Below are positions 1 through 35,892 of a stretch of 35,892 nt of DNA, piece after piece (position 1 is the first letter of the stretch; every line of letters starts with the position of its first letter). Below the pieces are notes generated by a model. That model searched no databases and was not told where the DNA came from. It was given only the letters and a program-made list of their open reading frames with translations. Origin of the DNA: a virus. The stretch spans positions 1 to 35,892 of the IMG/VR virus record IMGVR_UViG_3300033141_003411, one strand, 5' to 3'. The translations under genes and the position numbers were made by a program.

Positions 1-1
1 C

Positions 2-1354
2 AGGAAAAAAATTAGCCGGAAGCCCCCAAGAGGAATGACTAAGGAGCGAACAAAAAGTAATGCCCCACTAAGATTGCGAGATGCGGTGTCTGCCTTTGTG
101 GACCATGAATTAAAACGGCGGCATTATAATGCAGTAGAATTAAATGCTAAAGATGTTTTACAGCTAATCAATGACCCTAAACTTTCTTCAAGAATAAACA
201 ATACAACAGGTGTGTCTTTTAATAATATATTAAAAAAATGGGTCAATGATGCTGCAACTGAAAAAACAGAGGAAATAAGCAACTGGTTCAATAAGTTTAT
301 GAGTGGAATGAGACGCAATTATGTTACATACGCACTTGGGGGCAATATGGTTACTATAATGAGGCAGCCGATTTCCTGGTGGTTAGCCGTTGCGAAAGAC
401 CCCCTTGTGTTAGTAAACTCACTCACACATGCCCATAAACTTTCTGTGAATTATAGAAAGTACTCTAAGGATGCTTTTGAAAAAAGTAGGATATTAAAAG
501 CCCGTTTTATGGAACGTGAGTTAAAAGAACTGGCCCTTTTAAAGTCCCCAAAGAAAATTTTAGGGAAGCGAATAAATAAAGAAATGGCTTTTGCTATGGT
601 TCGAGCAATGGACAAAGTTACTGTAACTGCTGTGTGGCAAGGGGCTTATCAGGCTGCTCAACAAAGAGGCATAACAGACCCGATGGTTGCAGCACAATAT
701 GCCGACAGTATCATTACTACTACTCAGCCTATGGGGGGATTAGAGGATTTGCCAGATATTTTCAGAGGTGGTACTTTCGCAAAGATGTTTACTGCTTTTC
801 AAAATCAAGTAAACCAACAATATAATTTCTGGGCTTTTGATGTTATCCAGGCTAAGCGAAAAGGCAGAATAAATAATCTTGAGTTGGCCTGGCGAGTTAT
901 GGTAGGACACATTATTCCTGCGTTTATTATGGGACTTGTAAGTCGGGGAAGACTCCCGGATGAAAAAGAAGTTCTTACAGACCAAGCTGGATATTTTATA
1001 TTGCCTCTATACTTTTTTGGCAACTTAGTGAATAACCTTCTGCAAGGATACGGGGGGCGAGAAACTCTCCCTTTGCAAGTTTATGATGATATTGCAGACA
1101 TAAAAGAGTATAAAGGTTGGGGGGCTAAGATTAAAGCAGGGCTAAGGGCTGCCGGGCGTGGTTTTGGTTGGCCCCTTAACCAGCCAATTCGTACAATAGA
1201 AGGAGCATTGGACCTTTTTAATAAGAAGGATACGGATTATCGCCGGTTAATCTGGTCTAAATACATGCTCCAAAAACGGGAAGAGCCGACTACCAAACGC
1301 CCTGTGTTAAGGCGTAGAAAGAGGGGACGTGGAAGGGGAAGACGTGCAAGATAA
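2..1354 (+). CDS. C-terminal part of a large phage virion / polyvalent-type protein (5' end outside window)
   Basis: The frame is open to the left edge, so the ATG at 35 is probably internal and the true protein is longer. The visible 451 codons are mostly helical. The central part (TMFxxFQNQVNQQYNFWAFD-like, about residues 255-285) and the following hydrophobic stretch (IIPAFIMGLVSRG, YFILPLYFFGNLVNNLL) resemble the C-terminal domains of very large phage polyvalent or internal virion proteins (LPD38-like); this assignment is from memory of the motif. The last 20 residues are strongly basic (RRRKRGRGRGRRAR). It is the penultimate gene of a plus-strand late block and overlaps the small membrane gene that follows. 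Confidence 0.6.
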   Translation, partial: RKKISRKPPRGMTKERTKSNAPLRLRDAVSAFVDHELKRRHYNAVELNAKDVLQLINDPKLSSRINNTTGVSFNNILKKWVNDAATEKTEEISNWFNKFMSGMRRNYVTYALGGNMVTIMRQPISWWLAVAKDPLVLVNSLTHAHKLSVNYRKYSKDAFEKSRILKARFMERELKELALLKSPKKILGKRINKEMAFAMVRAMDKVTVTAVWQGAYQAAQQRGITDPMVAAQYADSIITTTQPMGGLEDLPDIFRGGTFAKMFTAFQNQVNQQYNFWAFDVIQAKRKGRINNLELAWRVMVGHIIPAFIMGLVSRGRLPDEKEVLTDQAGYFILPLYFFGNLVNNLLQGYGGRETLPLQVYDDIADIKEYKGWGAKIKAGLRAAGRGFGWPLNQPIRTIEGALDLFNKKDTDYRRLIWSKYMLQKREEPTTKRPVLRRRKRGRGRGRRAR

Positions 1355-1505
1355 AGACCGAGACATTTTAATAAAATTAGAAAGAGACATGTCCTGGGTA
1401 AAGACTATGCTGAGCAATCATCTTCGGCACCACTGGGCGGTTACATTAGCTTTGCTTGGTATTGCCGGAAGTTTAAGTGTCGCTCTCATTATTGCACTTA
1501 TTTAA
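1344..1505 (+). CDS. Small XhlA-like membrane protein, holin candidate
   Basis: This 53-residue ORF starts at GTG with a good ribosome binding site (GGAAGGGGAAGAC-GTG) inside the 3' end of the preceding gene. Residues 1-27 form a charged amphipathic segment (KLERDMSWVKTMLSNHLRHH) and residues 31-53 a single membrane helix (LALLGIAGSLSVALIIALI). This is the layout of XhlA-type haemolysin/holin accessory proteins. Its place at the end of the late operon fits a lysis role, but no endolysin is visible beside it, so the function is an inference. Its 3' end overlaps the convergent minus-strand gene by 33 bases. Confidence 0.6.
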   Translation: MQDKDRDILIKLERDMSWVKTMLSNHLRHHWAVTLALLGIAGSLSVALIIALI

Positions 1506-1838
1506 AGCTTGTTCAGCAATCTGTAAGTTATTTTTCATTGTGTATAAAACATCTTTCAACTTCTTATTTTCAGTCTGGGCTTGTTCTAAAACGGGTAAAT
1601 AAACATCATTCATTTGTTTACTTATTTCAAAAGATTTTTTCAATTTTTCAAACTTATGGTGAATATGGACTAAATCACAACGATAACAACCTTTATAGGT
1701 ATCTTCTGGTAAGGGTTGATGAGCTTCACAAAACCCTTTTCGATATAAGGAAAGTTCAGCTTGAAGTCTCTCAATAATTATAAGCTCTTCGCCCCCAACA
1801 ATTGAGTTAGGGGTGGACATTAAGTCATCATAGTTCAT
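1473..1838 (-). CDS. Hypothetical coiled-coil protein, last gene of the minus-strand cluster
   Basis: The protein has 121 residues and no recognised family. The ATG has a clear SD (TTAGGAGAATAAA-ATG). Residues 40-60 contain a Cys/His group (CEAHQP, CYRCDLVHIHH) that could bind zinc. The second half is rich in K, E, L and Q with heptad-like spacing, consistent with a coiled coil. It is tail-to-tail with the holin candidate and marks the 3' boundary of the early transcription block. Confidence 0.65.
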   Translation of the reverse strand: MNYDDLMSTPNSIVGGEELIIIERLQAELSLYRKGFCEAHQPLPEDTYKGCYRCDLVHIHHKFEKLKKSFEISKQMNDVYLPVLEQAQTENKKLKDVLYTMKNNLQIAEQALNKCNNESDT

Positions 1839-1847
1839 TTTATTCTC

Positions 1848-2747
1848 CTAATTAGTTAAAGTTTTATGAGCTTGTAATTTTCCAATATGTACATGTTTTT
1901 GAATTACACCATCTGGCCAGACATCCACAGCAACCAAACCAAATTGAACTTTACGCGAACAACGTCTGCTACCAAACTTGGTCCCATAGGTTTGTAAAGC
2001 TGGTGTGGAAAATGCAGTACAGTCCTCAAGTTCTAATTCAGCAAACCTATGTGTATGTGCTCTAACTAAAACATCAGCTTTAGGCTGTTCTCCTAAAATG
2101 GCCCACTCTCGATTGTCTATAATCTCGTTGTATAATGAGGTTGCAGGATTTCTTGTTGCTGATTGATGATGTTTCAAATCAAATACACAGCCGTTGACTT
2201 TTTCCCACTCGTGAGAACCTATTTTACTTTTGAAGTAGTGGGCTACATCTGTTTCCCAATCTTCTTTTGTACCTGTGTGGTAAGGTGTGCCGTACACAAA
2301 TACCCAACCCCCTGCTTCTATTGGTTCTAAACACTCAATTGCCATACATATTTGTACTTTGCGGTCAGTAGTAATTAACTCTGTTCCACCACTTCGAGAA
2401 CCATCCCCATCATTGAGGTCTCCCATTACAAAAGCCTTGTCAATAGGTTTCAGGGCATTGAGGGTGTTTATATACCACTCCCAAGCCTCTTTTTGTAGTA
2501 TCGCCCATTTGTTTCTTTTCTTGTGCTCTTCTGTGGTAGGGTTAGAATAGTATTTATATTGATACGCAGGGGGTGTAAGTCCAACATTAGAACCACAGTG
2601 GGGGTCCGCAGGAAATAAAATCCGGGGGCGTTTGATTCTGGAGATTCTTCTTACTGCGTGAAAATTTACTTTAAGTAGTTTAGCAATTTTTTTATGGCTT
2701 AAACCAGCCCTTAAACAACTACATATTTCGTGAAGTTTCTTGTGCAT
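1848..2747 (-). CDS. Metallophosphoesterase with N-terminal helix-turn-helix
   Basis: The protein has 299 residues. The ATG chosen at 2747 overlaps the stop of the upstream gene (TAATG) and has an SD (GGAG); an upstream in-frame GTG would overlap that gene further. Residues 4-45 look like a homeodomain-like HTH (LSHKKIAKLLKVNFHAVRRI). The rest carries the calcineurin-like phosphoesterase signature in order: DPHCG (D-x-H), GDLNDG (GDxxD type), YHTG where GNH is expected, and RAHTHRF (GHxH type). Such phage enzymes are usually annotated as phosphodiesterases or DNA-repair-like phosphatases. The substrate is unknown. The HTH suggests nucleic-acid binding. Confidence 0.75.
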   Translation of the reverse strand: MHKKLHEICSCLRAGLSHKKIAKLLKVNFHAVRRISRIKRPRILFPADPHCGSNVGLTPPAYQYKYYSNPTTEEHKKRNKWAILQKEAWEWYINTLNALKPIDKAFVMGDLNDGDGSRSGGTELITTDRKVQICMAIECLEPIEAGGWVFVYGTPYHTGTKEDWETDVAHYFKSKIGSHEWEKVNGCVFDLKHHQSATRNPATSLYNEIIDNREWAILGEQPKADVLVRAHTHRFAELELEDCTAFSTPALQTYGTKFGSRRCSRKVQFGLVAVDVWPDGVIQKHVHIGKLQAHKTLTN

Positions 2748-3139
2748 TATAGGTTCTCCAGCCACACCTTTAACAATTCCAGATTTGCCTCGCTCATATC
2801 CTCAAGAAAATAAACAGGAACTCCTGTAACTCTTGCGGTTGTCAATTCTCTTTCCATACCCCCTGAAAGCTTTAGAGCATCACAGCGAGAAACAATAACG
2901 CAATCAATATCAAGTATTTGTTCAACATCCAAGAAACCTAACTCTAAAGCAACTTGTGGAAACTCATCCATTTCTGCGGGCACATAGAAGTCAAGATTAC
3001 TCCCAAAGTATATTCTTAGTTGTTTACAAACTTCTTTAGCTTTTGTAAGATTAGACTCTATTGTTTCTACAGACGCTTCATTGCCCTCAAGTCCCCGAAT
3101 ATAGTGGGACACATACACTTTAATCTTTTTCTTTAACAT
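2747..3139 (-). CDS. Nucleoside 2-deoxyribosyltransferase-like protein (DUF4406 type)
   Basis: The protein has 130 residues. The start at 3139 has a GAGGA SD and cuts an in-frame extension (MRIFV) that would run further into the upstream gene. It has a Rossmann-like fold signature: KVYVSHYIRG at the N-terminus (like YISGPIxG of DUF4406), VEQILDIDCVIVSRCDAL, then SGGMERELTTAR with the Glu where NDT-family enzymes have their catalytic acid, then GVPVYFLED. Family members cleave or exchange the base of deoxynucleosides or deoxynucleotides, so a role in phage nucleotide metabolism is likely. It sits directly downstream of a dATP/dGTP diphosphohydrolase-type gene. Confidence 0.7.
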   Translation of the reverse strand: MLKKKIKVYVSHYIRGLEGNEASVETIESNLTKAKEVCKQLRIYFGSNLDFYVPAEMDEFPQVALELGFLDVEQILDIDCVIVSRCDALKLSGGMERELTTARVTGVPVYFLEDMSEANLELLKVWLENL

Positions 3140-3494
3140 TACAAAAATCCTCATAGTGGGGCATGTCGTCTAAAGTTTCTGACAAAATCCCCATTGTTAT
3201 CATTTCTTCATAGTGCATAAGAAACTCCGCATTTACTGCAATAGCAGCAAGATGGTCTTCATTTTTCCTGCCCATCATATATTGTAAAAGATGCCTAAAC
3301 ATAGAAGCAACACACCGGCTAAAGGGAATACCCTTTTCCCAGTTTCTTTCAGCGTATTTGATAGCACCCAATCTGAGCCACTCCCCCTTACGCCATTGAG
3401 CATAGGGTGAAATTAAATCAGGACGTGGTTTATCTTCTGCGGCGTCTCTAACTGCACCTGTTTCAAACTCGCTCCTTTTTCCAGAATCTTCCAT
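3120..3494 (-). CDS. dATP/dGTP diphosphohydrolase N-terminal domain protein (DUF5664 type)
   Basis: The 124-residue protein matches the layout of the phage DUF5664 domain (now named for dATP/dGTP diphosphohydrolase): FETGAVRDAAEDKPRPDLIS, then GAIKYAERNWEKGIPFSRCV, FRHLLQYMMG, and EDHLAAIAVNAEFLMHYEE. The conserved E/D and H residues sit in the all-alpha MazG-like positions. Members act on purine dNTPs and occur in some phages that alter their dNTP pools, including Z-genome phages, but they also occur in many ordinary phages. The start has a strong SD (AAGGAGTAATTAA-ATG). It is grouped with the DUF6899 and deoxyribosyltransferase-like genes. Confidence 0.75.
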   Translation of the reverse strand: MEDSGKRSEFETGAVRDAAEDKPRPDLISPYAQWRKGEWLRLGAIKYAERNWEKGIPFSRCVASMFRHLLQYMMGRKNEDHLAAIAVNAEFLMHYEEMITMGILSETLDDMPHYEDFCNVKEKD

Positions 3495-3498
3495 TTAA

Positions 3499-3765
3499 TT
3501 ACTCCTTATCAAGTTCACTAACATTTCCATTTTCAGACTTCTTTTTTAGCTCATAAGGCCCAGCTACTCTTTGGTAGAACTCCTGTTTCACACACTCCAA
3601 AATACCTACTACAGTGTTAATAGAATTATAACTCAAGCCGGTTTCTTTAAGGTACTTATGTAACAAAGAGGTTACAATATAATTTATTTCTCCTGCGGAC
3701 AAAAACTTAGGACATTGTTTAAAAAAAGTAAGTTTTTCTCTTTTTTTAGGTGAAATGTAGGGCAT
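3499..3765 (-). CDS. Conserved phage protein of the DUF6899 type
   Basis: The protein has 88 residues. It begins MPYISPKKREKL and continues with LSAGEINYIVTSLLHKYL, GLSYNSINTVVGILECVKQEFYQRV, and ends APYE-like plus K..ENGNV. This is the recognisable pattern of a small phage protein family of unknown function that often sits next to DUF5664 genes. Its start overlaps the stop of the upstream Cys-rich gene (TAATG), so translation is probably coupled. No catalytic motif is visible. Confidence 0.75.
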   Translation of the reverse strand: MPYISPKKREKLTFFKQCPKFLSAGEINYIVTSLLHKYLKETGLSYNSINTVVGILECVKQEFYQRVAGPYELKKKSENGNVSELDKE

Positions 3766-3917
3766 TATTTCCCCCTTCTGATTTCTTTTCCATTTTCATC
3801 TACATCGTAAGCCGCCGGACATCTTTCAAGAAATGTACGTTTTCTTTGCAGATGTTTCTCACGACAAATACCATCACAAGGCTTACCATTACATGAACAA
3901 TATATTCTTTTTACCAT
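3765..3917 (-). CDS. Small Cys-rich protein (50 residues)
   Basis: This short ORF starts at ATG 3917 with an SD (TTGGAGAACGA-ATG) and ends in TAATG overlap with the DUF6899 gene. The N-terminus holds a compact cysteine cluster (CSCNGKPCDGIC) plus a later Cys in ERCPAAYDVDENG, consistent with a small metal-binding fold. No family is recognised. Its tight coupling on both sides argues that it is a real gene. Confidence 0.6.
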   Translation of the reverse strand: MVKRIYCSCNGKPCDGICREKHLQRKRTFLERCPAAYDVDENGKEIRRGK

Positions 3918-4165
3918 TCGTTCTCCAATTCATCAAAATCTGTTTTAGTTTTACACTCCTGATAAAACTCACAAACGCCATTAACAGGTTTAAAGTCCCC
4001 AAAAGTGGAGTTAAACAATGGGGTTGCAATATATCTGTAACAGTTATAACGCAGGGGACACTTACTATTTTTGCAAAGTCCGAAAGCAAGGTCATACCCT
4101 TTTCTATATGCTTTGAAATTCATTGCTCCCCGGCCTCTGCCTCGTCTTGCATCAGTCATTTTCAT
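3911..4165 (-). CDS. Hypothetical Cys-containing protein
   Basis: The protein has 84 residues. A basic N-terminus (TDARRGRGRG) is followed by Cys pairs (CKNSKCPLRYNC and GVCEFYQEC). Zinc binding is plausible, but no family is recognised. The start is uncertain: ATG 4165 and ATG 4159 both overlap the 3' end of the upstream membrane-peptide gene, and no strong SD decides between them. The 3' end overlaps the next ATG by seven bases. Confidence 0.55.
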   Translation of the reverse strand: MKMTDARRGRGRGAMNFKAYRKGYDLAFGLCKNSKCPLRYNCYRYIATPLFNSTFGDFKPVNGVCEFYQECKTKTDFDELENEW

Positions 4166-4283
4166 TCCAATAAATATTTTCTAACCAACGAATAAAACAA
4201 ATTGTAGCACAAATGATAGCAGATATAAAAACACTTGTTATACAAATATCTGTTACTATGTTTGAGAGTAATTGAGTTTCCAT
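4152..4283 (-). CDS. Small single-helix membrane protein (43 residues)
   Basis: The ATG follows the NinG stop codon with no gap (TAA-ATG) and has an upstream AAGGGG SD. Residues 9-32 are a hydrophobic segment (IVTDICITSVFISAIICATICFI) followed by RWLENIYW. This predicts one transmembrane helix with a short charged tail. The function is unknown. The overlap with the next gene supports coupled translation. Confidence 0.55.
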   Translation of the reverse strand: METQLLSNIVTDICITSVFISAIICATICFIRWLENIYWNEND

Positions 4284-4694
4284 TTATAACCCCTTTGCTT
4301 TTTTTAAAATTTTAACACCCTTTTTACAACACTCAATTATTTCCTCTAACTCTTCTTTAGTAAGAGTAGTTTTCTGACGAGATAATTTGAGTAATCTGTT
4401 GAACTCTTTCTCACCGTAGGTATTTATAATATATTCTGAGTATTCTGCACCTCGACCAGACTTAAACCGATTGCACGAAATACATTGGGGATGGCAATTG
4501 TAAAGTTCAAAACGAGTACCCAACTTATCTCTATTTATCCAATGACCAGCATCAATTTCTTTCCAGAATCTGACCACCCCACAGGTGATACACGCACAAT
4601 GTCCTGAATCAGAAGCGGCTTGCAACCGGATAAATCGTGAAAACCATCTATCTGCTGTCTTTATAAGTTGGCGAATACTTTTAGGTTTTCTCAT
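4284..4694 (-). CDS. ninG: NinG / Rap-like recombination protein
   Basis: The 136-residue protein matches lambda NinG: KTADRWFSRFIRLQAAS, then CACITCGVVRFWKEIDAGHWINRD, then ELYNCHPQCISCNRFKSGRGAEYSEYI and a helical C-terminus. The CxTC, GH and C..CN residues form a zinc-stabilised HNH-like core. NinG/Rap proteins promote RecBCD-independent recombination in lambda through Holliday-junction cleavage. Its length is shorter than lambda NinG (about 200 residues) but the core is complete. It lies in the same operon as the nucleotide-metabolism genes, downstream of a leaderless-type promoter. Confidence 0.85.
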   Translation of the reverse strand: MRKPKSIRQLIKTADRWFSRFIRLQAASDSGHCACITCGVVRFWKEIDAGHWINRDKLGTRFELYNCHPQCISCNRFKSGRGAEYSEYIINTYGEKEFNRLLKLSRQKTTLTKEELEEIIECCKKGVKILKKAKGL

Positions 4695-4885
4695 TCATTT
4701 ATCCCATGTGCTTTAAGGTTTTCAATATGCTCAGGTAAATAATCTTCCGGTCCTATATTTCGTTCACACACTTCTTCGTGAGGATAGGGGGCCATATCCA
4801 AATAAACAATTAAATTGTATCTTTTACAAACTCTTTCATACTCTTGTAAAAATAATCTAAGTCTGGCTTCTTCATTAGATTCCAT
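4691..4885 (-). CDS. Hypothetical protein (64 residues)
   Basis: The start at ATG 4885 is preceded by TTTGGAGATAAAG, a good SD; a longer in-frame ORF would run through the upstream gene and is not preferred. The product is acidic (ESNEEARLRLFLQEYERVC, MAPYPHEEVCERNIGPEDYLPEHIENL) and soluble. No family is recognised. It overlaps the NinG start by four bases. Confidence 0.55.
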   Translation of the reverse strand: MESNEEARLRLFLQEYERVCKRYNLIVYLDMAPYPHEEVCERNIGPEDYLPEHIENLKAHGINE

Positions 4886-5033
4886 CTTTATCTCCAAAAG
4901 TTTTTTTAAAACGAATTGCAAGTTCAGCCAGCACTTGTTCAACACCTATTTCTGAACAATACAAAATACAGTTTTCGAGATGTATCCAAGCATCTCGCAA
5001 AGTAAGTTTTGTGTACTCAAGTTTATTTTTCAT
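4875..5033 (-). CDS. Small protein expressed from a probable leaderless mRNA (52 residues)
   Basis: The ATG at 5033 lies exactly seven bases after the -10 box of the promoter at 5040-5068, so the predicted transcript starts at or next to the A of ATG and no SD is present. The product is MKNKLEYTKLTLRDAW followed by HLENCILYCSEIGVEQVLAELAIRFKK, probably helical, with no recognised family. It is the first gene of the ninG operon. Its stop lies inside the next gene. Confidence 0.6.
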   Translation of the reverse strand: MKNKLEYTKLTLRDAWIHLENCILYCSEIGVEQVLAELAIRFKKTFGDKDGI

Positions 5034-5039
5034 AATTAT

Positions 5040-5068
5040 ATTATACCATAATTAAGATTGAAAGTCAA
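5040..5068 (-). promoter_or_regulatory. Promoter P1, sigma70-like with conserved spacer
   Basis: On the minus strand it reads TTGACT (5068-5063), a 17-base spacer ending AATTATGG, and TATAAT (5045-5040). The -35 box lies within the last codons of the primase gene (Leu-Asp of SLDFQS). The ATG at 5033 follows after six bases. Confidence 0.85.
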
Positions 5069-5882
5069 GGGAATTCTTATTATTTTTAAACTCAAAACGA
5101 TTTTCAATAATATACATTAACTCTTTAAGGTCAAGGCCTGCTGCTCGCCAAGCCCTTAAATCTTTGACATCTCCGGGGGGTACAATAATTTTTATGTCTG
5201 GCATAGGTATTGTAAATAATCTATATCCCTGCGAAATCCATAATCCAAGTGTTTTAGCTCCCGCAATTCCTGGAGCATCATTATCACTAACTATTACAAT
5301 TTGTGATGGGTTCTTTTTTGCACAAAACTTTATAATATGTTCTCGACCTGTTCCACAAGACAAACGACCAATAGCTTTCAAGCCCATATCAAGAGCAGCC
5401 GCAGTATCAGAAATTCCCTCACAGATAAACAAAGTTTCTAAGTTTTCCCAGTTTAGCCGGGGTATAAATATTCCAACCGTACTTCCCTTGACCATCTTTT
5501 TTGAACTATCTGGAAACCTTCTGGAAATACCCACAACCTTGTCAGCAGAGTCTCGTACGGGAAAAGTATAGGCCTCACCATCCCAACCTGTTTCCATAGC
5601 ATAAAGAGTATCAATTTGTTGTGTCATAAAGGGGGGTGGAGTTGAACAACGTTCTTGATTTAGTGGTTCGAGGTAGGCATCAATATAACACTGATTTAAA
5701 ATATCCCAGTTTATTTTCATTGTGTGTCTCTTTCTTACAGGCTTTGGTTTAAACTTTCCAGGTTTAATGATATGTAACCAACCATTTCCTGTACTCCTTA
5801 CAGCCCCTTCTGGAGTACGGACACAAATAGCAGCCATACCATCTTCTGAGTACAAACAACCTTCTAGGACAGGGGTTTTCAT
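5052..5882 (-). CDS. TOPRIM-domain DNA primase
   Basis: The protein has 276 residues. The TOPRIM core is visible as LFICEGISDTAAALDMG (catalytic EGxxD, about residues 150-166) and IVIVSDNDAPGIAGA (DxDxxG, about 195-209). This matches DnaG-type phage primases that make RNA primers for the replicative polymerase. There is no complete CHC2 zinc finger in this ORF, only a single Cys region near ICVRTPEGA, so zinc binding may be supplied by a separate small Cys protein such as the one at 6140-6373. The SD at ATG 5882 is weak; ATG 5720 is an alternative that would remove 54 residues. It follows the helicase in the same operon. Confidence 0.8.
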   Translation of the reverse strand: MKTPVLEGCLYSEDGMAAICVRTPEGAVRSTGNGWLHIIKPGKFKPKPVRKRHTMKINWDILNQCYIDAYLEPLNQERCSTPPPFMTQQIDTLYAMETGWDGEAYTFPVRDSADKVVGISRRFPDSSKKMVKGSTVGIFIPRLNWENLETLFICEGISDTAAALDMGLKAIGRLSCGTGREHIIKFCAKKNPSQIVIVSDNDAPGIAGAKTLGLWISQGYRLFTIPMPDIKIIVPPGDVKDLRAWRAAGLDLKELMYIIENRFEFKNNKNSLDFQS

Positions 5883-5897
5883 CTGTACATCGAAGCA

Positions 5898-6140
5898 CTA
5901 TATATGCCACCTATTGAACTCAACAAATAAATAGAAACAAAAAAGATTTAACCAAACTTCTAAACACCAACCCTTAGATTTTACTTTTGCAAACTCAACA
6001 GCCCCATTTTGATGTAGTGGTAAGCTGTCAAACTTACCAAAAATAGGTCGTATTGAAAAAGGAAGTCCCCACTCTTCCCAGCTTAGACCACCACAAAGCA
6101 TCCCGTCATGTTTTTCTTTTTTCCAGCTAAAGAGTTTCAT
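5898..6140 (-). CDS. Conserved hypothetical phage protein (80 residues)
   Basis: The start is ATG 6140 with SD GGAGATTTTTG, overlapping the upstream stop as TGATG. The sequence is MKLFSWKKEKHDGMLCGGLSWEE-WGLPFSI..., ending in an aromatic hydrophobic segment (WLNLFCFYLFVEFNRW). Similar short 'GGL.W..WGLP' proteins occur in many phages without known function. The C-terminal segment could be membrane-associated. Confidence 0.6.
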   Translation of the reverse strand: MKLFSWKKEKHDGMLCGGLSWEEWGLPFSIRPIFGKFDSLPLHQNGAVEFAKVKSKGWCLEVWLNLFCFYLFVEFNRWHI

Positions 6141-6373
6141 CAAAAATCTCCAGCATTGTCTTGTTCATCAGGATTATAAAAAACCTTAAGTCTTACTCCC
6201 AAACAACAATGCGGACAAAATAAAATGTGCGGGTATTCTCCATCACTCATCATAGGCTGGTGTTCCCCCTTACCACCACATTTTATTTTCCATTCTGTGC
6301 AAAGAGGGCAAGTGAGGGGTTTTCCCGCAGTAACTTGTTTTCCCAATACTTTTTCAATTTCTTTATTAGTCAT
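6140..6373 (-). CDS. Small zinc-ribbon protein between helicase and primase genes
   Basis: The protein has 77 residues with two CxxC knuckles (CPLCTEWKIKCGGKGEH at about 22-38 and FCPHCCLGVRL at about 53-63) and HILFCPHC typical of zinc ribbons. It overlaps the helicase stop as ATGA and the next gene as TGATG. Its position suggests an accessory role in replication, possibly the missing zinc module of the primase. That role is inferred from position only. Confidence 0.65.
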   Translation of the reverse strand: MTNKEIEKVLGKQVTAGKPLTCPLCTEWKIKCGGKGEHQPMMSDGEYPHILFCPHCCLGVRLKVFYNPDEQDNAGDF

Positions 6374-7230
6374 AAAAATTTCTCCGGTTTTATCTCTTTG
6401 AAGCTCATCATTTCACTCAACCACACAACAGGAACTTTCCCTACAGGGCCGTTTCGATTTTTACCTATAATTATAAAAGCCTCTCCATCATCCTCGCTAT
6501 CAATATCAGCCTCTTTTATATTAAAATAACTTGGTCGATGTATAAGAAGTACTACATCTGCGTTTTCTTCTATTTTACCACTGTCTCTTAAATCAGACAA
6601 TCTTGGTTCATGTGTTTCTCGTTTAGTGTTTTCACGATTGAGTTGACACAAAAGAACCACAGGTACATTCAACTCTTTCGCAATAGCTTTTATATCTCTT
6701 GTAATATTCCCGATATCCTCATAAGACCGTCCAGTTGACATATCAGCCCCAAGTAGTTGAAGATAGTCAATAAAAATGCAGCTAACGTTTTTTGGAACTG
6801 ATGGGTTAGTTTGAAACTCATTGCGGATATACATAGGGGTTATATAACTGGTATCATCAATCCAGATGCCTCTCTCTTTCAAACAGTTCAGAGCCTTGTT
6901 AATATCTATGGCAACTTTTTCGGTTATTCCACCTTGTTTGATAGCATGTAAATTTATATTGGCAAAGTTAGCAACCATTCGTTCAGCCAAAATTTGAAAT
7001 GACATCTCCGCAGAGAAAATAATTACCGGACCCTCTCGGCTGGCACTCAGCACAAAATCAGTCATTAAACTTGTTTTGCCCATTGAGGGTCTGCCTGCTA
7101 CAACAATTAGCTCTGAGGGCTTAAATCCCAAAAGCATCTGGTCAAGTTCATAGAAACCTGTTGTAATCCCTTTGTCCGGGGCCTTTAACTTCTCAATTAC
7201 ACTGTCAAGATTCTCAGATAAACTTTCCAT
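6370..7230 (-). CDS. DnaB-type replicative helicase, RecA-like domain only
   Basis: The protein has 286 residues and all motifs of the DnaB C-terminal ATPase: GITTGFYELDQMLLGF, Walker A GRPSMGKTS (about 46-54), FSAEMS, Walker B IFIDYLQLL (about 150-158), VVLLCQLNRE, and the arginine-finger region RLSDLRDSGKIEENADVVLLIHRP, then KNRNGPVG. Cellular DnaB is about 460-470 residues; the N-terminal primase-interacting domain is missing here. It unwinds the fork 5'-3' as a hexamer with the primase encoded downstream. The SD is GGGAGCAGGCAG-ATG. Confidence 0.9.
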   Translation of the reverse strand: MESLSENLDSVIEKLKAPDKGITTGFYELDQMLLGFKPSELIVVAGRPSMGKTSLMTDFVLSASREGPVIIFSAEMSFQILAERMVANFANINLHAIKQGGITEKVAIDINKALNCLKERGIWIDDTSYITPMYIRNEFQTNPSVPKNVSCIFIDYLQLLGADMSTGRSYEDIGNITRDIKAIAKELNVPVVLLCQLNRENTKRETHEPRLSDLRDSGKIEENADVVLLIHRPSYFNIKEADIDSEDDGEAFIIIGKNRNGPVGKVPVVWLSEMMSFKEIKPEKFL

Positions 7231-7402
7231 CTGCCTGCTCCCATAAACTCAGGTGGTTGTTAAATACATTACTTAGAAAGCTTTTTAACCCACGTTTTGC
7301 ACTATCCTTACGGCTATAAAACCGTCCCCAAGCTACTGTTTTTCCATTGTACGAAAGTCTCCATAACCATTTTCCACCGTAATCATAAAGCTCAGCTTTC
7401 AT
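7214..7402 (-). CDS. Small YegP/DUF1508-like protein
   Basis: The 62-residue sequence has YDYGGKWLWRLSYNGKTVAWGR-FYSRKDSAKRGLKSF. The W-R-L-x-x-NGK..A....Y.s...A..gi..f pattern resembles the DUF1508 fold, which often occurs as a small beta-alpha unit of unknown function. The SD is GGAGACCCAAA-ATG. It overlaps both neighbours in the replication operon. Confidence 0.55.
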   Translation of the reverse strand: MKAELYDYGGKWLWRLSYNGKTVAWGRFYSRKDSAKRGLKSFLSNVFNNHLSLWEQADGKFI

Positions 7403-7661
7403 TTTGGGTCTCCAGATACTTTTGCTTTAAGGTTTTTTCCCCAGTTTTGACAGAAGAAACTGCTTGTCCATGTCTTTTTCTATCTAATCGTTTCCAGGTT
7501 CTCACCGCAGCAGGCCATGATTTCATAGGACTTCGTCCAATCATCCAACCTTTAGACTCATAAAAATCACAAAATGCCTCACCATCAAGAGTATAGTCAA
7601 TACTTAAAGCATATTCTGTTACTTCTTTTGGAGTAGGTTTTATAAACCTCTTTGTTCCCAT
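7392..7661 (-). CDS. Phage replication-associated helical domain protein
   Basis: The start at ATG 7661 is chosen for its SD (GGGAGAATAAT-ATG); the longer ORF start lies inside the upstream gene. The protein has 89 residues: RFIKPTPKEVTEYALSI, then DGEAFCDFYESKGWMIGRSPMKSWPAAVRTWKR. This motif is common as the C-terminal helical domain of phage replication initiator or DnaD-like proteins; here it stands alone. Its place just upstream of the helicase fits a helicase-loading or replisome role, which is an inference. Confidence 0.6.
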   Translation of the reverse strand: MGTKRFIKPTPKEVTEYALSIDYTLDGEAFCDFYESKGWMIGRSPMKSWPAAVRTWKRLDRKRHGQAVSSVKTGEKTLKQKYLETQNES

Positions 7662-7662
7662 A

Positions 7663-7869
7663 TTATTCTCCCATAACAATAATACTCTCACCTGGGTTCA
7701 TTCTTTTCCAGGTTGCTAATGCCAAAGCTATTACTTGCGTGTTTATAAGTTTTCCACCATTATAAGAAACAAGCTGGTCTATTGTATCCAAATAATTAAC
7801 AAGGTCATAATGTAATATTCCACAATCTCCTACGCCCAACATCTTTGCAACTATTTTTTTGTAATCCAC
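7663..7869 (-). CDS. Hypothetical protein, GTG start
   Basis: The GTG at 7869 has an excellent SD (AAAGGAGTTTAAT-GTG) that overlaps the upstream stop. The product of 68 residues is VDYKKIVAKMLGVGDCGILHY followed by a helical segment ending ATWKRMNPGESIIVMGE. No family is recognised. It is part of the replication operon. Confidence 0.55.
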   Translation of the reverse strand: MDYKKIVAKMLGVGDCGILHYDLVNYLDTIDQLVSYNGGKLINTQVIALALATWKRMNPGESIIVMGE

Positions 7870-7870
7870 A

Positions 7871-8116
7871 TTAAACTCCTTTGTAAGCAAAATGTCTAAA
7901 AATTTCCTTTACTTGCTTTGTAAATTTTCGACCTGAAAGAGGCTTATAGGACCACCACGTGCCACAATTTTCACAAGTAGCATAATTATGCAAATATCCA
8001 TCAGAGTCTATGGTAACTTTTAATCTTTCATGCTTGCAAAACATTTTTCTCTCCAAAGATGCTACTTCGTTCTCTAAATAAGTTACTCTTTTTGTTAATG
8101 ATGGTTCTTTCTTCAT
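7871..8116 (-). CDS. Hypothetical protein with coiled coil and Cys cluster
   Basis: The protein has 81 residues. Residues 1-25 (SLTKRVTYLENEVASLERKM) form a short coiled coil, followed by FCKHERLKV and CENCGTWW, which together make a CxH...CxxC metal site. The SD is AGGGGATTATT-ATG. No family is recognised. Confidence 0.6.
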   Translation of the reverse strand: MKKEPSLTKRVTYLENEVASLERKMFCKHERLKVTIDSDGYLHNYATCENCGTWWSYKPLSGRKFTKQVKEIFRHFAYKGV

Positions 8117-8148
8117 AATAATCCCCTGAATAAAAGTCAGTTCTGAAA

Positions 8149-8222
8149 AGGCAACAATCCGTTAGTTACGTACCGCAGTACCACACATAAGAACTTAATC
8201 TCGTTTTACTCAATTGTTGCCT
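8149..8222 (-). other. Structured intergenic element bounded by a 10-bp inverted repeat
   Basis: AGGCAACAAT (8149-8158) is the exact reverse complement of ATTGTTGCCT (8213-8222), enclosing 54 bases. The enclosed part contains GTAC-CGCA-GTAC and TAAG-AA-CTTA mini-hairpins. On the minus-strand RNA the element begins at the stop codon of the gene ending at 8221 and ends with GCCTTTTC. It is not a tRNA: no T-loop sequence is present. It could be a processing signal, a weak terminator or a small RNA. Confidence 0.5.
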
Positions 8223-8376
8223 AACTGCCCTTTGTAAGTTTTTTATTTATTTCAAGAGCTTTCTCAAGAGCCGCCCGATAATCCATGGCACTTTCAAGAT
8301 ACGGGCTATCCTCAAGATGTTCAAGAAACCCGATTAAAGCAAAAACTAACTGTTCCTCAATTTGTACAGTTTTCAT
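8221..8376 (-). CDS. Small acidic helical protein (51 residues)
   Basis: The ATG at 8376 lies 12 bases after the SSB stop. The product is MKTVQIEEQLVFALIGFLEH followed by DSPYLESAMDYRAALEKALEINKKL. It is helical and amphipathic with no recognised family. Codon pattern and position in the SSB operon support it as a real gene. Its TAG stop lies at the edge of the inverted repeat at 8149-8222. Confidence 0.6.
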   Translation of the reverse strand: MKTVQIEEQLVFALIGFLEHLEDSPYLESAMDYRAALEKALEINKKLTKGS

Positions 8377-8388
8377 TATTTTGATACC

Positions 8389-8772
8389 TTAAATAAAAGG
8401 TGATGAAGGTATATCCGGAACTTGAGCCTGTGTTGGAGTTGTTTGCGAGGTAGTTTGAGTAGGCTGAGAACTTCCTACAAATTCAAATTTTTCAGCAATT
8501 ACTTTTAATTTAGTACGTTTTTGTCCCGTTTGTTTGTCTTGCCAGTCATCCAGCTTTAACCTGCCTTCAATAAGAATTGGCTTACCTTTTGTAAAATACT
8601 TTGCAATGTTCTCTGCGGTTTTACCAAAAGCTGATATATCTACAAAAGTAGTTTCTTGACCTGCTTTAGTTCGGCGATTGATAGCAATTCCAAAGTTTGT
8701 TACATTTGTAGTACCAATGTTTTTCATTTCAGGGTCTCTTGTAAGATTCCCGTATAAAATTACTCTATTCAT
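8389..8772 (-). CDS. ssb: Single-stranded DNA-binding protein
   Basis: The 127-residue protein begins MNRVILYGNLTRDPEMK and has the OB-fold strands NFGIAINRRT, TTFVDISAFGKTAENIAKYFTKGKPILIEGRLKLDDW and TKLKVIAEKFEFVG, all typical of bacterial SSB. A Q/T/P-rich linker follows. The tail is PDIPSSPFI where the host consensus is DDDIPF, so the acidic tip is reduced to one Asp before IP, which may change partner binding. The SD is AAGGAAACTATT-ATG. Confidence 0.92.
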   Translation of the reverse strand: MNRVILYGNLTRDPEMKNIGTTNVTNFGIAINRRTKAGQETTFVDISAFGKTAENIAKYFTKGKPILIEGRLKLDDWQDKQTGQKRTKLKVIAEKFEFVGSSQPTQTTSQTTPTQAQVPDIPSSPFI

Positions 8773-9110
8773 AATAGTTTCCTTAAATTTGAAATAGTTT
8801 CTTCACTCAGTGCACTTAATGGCTCAACTTTAATACTAACTTTATAGGTAATTTCAGTTTCAGGCTCAGCTTTTTTGACAAGCTCCAGACAAAAAAAGGG
8901 CCAGTATCCCCCTTCTTCAAGATGTATATAATCTGGCCCAATTTTATCAATCTTTCTTTCTAACCCTCTTATTTCTAAACTCTTGTGTCCTTTACAACCT
9001 AACTCATCAGAACACATATCTCTCAAAATCCTTACAGTATCGCCGACCTTTACATTGTACAACTTAATCCAAGATGCCTGTAAATGCTTGTAGGCTTCTT
9101 TATCCGTCAT
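8769..9110 (-). CDS. Hypothetical protein, paralogue of 9402-9764
   Basis: The start at ATG 9110 (SD AGGGAGACCAAAA-ATG) gives MTDKEAYKHLQASW, matching the start of the gene at 9402-9764 nearly residue for residue; the longer ORF adds a hydrophobic extension encoded inside the GroES-like gene. The 113-residue protein has shared blocks: VKVGDTVRILR, ELGC, YWPFFCLELVKKA, and LSALSEETISNLRKL. Function is unknown. The two copies flank the co-chaperonin gene. Confidence 0.7.
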   Translation of the reverse strand: MTDKEAYKHLQASWIKLYNVKVGDTVRILRDMCSDELGCKGHKSLEIRGLERKIDKIGPDYIHLEEGGYWPFFCLELVKKAEPETEITYKVSIKVEPLSALSEETISNLRKLL

Positions 9111-9417
9111 TTTTGGTCTCCCTAACAATTGATAAAATATAACTATCATCAAGAAGAATAACATAAGACATTTTTTCAAAATCAACCTCTAATACCCCAT
9201 CACCCTCAGCAACATAAAGAACAATGTCTCCTACATTTACTCCTGGTTTAATTAGTTTGCCGTTTGAGATAGAAAATCCAGGACCAACCGCAATAACCTC
9301 TCCCTCACTAAAGACAGAATACCTATTGCCCGGTAGCTTAATTCCACCAGAACTTTCCTCTTTTTTGATTTCTTTCAATAAAATACGGCCTCTATTTGGT
9401 TCTAAAAATCTAAACAT
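9100..9417 (-). CDS. GroES-like co-chaperonin
   Basis: The 105-residue protein shows the cpn10 pattern in order: LEPNRGRILLKEIKKEESSGGIKLPGN (the mobile-loop region that contacts GroEL), GEVIAVGPG, NGKLIKPGVNVGDIVLYV, and a C-terminal MSYVILLDDSYILSIV. Phage co-chaperonins such as T4 gp31 replace GroES to fold the capsid protein on host GroEL, so a role in capsid folding is likely. Unlike structural genes it sits in the early minus-strand block. The SD is AGGAGACGCTCAGA-ATG. Confidence 0.8.
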   Translation of the reverse strand: MFRFLEPNRGRILLKEIKKEESSGGIKLPGNRYSVFSEGEVIAVGPGFSISNGKLIKPGVNVGDIVLYVAEGDGVLEVDFEKMSYVILLDDSYILSIVRETKNDG

Positions 9418-9764
9418 TCTGAGCGTCTCCTGAGTTTTAACAAAGTTTCTTCACTTAAATCTTTCAAAGGCACTTTTTTACCATTTACTTCACAAGTAAT
9501 TTTAATTTTTGGGGGTGCTTTTCTAACAAACTCAAGACAGAAAAAAGGCCAACCATATCCATCAAGAACAATTTTGTCTGGATAAACAAAATCAACGGAT
9601 ATCTCAGTACCCACAGCGGTTTGGTAGTAACATGCAGACCAACAATCTGAACCTAACTCATTTCTTTTTGGTATTCTCAGTACTTTTACAATATCCCCAA
9701 CTTTTATATTGTTATCCTTAACCCACGAAGCCTGTAAATGTTGATATGCTTCTTTATCAGTCAT
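9402..9764 (-). CDS. Hypothetical protein, paralogue of 8769-9110
   Basis: The protein has 120 residues and starts MTDKEAYQHLQASWVKDNNI. It shares KVGDIVKVLR, NELG, WPFFCLEFVRKA and LSEETLLKLR with its paralogue. It has a longer middle segment (SDCWSACYYQTAVGTEISV). The SD is AAGGGAAAAATT-ATG. The pair probably arose by tandem duplication, with the GroES-like gene now between the copies. Confidence 0.7.
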   Translation of the reverse strand: MTDKEAYQHLQASWVKDNNIKVGDIVKVLRIPKRNELGSDCWSACYYQTAVGTEISVDFVYPDKIVLDGYGWPFFCLEFVRKAPPKIKITCEVNGKKVPLKDLSEETLLKLRRRSECLDF

Positions 9765-9797
9765 AATTTTTCCCTTCTTTCATATTTATTTTGGTTT

Positions 9798-10214
9798 TCA
9801 TTTCAAACTTTTCCACATTTTATTAGGCGGTAATACAACTACTCCGTGTTGTGCAGCTAACATTATAGCCTCATCTATAAATTTTGCTAAATCTGCACGA
9901 TTAAGGTCAGATTTAGATTTTACATACTCTTTTTTTGTTCCTAAATTCTCTGTCAATAAGTATTTACAAATCACGCCATCCATCTCTACCTTAGTGTAGC
10001 CCAAATAATCTGCAAGAGGCTGGACTACGCAGGAAAAGTAGTAAGCTAACTGTTCTGCGGTTTTGTCTTGTGATTCTTTTTCCACAGTAATCTCAAGTCG
10101 TGTGCCTTCAGGCAAGGATTGAATATAAGCCAAAAATAGTGCCTGTCTATCTAAGCTCAATTTACCATTGGTAACTTCACCATAAAATTTTGATTTTTGC
10201 ACTACTTTTTGCAC
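9798..10214 (-). CDS. Conserved phage protein, possibly NinB/Orf-like
   Basis: GTG 10214 is preferred because it lies four bases after the upstream stop with AAAGGG upstream; in-frame ATGs at 10247 and 10277 lie inside the upstream gene. The product has KFYGEVTNGKLSLDRQALFLAYIQSL, then TRLEITVEKESQDKTAEQLAYYFSCVVQPLADYLGYT and a C-terminal helix ending VVLPPNK. The 'QxxYYxxVVxPLAxxLG' pattern is widespread in phage proteins grouped near NinB or other recombination functions. That link is from memory and not certain. Confidence 0.5.
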   Translation of the reverse strand: MQKVVQKSKFYGEVTNGKLSLDRQALFLAYIQSLPEGTRLEITVEKESQDKTAEQLAYYFSCVVQPLADYLGYTKVEMDGVICKYLLTENLGTKKEYVKSKSDLNRADLAKFIDEAIMLAAQHGVVVLPPNKMWKSLK

Positions 10215-10218
10215 TGCT

Positions 10219-10548
10219 TTATTTCCCTTTAATCCCGGAATATACATACTTTGCAAACAAGTACGCATTGTCCACAATTTCTTCTACATTTATTTTACCA
10301 CCAAGGCATAATTCCACAGCCCGTGTTAAGGAACTTTGAAGTACGATTATGCCTTGAACTTGAGACTCACTTAAAGCCGTCCCAACAGGCAATCCCAACT
10401 TAGTATAAATGCACTTTACAAAATACTCTGCAACCGTTTCAAGTTTCGCTGCTTCTATTTGGTCTGCAACATATAAATCAACGGCACGGTTCAAACATGA
10501 CTGGCGTAAAATATGTAGCTGTTCTTTTGCTGTTTTTGTGTATGCCAT
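10219..10548 (-). CDS. Hypothetical protein with internal repeat
   Basis: The protein has 109 residues and two similar halves: QSCLNRAVDLYVADQIEAAKLETVAEYFVKCIY (about 16-48) and QSSLTRAVELCLGGKINVEEIVDNAYLFAKYVY (about 71-103). Each half looks like a three-helix unit, so the gene seems to come from an internal duplication. The SD is AGGAGACATCTAA-ATG. It lies between nuclease and SSB genes, a typical place for recombination accessory proteins. Confidence 0.6.
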   Translation of the reverse strand: MAYTKTAKEQLHILRQSCLNRAVDLYVADQIEAAKLETVAEYFVKCIYTKLGLPVGTALSESQVQGIIVLQSSLTRAVELCLGGKINVEEIVDNAYLFAKYVYSGIKGK

Positions 10549-10785
10549 TTAGATGTCTCCTACAATGGAATAGTTAGTACAATAACCCCCCCCTCTTATT
10601 GCCCAAAGGTTGTCTGATAGGCCATTCTCTGTAAGTTCACCCTCATACAAATCACTCTTAAAAGCCTCTGCTTTACAAAAGGATATGCAATCTATACGGC
10701 ACTTAGCTTTTATTAACGGACAAAACAGATTAGTTTGTTCTGCGTTTAACTTCGCTGCTTTTCTTTTTGCTTCTTTTTCAGTCAT
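10549..10785 (-). CDS. Small Cys-rich protein, probable metal binding
   Basis: The protein has 78 residues. The basic N-terminus (TEKEAKRKAAKL) is followed by FCPLIKAKCRIDCISFCKAEAF and, near the end, GGYCTNYSI. The C-x5-C-x3-C-x3-C plus distal Cys arrangement recurs in small phage proteins next to PD-(D/E)XK nucleases. The SD is AAGGAAAGCAAACG-ATG. It overlaps the nuclease stop by four bases. Confidence 0.6.
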   Translation of the reverse strand: MTEKEAKRKAAKLNAEQTNLFCPLIKAKCRIDCISFCKAEAFKSDLYEGELTENGLSDNLWAIRGGGYCTNYSIVGDI

Positions 10786-11414
10786 CGTTTGCTTTCCTTA
10801 TACGGGTTACACGGACAAAAATCACGGCAGAGGCAATACGATTTGCACCTTATTGCTTCTCCCTTACGCTCCACAATTTTACATTTTGGCTTATCAGCAG
10901 GCTTAACTTTTGTGTTAAGATAAATCTCAGCTTCTTCTCTTGTGTCTTTTACCCTTACTGCTGATTTTCTTCCGGCTTTTATTATTGCAAAAGTAGGAGT
11001 GCGTTCCCACCGCTCCTCAACAGTGCAAGGCAGCGGCTCTGCTTTATGTATTGCAACCCGTTCCTCAGTATACTTGCTAATTTTTTTGTTATCCCAAACG
11101 GGCACATCAAGCGTCATAAAAGGTATCGCAGGATAATTAGCCTGAGCCGCTTTACCCACCTGCCAATCACGTAGTACTGCGTGTATTTTTAACTGCTCAA
11201 CTGGGTGTCCCTCAAACTCTAAAAGAAACTTATAAAGGTTAAGCTGCTTTTCCCACTCCGGCTTTAATCCTAATAAAATAGACCAAACAGACGTAACTTT
11301 ATAATCTGCAATAGTCTTGTTTTCAACTTCATATCTGTCAACTTGGCCCGATAACGTTATACCAAAAATATCTTTTGAAATTCGCTGTTCATTGCAGACC
11401 CTAACAAGCTCCAC
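10782..11414 (-). CDS. PD-(D/E)XK nuclease, C-terminal part with catalytic core
   Basis: The frame opens at GTG 11414 inside the upstream ORF. The product (210 residues) has ITLSGQVDRYE, then KTIADYKVTSVWSILLGLKPEWEKQLNLYKFLL, giving the D...(D)xK core of this superfamily, then helices and a C-terminal Cys cluster (CKSYCLCRDFCPC) as in Cas4/AddB-like enzymes that carry an iron-sulphur or zinc site. The N-terminal part of the same family is in another frame at 11357-11584. Homologues normally have about 20 more residues between the two parts, so the gene looks damaged by a deletion or is rescued by internal initiation. Confidence 0.7.
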   Translation of the reverse strand: MELVRVCNEQRISKDIFGITLSGQVDRYEVENKTIADYKVTSVWSILLGLKPEWEKQLNLYKFLLEFEGHPVEQLKIHAVLRDWQVGKAAQANYPAIPFMTLDVPVWDNKKISKYTEERVAIHKAEPLPCTVEERWERTPTFAIIKAGRKSAVRVKDTREEAEIYLNTKVKPADKPKCKIVERKGEAIRCKSYCLCRDFCPCNPYKESKR

Positions 11415-11584
11415 AAAAATTCAGAAGCTAAGGGTCTAAGCTCATCCCAGTATTTTAAGGTCAGGTGCTTAATCAAAGGTGGGTTTATAAGCTCCGTAAC
11501 CCTTAAAATGTTTGGGTCTGGTTTTTGCACGTTTGCCAGAACTCTTTGGTAAATCCCGTCCGGTATGTTTTTAATAATTTTCAT
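11357..11584 (-). CDS. PD-(D/E)XK nuclease, N-terminal part in a different frame
   Basis: The 75-residue ORF has the N-terminal signature of phage PD-(D/E)XK nucleases: LRVTELINPPLIKHLTLKYWDEL, then SEFLWSLLGSAMNSE, after which family members continue with a helix bearing a catalytic Glu. Here it stops soon after (FQKIFLV). The remainder of the enzyme is in the -1 frame from 11414. The SD is AAGGTAAATT-ATG. Either the two pieces are separate coupled products or this is a frameshifted gene. Confidence 0.65.
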   Translation of the reverse strand: MKIIKNIPDGIYQRVLANVQKPDPNILRVTELINPPLIKHLTLKYWDELRPLASEFLWSLLGSAMNSEFQKIFLV

Positions 11585-11729
11585 AATTTACCTTAGTTAT
11601 TCCAAACGAAGCTATTTCATTTATAATCTTTTCGTGAACTAAATAATTCAGTATTCCCTCGAAAAATTCTGCTTCTTTTTTATACTTTTTTGATTTAGGT
11701 TTTACTTTTATTACTCGAATAAACTTCAT
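11571..11729 (-). CDS. Small basic hypothetical protein (52 residues)
   Basis: The start at ATG 11729 overlaps the upstream stop as ATGA; a longer ORF would run far into the membrane-protein gene. The product is MKFIRVIKVKPKSKKYKKEAEF followed by EGILNYLVHEKIINEI. It has no recognised family. Confidence 0.5.
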   Translation of the reverse strand: MKFIRVIKVKPKSKKYKKEAEFFEGILNYLVHEKIINEIASFGITKVNYENY

Positions 11730-11929
11730 ATCTGCGATACTTTCAGAAAATAGCTCAACAAGAAGTGCAGGCACCACGCCTTACTCCAAGTTATAGTGGA
11801 CAGCCCAAACAAATAAGGCATTGTAGCATTCCAAGTCCATTTAATCGGAAATGCTAATATCACCCCTCTTCCGGCAATCAATACAATTAGCCCTATAACC
11901 GCACCAAAAATAACCGCAACCTTTTTCAT
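11726..11929 (-). CDS. Small membrane protein
   Basis: The protein has 67 residues. An N-terminal membrane helix (VAVIFGAVIGLIVLIAGRGVILA) is followed by FPIKWTWNATMPYLFGLSTITWSKAWCLHFLLSYFLK. The 'FP...WN..MP..FGL..IT...A' pattern recurs in small membrane proteins of bacteria and phages with unknown function. It is the first gene of promoter P2, with SD AAGGACTTAGAA-ATG. Confidence 0.6.
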   Translation of the reverse strand: MKKVAVIFGAVIGLIVLIAGRGVILAFPIKWTWNATMPYLFGLSTITWSKAWCLHFLLSYFLKVSQI

Positions 11930-11956
11930 TTCTAAGTCCTTTAACTAACAGGTTGT

Positions 11957-11985
11957 ATTATACCATAATTGAACTTCAAAGTCAA
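11957..11985 (-). promoter_or_regulatory. Promoter P2 for the nuclease / SSB / helicase / primase operon
   Basis: The minus strand reads TTGACT (11985-11980), a 17-base spacer ending CAATTATGG, and TATAAT (11962-11957). The predicted start near 11950 gives a 20-base leader with an SD to ATG 11929. The TGA stop of the upstream gene is inside the -35 box. Confidence 0.85.
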
Positions 11986-12152
11986 GTCTTTTTTTCAAAT
12001 TTAGTTTTATTTTTTTCGTAATAATCTTTCCATCGCAAGTCGCTATGACCACAGTTAGGACAAGCGGCATAAGCACAGGTTGGATTTTTTCCTTCGCAAA
12101 ACACACCTTCCCAACCACACTTAAGACAAATTAAAATATCTCGGCTGCTCAT
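11982..12152 (-). CDS. Small zinc-ribbon protein (56 residues)
   Basis: The ORF is MSSRDILICLKCGWEGVFCE followed by NPTCAYAACPNCGHSDLRW and a Lys-rich tail. Two CxxC pairs (CLKCG, CPNCG) and extra Cys residues mark a zinc ribbon. The SD is weak (GAGAATTAAAA). The stop codon is inside the P2 -35 box. Confidence 0.6.
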   Translation of the reverse strand: MSSRDILICLKCGWEGVFCEGKNPTCAYAACPNCGHSDLRWKDYYEKNKTKFEKKT

Positions 12153-12230
12153 TTTTAATTCTCATTATTTAACCATAAAAGTCAAATGTTTTTTGGATAT
12201 TTTAGATAAGTTTTTTAGTTTATTATTGCT

Positions 12231-12268
12231 GCCCCTAATCCTTTAGGGGCTATAAGATAAGAGGATTA
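12231..12268 (+). promoter_or_regulatory. Orphan hairpin plus leader motif shared with the capsid gene leader
   Basis: GCCCCTAA-TCCT-TTAGGGGC forms an 8-bp stem with a 4-base loop at 12231-12250. It runs straight into GGCTATAAGATAAGAGGATTA (12248-12268), which matches 20 of 21 bases of the leader before the major capsid gene (32920-32940). No plus-strand gene follows: the next in-frame codons after the SD-like part reach a stop at once. It lies in a 180-base gap between minus-strand genes. Confidence 0.55.
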
Positions 12269-12332
12269 CATTAGTTTTTAATCATATAATTTATTTGAAT
12301 TAGCTTCATACTCAATCCCGTATTTAACTTCT

Positions 12333-12629
12333 TTACGTCTCATATACCTCACAATACTGATGTCCTGGTGAAATAACCGCAGACTCACAATAAATAAGCT
12401 CATTCATGTCTCCATCAACGTACACCATCTGTGAGTCCATTGTGTCATAAATACAATAAGCTGTGGCAGAAACAATAAAAGCCTCAAACAACTCTCCTGC
12501 TTTTGCCATGTCTCTTAATTGCTGAGGAGTTATATCAGAACAACACGCAGCATTTAACCATTTATCAGACAAATAAAAGTCATCCGGCGATACCTTTTTG
12601 TAGTCTGTTACTATCACATAATCCTGCAT
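12333..12629 (-). CDS. Hypothetical protein (98 residues)
   Basis: The start at ATG 12629 follows the repeated leader (TTGAGGGGATTGATT-ATG); the longer ORF start uses an ATG in the leader itself. The product is MQDYVIVTDYKKVSPDDFYL, then CCSDITPQQLRDMAKAGELFEAFIVSATAYCIYD and a C-terminal acidic part. No family is recognised. It belongs to a set of small proteins with related upstream leaders. Confidence 0.55.
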   Translation of the reverse strand: MQDYVIVTDYKKVSPDDFYLSDKWLNAACCSDITPQQLRDMAKAGELFEAFIVSATAYCIYDTMDSQMVYVDGDMNELIYCESAVISPGHQYCEVYET

Positions 12630-12666
12630 AATCAATCCCCTCAATCTTAAATAATAACTTTCACAA

Positions 12667-12906
12667 TCAATCGATAGTTTTTGCCTTTTCGCCCCATAAA
12701 TGATAGGTCAGGGCGGCCTCTGAAGGTGAAGCATAATACCTTGTGTTTGGTAACTCACCTTCTGTCATGTAAAATTTATTCCCTAACATGTCGTCATTAG
12801 AGAAAATAGAAATATCATTTATTTCGTCAAACCATTGTCGATGTTTGTTAAGACCACTACAACAGGGCTGTTGTGTTAAGTAATAAGGTCTTTCATTTAT
12901 TCTCAT
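12667..12906 (-). CDS. Hypothetical protein (79 residues)
   Basis: ATG 12906 is preceded by TTAAGAGGATTGATT; the longer ORF begins at a TTG in that leader. The product is MRINERPYYLTQQPCCSG, then HRQWFDEINDISIFSND and a Y/A-rich C-terminus. No family or membrane helix is seen. Confidence 0.55.
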   Translation of the reverse strand: MRINERPYYLTQQPCCSGLNKHRQWFDEINDISIFSNDDMLGNKFYMTEGELPNTRYYASPSEAALTYHLWGEKAKTID

Positions 12907-12917
12907 AATCAATCCTC

Positions 12918-13088
12918 TTAACCTAACGTAGTGTCTTCGTATTCCAATTTATACCACAGCTTAAACCGGTTCTTGCATTTTTTACAAGTACAAGGATAAT
13001 ATACCTGTGTTCCTTGTAGTTCTAAACTGCCATAATCAATTTCCGTACTCCAACAAAAAGGACAACATTTTTCTGGTTTAAGTTTCAT
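12918..13088 (-). CDS. Small zinc-ribbon protein (56 residues)
   Basis: The ORF is MKLKPEKCCPFCWSTEIDYG followed by VYYPCTCKKCKNRFKLWYKL. CPFC and CTCKKC make a typical two-knuckle zinc ribbon. The SD is GAGGGCTTAAAT-ATG. It is likely a metal-binding regulator or adaptor, but no family is recognised. Confidence 0.6.
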   Translation of the reverse strand: MKLKPEKCCPFCWSTEIDYGSLELQGTQVYYPCTCKKCKNRFKLWYKLEYEDTTLG

Positions 13089-13122
13089 ATTTAAGCCCTC
13101 ATTTCAACTTTAATCATTAGTC

Positions 13123-13293
13123 TTATCCGTAAGTGTGTTCTGGTATATCTGCTCTTACCTCTTGTTCGCAGTCTTGACAAACATAAAATTCTTTATATTC
13201 TATTTCCCGATTTAGCTTATCACACTTAGGACAAATCCACTCATAACCGCTTGCGATAACATCAACCAGAGGTAAGTCTTTTTTACTCATCAT
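13123..13293 (-). CDS. Small zinc-finger protein (56 residues)
   Basis: The start ATG 13293 overlaps the upstream stop (TGATG) and has GGGAG seven bases before it. The product contains EWICPKCDKLNREIEYKEFYVCQDCEQEV, a two-CxxC zinc finger of rubredoxin-like spacing. The role is unknown. Confidence 0.6.
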   Translation of the reverse strand: MMSKKDLPLVDVIASGYEWICPKCDKLNREIEYKEFYVCQDCEQEVRADIPEHTYG

Positions 13294-13415
13294 CAGTGTT
13301 CTCCCAAACAAATATGCTTATCTTCACATTCTGAACAGTCTATGACGTCCTCATCATGTTCAGGATTTTCAAGATACTGCTCACACTCAATTGCATTTTT
13401 AGGTTTCAATATCAT
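13293..13415 (-). CDS. Small Cys-containing protein, paralogue of 13989-14129
   Basis: The 40-residue ORF is MILKPKNAIECEQYLENPEH, then DVIDCSECEDKHICLGEH. It aligns with the 46-residue gene at 13989-14129 from the first residue (MILKPKN..EC..YLENP.....I.CSEC.DKH.CL). The SD is AAGGATATTGACC-ATG. The conserved CSEC and DKHxCL suggest a metal-binding knuckle. Confidence 0.6.
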   Translation of the reverse strand: MILKPKNAIECEQYLENPEHDEDVIDCSECEDKHICLGEH

Positions 13416-13426
13416 GGTCAATATCC

Positions 13427-13576
13427 TTAAAACTCCGGCTCATAATCATATTCTTCTGTCGCTTCTCTTACCATCGCCCCGCCACAGCAGCAGGGAGCAT
13501 CTATACCATACTCAGCTATTTGATTATCAGCTTCGTCATCCGTTATTGTCATTCCACAATTTAAGCACATCCACAT
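13427..13576 (-). CDS. Small zinc-binding protein (49 residues)
   Basis: The ORF is MWMCLNCGMTITDDEADNQI, then APCCCGGAMVREATEEYDYE. CLNCG and the CCCGG turn form a short zinc ribbon with an acidic tail. The SD is TTAGGGAGATTAACT-ATG. Confidence 0.6.
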   Translation of the reverse strand: MWMCLNCGMTITDDEADNQIAEYGIDAPCCCGGAMVREATEEYDYEPEF

Positions 13577-13587
13577 AGTTAATCTCC

Positions 13588-13719
13588 CTAACTTGCCATT
13601 AAACATATTTTTCGTGAATTACAGTTCTTACAAGACAATTTTATTTTACCTTGATTTTCTCGTTCAATGCAATTCATTTTTTGACAAGTTATGTTAGATT
13701 TTGGCCTTATTGTTTTCAC
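13588..13719 (-). CDS. Small Cys-rich protein, GTG start (43 residues)
   Basis: GTG 13719 is preceded by TTAAGGGGTTAGTT, a strong SD. The product is VKTIRPKSNITCQKMNCIER, then KIKLSCKNCNSRKICLMAS, with five Cys in pairs. It is probably a zinc-binding micro-protein of unknown role. Confidence 0.55.
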   Translation of the reverse strand: MKTIRPKSNITCQKMNCIERENQGKIKLSCKNCNSRKICLMAS

Positions 13720-13729
13720 AACTAACCCC

Positions 13730-13951
13730 TTAACATTCGTCTTCAGTATAACCTCTTGCCAACAGTTCTTTTCTTAACGCTTTAATGTTTTCAGCTTTGG
13801 CCGGTATCGAATTTTTCATTACATGTTTATAATTCGCCGCCCCGTGTTGTCCAACGTGTGCATAAGACAAGCAATTTCCTTGCATATCTGCTGTGGTATC
13901 CGGCCATAGAGCAATAGTTTCGCCGTCAAACTCTCGATATATACAATTCAT
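13730..13951 (-). CDS. Hypothetical protein (73 residues)
   Basis: The product is MNCIYREFDGETIALWPDTT, then GNCLSYAHVGQHGAANYKHVM and a helical end ALRKELLARGYTEDEC. The pattern (FDG..IALWPD..A......C.SY.HVGQHG.A.Y) recurs in phage proteins of unknown function. The SD is TAAGGGAATCAGCT-ATG. Confidence 0.6.
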   Translation of the reverse strand: MNCIYREFDGETIALWPDTTADMQGNCLSYAHVGQHGAANYKHVMKNSIPAKAENIKALRKELLARGYTEDEC

Positions 13952-13988
13952 AGCTGATTCCCTTACTGTTTTATCACTTGCAATTCAA

Positions 13989-14129
13989 TCAAGACTCTGA
14001 CAAACAAACGTGTTTATCCCGACATTCTGATTTATCCCGACATTCTGAGCAACTTATTATATCATTGACATAATTGGGATTTTCAAGATACCACTTACAC
14101 TCTTTTTCATTTTTAGGCTTCAGTATCAT
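13989..14129 (-). CDS. Small Cys-containing protein with an 18-bp internal duplication
   Basis: The 46-residue paralogue of 13293-13415 is MILKPKNEKECKWYLENPNY, then ISCSECRDKSECRDKHVCL. The hexapeptide SECRDK is present twice in a row where the paralogue has one copy, caused by a perfect 18-base tandem duplication. The SD is AGGAGATTAAA-ATG. Confidence 0.6.
   Translation of the reverse strand: MILKPKNEKECKWYLENPNYVNDIISCSECRDKSECRDKHVCLSES
14013..14048. repeat. Perfect 18-bp tandem duplication
   Basis: TTTATCCCGACATTCTGA occurs at 14013-14030 and again at 14031-14048 without any mismatch. It is in frame and adds six residues to the small protein at 13989-14129. Confidence 0.95.
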
Positions 14130-14170
14130 TTTAATCTCCTATCTTATACCACTTTTGTAATTTTTCTTTT

Positions 14171-14437
14171 TTATGCGTAATAAAACCCATCTTCATTATT
14201 ATATCGGTGCAGCACTCGGTCTATATACTGAACATCAATTGGCGAGTCTCCCAAAGGCTCGTCAATCAAACCTTGCACTTCTGCGAAAGATACTGCTAAA
14301 TCCTGCCCCCACACATGCTGCACTAAATACCACGAGGCATTATCAATTATTTTTAACTCTTCTTCATTAAACCTATCCGGCCCACAAGACAGACTTACTA
14401 AGTCATTCGGCACATCGTTATTATGCTGGTCTTTCAT
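14171..14437 (-). CDS. Hypothetical acidic protein (88 residues)
   Basis: ATG 14437 has AAGGGGGTTGGCA upstream; the longer ORF uses a TTG two codons earlier. The product is MKDQHNNDVPNDLVSLSCG, then EEELKIIDNASWYLVQHVWG and an acidic C-terminus. It is conserved-looking but has no recognised function. Confidence 0.55.
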   Translation of the reverse strand: MKDQHNNDVPNDLVSLSCGPDRFNEEELKIIDNASWYLVQHVWGQDLAVSFAEVQGLIDEPLGDSPIDVQYIDRVLHRYNNEDGFYYA

Positions 14438-14455
14438 TGCCAACCCCCTTAACCT

Positions 14456-14914
14456 TTATTGGCTGTTTTCTACCAAAACTTTACAGGTTTTTGTTATTTG
14501 ATACTTCTCATCCTGTATTTTATAGTTTTTTGCAAGGGTTTCGGCTGTTTGCACAATACGAACAGCAAGTCGCCGAAAAGCTCTTAAAACATCAACAGGG
14601 ACTTCTGCTTTTTCTATATTTCGTCCTGGTTGTACATACACTCGCCCATTTTCACTCCTGCCACCACGATATAAAACAAGATAATCACCGCTCCGACCAT
14701 TAAAACCAGCTTGCCATTGATAATCATGCTCATCGTTAAAACACCAGATAAGATGGTCTATCTCTTGCCAAAACTCGTCAACCTCTAACAACTCATAAAC
14801 TTTGTTCTGCAATTTATTGTCTATAACATTATAGACTTTCAAATTATACGCAGGTGCTGTGGATTCATTCCAACTGTTCATTGTGTAATATCGAATTCGT
14901 CTTAAAGTTTTCAT
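14456..14914 (-). CDS. Conserved hypothetical phage protein downstream of a structured leader
   Basis: ATG 14914 has the SD GAGAGGATTAAGATT; an in-frame GTG in the leader is not preferred. The 152-residue product has RRIRYYTMNSWNESTAPAYNLKVYNVI, then FWQEIDHLIWCFNDEHDYQWQAGFNGRSGDYLVLYRGG and a helical C-terminus. This 'STAPAYNLK...FNGRSGxYLVLY' protein recurs in unrelated phages and plasmids without known function. Its 223-base structured leader suggests regulated expression. Confidence 0.65.
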   Translation of the reverse strand: MKTLRRIRYYTMNSWNESTAPAYNLKVYNVIDNKLQNKVYELLEVDEFWQEIDHLIWCFNDEHDYQWQAGFNGRSGDYLVLYRGGRSENGRVYVQPGRNIEKAEVPVDVLRAFRRLAVRIVQTAETLAKNYKIQDEKYQITKTCKVLVENSQ

Positions 14915-15137
14915 AATCTTAATCCTCTCAATCTTTGAGTAATTGATATCATAAGCTAAGTCCACGAGATAGGACTAATCAGGACACAGTGTGCAAGCCC
15001 ATTCGGGCACTACTACAAAGCCTTGAAAAGCCCTATCTCACACACTTTATAAAAGAACGATAATGACGGATAGGGCTAAGTTTCTACTTGAAAAGCCCTT
15101 AAGGACGGCACCAAGTCTGTACTTAAAAACCTATCGT
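14915..15137 (-). ncRNA. Attenuator-like structured 5' leader
   Basis: From the P3 start near 15137 to the ATG at 14914 there is no convincing gene. On the minus-strand RNA four segments alternate: GATAGG (15135-15130), AGCCCTATC (15077-15069), GAGATAGGGCT (15039-15029) and CCTATCTC (14973-14966). Segments 2 and 3 pair over 9 bp and segments 3 and 4 over 8 bp, so the two pairings exclude each other. A 13-base direct repeat (plus strand CTTGAAAAGCCCT) is at 15022-15034 and 15087-15099. A GCCC-GAAT-GGGC hairpin is also present. The fold resembles a transcription or translation switch; no known riboswitch class was recognised. Confidence 0.55.
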
Positions 15138-15143
15138 AACTGC

Positions 15144-15172
15144 ATTATACCGTATTTGAAAGAAGAAGTCAA
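15144..15172 (-). promoter_or_regulatory. Promoter P3 upstream of the structured leader
   Basis: The minus strand reads TTGACT (15172-15167), a 17-base spacer ending AAATACGG, and TATAAT (15149-15144). Confidence 0.8.
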
Positions 15173-15192
15173 GAGAAATCTTTTACATTTTA

Positions 15193-15477
15193 TTAAAATG
15201 CTTGTATAATAAATCTTTCAGAGTCAATCGGCAATACTATTGTCATACGCTTGATATCGTCCAAAGTTTCATACTCTTCGCCATAATCTTCTTGAAAATC
15301 CTTTACAGACTTATACTCTGTAAAATCACAGCAAAGCTCGATGACATCCAAATTACCATACCCTATCTCATCAAGGTAGTCATAGAGAACTCCCAAACCT
15401 TCATAGCTAAACTGGTTTTGTCTGTCCATTGTAACAAATGCGTTCCTAAAGTCAGATTTTGTTATTGTTTGATACAT
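15193..15477 (-). CDS. Conserved hypothetical phage protein (94 residues)
   Basis: The product is MYQTITKSDFRNAFVTMDRQ, then FSYEGLGVLYDYLDEIGYGNLDVIELCCDFTEYKSV and a C-terminal VLPIDSERFIIQAF. The 'FSYEGLxxLxDYLE...DVIxLCCxxTEY' block is widely shared by phages and plasmids with unknown function. The SD is TAAGGGGAATTACG-ATG. Confidence 0.7.
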   Translation of the reverse strand: MYQTITKSDFRNAFVTMDRQNQFSYEGLGVLYDYLDEIGYGNLDVIELCCDFTEYKSVKDFQEDYGEEYETLDDIKRMTIVLPIDSERFIIQAF

Positions 15478-15488
15478 CGTAATTCCCC

Positions 15489-15959
15489 TTACATTACTTT
15501 GTCTAAGCTCAAATCACCGGTTATAAAATCCCATCCGGTATGGCCGAGTCGATTTTCGGGCCTGTCCATAAAAAACCCAAACAAACTTGCAACACAATCT
15601 AACTGTGTTTTCGCTTTTTGCAAAACTTTGTGATAATTATTCCCTGTAAAAGTCTGCAAAGTAGCATAAACGCCGTAGTCCAACAGGGCCTCTATGACAG
15701 TACTTTCAGAGTTTCTGCACTCTGGATTAAAGCCACAACAGTCTAAAGCCGCTTTAATCTTATTTTGTGCAGCTTGTGGACTTACAGCTAAAATGCTAAC
15801 CTGATATTTGTGATTGCCTAATTCTGGAGCTAACTCATCCATATTCACAAAATCCAGCACAAGCCAGTAATCCCAATCTCCATTGTTTAACTTTTTGCTG
15901 ATAAACTTGCCACTATCCTCTTGCCAATCCATAACACCACATAAAAGTCGAGTTCTCAT
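15489..15959 (-). CDS. Conserved hypothetical phage protein (156 residues)
   Basis: ATG 15959 follows the repeated leader TTAAGAGGATTGATT; an upstream ORF extension lies in non-coding leader and a TM peptide gene. The product is MRTRLLCGVMDWQEDSGKFI, then GDWDYWLVLDFVNMDEL, VSILAVSPQAAQ, EALLDYGVYATL, and a strongly conserved-looking end FGFFMDRPENRLGHTGWDFITGDL. This family is frequent in phages that also carry the two preceding genes. No function is known. Confidence 0.7.
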   Translation of the reverse strand: MRTRLLCGVMDWQEDSGKFISKKLNNGDWDYWLVLDFVNMDELAPELGNHKYQVSILAVSPQAAQNKIKAALDCCGFNPECRNSESTVIEALLDYGVYATLQTFTGNNYHKVLQKAKTQLDCVASLFGFFMDRPENRLGHTGWDFITGDLSLDKVM

Positions 15960-16030
15960 AATCAATCCTCTTAATCTTGAGTAGTAACTTTCATAATTTC
16001 GCAGTGTAAATAAAACTCTCTTAACTGCGA

Positions 16031-16117
16031 CTATATCAGACTTATTACATAGTAAGTAAGCAACCATGCACTTATTGTAAGTAATAAGCTAACTGCAAAA
16101 GTGTAGCCGTTGTTCAC
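16031..16117 (-). CDS. 28-residue membrane peptide, GTG start
   Basis: GTG 16117 has TTAGGGGTTTTGCA upstream, a strong SD. The peptide is VNNGYTFAVSLLLTISAWLL followed by YYVISLI, one transmembrane helix. It partly overlaps the leader of the next gene. Such peptides can be toxins, membrane regulators or lysis modifiers; nothing here decides. Confidence 0.45.
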   Translation of the reverse strand: MNNGYTFAVSLLLTISAWLLTYYVISLI

Positions 16118-16176
16118 TGCAAAACCCCTAATTTTAATTTTATTTTAAGAGTTTTTGTCTTTGCTTACATAGCCTT

Positions 16177-16263
16177 TTAACATAGTGCAAGGTAAGCAAA
16201 ACCTGCAATTACAAAAATCTCGTACCACTCGCTACCAATTAGATTTGTCAGTAAGGTTTTCAC
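16177..16263 (-). CDS. 28-residue membrane peptide, GTG start
   Basis: GTG 16263 has AGAGGACGCAATT upstream. The peptide is VKTLLTNLIGSEWYEIFVIA followed by GFAYLALC, a single hydrophobic helix. It overlaps the 3' end of the basic protein gene at 16232-16369 in another frame. Confidence 0.45.
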   Translation of the reverse strand: MKTLLTNLIGSEWYEIFVIAGFAYLALC

Positions 16264-16369
16264 AATTGCGTCCTCTTTCTTTATTTTTATAATAATCATT
16301 GTACGCCTGGTCGTGTTCACGTAATTGACGTAGCGTTAATTTACGCCTATTTTTTAACCACCTGTTCAT
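16232..16369 (-). CDS. Small basic protein (45 residues)
   Basis: ATG 16369 has AAAGGGGTTGACA upstream. The product is MNRWLKNRRKLTLRQLREHD followed by QAYNDYYKNKERGRNC. It is highly basic and helical and could bind nucleic acid. No family is recognised. Confidence 0.5.
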   Translation of the reverse strand: MNRWLKNRRKLTLRQLREHDQAYNDYYKNKERGRNCENLTDKSNW

Positions 16370-16466
16370 TGTCAACCCCTTTATTAAACACCGTCATCAA
16401 ACCCCTTAACCGAGCACTGAAACGGATAACTATGTGGCTCTACGTAACAGTGCAAGGTTGAAAAGT

Positions 16467-16601
16467 TTATTTTCTGCCCATAAGTCTATCTAACCACTCT
16501 TGCTCAACTATCTCACGCTCGCTTTTTGACAATTCAGCACAAGACTTGCCATATAGCTCTCGTGAAATATCCTCTTGTGCAATAATCTCAATTGTACTCA
16601 T
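16467..16601 (-). CDS. Small acidic protein (44 residues)
   Basis: ATG 16601 has ATTAGGAGATTGATT upstream. The product is MSTIEIIAQEDISRELYGKS followed by CAELSKSEREIVEQEWLDRL. It is helical with no recognised family. The longer ORF start at 16664 overlaps the TM peptide gene and is not preferred. Confidence 0.55.
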   Translation of the reverse strand: MSTIEIIAQEDISRELYGKSCAELSKSEREIVEQEWLDRLMGRK

Positions 16602-16603
16602 AA

Positions 16604-16684
16604 TCAATCTCCTAATATCGCAGCGATTACGCCGCTTATTACCATTATCGCCGTCAACACACACATCATTTGTAAATCATTCAT
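16604..16684 (-). CDS. 26-residue membrane peptide
   Basis: ATG 16684 has GAGGGTTAAA upstream and is the first gene of promoter P4. The peptide is MNDLQMMCVLTAIMVISGVI followed by AAILGD, a single transmembrane helix. Its stop precedes the next ATG by two bases. Confidence 0.5.
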   Translation of the reverse strand: MNDLQMMCVLTAIMVISGVIAAILGD

Positions 16685-16710
16685 TTTAACCCTCTAATCT
16701 AACTATATAA

Positions 16711-16739
16711 AGTATAACATAAATGACAAACAAAGTCAA
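16711..16739 (-). promoter_or_regulatory. Promoter P4
   Basis: The minus strand reads TTGACT (16739-16734), a 17-base spacer ending ATTTATGT, and TATACT (16716-16711). It is the most divergent -10 of the family. A start near 16704 gives a 20-base leader to ATG 16684. Confidence 0.7.
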
Positions 16740-16754
16740 GTAAAAAACTGAGAT

Positions 16755-16946
16755 TTAAGAAAATTCTTTTTTATCTACCGCAGCAGCAAAAATCGTTGAC
16801 ATCTTTTGTAATCTCTTCAAAGCTGCTGTCATCTTAAGATGATAAGCAAGCTGTGTCTGTATTTCATTCAAACGCTGATAATGCCTCAATTGAGATATAG
16901 ACATCTTTGCAAATCTATCTACTGCGAGCAGTTCTTTGTTATCCAT
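16755..16946 (-). CDS. Small helical protein from a probable leaderless mRNA
   Basis: The 63-residue protein is MDNKELLAVDRFAKMSISQL, then RHYQRLNEIQTQLAYHLKM and ALKRLQKMSTIFAAAV. It is strongly helical and amphipathic. ATG 16946 is exactly seven bases after the -10 of P5 and has no SD. It appears to be a single-gene unit, because P4 follows immediately downstream. Confidence 0.6.
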   Translation of the reverse strand: MDNKELLAVDRFAKMSISQLRHYQRLNEIQTQLAYHLKMTAALKRLQKMSTIFAAAVDKKEFS

Positions 16947-16952
16947 ATACGC

Positions 16953-16981
16953 ATTATACCATAATCAACACACAATTGCAA
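16953..16981 (-). promoter_or_regulatory. Promoter P5
   Basis: The minus strand reads TTGCAA (16981-16976), a 17-base spacer ending TGATTATGG, and TATAAT (16958-16953), followed by GCGTAT and the ATG. The -35 is weaker than in its relatives. Confidence 0.75.
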
Positions 16982-17047
16982 GACAATTCTTAAATTGAGT
17001 AGAAGTACTTGATACCCTCAATCGGGAGATTTGTTCTGTTATCGGAC

Positions 17048-17164
17048 GGGGGGGGGGTGTAGGTGGCCCTCGATGTTATAGGACGCTGCCCCCGCGGGTT
17101 AGTAGTCAGCAAAATATATAATATAATTTTTCACATAAATAAAGGTATATAAGTAATATTACTT
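17048..17164. other. Non-coding element with G10 run, GTTATAGGA and a 14-bp palindrome
   Basis: Within the 250-base gap 16982-17232 there is a run of ten G (17048-17057), GTTATAGGA, GC-rich GCCCCCGCGGG, then GGTATATAAGTAATATTACTT containing the perfect palindrome AAGTAATATTACTT (17151-17164). Just after it GCCTCAGA is repeated twice. The ordered set G-run, GTTATAGGA, TATATAAGTA recurs in the divergent region near 23225-23275. A minus-strand frame here is open for about 45 codons but has no start codon. Confidence 0.5.
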
Positions 17165-17232
17165 AAAATGCCTCAGAAGGCCTCAGATTAAATTCTAAGC
17201 GGTTTAATATTCCATTGAAAAATTGTATCCAA

Positions 17233-17484
17233 CTAAGCCGAGTTTGTTGATTCTGGCTTACGCTGGGCAGGCACAAACAACCCACGAGAGACTGCCTGCA
17301 AAACAGTCTTAATAAAATTTAATACAGGATGAGATTTTATCCCAACCGCCTCAATAATACATTTCTTTTTGTTATAAACTCCCAAATATCTTCGGCCACA
17401 GATAGGACAAGGGGATGTAGTTAAACCCTCATCTACCCATCCTGAAACTTTTTCACACTTACAAGTAAATGTTGTACTATTCAT
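17233..17484 (-). CDS. Zinc-binding hypothetical protein (83 residues)
   Basis: ATG 17484 has the local SD form GGGAGATTGAT. The product is MNSTTFTCKCEKVSGWVDEG, then SPCPICGRRYLGVYN and a C-terminal basic part. CKC and CPICG make a zinc knuckle pair. It belongs to a run of genes sharing the leader GGAGA(T/C)TGAT-ATG. Confidence 0.6.
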   Translation of the reverse strand: MNSTTFTCKCEKVSGWVDEGLTTSPCPICGRRYLGVYNKKKCIIEAVGIKSHPVLNFIKTVLQAVSRGLFVPAQRKPESTNSA

Positions 17485-17494
17485 ATCAATCTCC

Positions 17495-17725
17495 CTATAA
17501 TCTTCCCCACTCAAAATCTTTTGAAAACATATCCTTTAAAATGCCTTCATCCACATACCCGTCTTCCCCAAGAGGTGCATCAAAAAAATGCCAATCAAGC
17601 TCTATAAAACACTTATTACAATATAGTTTTGGCACTTTTAAGAGACCTCTATCTAAACTCCAATAAATTAAGTGAGTCTGCTCACATTCAGCACATTTAG
17701 CCACAATTAACTTTCTTGTACCCAC
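17495..17725 (-). CDS. Zinc-binding hypothetical protein, GTG start (76 residues)
   Basis: GTG 17725 has AAAGGAGACTGAT upstream. The product has VAKCAECEQTHLIYWSL, then KLYCNKCFIELDWHFFD and an acidic C-terminus. Two CxxC pairs suggest one zinc site. No family is recognised. Confidence 0.6.
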   Translation of the reverse strand: MGTRKLIVAKCAECEQTHLIYWSLDRGLLKVPKLYCNKCFIELDWHFFDAPLGEDGYVDEGILKDMFSKDFEWGRL

Positions 17726-17776
17726 ATCAGTCTCCTTTAAACAGAATATCAGTAAGTAAAACAGGTATAAGTGGCT

Positions 17777-17950
17777 TTACTTTGGCGTATCTCCAAAAAC
17801 ATCTCTTAATCTCTGAGCATAATCCCTCGCAGTCTTCCAACTTGTATGGTTACTTATCAGTACAAAAGCGTTGGGATAATAATAAGACTTTTCATAATAA
17901 CAAACTACTTTCCAACCTTTTGCTGAATCCATAACTCTAAAATCTCTCAT
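17777..17950 (-). CDS. Hypothetical protein (57 residues)
   Basis: ATG 17950 has AAAGGAGACTGAT upstream; the longer ORF start lies in the upstream gene. The product is MRDFRVMDSAKGWKVVCYYE, then YYPNAFVLISNHTSWKTARDYAQRL. It is soluble with no recognised family. Confidence 0.55.
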   Translation of the reverse strand: MRDFRVMDSAKGWKVVCYYEKSYYYPNAFVLISNHTSWKTARDYAQRLRDVFGDTPK

Positions 17951-17951
17951 A

Positions 17952-18188
17952 TCAGTCTCCTTTATCTGAGACATATTCAAAACAGGTTCCCTCTATAAAA
18001 TTGTAAATTTCAATAACACGGTGAAAGTCCGCAGTATGGACAACCTCATCTATTTGATTTATTATTCGTTGTTCACAAAACCTCTCCCCTAAATGATTTT
18101 CGGCCAATTTAAATTTCCCAGTTACCCTTCTATCGTCTCTTTCAACATCCTTATCTGTATATTCTTTACCACATTCTGAACATCTCAT
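17952..18188 (-). CDS. Zinc-finger-like hypothetical protein (78 residues)
   Basis: ATG 18188 has TAAGGAGATTGAT upstream. The product is MRCSECGKEYTDKDVERDDR, with a CxxC knuckle, followed by HLGERFCEQRIINQIDEVVHTADFHRVIEIYNFIEGTCFEY. A single CxxC plus distal His/Cys may bind one metal ion. Confidence 0.55.
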   Translation of the reverse strand: MRCSECGKEYTDKDVERDDRRVTGKFKLAENHLGERFCEQRIINQIDEVVHTADFHRVIEIYNFIEGTCFEYVSDKGD

Positions 18189-18244
18189 ATCAATCTCCTT
18201 ATTCCAATTTAACCTCAATTTTTATAATAAACCAGTTTCTCATT

Positions 18245-18370
18245 TTAATTTAGCCCAATATTCTTATAGTGGTAAAAATACCGGCCTACAAACAAGAAGG
18301 ACACCTCATCCTCTATAATCAGCGTATATAGAGGAAACTCGTAAATTACTTTACCCCAAGAATCATTCAT
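18245..18370 (-). CDS. Hypothetical protein (41 residues)
   Basis: ATG 18370 overlaps the upstream stop (TGATG). The product is MNDSWGKVIYEFPLYTLIIE followed by DEVSFLFVGRYFYHYKNI. It looks like a small beta-rich protein. No family is recognised. Confidence 0.5.
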   Translation of the reverse strand: MNDSWGKVIYEFPLYTLIIEDEVSFLFVGRYFYHYKNIGLN

Positions 18371-18585
18371 CAGTCTGAGACCTCATACAGCGGATTATTA
18401 CAGCACTTTCCCAAATCACCAATATAACCGGTAGCATGATGACAAGAAACGCAGGTAAACAGCTTTCCATTTCTCCCGTGCATGTGTTCCAGATAACCCA
18501 TTATCTCATTTAGGGCTTCTGCCAATTTCACTTGCCTGGTATAATTATCATCAAGGGAATAAGTATTAAGATTTATTTTTTTCAC
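18370..18585 (-). CDS. Cys-containing hypothetical protein, GTG start (71 residues)
   Basis: GTG 18585 has AAAGGAGACTAAAA upstream; the longer ORF start lies within the upstream gene. The product has VKLAEALNEIMGYLEHMHGRNGKLFTCVSCHHATGYIGDLGKCC. CVSCHH and KCC suggest metal binding. Confidence 0.55.
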   Translation of the reverse strand: MKKINLNTYSLDDNYTRQVKLAEALNEIMGYLEHMHGRNGKLFTCVSCHHATGYIGDLGKCCNNPLYEVSD

Positions 18586-18832
18586 TTTTAGTCTCCTTTT
18601 TAGTTTTCTTTGGCTTGGGCCAAAAATTCTCACAAGCAGGGGCTTTTCCCCCACACCGCATCCCCCTGGTATCCCCGGAATTTAGGCATATATAAAGGTC
18701 CTTGTCTAAATAATAACATTCCCCACAAACAAAAAAACGGTTTAAATACTGATTTAAACAACGTCTTGAAATCTTAGATAGTCTGTTTAAAGCAAAAAAC
18801 AATCTAACTTTCATCTCATCAGACAATTTCAT
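18566..18832 (-). CDS. Cys-rich hypothetical protein with basic tail (88 residues)
   Basis: The product is MKLSDEMKVRLFFALNRLSK, then FFVCGECYYLDKDLYICLNSG, RCGGKAPACENF and a Lys-rich tail (KPKKTKKETKSEKNK). The Cys pairs suggest a zinc site and the tail suggests nucleic-acid contact. The start overlaps the upstream stop as ATGA. Confidence 0.6.
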   Translation of the reverse strand: MKLSDEMKVRLFFALNRLSKISRRCLNQYLNRFFVCGECYYLDKDLYICLNSGDTRGMRCGGKAPACENFWPKPKKTKKETKSEKNKS

Positions 18833-19011
18833 TTAAATCTCCCATAAGCCCATCTACAAAGCTCCAAAAAGGACGCAATTAAAAAAGCAGGAATAGGAAG
18901 CCAAACACCCATTATTGGTATAATTGGTATTGGCTGTAAAAGAATTCCTACCACAACTGCCCAAAAACACTGGTAATACAAAATAAGAAATATGCCTATA
19001 AACGAAGGCAC
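18829..19011 (-). CDS. Small membrane protein, GTG start
   Basis: The 60-residue frame is almost entirely hydrophobic (FIGIFLILYYQCFWAVVVGIL, PIPIIPIMGVWLPIPAFLIA) with a short polar end CRWAYGRFK, predicting two or three membrane helices. GTG 19011 has no good SD. It overlaps the C-terminal part of the ORF at 18854-19309 in another frame. If the slippery site at 19049-19055 is used, or a base is missing, the upstream gene would end at 19020 and this gene would no longer overlap it. Confidence 0.5.
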   Translation of the reverse strand: MPSFIGIFLILYYQCFWAVVVGILLQPIPIIPIMGVWLPIPAFLIASFLELCRWAYGRFK

Positions 19012-19309
19012 TACAAAAATTAACGCAAAGAAAATGGAATTCTATTTCCTTTTTTATGTTCTCAATTCTTTTTTCAATAAATTTTCTTACTTGCGGGACC
19101 CCCCCTGACACTAAAGCAAGACCAATCTCGGTCCTTGTAACCTGAAATCGAGAACTATCATTAAGCCAAACGCTTATTTTTTCAAAATTTTCCCAGTAAT
19201 AATCAGAAGCTCCGTAATCAAACACAATAAAATCAACTAACCTATCTACCTGCTTTCTACTTAAACGTAAAGTTGTTATTCCTGAATGACTTCCAAAGCT
19301 TTCATTCAT
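18854..19309 (-). CDS. Hypothetical protein with a possible frameshift in its 3' part
   Basis: ATG 19309 has TAAGGAGATTGAAG upstream. Residues 1-93 look like a real soluble protein (GITTLRLSRKQVDRLVDFIVFDYG, IEKRIENIKKEIEF). The last 58 residues (CVNFCSAFVYRHISYFVL, then Asn/Cys-rich sequence) are low quality and overlap the membrane gene at 18829-19011. A canonical -1 slippery heptamer A-AAA-AAG lies in frame at 19055-19049; a -1 shift there would stop at 19020. Confidence 0.5.
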   Translation of the reverse strand: MNESFGSHSGITTLRLSRKQVDRLVDFIVFDYGASDYYWENFEKISVWLNDSSRFQVTRTEIGLALVSGGVPQVRKFIEKRIENIKKEIEFHFLCVNFCSAFVYRHISYFVLPVFLGSCGRNSFTANTNYTNNGCLASYSCFFNCVLFGAL

Positions 19310-19571
19310 CTTCAATCTCCTTAATCAATTTATCAGTATTGTCTTTAATCCCGCAAATTTTACACTGGTCATATAAATCAAAATCAAAATTAGTATTATC
19401 CATATATCTGCAATATGATATGTGGTCTTCCCCTTTCTTGGTAAGCCAAATTGCTCGATAATATGGACACGGACGAAAAGACTTGCTTCCCGGTGCTCCT
19501 GAGCCAAAATAACAATATGGCCCTTTTGGAACTCTAAACCAGGCTATAATAAAGAAGAGCATCTCTACCAC
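19302..19571 (-). CDS. Hypothetical protein with N-terminal hydrophobic helix and Cys pairs
   Basis: GTG 19571 is preferred, with AAGGAG nine bases upstream; the longer ORF start overlaps the upstream gene extensively. The product begins with VEMLFFIIAWF, then PYCYFGSGAPGSKSFRPCPYY, HISYCRYMD and DQCKICGIKDN. It may be membrane-anchored with a small metal-binding domain. Its stop overlaps the next gene's ATG region by eight bases. Confidence 0.5.
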   Translation of the reverse strand: MVEMLFFIIAWFRVPKGPYCYFGSGAPGSKSFRPCPYYRAIWLTKKGEDHISYCRYMDNTNFDFDLYDQCKICGIKDNTDKLIKEIEDE

Positions 19572-19701
19572 AAAGAGCATCTCCTTGAGACATTGGTTTT
19601 CCCTTTTCAGAGCGTAATCCAACCAAACAAAGCTCTTTTTTTAAACAATTTAAAGCTAAAGGATTCTTACAAACTATCAAGTATCTGTCAAAATCATTCA
19701 T
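19534..19701 (-). CDS. Small Cys-containing protein (55 residues)
   Basis: ATG 19701 overlaps the upstream stop as ATGA. The product is MNDFDRYLIVCKNPLALNCL, then KKELCLVGLRSEKGKPMSQG and a C-terminal ALLYYSLV. It overlaps the following gene in another frame. No family is recognised. Confidence 0.5.
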   Translation of the reverse strand: MNDFDRYLIVCKNPLALNCLKKELCLVGLRSEKGKPMSQGDALCGRDALLYYSLV

Positions 19702-19796
19702 TTCATCAACCTATAAATAATATAAACATACGTAAATACATCTATAACCAATTTAAAACCTAACCAAAATAAAATTATCAAATCCCATTTAGGCAT
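19698..19796 (-). CDS. 32-residue membrane peptide
   Basis: ATG 19796 overlaps the stop of the upstream gene (TAATG). The peptide is MPKWDLIILFWLGFKLVIDV followed by FTYVYIIYRLMK, a single hydrophobic segment with a basic end. Stop-start overlap on both sides supports it as translated. Confidence 0.5.
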   Translation of the reverse strand: MPKWDLIILFWLGFKLVIDVFTYVYIIYRLMK

Positions 19797-20119
19797 TACT
19801 TCATACCTAATCTTTTTTCAATATCAACAAGAGCTTGTTTAACTTTGTCTTGAAAATCACCTAAAAACTCCCGATAACATTCTAAAAGAAAACTTTCAAG
19901 CTCAGCACCCTTCTTGTCCTTCACATCTTCGGGCTTTATCCAAAAACATCTTCCCCACTTTCTTATAGTAAAGCCCAAGTTTATATCTGGAATTAAAGAT
20001 ACTTGTATATAATTGTCTATATTCCAATAAAAACTCTCAATCTTTTCGTGGATTTTATATTTTTCTGAGTTAAAGTAATCTTCATAAAAAGAATCAGACA
20101 AATTAGAAATTGATTTCAT
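19796..20119 (-). CDS. Hypothetical protein downstream of DNA polymerase (107 residues)
   Basis: The start overlaps the polymerase stop as ATGA. The product is MKSISNLSDSFYEDYFNSEK, then SFYWNIDNYIQVSLIPDINLGFTIRKW and a long C-terminal helix ending DIEKRLGMK. No family is recognised. Its coupling to the polymerase gene suggests co-expression. Confidence 0.6.
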   Translation of the reverse strand: MKSISNLSDSFYEDYFNSEKYKIHEKIESFYWNIDNYIQVSLIPDINLGFTIRKWGRCFWIKPEDVKDKKGAELESFLLECYREFLGDFQDKVKQALVDIEKRLGMK

Positions 20120-21975
20120 GGCTTAGCTCCCGAATACTTTTTTCCTACACCAACCTCAGCAATTAAAGGAACACACATTTCAACAGCAGTTTCCATCGCT
20201 GCTTTAACAGACTTAGCTGCTTTCTCAGCATACTCGTCTTTAACTTCCAAAACAATTTCATCATGGATAATCAACAGCATTTTCAAATCCCACTGAGGGT
20301 TTTCCAAAATAATCTTCCGAACCTTTGTTGCAGCACATCTTATCATGTCCGCAGAATAACCCTGAATAAGAAAATTAAACGCTTGACGATAAGCTTTTGG
20401 AGTAAGGTCATAAAGCCTACGCCTGCGTCCTGATAACGTATAAACAAACTTATGATGTTTAAGAAAATTATGGCATCTGTCAATAGCATCTCTCACACCA
20501 GGGTATAAATTAAGAAAATCATCTATATAGCCCTGAGCAACCTTCTCACTAACCCCCCGACTTTTTGATACCCCAATAGCGGTTGTACCATAAAGAGTAG
20601 GAAATACTACAGTATTTTTAGTAGCATCACGTAATTTTTTATACTTTTTTTTAAGTTTTTTATACTCTGGATGTTTTGTGTATAACTGCTCATCTGGAAT
20701 ATTTAAACCAAAAGACCTGTTTGTTGTTTCCAAATGAATATCCTTATCATTATTAAGGGCCTCAATCAATCCAGAGTCTTTAGATACTTGTGCAAGTACT
20801 CTTAACTCTTGCCCTGAGTAATCTGCTACAATAAGAGTTTTACCTTCTGGGGCTATAATTGTTCCACGAAAGTCAACAGGATACTCTTTTCGCTCTTTCG
20901 GGGATTGTTGCAGGTTAGGATTAGAGCAACTAAGTCTTCCCGTTCTGGCTATGCAGTTATGAAATCCTGCATGAACCCTGCCATCAATATCAACAAATTT
21001 TTGAAAAGGATTGAGAAAACCCTGGTACAATTTTGTGGCTATCTTATATTGTCTCAGAGTATCAATAAACTCATGCTGACCCTTCAACTTGAGCATAGTT
21101 ACCTTACCCACACTTGGCTTTGGCTTACCTTTTTTACCCCCATCAGTATAATCCTCAATAACAAGTCCGAGTTTATTCTGGATAATCTCAACTAAGTCGT
21201 CTGGACTTGTCATTTTTATACCAGATAAGATTTCTTTTCTATCTGTAAATAGCATATTCTGTGTTTGATAATTTATACCCGCACAATCTCTTAATTTAAA
21301 TTCCATATTATAAATATCTTTTTCAACTTTAATTTTCAGTTTTTCAACTTTTTGTTGGTCAAACAAAACCCCGTTGATAGCCAAATCCATCAGAACAAGT
21401 TGAAAAGGCATTTCAATCTCATAAAACAATTTATCCAGTTTTTGCTGGTAGAGAGTTCGGTTAAAAATTTTGTGAAGCTGCCATGTCCAGATAGCATCAT
21501 TTGTAGCATATTCAATAAATTGTGAGGAATTAAATCCATATTTATGGGCTTGCTTATAAGTTAATGGTTTTTCTATGTGTAAATACTTCTTTGCTAAAGA
21601 TTTCAACCCAACCTTTATATTCTCGTTAATAAGGTGGCAGGCAGTCATAGTACAAAAAATGTGAGAAGTTATTTTTCTGCAACCTACTTTGTGCAATACC
21701 TTTAGGTCAAAAGGAGCATTGTGAAAAATAAGTTCCTGAAAAGCGTGGTTAAAAGATAAATAAGAATCTAAAGCAATTCGTATAACTTCATACTCAGGAT
21801 TTTCCCACATGTTCACATAACAAGCCCGCTTACCATCACAAAGACTGAAACCCCGAAGATTCAATTTACAATAACTTAAGTCAGTAGTCTCAGTATCTAA
21901 AGCAAGTTTATTTGACTCGATGTTTTCTACCCATTTCCGAAATTGAGTATAAGTTGTTATGCAGGTACATTCCAT
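20116..21975 (-). CDS. polA-like: Family A DNA polymerase with 3'-5' exonuclease domain
   Basis: The start at ATG 21975 overlaps the upstream stop (TAATG); the product has 619 residues. Exonuclease motifs are LALDTETTD (ExoI), IFHNAPFDLKVL (ExoII) and YATNDAIWTW (ExoIII), all intact. Polymerase motifs are ARTGRLSCSNPNLQQ, motif A VADYSGQELRVLAQ (family consensus DYSQIELR), motif B RDATKNTVVFPTLYG and motif C LLIIHDEIVLEV. There is no 5'-3' exonuclease domain, as usual for phage replicative enzymes. It is the phage replicative polymerase, in the operon driven by promoter P6. Confidence 0.93.
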   Translation of the reverse strand: MECTCITTYTQFRKWVENIESNKLALDTETTDLSYCKLNLRGFSLCDGKRACYVNMWENPEYEVIRIALDSYLSFNHAFQELIFHNAPFDLKVLHKVGCRKITSHIFCTMTACHLINENIKVGLKSLAKKYLHIEKPLTYKQAHKYGFNSSQFIEYATNDAIWTWQLHKIFNRTLYQQKLDKLFYEIEMPFQLVLMDLAINGVLFDQQKVEKLKIKVEKDIYNMEFKLRDCAGINYQTQNMLFTDRKEILSGIKMTSPDDLVEIIQNKLGLVIEDYTDGGKKGKPKPSVGKVTMLKLKGQHEFIDTLRQYKIATKLYQGFLNPFQKFVDIDGRVHAGFHNCIARTGRLSCSNPNLQQSPKERKEYPVDFRGTIIAPEGKTLIVADYSGQELRVLAQVSKDSGLIEALNNDKDIHLETTNRSFGLNIPDEQLYTKHPEYKKLKKKYKKLRDATKNTVVFPTLYGTTAIGVSKSRGVSEKVAQGYIDDFLNLYPGVRDAIDRCHNFLKHHKFVYTLSGRRRRLYDLTPKAYRQAFNFLIQGYSADMIRCAATKVRKIILENPQWDLKMLLIIHDEIVLEVKDEYAEKAAKSVKAAMETAVEMCVPLIAEVGVGKKYSGAKP

Positions 21976-22172
21976 TAAATCTGTTCCCCCCATAAACCAC
22001 TAAGCAGTAGCTCTCCAATCTTATCATTACACTCACGGCACACCCATTGTGGAATAGACCATGTAACCTCTATATTTATTATGTGCCCAACAGCATATTT
22101 TTTTGAAGAAACCCCCGGTGAAGCTACTCTTTTTTTACCACAAAGAACACATTTAAATCTTGGTCTTCTCAT
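21975..22172 (-). CDS. Zinc-finger protein upstream of the polymerase (65 residues)
   Basis: The product is MRRPRFKCVLCGKKRVASPG, then INIEVTWSIPQWVCRECNDKIG. CVLCG and CREC form a two-knuckle zinc finger. The SD is GAGGAAATATA-ATG. Both ends overlap the neighbouring genes (TAATG). Confidence 0.65.
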   Translation of the reverse strand: MRRPRFKCVLCGKKRVASPGVSSKKYAVGHIINIEVTWSIPQWVCRECNDKIGELLLSGLWGEQI

Positions 22173-22360
22173 TATATTTCCTCACTATTTGGAAATCGAG
22201 AACCTGCTTCTGGTTTTCTTAAACCTCTCTCCATTTCTCTAATACAATAAACACAATACGGAAATAATTTATCTGGATATTTTGAATCATACTTGAAATC
22301 ACTTTTAGGCAGTTCGCTATGACACTCCCAACACTGTTTTATGCCATCATCTCTAATCAT
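22172..22360 (-). CDS. Zinc-finger protein resembling the N-terminus of endonuclease VII proteins
   Basis: The 62-residue product has KQCWECHSELPKSDFKYDSKYPDKLFPYCVYCIREM. The CxxC-(20+)-CxxC layout with 'LPxxxF' matches the zinc motif that precedes the nuclease domain in phage endonuclease VII proteins such as the one at 29559. Here it stands alone. Overlaps: ATGA upstream and TAATG downstream. Confidence 0.6.
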   Translation of the reverse strand: MIRDDGIKQCWECHSELPKSDFKYDSKYPDKLFPYCVYCIREMERGLRKPEAGSRFPNSEEI

Positions 22361-22596
22361 TTATGTTTTCCACAATACTCACAACGTGTTGTAATATAAA
22401 GACCATTAAACCAAAAATGCTTCCATTTATGCCAACCAAGTTTACATCTAATTTTTATAGAATCGCTGCCACTTCCCTGTCGAAACCTATGCTTATTACA
22501 AACCTCACAACGATAAGCAATATGAAGGCCTTTATAGTAAAGTTTTGTCTCCCTATGCCAACCAAACTTACATTTAATTTTTTGTATAAATTTCAA
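22357..22596 (-). CDS. Duplicated Cys/His knuckle protein, TTG start
   Basis: TTG 22596 overlaps the upstream stop (TTGA) with GGAG seven bases before it. The 79-residue product contains two copies of one module: IKCKFGWHRETKLYYKGLHI with RCEVCNKH, and IRCKLGWHKWKHFWFNGLYI with RCEYCGKH. A third copy is in the upstream gene. Each module has C-x3-GWH plus CxxC, suggesting a treble-clef-like zinc knuckle. Confidence 0.6.
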   Translation of the reverse strand: MKFIQKIKCKFGWHRETKLYYKGLHIAYRCEVCNKHRFRQGSGSDSIKIRCKLGWHKWKHFWFNGLYITTRCEYCGKHK

Positions 22597-22811
22597 AAAG
22601 ATTCTCCAGCAAGTGAATAGTACTCAACTTTTCTCACCTCACCACAAAAAACACATCTTTCTTCCATTTTCCTTCGCAACCGGTCATACCTGCCCCCAAT
22701 AAGCATATCATTCCAACAAAGGTCAAGCGGGACAGCTATTGGCCCCAAATCAAACCACCGCCACTTATGCTTGCCCAACCTACATTTAATTTTTTGTATT
22801 GAATTTATCAT
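22593..22811 (-). CDS. Cys/His knuckle protein, first gene of the polymerase operon
   Basis: The 72-residue product has QKIKCRLGKHKWRWFDLG, a loop rich in L, D and R, and ERCVFCGEVRKVEYY. The C-x-L-G-x-H-K-W plus CxxC module matches the two copies in the next gene. ATG 22811 is exactly seven bases after the -10 of promoter P6 and has no SD, so a leaderless mRNA is predicted. Confidence 0.65.
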   Translation of the reverse strand: MINSIQKIKCRLGKHKWRWFDLGPIAVPLDLCWNDMLIGGRYDRLRRKMEERCVFCGEVRKVEYYSLAGESF

Positions 22812-22817
22812 ATTCGT

Positions 22818-22846
22818 ATTATACCATAATTAGAAACCAAAGTCAA
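22818..22846 (-). promoter_or_regulatory. Promoter P6 for the DNA polymerase operon
   Basis: The minus strand reads TTGACT (22846-22841), a 17-base spacer ending TAATTATGG, and TATAAT (22823-22818), then ACGAAT and ATG 22811. Confidence 0.85.
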
Positions 22847-23087
22847 GTAAAAAACCCACAAATTTATAAATTATTTTAAAAACCTGTAAATATACTTATA
22901 GACTTTCGCAGAGGAATGGTTATATATCTGTTATTGTGTATTCTCATGTATAAGGCGGGAGATAGTATTCAAAGCTCTCTATCCCTGCGAGCTTTTCATA
23001 TTCATCCTGGTAACTGGCAATATTAAGATTTTATGGTCGCATCCTGCTCCCAGCGTACATCCTGTACTTCAAAGGAAGCTTTTTTAC
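22847..23087 (-). ncRNA. Putative non-coding transcript or leader from P7
   Basis: P7 predicts transcription from about 23087 through 240 bases without a supported gene before P6. The RNA has AAAGCTC/GAGCTTT, a perfect 7-bp inverted repeat (22971-22977 and 22989-22995), overlapping an alternative GATAG/CTATC pairing, and a GTAC-AGGAT-GTAC hairpin. A minus-strand stretch at 23030-22944 reads IASYQDEYEKLAGIESFEYY in one frame but has no ATG, GTG or TTG start, so it may be a gene relic. Confidence 0.4.
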
Positions 23088-23093
23088 AAGGAT

Positions 23094-23123
23094 ATTATAC
23101 CATAATTGACCCCTTCTTGTCAA
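23094..23123 (-). promoter_or_regulatory. Promoter P7
   Basis: The minus strand reads TTGACA (23123-23118), an 18-base spacer ending CAATTATGG, and TATAAT (23099-23094). It is the outermost leftward promoter. Confidence 0.8.
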
Positions 23124-23149
23124 GGAAAAAATAAAATAAATCTGTTCAA

Positions 23150-23438
23150 AATAGCAGATTTCGTGGAAATTACTCAGGGCTAAACCCTACAAATAGATTA
23201 ACCTCTATAACCTGTCATAAAAAAAGGGGGGGTTGTTATAGGATAGGCTAACTATTATAAAAGTTATATAAGTATCTAACTCTTTTTTTAGCCTAAAAAT
23301 GAGGTTTTAGACATTAAGAAAATATTAAGATTATATTAAGACAAAGGTAAGTTTATAACAATTATAACGATATTAACGATTATAGCAATTAGTGTTTTAA
23401 AATATTTATAAAATATTAAGAATTTTTAAAGATTTTTC
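23150..23438. other. AT-rich divergent intergenic region, candidate replication origin
   Basis: No gene is supported here. It holds CTATAAC...GTTATAG (7-bp inverted repeat around a G-run, near 23201-23241), TTATATAAGTA, many ATTAAG/ATTAAGA repeats, and TTATAACAATTATAACGATATTAACGATTATAGC with several related ATAACGAT / TTAACGAT units. It separates leftward and rightward transcription. High AT content, short repeats and position fit an origin, but this is inferred. Confidence 0.45.
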
Positions 23439-23467
23439 TTGACTTTGGGGTTAAATTGTGGTATAAT
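23439..23467 (+). promoter_or_regulatory. Promoter P8, rightward promoter for the late operon
   Basis: The plus strand reads TTGACT (23439-23444), a 17-base spacer ending AAATTGTGG, and TATAAT (23462-23467), then ATCTGT and an ATG at 23474. It is the only rightward member of the family. Confidence 0.85.
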
Positions 23468-23473
23468 ATCTGT

Positions 23474-23560
23474 ATGATAAATTTAATTTATTTCAGAACT
23501 GGGTTTTTGGGGGCTGAGGCCGGAAAAGAAGTGTCAAGCCCCCTAAGCCCCAAATCTTAA
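23474..23560 (+). CDS. Possible leaderless 28-residue leader peptide
   Basis: The ATG lies exactly seven bases after the P8 -10 box, as in three leftward units. The peptide is MINLIYFRTGFLGAEAGKEV followed by SSPLSPKS, ending 19 bases before the next start. Its 3' half overlaps a hairpin at 23509-23543. It may be a translated leader that influences expression of the terminase operon, or a chance ORF. Confidence 0.4.
   Translation: MINLIYFRTGFLGAEAGKEVSSPLSPKS
23509..23543 (+). other. Leader hairpin before the terminase operon
   Basis: GGGGGCT (23509-23515) pairs perfectly with AGCCCCC (23537-23543) across a 21-base loop. A second AGCCCC at 23545-23550 offers an alternative partner. It lacks a following U-run, so it is more likely a leader structure than a terminator. 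Confidence 0.5.
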
Positions 23561-23579
23561 CATTTTCCAAAGGGTTATT

Positions 23580-23753
23580 ATGAAACGTTGTGAGCGTTGC
23601 GGATTGTCAAAACCAAAATCAGCATTTTACCAGCGTGAGGACCGAATTGGGCAAAGTGAGTATGCCTGGTGTATTAGCTGTTGTAAGCAAGAGGGCAGAG
23701 TAACTAAAACAAAATACAATAAATTACATTATGATAAGGGGTATTTACACTAA
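23580..23753 (+). CDS. Small zinc-finger protein before the terminase (57 residues)
   Basis: The product is MKRCERCGLSKPKSAFYQRE, then YAWCISCCKQEGRVTKTKYN. CERCG and CISC with the 'KPKSAFY' turn match the zinc motif found at the N-terminus of phage endonuclease VII-like proteins and of the gene at 22172. The SD is AAAGGGTTATT-ATG and the stop overlaps the next ATG (TAATG). Confidence 0.65.
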   Translation: MKRCERCGLSKPKSAFYQREDRIGQSEYAWCISCCKQEGRVTKTKYNKLHYDKGYLH

Positions 23754-24388
23754 TGGCAAGAAAACCTTTGAATAAGAAGGAAGCCGAGAAATCCGATTAC
23801 AAGAATTGGGATGATGACGTCAAGATATATAAAACCCGGAAACGAGTTAAGTGGGATTATAATTTTGTGAAAATTGCTGCTCGGTTGGTAGCTTCTGGGC
23901 ATTCTGAAAAGGATTTGGGGTATGTTCTTGGGGTACGGGCGAGTACAATTGCGAAATGGAAACAACGTTATCCTCAATTTAAAGCAGCCTGTAGTAACGG
24001 TAAGAATATTGCAAAAAATTACTTAATATCAAGCGGTTTGAAAGCAGCCTGTGGGTATGATTATGAAGAAGAAACTTGGGAAAGAAGGAAAAAAGGCGAG
24101 GGTGAGAATGGCGACCCTTTTTGGGAAATGGTTTGCATTAAAAAAACGAAGAAACATCAAAAGCCGGACGCAAGCTTGCTTCAATTCTTTTTAATTAACA
24201 TGTCGGATGAATTTACGAACACACGGACGGTGAATGTAAATGAAACGAAAAAAAGTTTAGATGTCAAAATAACGGGCCAAATTGAGTCAGACACTATTCG
24301 GGATTTTGCAGGACGTTTACTTGCCCAAGCAGATGAGGCGGATAAGAAAAAAGTTAAAAGTAAAGTAATTGATAGTAAGTTGGCTTAA
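23753..24388 (+). CDS. terS: Terminase small subunit
   Basis: The 211-residue protein has a central HTH (about 38-75: FVKIAARLVASGHSEKDLGYVLGVRASTIAKWKQRYPQF) followed by the helical segment IAKNYLISSGLKAAC and an acidic/basic C-terminus. The layout and position directly upstream of the P-loop protein and large terminase support a DNA-recognition subunit that binds the packaging site. The identification rests on the HTH and context. Confidence 0.75.
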   Translation: MARKPLNKKEAEKSDYKNWDDDVKIYKTRKRVKWDYNFVKIAARLVASGHSEKDLGYVLGVRASTIAKWKQRYPQFKAACSNGKNIAKNYLISSGLKAACGYDYEEETWERRKKGEGENGDPFWEMVCIKKTKKHQKPDASLLQFFLINMSDEFTNTRTVNVNETKKSLDVKITGQIESDTIRDFAGRLLAQADEADKKKVKSKVIDSKLA

Positions 24389-24398
24389 GGAGACCGGG

Positions 24399-24731
24399 AT
24401 GAGAATAATAGAAAGACCCCGAAATAGTGGTAAAACTACCATATTACTGCATTTTATGATGTTGGTTAATGACAGTATTTATGTGGCACGAACTTGTGCA
24501 CAGGCGAAAAAAGTTTTTGAGATGTCTAAAAGATTGGGGTGTAATTTAGATGCTTCACGGTTTATTGGTATGAAAGACCCCTTGATTGAGAAATACCACT
24601 ATCAGTTTTTGATTGATGACTTTGATTGCATTGTTAAAAAACAGGGCAGTGCTGCGTATAACTTGTTAGATGTTGCAAGTGTTATTACACTAACACAACA
24701 AAAAGAAAAAAGTAAGTTACTTGATGAATAG
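24399..24731 (+). CDS. Small stand-alone P-loop protein next to the terminase
   Basis: ATG 24399 has TAAGGAGACCGGG upstream; the ORF extension before it overlaps terS. The 110-residue product has IIERPRNSGKTTILLHFMM (Walker A-like, with Arg at the usual Gly/Ala position) and YQFLIDDFDCIV (Walker B-like hhhhDD). It is too short for a complete ATPase motor. Similar mini P-loop proteins occur next to terminase genes in other phages, with unknown role. Its last bases overlap the large terminase start. Confidence 0.65.
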   Translation: MRIIERPRNSGKTTILLHFMMLVNDSIYVARTCAQAKKVFEMSKRLGCNLDASRFIGMKDPLIEKYHYQFLIDDFDCIVKKQGSAAYNLLDVASVITLTQQKEKSKLLDE

Positions 24732-26757
24732 TCTAAAAGTATTTGACAGCCCAGAAGCTCTTTTAAAGATTGTGCCTCGGACTGTTGTCGAAAATCTTAA
24801 ATTCAGGATGGACTTCCATCGCAGGGTGGCTACTGACCCCAGTATGCAGCAGGTTTTTTTGGAAATGTGTTTTCAAAAGCCACAACTCTACTATGACCTG
24901 TGTTGCTTCACTTACGACCCACGACAGCCCAGGGGTTGTGTAAACCGTCCATTTATTTTAAGAGAGGCCCAAGTTGAGGCGGTTAATGAGTTAAAATCAG
25001 GGATTGACAACGGTCGGAATAAACTTATTGACAAGTCAAGAGAAGAGGGGGCAACTGAGCTTATTATTAAACTATTCGCTCTTTATTGGAAAATTTTCCC
25101 ACAAGAGTCATTTTTAATAGGCTCACGTGCTGCCGAATTTGTGGATGCTGGTGTAGAAGTATCAAAAGGACAGTTGACGGGGGTTCACAAATGTTTGATG
25201 CACAAACTCCTCTATGCTGTGGTACATTGGCCAAAATGGATGCAGCCAAATTTTCTTAAAACGTATATGCGGGCAGAAAACTTGGATAATGGCAGTGTTA
25301 TTTATGGGCAGTCATGTAATGAAAACTTTGGTGCGGGGGATAGATGCAGGGCAGTTATGGTTGATGAGCATGGTCGTATGGAGCACAAGATAGCTGCCGC
25401 AATTGTTGATAACTTGCCTGATGTAACGGAGTGTGTTATATATAATTCTACTCATTTCTATGGGATGGGACATCCATATAATAGGCTGCTTTCAAGTGGT
25501 AAAATTGATGTGATAGTGCTTCCTTGGGAAAGGAATACTGAGAAAAACCAAGGTTTATACAGGTCTCCAAGTTATGATATTATTGAAATAAAGGATATTG
25601 AATACTACAAAAAGTTAGCTCCGTTAGCTTTTGAAAACATAAAGGCAATGGAGCCTTTTAAGTTAAGTACCTTTACAAAAGACATGCTAACACTTCCAGA
25701 AAAGGAAGCGAAAGTCCTTAAAAACATTAGTTTTATAGCTGATGGGGGCGATACTAATGAGGGGGGTTGGAGAAGTGCTTGGTATGACATGGAAGAAAAG
25801 AAACGAACTCGTAGGGGGATGGCACAAAATGTTGACCGCAACCCAATGGGGTCAGGTGCTATGTTCTTTTCTCCGGCCACATTGCGAAGAATACGATTAG
25901 AAACTATTCGTCCTGCGAGATATAAAGGTGAAATTCAGTTTACATTAAAGACAGAAGGTAAAAATCATATACCAAAAATATCACAACCGTATTTTAAAGA
26001 GGGCGGACGTGGGAGACTTAGATGGTGGGGGAAGTTGATAAAGGGCAGACCAGACCAAGCTCATAACTATATTGTAGCTTGTGATATTGCCAGAGGCATG
26101 GGTTCTTCTAATTCTGTAGCACAAATTATAGATGCAAATACAAATGAACAGGTTGGGCTTTGGGTTTGTCCAAATACTACCCCGGATGCTTTTGCAGACC
26201 AATCAGTAGCAATTTGTATGTGGTGTGGTGGGTTGACGAGGAAAGCTTTTTTGATTTGGGAAGAAAATGGTCCCGGTGGAGCTTTTGACCAGAGACGGCG
26301 AAAGCTTGGTTATAGTTTTGTTTATGTGCGAAAAAATGAAAGAGCAAGGACAAGGAAAAAGAAACAGACTTTTGGTTGGCACTCAGGTAGGACAGAGAAG
26401 TTTGATTTACTGCAAGAACTTGATTTAGCTTTAGCCAGAGGTTTGCAAACAAGACCTAATGATAAGTTTATAATTTTACACGATGGGGAGACTTTGACGG
26501 AACTTGAGACATACATTACATTTGATAACGGGGAGATTGGACCATCGGGATTGTCCGAGGATGTTACCAGTGGGGCAAAAGCAGCACACGGTGATAGGGT
26601 AATTGCTCTGGGCTTAACAGTTTTGGCAATGAAGGAGCAAATAAAAGCTGCTATGGTTGAGGTAAGAAAGATTCCGAAAAATTGTTTTGCTTATCGTGCT
26701 CGTTTGCGGCAAAGAGCATTAAATCAACCAGATTATAGTAGAAAGTTTTTAAAATAA
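24724..26757 (+). CDS. terL: Terminase large subunit
   Basis: The 677-residue protein has an N-terminal ATPase: DKSREEGATEL (Walker A variant of the KSRxxGxT type), then a Walker B AVMVDEHGRM. The C-terminal RNase H-like nuclease shows IVACDIARGMG (first Asp), FLIWEENGPGG (Glu) and AAHGDRVIALGL (last Asp). It packages DNA into proheads and cuts the concatemer. ATG 24724 is preferred over TTG 24721. The stop overlaps the next ATG (TAATG). Confidence 0.88.
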   Translation: MNSLKVFDSPEALLKIVPRTVVENLKFRMDFHRRVATDPSMQQVFLEMCFQKPQLYYDLCCFTYDPRQPRGCVNRPFILREAQVEAVNELKSGIDNGRNKLIDKSREEGATELIIKLFALYWKIFPQESFLIGSRAAEFVDAGVEVSKGQLTGVHKCLMHKLLYAVVHWPKWMQPNFLKTYMRAENLDNGSVIYGQSCNENFGAGDRCRAVMVDEHGRMEHKIAAAIVDNLPDVTECVIYNSTHFYGMGHPYNRLLSSGKIDVIVLPWERNTEKNQGLYRSPSYDIIEIKDIEYYKKLAPLAFENIKAMEPFKLSTFTKDMLTLPEKEAKVLKNISFIADGGDTNEGGWRSAWYDMEEKKRTRRGMAQNVDRNPMGSGAMFFSPATLRRIRLETIRPARYKGEIQFTLKTEGKNHIPKISQPYFKEGGRGRLRWWGKLIKGRPDQAHNYIVACDIARGMGSSNSVAQIIDANTNEQVGLWVCPNTTPDAFADQSVAICMWCGGLTRKAFLIWEENGPGGAFDQRRRKLGYSFVYVRKNERARTRKKKQTFGWHSGRTEKFDLLQELDLALARGLQTRPNDKFIILHDGETLTELETYITFDNGEIGPSGLSEDVTSGAKAAHGDRVIALGLTVLAMKEQIKAAMVEVRKIPKNCFAYRARLRQRALNQPDYSRKFLK

Positions 26758-27305
26758 TGTCTTGGTTACGAGATTTTATATCTAAATTATTTGCTTGGCT
26801 TCCAAGGCTGTATTGTATCAGTCCTGACGAAGGGGGTGTGCGGATAACTTTAGGGAAGTTTTTTAAATTAAAAGGTCCGGGTTGGTATTTTTATTGGCCA
26901 GTTATTCAGCAGATGTGTGTGATTGCAGTAATGCCAATGGTTAAGGATTTAAGAGGCCAGTCCTTACTTACAAAAGATGGAAAAAATGTTTTAATTTCAG
27001 GTGCAATTACTTATAAAGTTTTAGATGCTTCCAAAACAATTCTTGCAGTTCAGGATTACGAAAAATCTTTAATGAATACTGCTCTTGGTATAATTACAGA
27101 GTTTATTGTTTCAAGAACAAAAGAAGAGTGTAAGGAAATTTTTGATTTAAAAGATGAGATATTAAAAGGACTTAGGGAAGAAGCTTCTGGTTGGGGGTTA
27201 AAGATTATGAAAGTAGCCATCACTGATTTGGGGGATACCAAAAACATTAGGATTGTTGGTGAGGGGCTTCAAGCGGTGGGGTCGGAAGATATTACGGAAA
27301 GCTAA
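26757..27305 (+). CDS. SPFH / Band 7 (stomatin-prohibitin type) domain protein
   Basis: The 182-residue protein has YCISPDEGGVRITLGKFFKL, then GPGWYFYWPVIQQMCVIAVMPMV, LLTKDGKNVLISGAITYKV, YEKSLMNTALGIITEFIVSRTKEEC and EEASGWGLKIMKVAITDLGDTKNIRI. This is the full order of SPFH elements. There is only a short amphipathic N-terminus (LRDFISKLFAWLP) and no long C-terminal coiled coil, so it is shorter than cellular stomatins. Its place between terL and portal is unusual. A membrane or scaffold role in assembly is possible but unproved. Confidence 0.85.
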   Translation: MSWLRDFISKLFAWLPRLYCISPDEGGVRITLGKFFKLKGPGWYFYWPVIQQMCVIAVMPMVKDLRGQSLLTKDGKNVLISGAITYKVLDASKTILAVQDYEKSLMNTALGIITEFIVSRTKEECKEIFDLKDEILKGLREEASGWGLKIMKVAITDLGDTKNIRIVGEGLQAVGSEDITES

Positions 27306-27310
27306 AATAA

Positions 27311-29062
27311 ATGAGTGAAATAAATAAAACAAGTGTAAGACCTTTCGTAGTTCGGGTTCAAGATGCTGTTAAAAAATGGCAAAGAGTGGTGAAAGAGCCT
27401 TTAAGGCATCGGCAGAGGATGTTAGAACAGTATGCTTCAAACTACTATAGTGAAACAACAGTAGAGGGGCATTTAATGAATTTAACAGACCGGGCTGTTA
27501 GTATTGTTGTTCCATATTTGTCTATGTCAAATCCAAAAATTAGGGTACGTAGTCGGATTCCACAAATGCGGGCATGGGCAGCAACAGTGGAATTAGCAGT
27601 AAACCATTTAATTGAGGAAATTCGATTTGCCAAGTATTCTTTACGTCCTGCAATTTTTAATTCAATGTTTGGAATGGGCATTACTAAGACTGCAATTATG
27701 ACAGCAGAACAGACAGAACTTGGGGGTTATTTGCATGATATAGGGCAGATTTACACGGATGTCATTGATGACTCAGATTATATTGGGGATGTGTCTGCAA
27801 GGAATCGTGAGAATTTTGAACTCGAAGGACACTATTACTACCTTCCAACAGAGTATGCTCGTCAATTTTTTGGGTCAAAACATGCGGATTTTATACATGC
27901 AACACACGAACTTCATGGGGAAGAACACCCTGATAAAATATCAAAGCCGGGGATGATGTCAGAAGACTTTCATACTCTGAGGGAATGGACTCGTTTTATA
28001 GATATATGGCTTCCAGATGAACAAGTAACAATTACGATTTTACCAGAAGGATATAGGCACATCTTACGGACGGTAGATTATGAGGGGCCGGAAGGTGGGC
28101 CTTTTGATGTTTTGAGCTATAAATGCTTTCCTAATTCTCCAATACCAATTCCACCTGCTTGGGGCTGGACAGATTATGATACTGCTGCGAACATTCTTAT
28201 AAATAAAATGAGAAAGCAAGCAGAGAATGAAAAAACTATTATAGCATATTCAAGTGAAGCTGCCGAAGATATGGACAGAGTCGCTAAAGCTGGAGACAGG
28301 GAAACAGTTCAAGTGAATGATGTTGCGGCAATGCAGCAAGTTCAGTTTAATGGAGTAAACCCCGATAGTTATAATTTTTTGGGTCTTTTAGAAAACCAAT
28401 ACTCTATTTCTGGGGGTAATTTATATATAATAGGGGGAAGAGGTGCCCAGGCAGAAACCTTCGGTCAAGAACAAATGATGCAATCGAATGCTTCAAGGAT
28501 TTTAGAGGACATGTCAATACAAGTGCATGAGTTTACTGAGTCAATAGTGAGAAAATGGATTTGGAACTTTCTTGCAGACCCACTAATGCAAAGACATGAG
28601 ATAAAAAGAATACCTGGTGTAACCAATGTTGATGTTATTTTTGACCAAGTTGCGAAAGAGGGGGATTTTAATGATTTTGTTTTTGAAGTTCAACCTTACT
28701 CAATGCAGAAGTATCATCCTACACTTGAGTACCAAAAGACGATGTCATTCTTAACAGGATGGGTTATTCCAATTTCTCAAATGGCAGCACAACAGGGGTT
28801 GGTTTTGGATGTCGATGTGATAAATAAAGACTTGGCAAAATATCTTGATATTCCAAATATAGATTCTTGGTTTAAATCTGCTGTTCCAGATAATCCGGGG
28901 GGTCCGGCGGCATATCAGCCACTCCAAGGACGAGTTGTGCCGAAGTCAAACGGCGGTATTCAAGACGGAAGAATGGGGGACAACAGTAAAGCCAGTCGGG
29001 AGTCTAATTTAAATCAACAGCAAAATCGGGCGTTTATGAGTTCAAGTAAACCAGTAAGTTAA
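27311..29062 (+). CDS. Portal protein
   Basis: The 583-residue protein lies directly after the terminase/SPFH genes. It has the typical helical N-terminus (VQDAVKKWQRVVKEPLRHRQRMLEQY, NLTDRAVSIVVPYLSM), a wing region and the segment AETFGQEQMMQSNASRILEDM before a long helix, as in portal/connector proteins. The C-terminus is Pro/Gly/Asn-rich. It forms the dodecameric DNA channel at a capsid vertex. Identification is by motif style, size and position. Confidence 0.8.
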   Translation: MSEINKTSVRPFVVRVQDAVKKWQRVVKEPLRHRQRMLEQYASNYYSETTVEGHLMNLTDRAVSIVVPYLSMSNPKIRVRSRIPQMRAWAATVELAVNHLIEEIRFAKYSLRPAIFNSMFGMGITKTAIMTAEQTELGGYLHDIGQIYTDVIDDSDYIGDVSARNRENFELEGHYYYLPTEYARQFFGSKHADFIHATHELHGEEHPDKISKPGMMSEDFHTLREWTRFIDIWLPDEQVTITILPEGYRHILRTVDYEGPEGGPFDVLSYKCFPNSPIPIPPAWGWTDYDTAANILINKMRKQAENEKTIIAYSSEAAEDMDRVAKAGDRETVQVNDVAAMQQVQFNGVNPDSYNFLGLLENQYSISGGNLYIIGGRGAQAETFGQEQMMQSNASRILEDMSIQVHEFTESIVRKWIWNFLADPLMQRHEIKRIPGVTNVDVIFDQVAKEGDFNDFVFEVQPYSMQKYHPTLEYQKTMSFLTGWVIPISQMAAQQGLVLDVDVINKDLAKYLDIPNIDSWFKSAVPDNPGGPAAYQPLQGRVVPKSNGGIQDGRMGDNSKASRESNLNQQQNRAFMSSSKPVS

Positions 29063-29073
29063 AAGGAGATGAA

Positions 29074-29562
29074 ATGAAGAATGTTAATTGGTTGTTAGTA
29101 ATTGTGTGTGTTTTATCGTTATCATTGATAGGTTGTAGGAGTCTTTTAGACAGGCTAACTCCCGCAGAGATTGCAAAACTTAGTGCGGATTATTCTGGTC
29201 TTGAAGTTCCGGTAGTGTTAGAGGATATTGGTTCTTTGAGGGATGCTCGTAAAGTGCGGGATGCTATTATAATCAACCATCGAACAGAACAGTTGGACCT
29301 TTTGCGTTTGGCCCAAGACGATGAGCTTAGATATAAGGACGCAATTGGATTTATCGAAACTTCTATCACTGCGGCAGAAAACTTGCAAGATTTAATTGTT
29401 GGGTCAGAAGGGGAGCCTTTTAGTATTCTTGGAATTCTTGCTGGATTTACTGGCGGAGCGGCAATTGGCAAGATGTTGAAACGCAAGAATGATTTTTCTC
29501 CACAAGAAGTTGCAGAGGAAGTTGCAAAAGCTAAGGCGGATGTTAGGAAAGAACTGGCATGA
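29074..29562 (+). CDS. Predicted lipoprotein with glycine-zipper segment
   Basis: The N-terminus has a signal peptide with lipobox (VNWLLVIVCVLSLSLIGC, Cys about residue 21), so it should be lipidated and membrane-attached. Later there is a Gly-rich helix (ILGILAGFTGGAAIGKML) and a charged C-terminal helix. It sits between portal and endonuclease VII genes. It is not a recognisable spanin. A role in superinfection exclusion, DNA entry or the virion is possible. The SD is AAAAGGAGATGAA-ATG. Confidence 0.65.
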   Translation: MKNVNWLLVIVCVLSLSLIGCRSLLDRLTPAEIAKLSADYSGLEVPVVLEDIGSLRDARKVRDAIIINHRTEQLDLLRLAQDDELRYKDAIGFIETSITAAENLQDLIVGSEGEPFSILGILAGFTGGAAIGKMLKRKNDFSPQEVAEEVAKAKADVRKELA

Positions 29563-30005
29563 AAAAGTGTACCAAATGTGGAAGATTAAAAGAACTTAAT
29601 GATTTTTATAATGACATGTATTCTGCTGATGGCAAAAGGTGGGAGTGTAAAAGCTGTACTTTGCAGCGAACAAGAGAATATCATCAGAAAAACCCTAAAG
29701 CCTACAGGAAAATGGACCTTGCAAAACATGGCTTGACCCTTGAAGCTTATGATAAAATGTTTGAGCAACAAAACGGAGTTTGTGCTATTTGTGGACTTCC
29801 TGAAACAAGAAAGAATCAATATGGGACCAGAAAACTGTCCGTTGACCATGACCATCTTACAGGCAAGGTTCGAGGATTACTTTGCAGTAACTGTAATCAA
29901 GGTATAGGTCATTTGAAGAGTGATGAGCATGGCACGGAGATTCTTTGTGCTGCGATTGGTTATCTTAAAAATACAGGCGGGAAGGTTAAAAATGGAACAG
30001 TTTGA
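29559..30005 (+). CDS. Recombination endonuclease VII (T4 gp49-like)
   Basis: The 148-residue protein starts with a zinc motif (CTKCGRLKELNDFYN, WECKSC) and continues with the endonuclease VII signature: YDKMFEQQNGVCAICG, LSVDHDHLTGKVRGLLCSNCNQGIGHLKSD. The DHDH residues form the His-Me finger active site and the Cys pairs bind structural zinc. The enzyme resolves Holliday junctions and branched DNA before packaging, in keeping with its late-operon position. The start overlaps the upstream stop (ATGA). Confidence 0.9.
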   Translation: MKKCTKCGRLKELNDFYNDMYSADGKRWECKSCTLQRTREYHQKNPKAYRKMDLAKHGLTLEAYDKMFEQQNGVCAICGLPETRKNQYGTRKLSVDHDHLTGKVRGLLCSNCNQGIGHLKSDEHGTEILCAAIGYLKNTGGKVKNGTV

Positions 30006-30126
30006 TTTGTGTCAAAGCTGCAAATTAAGTCGGCATTGTGATTTGCACCGAAAGGCAATCGGTTTATCCAAGCGAGAGAAAAGAACTTGGAAGTGTAAAA
30101 GCTGTGTGGACTATAAGGAAAGGTAG
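29992..30126 (+). CDS. Small zinc-finger protein (44 residues)
   Basis: ATG 29992 has GGGAAGGTTAAAA upstream. The product is MEQFDLCQSCKLSRHCDLHR, then RTWKCKSCVDYKER. CQSC, HC and CKSC form a zinc finger like the N-terminal part of the preceding endonuclease VII. It overlaps that gene's 3' end by 14 bases. Confidence 0.6.
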   Translation: MEQFDLCQSCKLSRHCDLHRKAIGLSKREKRTWKCKSCVDYKER

Positions 30127-30135
30127 GGTAAAGCT

Positions 30136-30318
30136 ATTCCTGCAAAATCAGAACGGCAGAGACGAATGTTGGGGGCTGACCTTGCACGTGCCAGAGCCGG
30201 GAAGAAAACCCGAACAGGTATGACAGAGGCTCAGTTGGTGGAGTATCTTTCAGGTTCTAAAAAGAAACCTTTGCGTGCAAAGAAGAAAGCATTACGAAGG
30301 AAAAAGAAACGTGGCTAA
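30136..30318 (+). CDS. DUF3008-like small protein with an apparent ATT start codon
   Basis: The reading frame gives (ATT)PAKSERQRRMLGADLARAR, then GKKTRTGMTEAQLVEYLSG and a very basic tail (KKPLRAKKKALRRKKKRG). Family members begin MPAKSxxQ, which aligns only if translation starts at the ATT, and that ATT has GGTAGGG at SD distance. The first in-frame ATG (30166) would remove the conserved N-terminus. Either ATT is used or an ATG was changed. The product is probably a DNA-binding or head-associated protein. Confidence 0.6.
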   Translation: MPAKSERQRRMLGADLARARAGKKTRTGMTEAQLVEYLSGSKKKPLRAKKKALRRKKKRG

Positions 30319-30498
30319 AAGTTTAGTAAAAAAAGCAAAGAGGTTGTTTAGACAAGTTAAAGAAGGTTCTGGTTATTACGCTGCTGAGCAAAGAAGAAAG
30401 AAAAAAGTAAATATAATATTGGTACACGCAGTGTAATAAAGCAGTTGAGAGAAAGCGGCGTATCAGACACAGAGATTAAAAAACTTTTAGGAAAATAG
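30311..30498 (+). CDS. Small basic protein interrupted by a -1 frameshift
   Basis: GTG 30311 overlaps the upstream stop. The first frame gives VAKSLVKKAKRLFRQVKEGS followed by GYYAAEQRRKKK and would end at 30436 with an unlikely tail. Coding character continues in the -1 frame: SKYNIGTRSVIKQLRESGVS and DTEIKKLLGK, ending at 30498. The switch is at a run of six A (GAA-AGA-AAA-AAG-like). A ribosomal slip, a one-base indel or an assembly error are all possible. Confidence 0.5.
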
Positions 30499-30510
30499 AA
30501 AGGAATTAAA

Positions 30511-30600
30511 ATGCCAAACCGCGATGGAAAAGGGCCAAGGCAAAGGTCGCCACGTCCGAGCAAGCGTAAGGGTGGACGAAGAAAAGGGGGATGCAAATAG
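30511..30600 (+). CDS. Small Gly/Arg-rich basic protein (29 residues)
   Basis: ATG 30511 has AAAGGAATTAAA upstream. The peptide is MPNRDGKGPRQRSPRPSKRK followed by GGRRKGGCK. It resembles short MPxxDGxGPxG proteins seen in phage and metagenomic contigs. It is highly basic and could bind DNA. Confidence 0.5.
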   Translation: MPNRDGKGPRQRSPRPSKRKGGRRKGGCK

Positions 30601-30796
30601 TGGCGAAAGCAAGTTTGAAAAAAAGACGACAAGCAAGAAAACTATATAAAAGGGTGGCCAAAACGTCAAAACCAGGTGAAGGCAAGAGGTTTAAGGTGCT
30701 AAAAATCCGGCTGCTGTTGCGGCTGCTATTGGCAGAAAGAAGTACGGGGTAAAACGTTATGCTGCTATGGCTGCTGCGGGAAGGAGAAAGAAATAA
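30600..30796 (+). CDS. Small basic phage protein interrupted by a -1 frameshift
   Basis: GTG 30600 overlaps the upstream stop (TAGTG). The first frame gives VAKASLKKRRQARKLYKRVA and TSKPGEGKRFK; the family continuation is in the -1 frame: AKNPAAVAAAIGRKKYGVKR and YAAMAAAGRRKK, ending at 30796 in a TAATG overlap. The pattern GxGxRF...NPAAVAAAIGRKKYG is well known in small phage proteins. Without the shift the frame stops at 30752. Interpretation as in the gene at 30311-30498. Confidence 0.55.
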
Positions 30797-31164
30797 TGGC
30801 TGCTGAGATGCGTGTGAAAATTGTAGCTGAGCTTTCAGGTCTTGGCGAAGACATAAATTTTGCGGGGAATTTTACGGGGACAACTCCAACAAAAGTTTTA
30901 TTTCATTATTTGGAACAAGACACTGCTGATACGGCACAAGCTCTTGAGTTGGGGGACGTTACAACCGAGGATATGCTGATTATTAAATGTGTTGCCAACG
31001 ATGTCGATGTTGATTTAGACTTTGATACTTCTTTTGATGCTGATTTGACTATCGAAGAAGGCAAGTGGGCAGTGATACCACAGCCTGCTGGGACTGTATA
31101 TATTAAGAATAACGGTGCTGGAGAGAAATCAACAATACAATACTTGTTGACTGATTCTGCATAA
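30796..31164 (+). CDS. Hypothetical structural protein, beta-rich (122 residues)
   Basis: The product is MAAEMRVKIVAELSGLGEDI, then NFTGTTPTKVLFHYLEQDTAD, ELGDVTTEDMLIIKCVANDVDVDL and a C-terminal KWAVIPQPAGTVYIKNNGAG. The alternating beta pattern and position suggest a head decoration or fibre-type protein. No family is recognised. Confidence 0.55.
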   Translation: MAAEMRVKIVAELSGLGEDINFAGNFTGTTPTKVLFHYLEQDTADTAQALELGDVTTEDMLIIKCVANDVDVDLDFDTSFDADLTIEEGKWAVIPQPAGTVYIKNNGAGEKSTIQYLLTDSA

Positions 31165-31388
31165 TGATAAAATCAAAAGAAAAAAAGATTCTTGAGAAAC
31201 TTGGTAAGTTAATTTACACTGCCTGTAAGGATGTTGACCCCAGGGTAGTTAGTCCTACAAAGAGTATTTTTGTAGATATTCTTGAAGGGCTGGATTATTT
31301 GCGTGTTTTAATTAAATATCAGCAATTCGACCTTGAGGCAACTCATCGAGAGATTGAGTATTTGAAAAACCTTTTAAGGAAAAAGTAA
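31164..31388 (+). CDS. Hypothetical helical protein (74 residues)
   Basis: The product is MIKSKEKKILEKLGKLIYTA, then VVSPTKSIFVDILEGLDYLRV and EATHREIEYLKNLLRKK. It is helical and basic at both ends. Stop-start overlaps on both sides show coupled translation. No family is recognised. Confidence 0.6.
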   Translation: MIKSKEKKILEKLGKLIYTACKDVDPRVVSPTKSIFVDILEGLDYLRVLIKYQQFDLEATHREIEYLKNLLRKK

Positions 31389-31735
31389 TGCCACTTTTTG
31401 AATATGTGTGTTCAAAAGGACATAAAACAGAACAATTTGCTCGGATGAAAGATTATAAAAAACCAATCAAGTGTTCAGTGTGTGGTGAAATTGCTGAACG
31501 TATTATCTCTTTACCAAATACAGACTTGGTAGAAAATGTAAGAAATTCAAGAGCAATGGCGTTACCTTTTACAGAGGTTAAAAATGGAAACGCTAATAAA
31601 ATACATCCGGGAGCAACTTTTGGAAAACCAAATAAAGCAGGCATGTGTCCTTTAATAATCCACAATCGTAAAGAAAAACTAAAACGTATTAAGGAAAAAA
31701 GTAAAGCACTTGGCATACCTTTATGTGAAATTTAA
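31388..31735 (+). CDS. FmdB-type zinc-ribbon protein
   Basis: The 115-residue product starts MPLFEYVCSKGHKTEQFARM, then KKPIKCSVCGEIAERIISLP, which matches the FmdB regulatory-domain zinc ribbon (MPxYEYxC...CxxCG...S), with GH replacing the first CG. The C-terminal half is basic. Phage FmdB-like proteins are common beside head genes but their role is unclear. Confidence 0.7.
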   Translation: MPLFEYVCSKGHKTEQFARMKDYKKPIKCSVCGEIAERIISLPNTDLVENVRNSRAMALPFTEVKNGNANKIHPGATFGKPNKAGMCPLIIHNRKEKLKRIKEKSKALGIPLCEI

Positions 31736-31748
31736 ACAAGGAGACAAA

Positions 31749-31868
31749 ATGAAGGAAGAACAGAATAGGGTCTATGAAAACTTACGTAAGAAATTGCCAG
31801 AGTTGAGAAGAAAGGCATTAGAAGCCTGTTTAGATTATCTGACAAGATATTATAAGGAGACGAAATGA
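31749..31868 (+). CDS. Small helical protein before the scaffold (39 residues)
   Basis: ATG 31749 has CAAGGAGACAAA upstream. The product is MKEEQNRVYENLRKKLPELR followed by RKALEACLDYLTRYYKETK. It is amphipathic and helical. The stop overlaps the scaffold start (ATGA). Confidence 0.55.
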   Translation: MKEEQNRVYENLRKKLPELRRKALEACLDYLTRYYKETK

Positions 31869-32899
31869 GTGAAGAAAAAAAAGATGATGTTTATGGGGAC
31901 GAGGAAAGTAACATTCCTGAAAGTGTTTTAGAGGTATTGGGGAATAATTACGGAACAGGCAAGGATGATGAGCTTGAAAGTAGTGATTTAAACCCGGATA
32001 GTAATGTTGATGACACACAAGATAATTCAGGTATGGGGGAAGATACTGTTTCAGAAACTGCTGAAGATGTAGAAGAAACTGCCGATACTGAAAAATCTGA
32101 TGAAGATGTTGAGGATGAGGGGGTAAAGCAAGATGAGGAAACAGAACCAATTCCTCAAGAACAAGTAAATATTGCAAGGCGGTTGGGTTGGTCCGATGAT
32201 AAGATAGTTGAAGTAGCCGAGAATAATCCAGAGATTCTGGAAGATATGGTAACTTTAGCTGGCCGTCAGACCCAACAGCCCCAAGTTGAACAAAAAGTGG
32301 TTCCTGTTGCCACGCAAAAGCAGGAAGTTAAGGGTATTGATAAAGTCAATTTAGACGAAGAAGCCCTTGGTAAGATGAAAGAAGCTTACGGTGATGAGGT
32401 AGTGAATTCAGTGGTTGCTCCGCTTGTTGCGGGACTTAATACTACGATTGACCAATTAAATACTCTGCGGAGTCAGGTTGATGGTGTAGAGCAAACCAAC
32501 GCTGCAAATCAAGCCAAGAAAAACTTTGAGGAAGCAAACGCAGTATTTGATGACTTGACAGAAACATTTGAAGTTTTTGGGAAAACGGATGAGTTACCCA
32601 GAACGGCGGATGGAAGTTATGATGTCAATTCTCCTGCGGTTCAAGTGAGAGGCCAGTTGTACGAGGTTGCACAGGCTTTTCATGCTTCTGGAAAAACTTG
32701 GTCAGATTCTTTAAAAGAGGCAGTACGTTGGTACAAAGGCGACCATGCTGAGAAAGCTTTAGAACGAAAACTTATTAAGGATTTAAACAGTAGAAAGAAA
32801 AAGTTTTCTCCCCGGCCTACAAATAAAAAAACTGTAAGGGCATTTAGGTCGAGGGAAGAAGAAGGAGTGGAGTTAGTCAGGAAGGCACTTGAAAAGTAA
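31865..32899 (+). CDS. Scaffolding protein
   Basis: The 344-residue protein begins with a very acidic, disordered region of about 100 residues rich in E, D, S and T. It continues with NIARRLGWSDDKIVEVAENNPEI, a Gln-rich linker, a predicted coiled coil (NTTIDQLNTLRSQVDGVEQTNAANQAKKNFEEA) and a basic C-terminus (NSRKKKFSPRPTNKKTVRAFRSR). This order, placed directly before the major capsid gene, is typical of internal scaffold proteins, whose basic end contacts the coat protein. Confidence 0.8.
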   Translation: MSEEKKDDVYGDEESNIPESVLEVLGNNYGTGKDDELESSDLNPDSNVDDTQDNSGMGEDTVSETAEDVEETADTEKSDEDVEDEGVKQDEETEPIPQEQVNIARRLGWSDDKIVEVAENNPEILEDMVTLAGRQTQQPQVEQKVVPVATQKQEVKGIDKVNLDEEALGKMKEAYGDEVVNSVVAPLVAGLNTTIDQLNTLRSQVDGVEQTNAANQAKKNFEEANAVFDDLTETFEVFGKTDELPRTADGSYDVNSPAVQVRGQLYEVAQAFHASGKTWSDSLKEAVRWYKGDHAEKALERKLIKDLNSRKKKFSPRPTNKKTVRAFRSREEEGVELVRKALEK

Positions 32900-32940
32900 C
32901 TCACAATGATTGTGAGCGTGGCTATAAGATGAGAGGATTA
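32900..32940 (+). promoter_or_regulatory. Hairpin leader of the major capsid gene
   Basis: CTCACAA-TGA-TTGTGAG (32900-32916) forms a 7-bp stem. It is followed by GGCTATAAGATGAGAGGATTA (32920-32940), which includes the SD and ends four bases before the ATG. The second part recurs at 12248-12268. It probably sets high translation or mRNA stability of the capsid gene. Confidence 0.65.
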
Positions 32941-32944
32941 AATA

Positions 32945-34030
32945 ATGGCTATCACGATGAGGAATGCCATTGATGTTGGTTATAGCGTATTTGAAGCTCA
33001 TAAAAAAGATGACCTTCAAATGGCTTTTGCAAATTCCAACTATCAGGCTTTAAATGATTGTTTTGGTAAGGACAAAATGATTCTATCCGGTGGAGACCGG
33101 ATAAAGAGTTGGATTACTCTAAAGGATACTGGCAATGCAAGGATGGTTGGTACTGGTTGGGGAGAAGATGCTCATAACTATGTTAATACTGACACCGAGG
33201 TTGTAAGTGAGTGGTGCCAGGCTACAACGAATATGGATTATTCCAGAATTGAGCTTGGATATTGTCAGGACGATAAGCTGAGAACTTATCGGTATTTGCA
33301 GGGCAAGAAGGAAAACATGTTTCGGGAGTTTGCAGACAAGCTTTATGAAAAAACATGGTCATCTCCTGTAAATGCGGCAGATGAACTTAATCCAGAGGGA
33401 ATACCAGCTTGGCTTCCAGTGGGTACAGATACAGAAGGTGGTTTTACTGGTTATCAGGCTCAGTATAGCGGTACAGGTACTGCTTATAATATCGGGGGAG
33501 TATCTTGTAGTTCTACTGATAAACCTCGTTGGGCTTCTTATTATGGTAATCATAATGGTGAATTGGGCGATAATCTTATTGATTTGATTGATTCAGCGAT
33601 GATGTCAACAAAGTTTCATACTCCAGCAATTCCACATAAGATTGACAAAGATACAAATATGCACAATTTTAGGTTTTTCACCAATAAGAAGGTCCGCAGG
33701 AATATCAATGCTTATCTGCGTAAAAATGACGATAGAATTGGTTCAGATTTTGCCAAGTATAGTGGAACTCCTTTTTACCAAGGTATTCCGGTTATTTATG
33801 TTGAGCCTTTAGACACAGATACTGCAAATCTTTGGGATGCTGACCCGTTATACGGTGTCAATATGGATTATTTCAAGACGTATGTTAGTAAGGCTAATAA
33901 TTTTGCTACGCTGGGGCCAAGAGAAAGAGACCCCAGCCATAATATCCTTTCAATATATCTTGATTTAAGTTTTTGTTTTCATTGCAAAAATAGACAGAGA
34001 TTAGGATTCTTATTGAGTAATAGAGACTAA
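32945..34030 (+). CDS. Major capsid protein
   Basis: The 361-residue protein follows the scaffold gene and has a dedicated hairpin leader with a strong SD. It starts MAITMRNAIDVGYSVFEAHK and includes MILSGGDRIKSWITLKDTG, YRYLQGKKENMFREFADKLYEKTW and FFTNKKVRRNINAYLRKNDDR, consistent with a coat protein of HK97-type fold with an extended E-loop region. No maturation-protease gene is visible upstream. Identification rests on size, context and general pattern. Confidence 0.75.
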   Translation: MAITMRNAIDVGYSVFEAHKKDDLQMAFANSNYQALNDCFGKDKMILSGGDRIKSWITLKDTGNARMVGTGWGEDAHNYVNTDTEVVSEWCQATTNMDYSRIELGYCQDDKLRTYRYLQGKKENMFREFADKLYEKTWSSPVNAADELNPEGIPAWLPVGTDTEGGFTGYQAQYSGTGTAYNIGGVSCSSTDKPRWASYYGNHNGELGDNLIDLIDSAMMSTKFHTPAIPHKIDKDTNMHNFRFFTNKKVRRNINAYLRKNDDRIGSDFAKYSGTPFYQGIPVIYVEPLDTDTANLWDADPLYGVNMDYFKTYVSKANNFATLGPRERDPSHNILSIYLDLSFCFHCKNRQRLGFLLSNRD

Positions 34031-34075
34031 TGTTTTTTGAAGTTAGCTTTGCTGGTGGATGCCAGAGAGCTTTAA

Positions 34076-34109
34076 GGGGAGTTAAAGGAAGAACGTAACT
34101 TTTCTCCCC
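34076..34109 (+). other. Intergenic hairpin after the capsid gene
   Basis: GGGGAGTTA pairs with TAACT...CTCCCC (outer stem GGGGAG/CTCCCC, inner AGTTA/TAACT). It is followed by ACTACTTTAATAAGAGAGGATTTTGAA and the next ATG, so it has the same hairpin-plus-SD order as the capsid leader. There is no U-run, so it is more likely a leader or processing site than a strong terminator. Confidence 0.55.
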
Positions 34110-34136
34110 ACTACTTTAATAAGAGAGGATTTTGAA

Positions 34137-35378
34137 ATGTTATCACGTTTTTCAAGTGTAGAAACAGCAGCCGAAAAAAAGCGGGTGCTGTATGAAGGAA
34201 CAAGTGTTATTTATGAAGGTATGCCACTCTGTTATAATTATGACACGACCGACAATATTGACGGCTATGATAACACAGATGGGGCAGGTACTACAACTGA
34301 CGAGGGTCATCAAAACGAAGGCAAATACAACCGTGTTGAAGACCCTTCTGCGGACAACCAAGAGTTTTTTGCCGGTTTTGTTGCTGGAAGTGGTTTGGAT
34401 GGAGTAACTGGCAGTGGCAGTCAGTGGTTAGACATTTATGTGCCTAATGGGGCCATTGTACCAGTGCGGACTGATAAGAGCATTACAATTAAAGACAGGC
34501 TTTATCTTGAGCATGACGAGGTTACTGTTGTGAACGCAACTCAGACTGGTATGGGTGTTTGTGTTGCAGAAGCAATAGAGACTGTGGACAGGTCAGATAC
34601 GGCAGGCATAGTTCTTGCCAGAATTCATCCACCTTTTGAGAGCACTGTTTACAATGGGACTCTTGGGACTGCTTTTTCTGAGAATCTTTGGGAAGACTGT
34701 CCTTATGAGGAAATAGCCAGAAATCCTGGTCTTGGTGTTACTTATTTTGATGACTATATGGGAATGAGCAACACTACCACGGCTGAGGGCTGGGTTATTA
34801 CTCAGACAACTTCTGGTACAATGTTACCCACGTCTGTTGAGGGTGGAGCACTACTACTTGATACTGCTGGACACAATGCAGCAGATGATGGTATTGAGTG
34901 TCAGTTGTTGAATTGCCGTGTAAAGCCTGCTGCTGGAAAAACTATTTGGTTTGAAGCACGGGTCAAAATGAATGATGCTACTGACCAGTATTATGTTGGT
35001 CTTGCTGCAACAGATACAAGTATTATTCCTACGGGTGCAATGGATGATTCTGTGGATAAGTGTGGCTTTGTCCATCTTGCGGCTTCAACAGATAACAAGA
35101 TTTCGTCTATTACTGCAAGGACCTCTGCGGATGACTTGACTGCGGATGTTGCAGATAACACGGATGGTACGTATATGACAGTAGGTTTCCGTATTACAGG
35201 CTTGACTTCTGTTGAGTTCTATGTTAATGGGGTACTTGTTGAGACGGGAACAACTGCTGCTAATATACCAAATGCCGAGATGTGTTTAACTTTAGTTTGC
35301 AAGACTGAAGCTACTGATGCTGATGCCGAGATGACTGTTGATTGGGTAAGACTTGCACAATTAGGAGCACGTGCGTAA
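34137..35378 (+). CDS. Capsid decoration or fibre protein with lectin-like C-terminal domain
   Basis: The 413-residue protein has an N-terminal beta-rich part (about 15-180: YEGTSVIYEGMPLCYNYD, FFAGFVAGSGLDGV, GSQWLDIYVPNGAIVPVRTDKSITI) like capsid decoration proteins. The C-terminal domain (about 205-410: YFDDYMGM, GWVITQTTSGT, GALLLDTAG, TIWFEARVKM, YMTVGFRITGLTSVEFYVNG, MTVDWVRLAQ) has the jelly-roll pattern of concanavalin/LamG-like domains. It probably decorates the capsid and may bind glycans. The SD is AGAGAGGATTTTGAA-ATG. Confidence 0.7.
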   Translation: MLSRFSSVETAAEKKRVLYEGTSVIYEGMPLCYNYDTTDNIDGYDNTDGAGTTTDEGHQNEGKYNRVEDPSADNQEFFAGFVAGSGLDGVTGSGSQWLDIYVPNGAIVPVRTDKSITIKDRLYLEHDEVTVVNATQTGMGVCVAEAIETVDRSDTAGIVLARIHPPFESTVYNGTLGTAFSENLWEDCPYEEIARNPGLGVTYFDDYMGMSNTTTAEGWVITQTTSGTMLPTSVEGGALLLDTAGHNAADDGIECQLLNCRVKPAAGKTIWFEARVKMNDATDQYYVGLAATDTSIIPTGAMDDSVDKCGFVHLAASTDNKISSITARTSADDLTADVADNTDGTYMTVGFRITGLTSVEFYVNGVLVETGTTAANIPNAEMCLTLVCKTEATDADAEMTVDWVRLAQLGARA

Positions 35379-35443
35379 TTGATTTAATGGGATTGGGGCA
35401 CAGTGCCCCTTTCCTTTTCTTTAAATACTTAAAGGAGACAGAA

Positions 35444-35680
35444 ATGAAACGTTATAAACTTGATTTAACTGAATACAATGTAGAAGTTGCTGTCAACAAA
35501 AGAAATGAAAAAACTAAAAAGGTTGAGTTGGTAACTGAGACTGTTCCATATCCTATAAAAAAACACCTTTCAAATTGGTTGTGTATTGAGGGAGTTTTTA
35601 AGGGGGGTATGGAGTGTTGCAAGGCTTATGACTTGTCTAAACAGATTGCAAATGCCCCTAATGGGGAGTTTACTTGTTGA
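35444..35680 (+). CDS. Hypothetical head-region protein (78 residues)
   Basis: ATG 35444 has AAAGGAGACAGAA upstream; the longer ORF start overlaps the previous gene. The product is MKRYKLDLTEYNVEVAVNKR, then VELVTETVPYPIKKHLSNWL and CCKAYDLSKQIANAPNGEF. Proteins of this 'YPxxxHLSxxL' style often occur after capsid genes in phages, with unknown role. Confidence 0.6.
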   Translation: MKRYKLDLTEYNVEVAVNKRNEKTKKVELVTETVPYPIKKHLSNWLCIEGVFKGGMECCKAYDLSKQIANAPNGEFTC

Positions 35681-35822
35681 TGAAAAGGAAATGGGTTTAA
35701 TTAGAAAAGCAATGGATGCTTTGATTTCTCAGAAAAAAGACATTGCAAACGGAGTAATACCTCTTGGCGGCAAAGTACATGAGACTTGTATTCGGCGAGT
35801 TTTCCAAGCAGAGGAAGTTTAA
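35661..35822 (+). CDS. Small helical head-region protein (53 residues)
   Basis: Several starts are possible; ATG 35661 overlaps the upstream gene by 20 bases. The product is MGSLLVDEKEMGLIRKAMDA, then LISQKKDIANGVIPLGGKVHE and TCIRRVFQAEEV. It is helical and has no recognised family. It probably forms a unit with the preceding gene. Confidence 0.5.
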   Translation: MGSLLVDEKEMGLIRKAMDALISQKKDIANGVIPLGGKVHETCIRRVFQAEEV

Positions 35823-35839
35823 GGGGGAGTTTCTCTATA

Positions 35840-35870
35840 GAGACAGATGCAACTGTCTCCTTTGTTATTT
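35840..35870 (+). terminator. Probable rho-independent terminator
   Basis: GAGACAG (35840-35846) and CTGTCTC (35853-35859) form a perfect 7-bp stem with loop ATGCAA, followed by CTTTGTTATTTT. It lies directly after the last complete gene and would end or attenuate capsid-region transcription. Confidence 0.75.
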
Positions 35871-35892
35871 TCTGTAATAGGTAGGTCGGAGT

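Follow-up and report, generated by a model that had tools for sequence, protein, structure and literature searches.

Genes at the terL-portal locus

The stretch of DNA analysed here, called the window throughout, is a viral record of 35,892 bases. The features on which the argument turns are as follows.

23753..24388, plus strand: terminase small subunit (phrog_309, E=1.2e-22)
24721..26757, plus strand: terminase large subunit (TerL), 678 aa (PHROG terminase, E=7e-6; tblastn to annotated phage terminases, up to E=1e-18)
26752..27286, plus strand: exchangeable slot (blastn of segments)
26757..27305, plus strand: minimal SPFH/Band_7 protein, 182 aa (open reading frame with ATG start, PF01145, and PDB matches by sequence and by fold)
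26760..26801, plus strand: N-terminal amphipathic helix SWLRDFISKLFAWL, then the invariant Pro16-Arg17 (model helix, hydrophobic moment, conservation)
26817..27251, plus strand: SPFH1/SPFH2 core, residues 21-165 (Pfam envelope)
27252..27302, plus strand: short variable tail of 17 residues that replaces the usual coiled-coil region (alignments, low pLDDT)
27311..29062, plus strand: portal protein, 583 aa (family matches of its homologs)
29074..29562, plus strand: putative lipoprotein after the portal gene (lipobox LSLIGC; sequence, gene maps)

The SPFH start codon and the terL stop codon share one base (TAATG), and five nucleotides separate the SPFH stop from the portal start. A preliminary description of this DNA had placed a phage-encoded SPFH/Band 7 gene between TerL and portal; the reading frame and the names given to both flanking genes hold. 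The portal protein of the window matched no family by itself, and its structural model reached a pLDDT of only 42; its identity rests on its homologs, six of 12 of which match PF23899 SU10_portal (best 1.8e-9) and phrog_1216, also a portal family. The place of the putative lipoprotein is taken in many relatives by an HtrA-like protease.

Other genes of the window were recognized in passing.

1329-1505, plus strand: protein of 58 aa with one transmembrane segment, holin/XhlA-like in appearance, at a late operon end
3123-3494, minus strand: protein with a dATP/dGTP diphosphohydrolase N-terminal domain (PF18909, E=7e-18)
4287-4694, minus strand: NinG-like protein (PF05766, E=1.3e-18)
9103-9417, minus strand: GroES/Cpn10-like co-chaperonin (PF00166, E=1.4e-13), near an SSB gene

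A protein similar to the 58-aa membrane protein is encoded directly 5' of the SPFH gene in a related contig, L007, and an open reading frame of another, L066 (3941-4288), is also GroES-like as judged by eye. Relatives of TerL in GTDB genomes were found mostly in MAGs of Planctomycetota and other PVC bacteria (best 41%, Sedimentisphaerales), and a host of this kind is likely but not shown.

A minimal SPFH protein

The PF01145 Band_7 profile, which had been suggested as a check on the gene, matches its product with E=2.8e-20 and 73.6 bits, the curated cut-off being 23.6 bits. The protein contains the motifs PDEGGVRITLG and PGWYxYWP, and phmmer retrieved E. coli QmcA (1.7e-7) and stomatin (4.4e-7) from the PDB. 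An AlphaFold2 model built from seven homologs had a mean pLDDT of 68, which is only moderate. When it was submitted to Foldseek almost all of the matches were SPFH structures, led by stomatin (9z7u, E=7e-10), and it superimposed on the mouse stomatin core (4fvj) with a TM(target) of 0.77 and an rmsd of 2.2 A over 100 columns. The predicted structure, at this moderate pLDDT, thus retrieves SPFH structures, as the preliminary description had anticipated.

Classic SPFH proteins have an N-terminal transmembrane segment and a C-terminal coiled coil that is needed for oligomerisation (PMC2636767), and SPFH proteins form domed complexes (PMC12624060). Both parts are typical of the classic SPFH/Band_7 members, not of all, and two cellular subfamilies also seem to be soluble (PMC2636767). 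The window protein has no transmembrane segment. In its stead there is an amphipathic helix, at residues 2-11 of the model, with a mean hydrophobicity of 0.28 and a hydrophobic moment of 0.49; across the lineage described below the moment is approximately 0.4-0.8, and P16 and R17 are unchanged in 17 of 17 aligned sequences. This helix is likely to serve as a membrane-surface anchor. The C-terminal coiled coil is absent from the window protein and from all full-length members of the lineage, which end about 17 residues past the core. Because the transmembrane segment and the coiled coil are both lacking, a dome or cage built by this protein is unlikely; it is an SPFH-fold protein without the dome-building parts. 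The complete SPFH order that had been read from the gene therefore stands for the SPFH domain only, the coiled coil that usually follows in this family being missing, and the membrane cage that had been suggested does not agree with the architecture of the lineage.

A viral SPFH lineage

Relatives of the window protein were found in 42 viral contigs, with 40-100% identity, and in three MAG contigs. The latter were reached through TerL and look like phage contigs, since their SPFH genes lie near terL and portal. Full-length members of the lineage are approximately 170-200 aa long. In eight MAG genomes, by contrast, no Band_7 frame is shorter than 249 aa once the three phage-like copies and a single broken fragment are set aside. 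When 34 phage sequences were placed in a tree together with cellular and T4-like SPFH proteins, 33 fell into one group (support 93/89), which is distant from all of the cellular SPFHs sampled. Strict monophyly is not proven, because L066 lies just outside the main group and two poorly covered cellular fragments intervene. No relatives were found in the INPHARED phage collection at E<=0.01, no signature peptides of the lineage were confirmed in cellular genomes with the narrow patterns used, and a defence-system library gave no match to the SPFH protein.

The SPFH gene of the window is under purifying selection, with dN/dS of 0.12-0.17, and residues stay invariant across the lineage at about 45% identity. 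The copies in the window and in two relatives, L002 and L003, form one group with support of 100/100. Between the window and L002 dS is 0.49 for SPFH and 1.54 for portal; this lower value points to a recent transfer of the gene between these phages.

Exchange at the terL-portal slot

The order terL-SPFH-portal is also present in L002 and L003, both diverged from the window, and the gene is thus not absent from all close relatives. Among the eight closest TerL sequences the slot between terL and portal holds SPFH in three (the window, L002 and L003), a protein of 82 aa in four (L009, L014, L016 and L017) and a ClpP-type serine protease in one (L013). The synteny that had been proposed is accordingly real in L002 and L003, and SPFH is missing from the slot in the other five. 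In the more distant L015 and L018 the slot is empty. No Band_7 gene was found anywhere in the 47-kb record of L017, such records being possibly incomplete. The window and L009 are homologous in DNA up to 26751 and again from 27286 onwards, and therefore a single gene has been exchanged. A functional requirement for the terL-portal position is ruled out by the other slot contents of close relatives.

L009 2173-2421, L014 10453-10701, L016 1060-1308, L017 7746-7994 and L010 10001-10273: slot protein of SPFH-less relatives, 82-90 aa (phrog_25889)
L013 5371-6087, plus strand: ClpP-type serine protease in the slot (PF00574, E=1.8e-17), the sole ClpP among 20 records checked
L013 4602-4713, L014 8917-9354, L016 1309-1605, L017 7995-8639 and L037 3345-5380: split terL or portal frames

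The split frames may be due to frameshifts, inteins or inserted genes; an open reading frame of 145 aa lies between the terL halves of L014.

In other phages SPFH is found in several places. It lies ahead of the terminase genes in 21 loci, in the arrangement SPFH, often a protein of about 112 aa, an HtrA-like protease, a gene of about 130 aa, terL and portal. In 12 loci, some of them near-identical, it follows portal (terL, portal, HtrA-like, SPFH, scaffold, MCP), and in four rows it lies between terL and portal. One MAG contig has the order HtrA, SPFH, terL. The gene adjoins polA in L006 and L022, is at a late operon end in L007 and L041, lies within a DNA-metabolism region in L048, and is beside an unrelated portal family (PF04860) in L028. 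Because of this variety, the position of SPFH is uninformative on a packaging role. The head-scaffold function that had been deduced from position is not sustained by a slot that lacks SPFH in five close relatives, nor by a gene that occupies at least five other places elsewhere. The gene for the protein of about 112 aa (L019 3401-3739 and homologs) separates SPFH from the HtrA-like protease gene in approximately a dozen loci, and its product had no Pfam or PHROG match.

The protease neighbour

The commonest neighbour of the SPFH lineage, which the preliminary description does not mention, is an HtrA/trypsin-like protease of about 230 aa that is predicted to be signal-anchored. The two genes lie on one strand, 3-2125 bp apart, in 34 loci, with SPFH first in 21 and the protease first in 13. 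The neighbour belongs to Trypsin_2 (PF13365, E down to 3e-29). The His-Asp-Ser triad is intact in 43 of 43 of these proteases and nearly all have an N-terminal hydrophobic segment, and the triad and signal anchor place the gene in the HtrA/DegP-like trypsin family. From gene order the 220-255 aa gene beside SPFH had been guessed to be a small terminase; the Trypsin_2 match rules this out. The gene also resembles the protease domain of RT-Protease_XI in the defence-system library (9e-15).

Trypsin_2 was found in 20 of 29 and in 18 of 20 viral records. The protease gene is more widespread than SPFH, being present in the SPFH-less L010-L012, L015, L017 and L018, and in L006, L007 and L022 the two genes are far apart. 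It is not next to SPFH in the window, L002 or L003, and the window record contains neither a Trypsin_2 nor a ClpP gene. In L017 a divergent, shorter Trypsin_2 copy lies approximately 4.2 kb past the start of MCP; the matching place is just beyond the end of the window.

Over 27 loci the partial correlation of SPFH and HtrA distances, given terL, was 0.31, and none of 2000 permutations was as high. In a control with 16 loci carrying SPFH, HtrA, terS, terL and portal, SPFH distances tracked those of terL (0.60) and portal (0.63) better than those of HtrA (0.49). Co-divergence is ruled out as proof of a partnership, since terL and portal track SPFH as well or better. The adjacency of the two genes is a fact, and their partnership is what we infer from it. 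The protease domain is predicted to lie outside the cytoplasmic membrane and SPFH has no export signal; therefore any contact would run through the plane of the membrane.

Proposed function and alternatives

The reading we prefer, which is plausible rather than probable and draws on comparative analysis, is that the minimal SPFH protein gathers or regulates a membrane-anchored protease late in infection, as a movable accessory and not as a part of the packaging machinery. Its coupling to terL and portal suggests that it would be made late. Its amphipathic helix would keep it at the inner side of the host membrane, and it would oligomerise weakly or as the edge of a flat ring, not as a dome. 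In the resulting membrane patch it would gather or regulate a protease, in most cases the HtrA-like serine protease of the phage itself, and host envelope proteins would then be cut or protected during infection. The gene would be a movable accessory, in the window placed in the exchangeable slot between terL and portal, and the protease partner of the window protein is perhaps encoded beyond the end of the record or is a host protease. There is cellular precedent in SPFH operons with NfeD, some of them with a ClpP domain, and in the interaction of SPFH with FtsH (PMC2636767). A more doubtful extension is that these genes form an independent viral system, in which a minimal SPFH and a membrane-anchored HtrA-like (or ClpP-type) protease reshape the proteome of the host envelope in the late phase of infection.

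A short SPFH could instead join or cap a host SPFH complex of the HflKC, QmcA or stomatin type, and the resulting change in proteolysis by FtsH would spare phage proteins or shift the outcome of infection. A poison subunit would be expected to resemble the phage protein in keeping the SPFH core while lacking the coiled coil used for oligomerisation. Among cellular proteins SPFH11b has no coiled coil either, and its gene invariably lies next to that of a full-length partner (PMC2636767); full-length Band_7 proteins are encoded in all eight MAG genomes examined. For other SPFH proteins of phages, authors have appealed to the modulation of lambda lysogeny by HflKC (PMC8540360, PMC4936722). Inhibition of host FtsH-HflKC, as raised in the preliminary description, is possible. 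However, the distance of the viral lineage from all cellular SPFHs sampled argues against a recent copy of a host subunit, there is no transmembrane helix to reach periplasmic HflKC, and the frequent protease neighbour is left without a role, so that we consider such a decoy rather unlikely. The same proximity of HtrA is left unexplained if SPFH acts without a protease partner, coating and stabilising the inner membrane late in infection or blocking superinfecting DNA in the manner of phage-shock-type proteins. The amphipathic helix and the late-operon linkage are consistent with membrane protection of this kind, as is L007, in which SPFH comes after a small transmembrane protein at a late operon end; a bacterial SPFH protein links a phage-shock protein to the membrane (PMC8581546). 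We regard this explanation as unlikely.

An anchoring of the portal or prohead to the membrane would account for the overlap of SPFH translation with terL and for the location of most copies inside the packaging/head module, where 21 precede terL, 12 follow portal and 4 rows fall between the two genes. A packaging component would be expected to keep its presence and its position with terL and portal, and SPFH does neither: close relatives whose terL and portal are of the same type lack it (L009, L016 and L017), copies lie near polA (L006, L022) or DNA-metabolism genes (L048), and one is beside an unrelated portal family (L028). A role in head assembly or packaging is therefore improbable. The patchy distribution and the slot exchange would also suit a hitch-hiking moron that makes no difference to the phage, but the dN/dS values and the invariant residues render this very improbable.

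Should the protease reading be right, phages bring their own platform for membrane proteolysis, and a set of genes so far left without annotation in phages that infect uncultured bacteria, probably from Planctomycetota-rich communities, gains a function. The phage protein, kept under purifying selection and usually encoded beside a membrane-anchored protease, would then be a naturally trimmed form for studying, with no dome present, which part of an SPFH protein is required and how it serves proteases.

Comparison with known systems

Reports of SPFH proteins in phages go back to 2006, with those of the Aeromonas phages Aeh1 and 44RR and of Escherichia phage RB43 (PMC1524935). Several others have followed, including the 'SPFH band 7 lipoprotein' of Vi01-like phages, of which a few peptides were seen by mass spectrometry (PMC10892097), and those of DLP5 and the Bruynogheviruses. 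All share the Band_7 domain, and phrog_200 matches weakly. In contrast to the minimal form they are longer (Aeh1 ORF064c, 315 aa; RB43 ORF139c, approximately 300 aa) and are surrounded by unrelated genes, with neither terL nor an annotated protease next to them; those of Aeh1 and RB43 fall outside the viral lineage in the tree. The portal homologs connect the locus to the SU10-type podovirus portal/packaging module, from which it differs by the SPFH insertion. No description of an SPFH-protease-terminase module was found in the open-access literature, and the minimal lineage, its movement through slots near the packaging module and its HtrA-like neighbour appear to be undescribed.

Among cellular systems, the bacterial stomatin and QmcA-NfeD operons (SPFH1 and SPFH5 of PMC2636767) share the SPFH core with the phage protein and include its best PDB sequence match. 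They also have a membrane protease gene near SPFH, NfeD1b carrying a ClpP domain. The phage protein differs in lacking the N-terminal transmembrane helix and the C-terminal coiled coil and is separate in the tree, and its neighbour is neither NfeD nor FtsH but a Trypsin_2 protease or, in the SPFH-less slot of L013, a Clp protease. With HflK/HflC-FtsH the phage loci have in common the SPFH core and, as a principle, the proposed pairing of SPFH with a membrane protease. HflK (419 aa) is about twice as long as the phage protein, FtsH is enclosed by HflK/C in a cage or nautilus assembly (PMC12048511), and no FtsH was found at the phage SPFH loci. A viral SPFH-protease system, if real, would be the viral counterpart of HflKC-FtsH and stomatin-NfeD.
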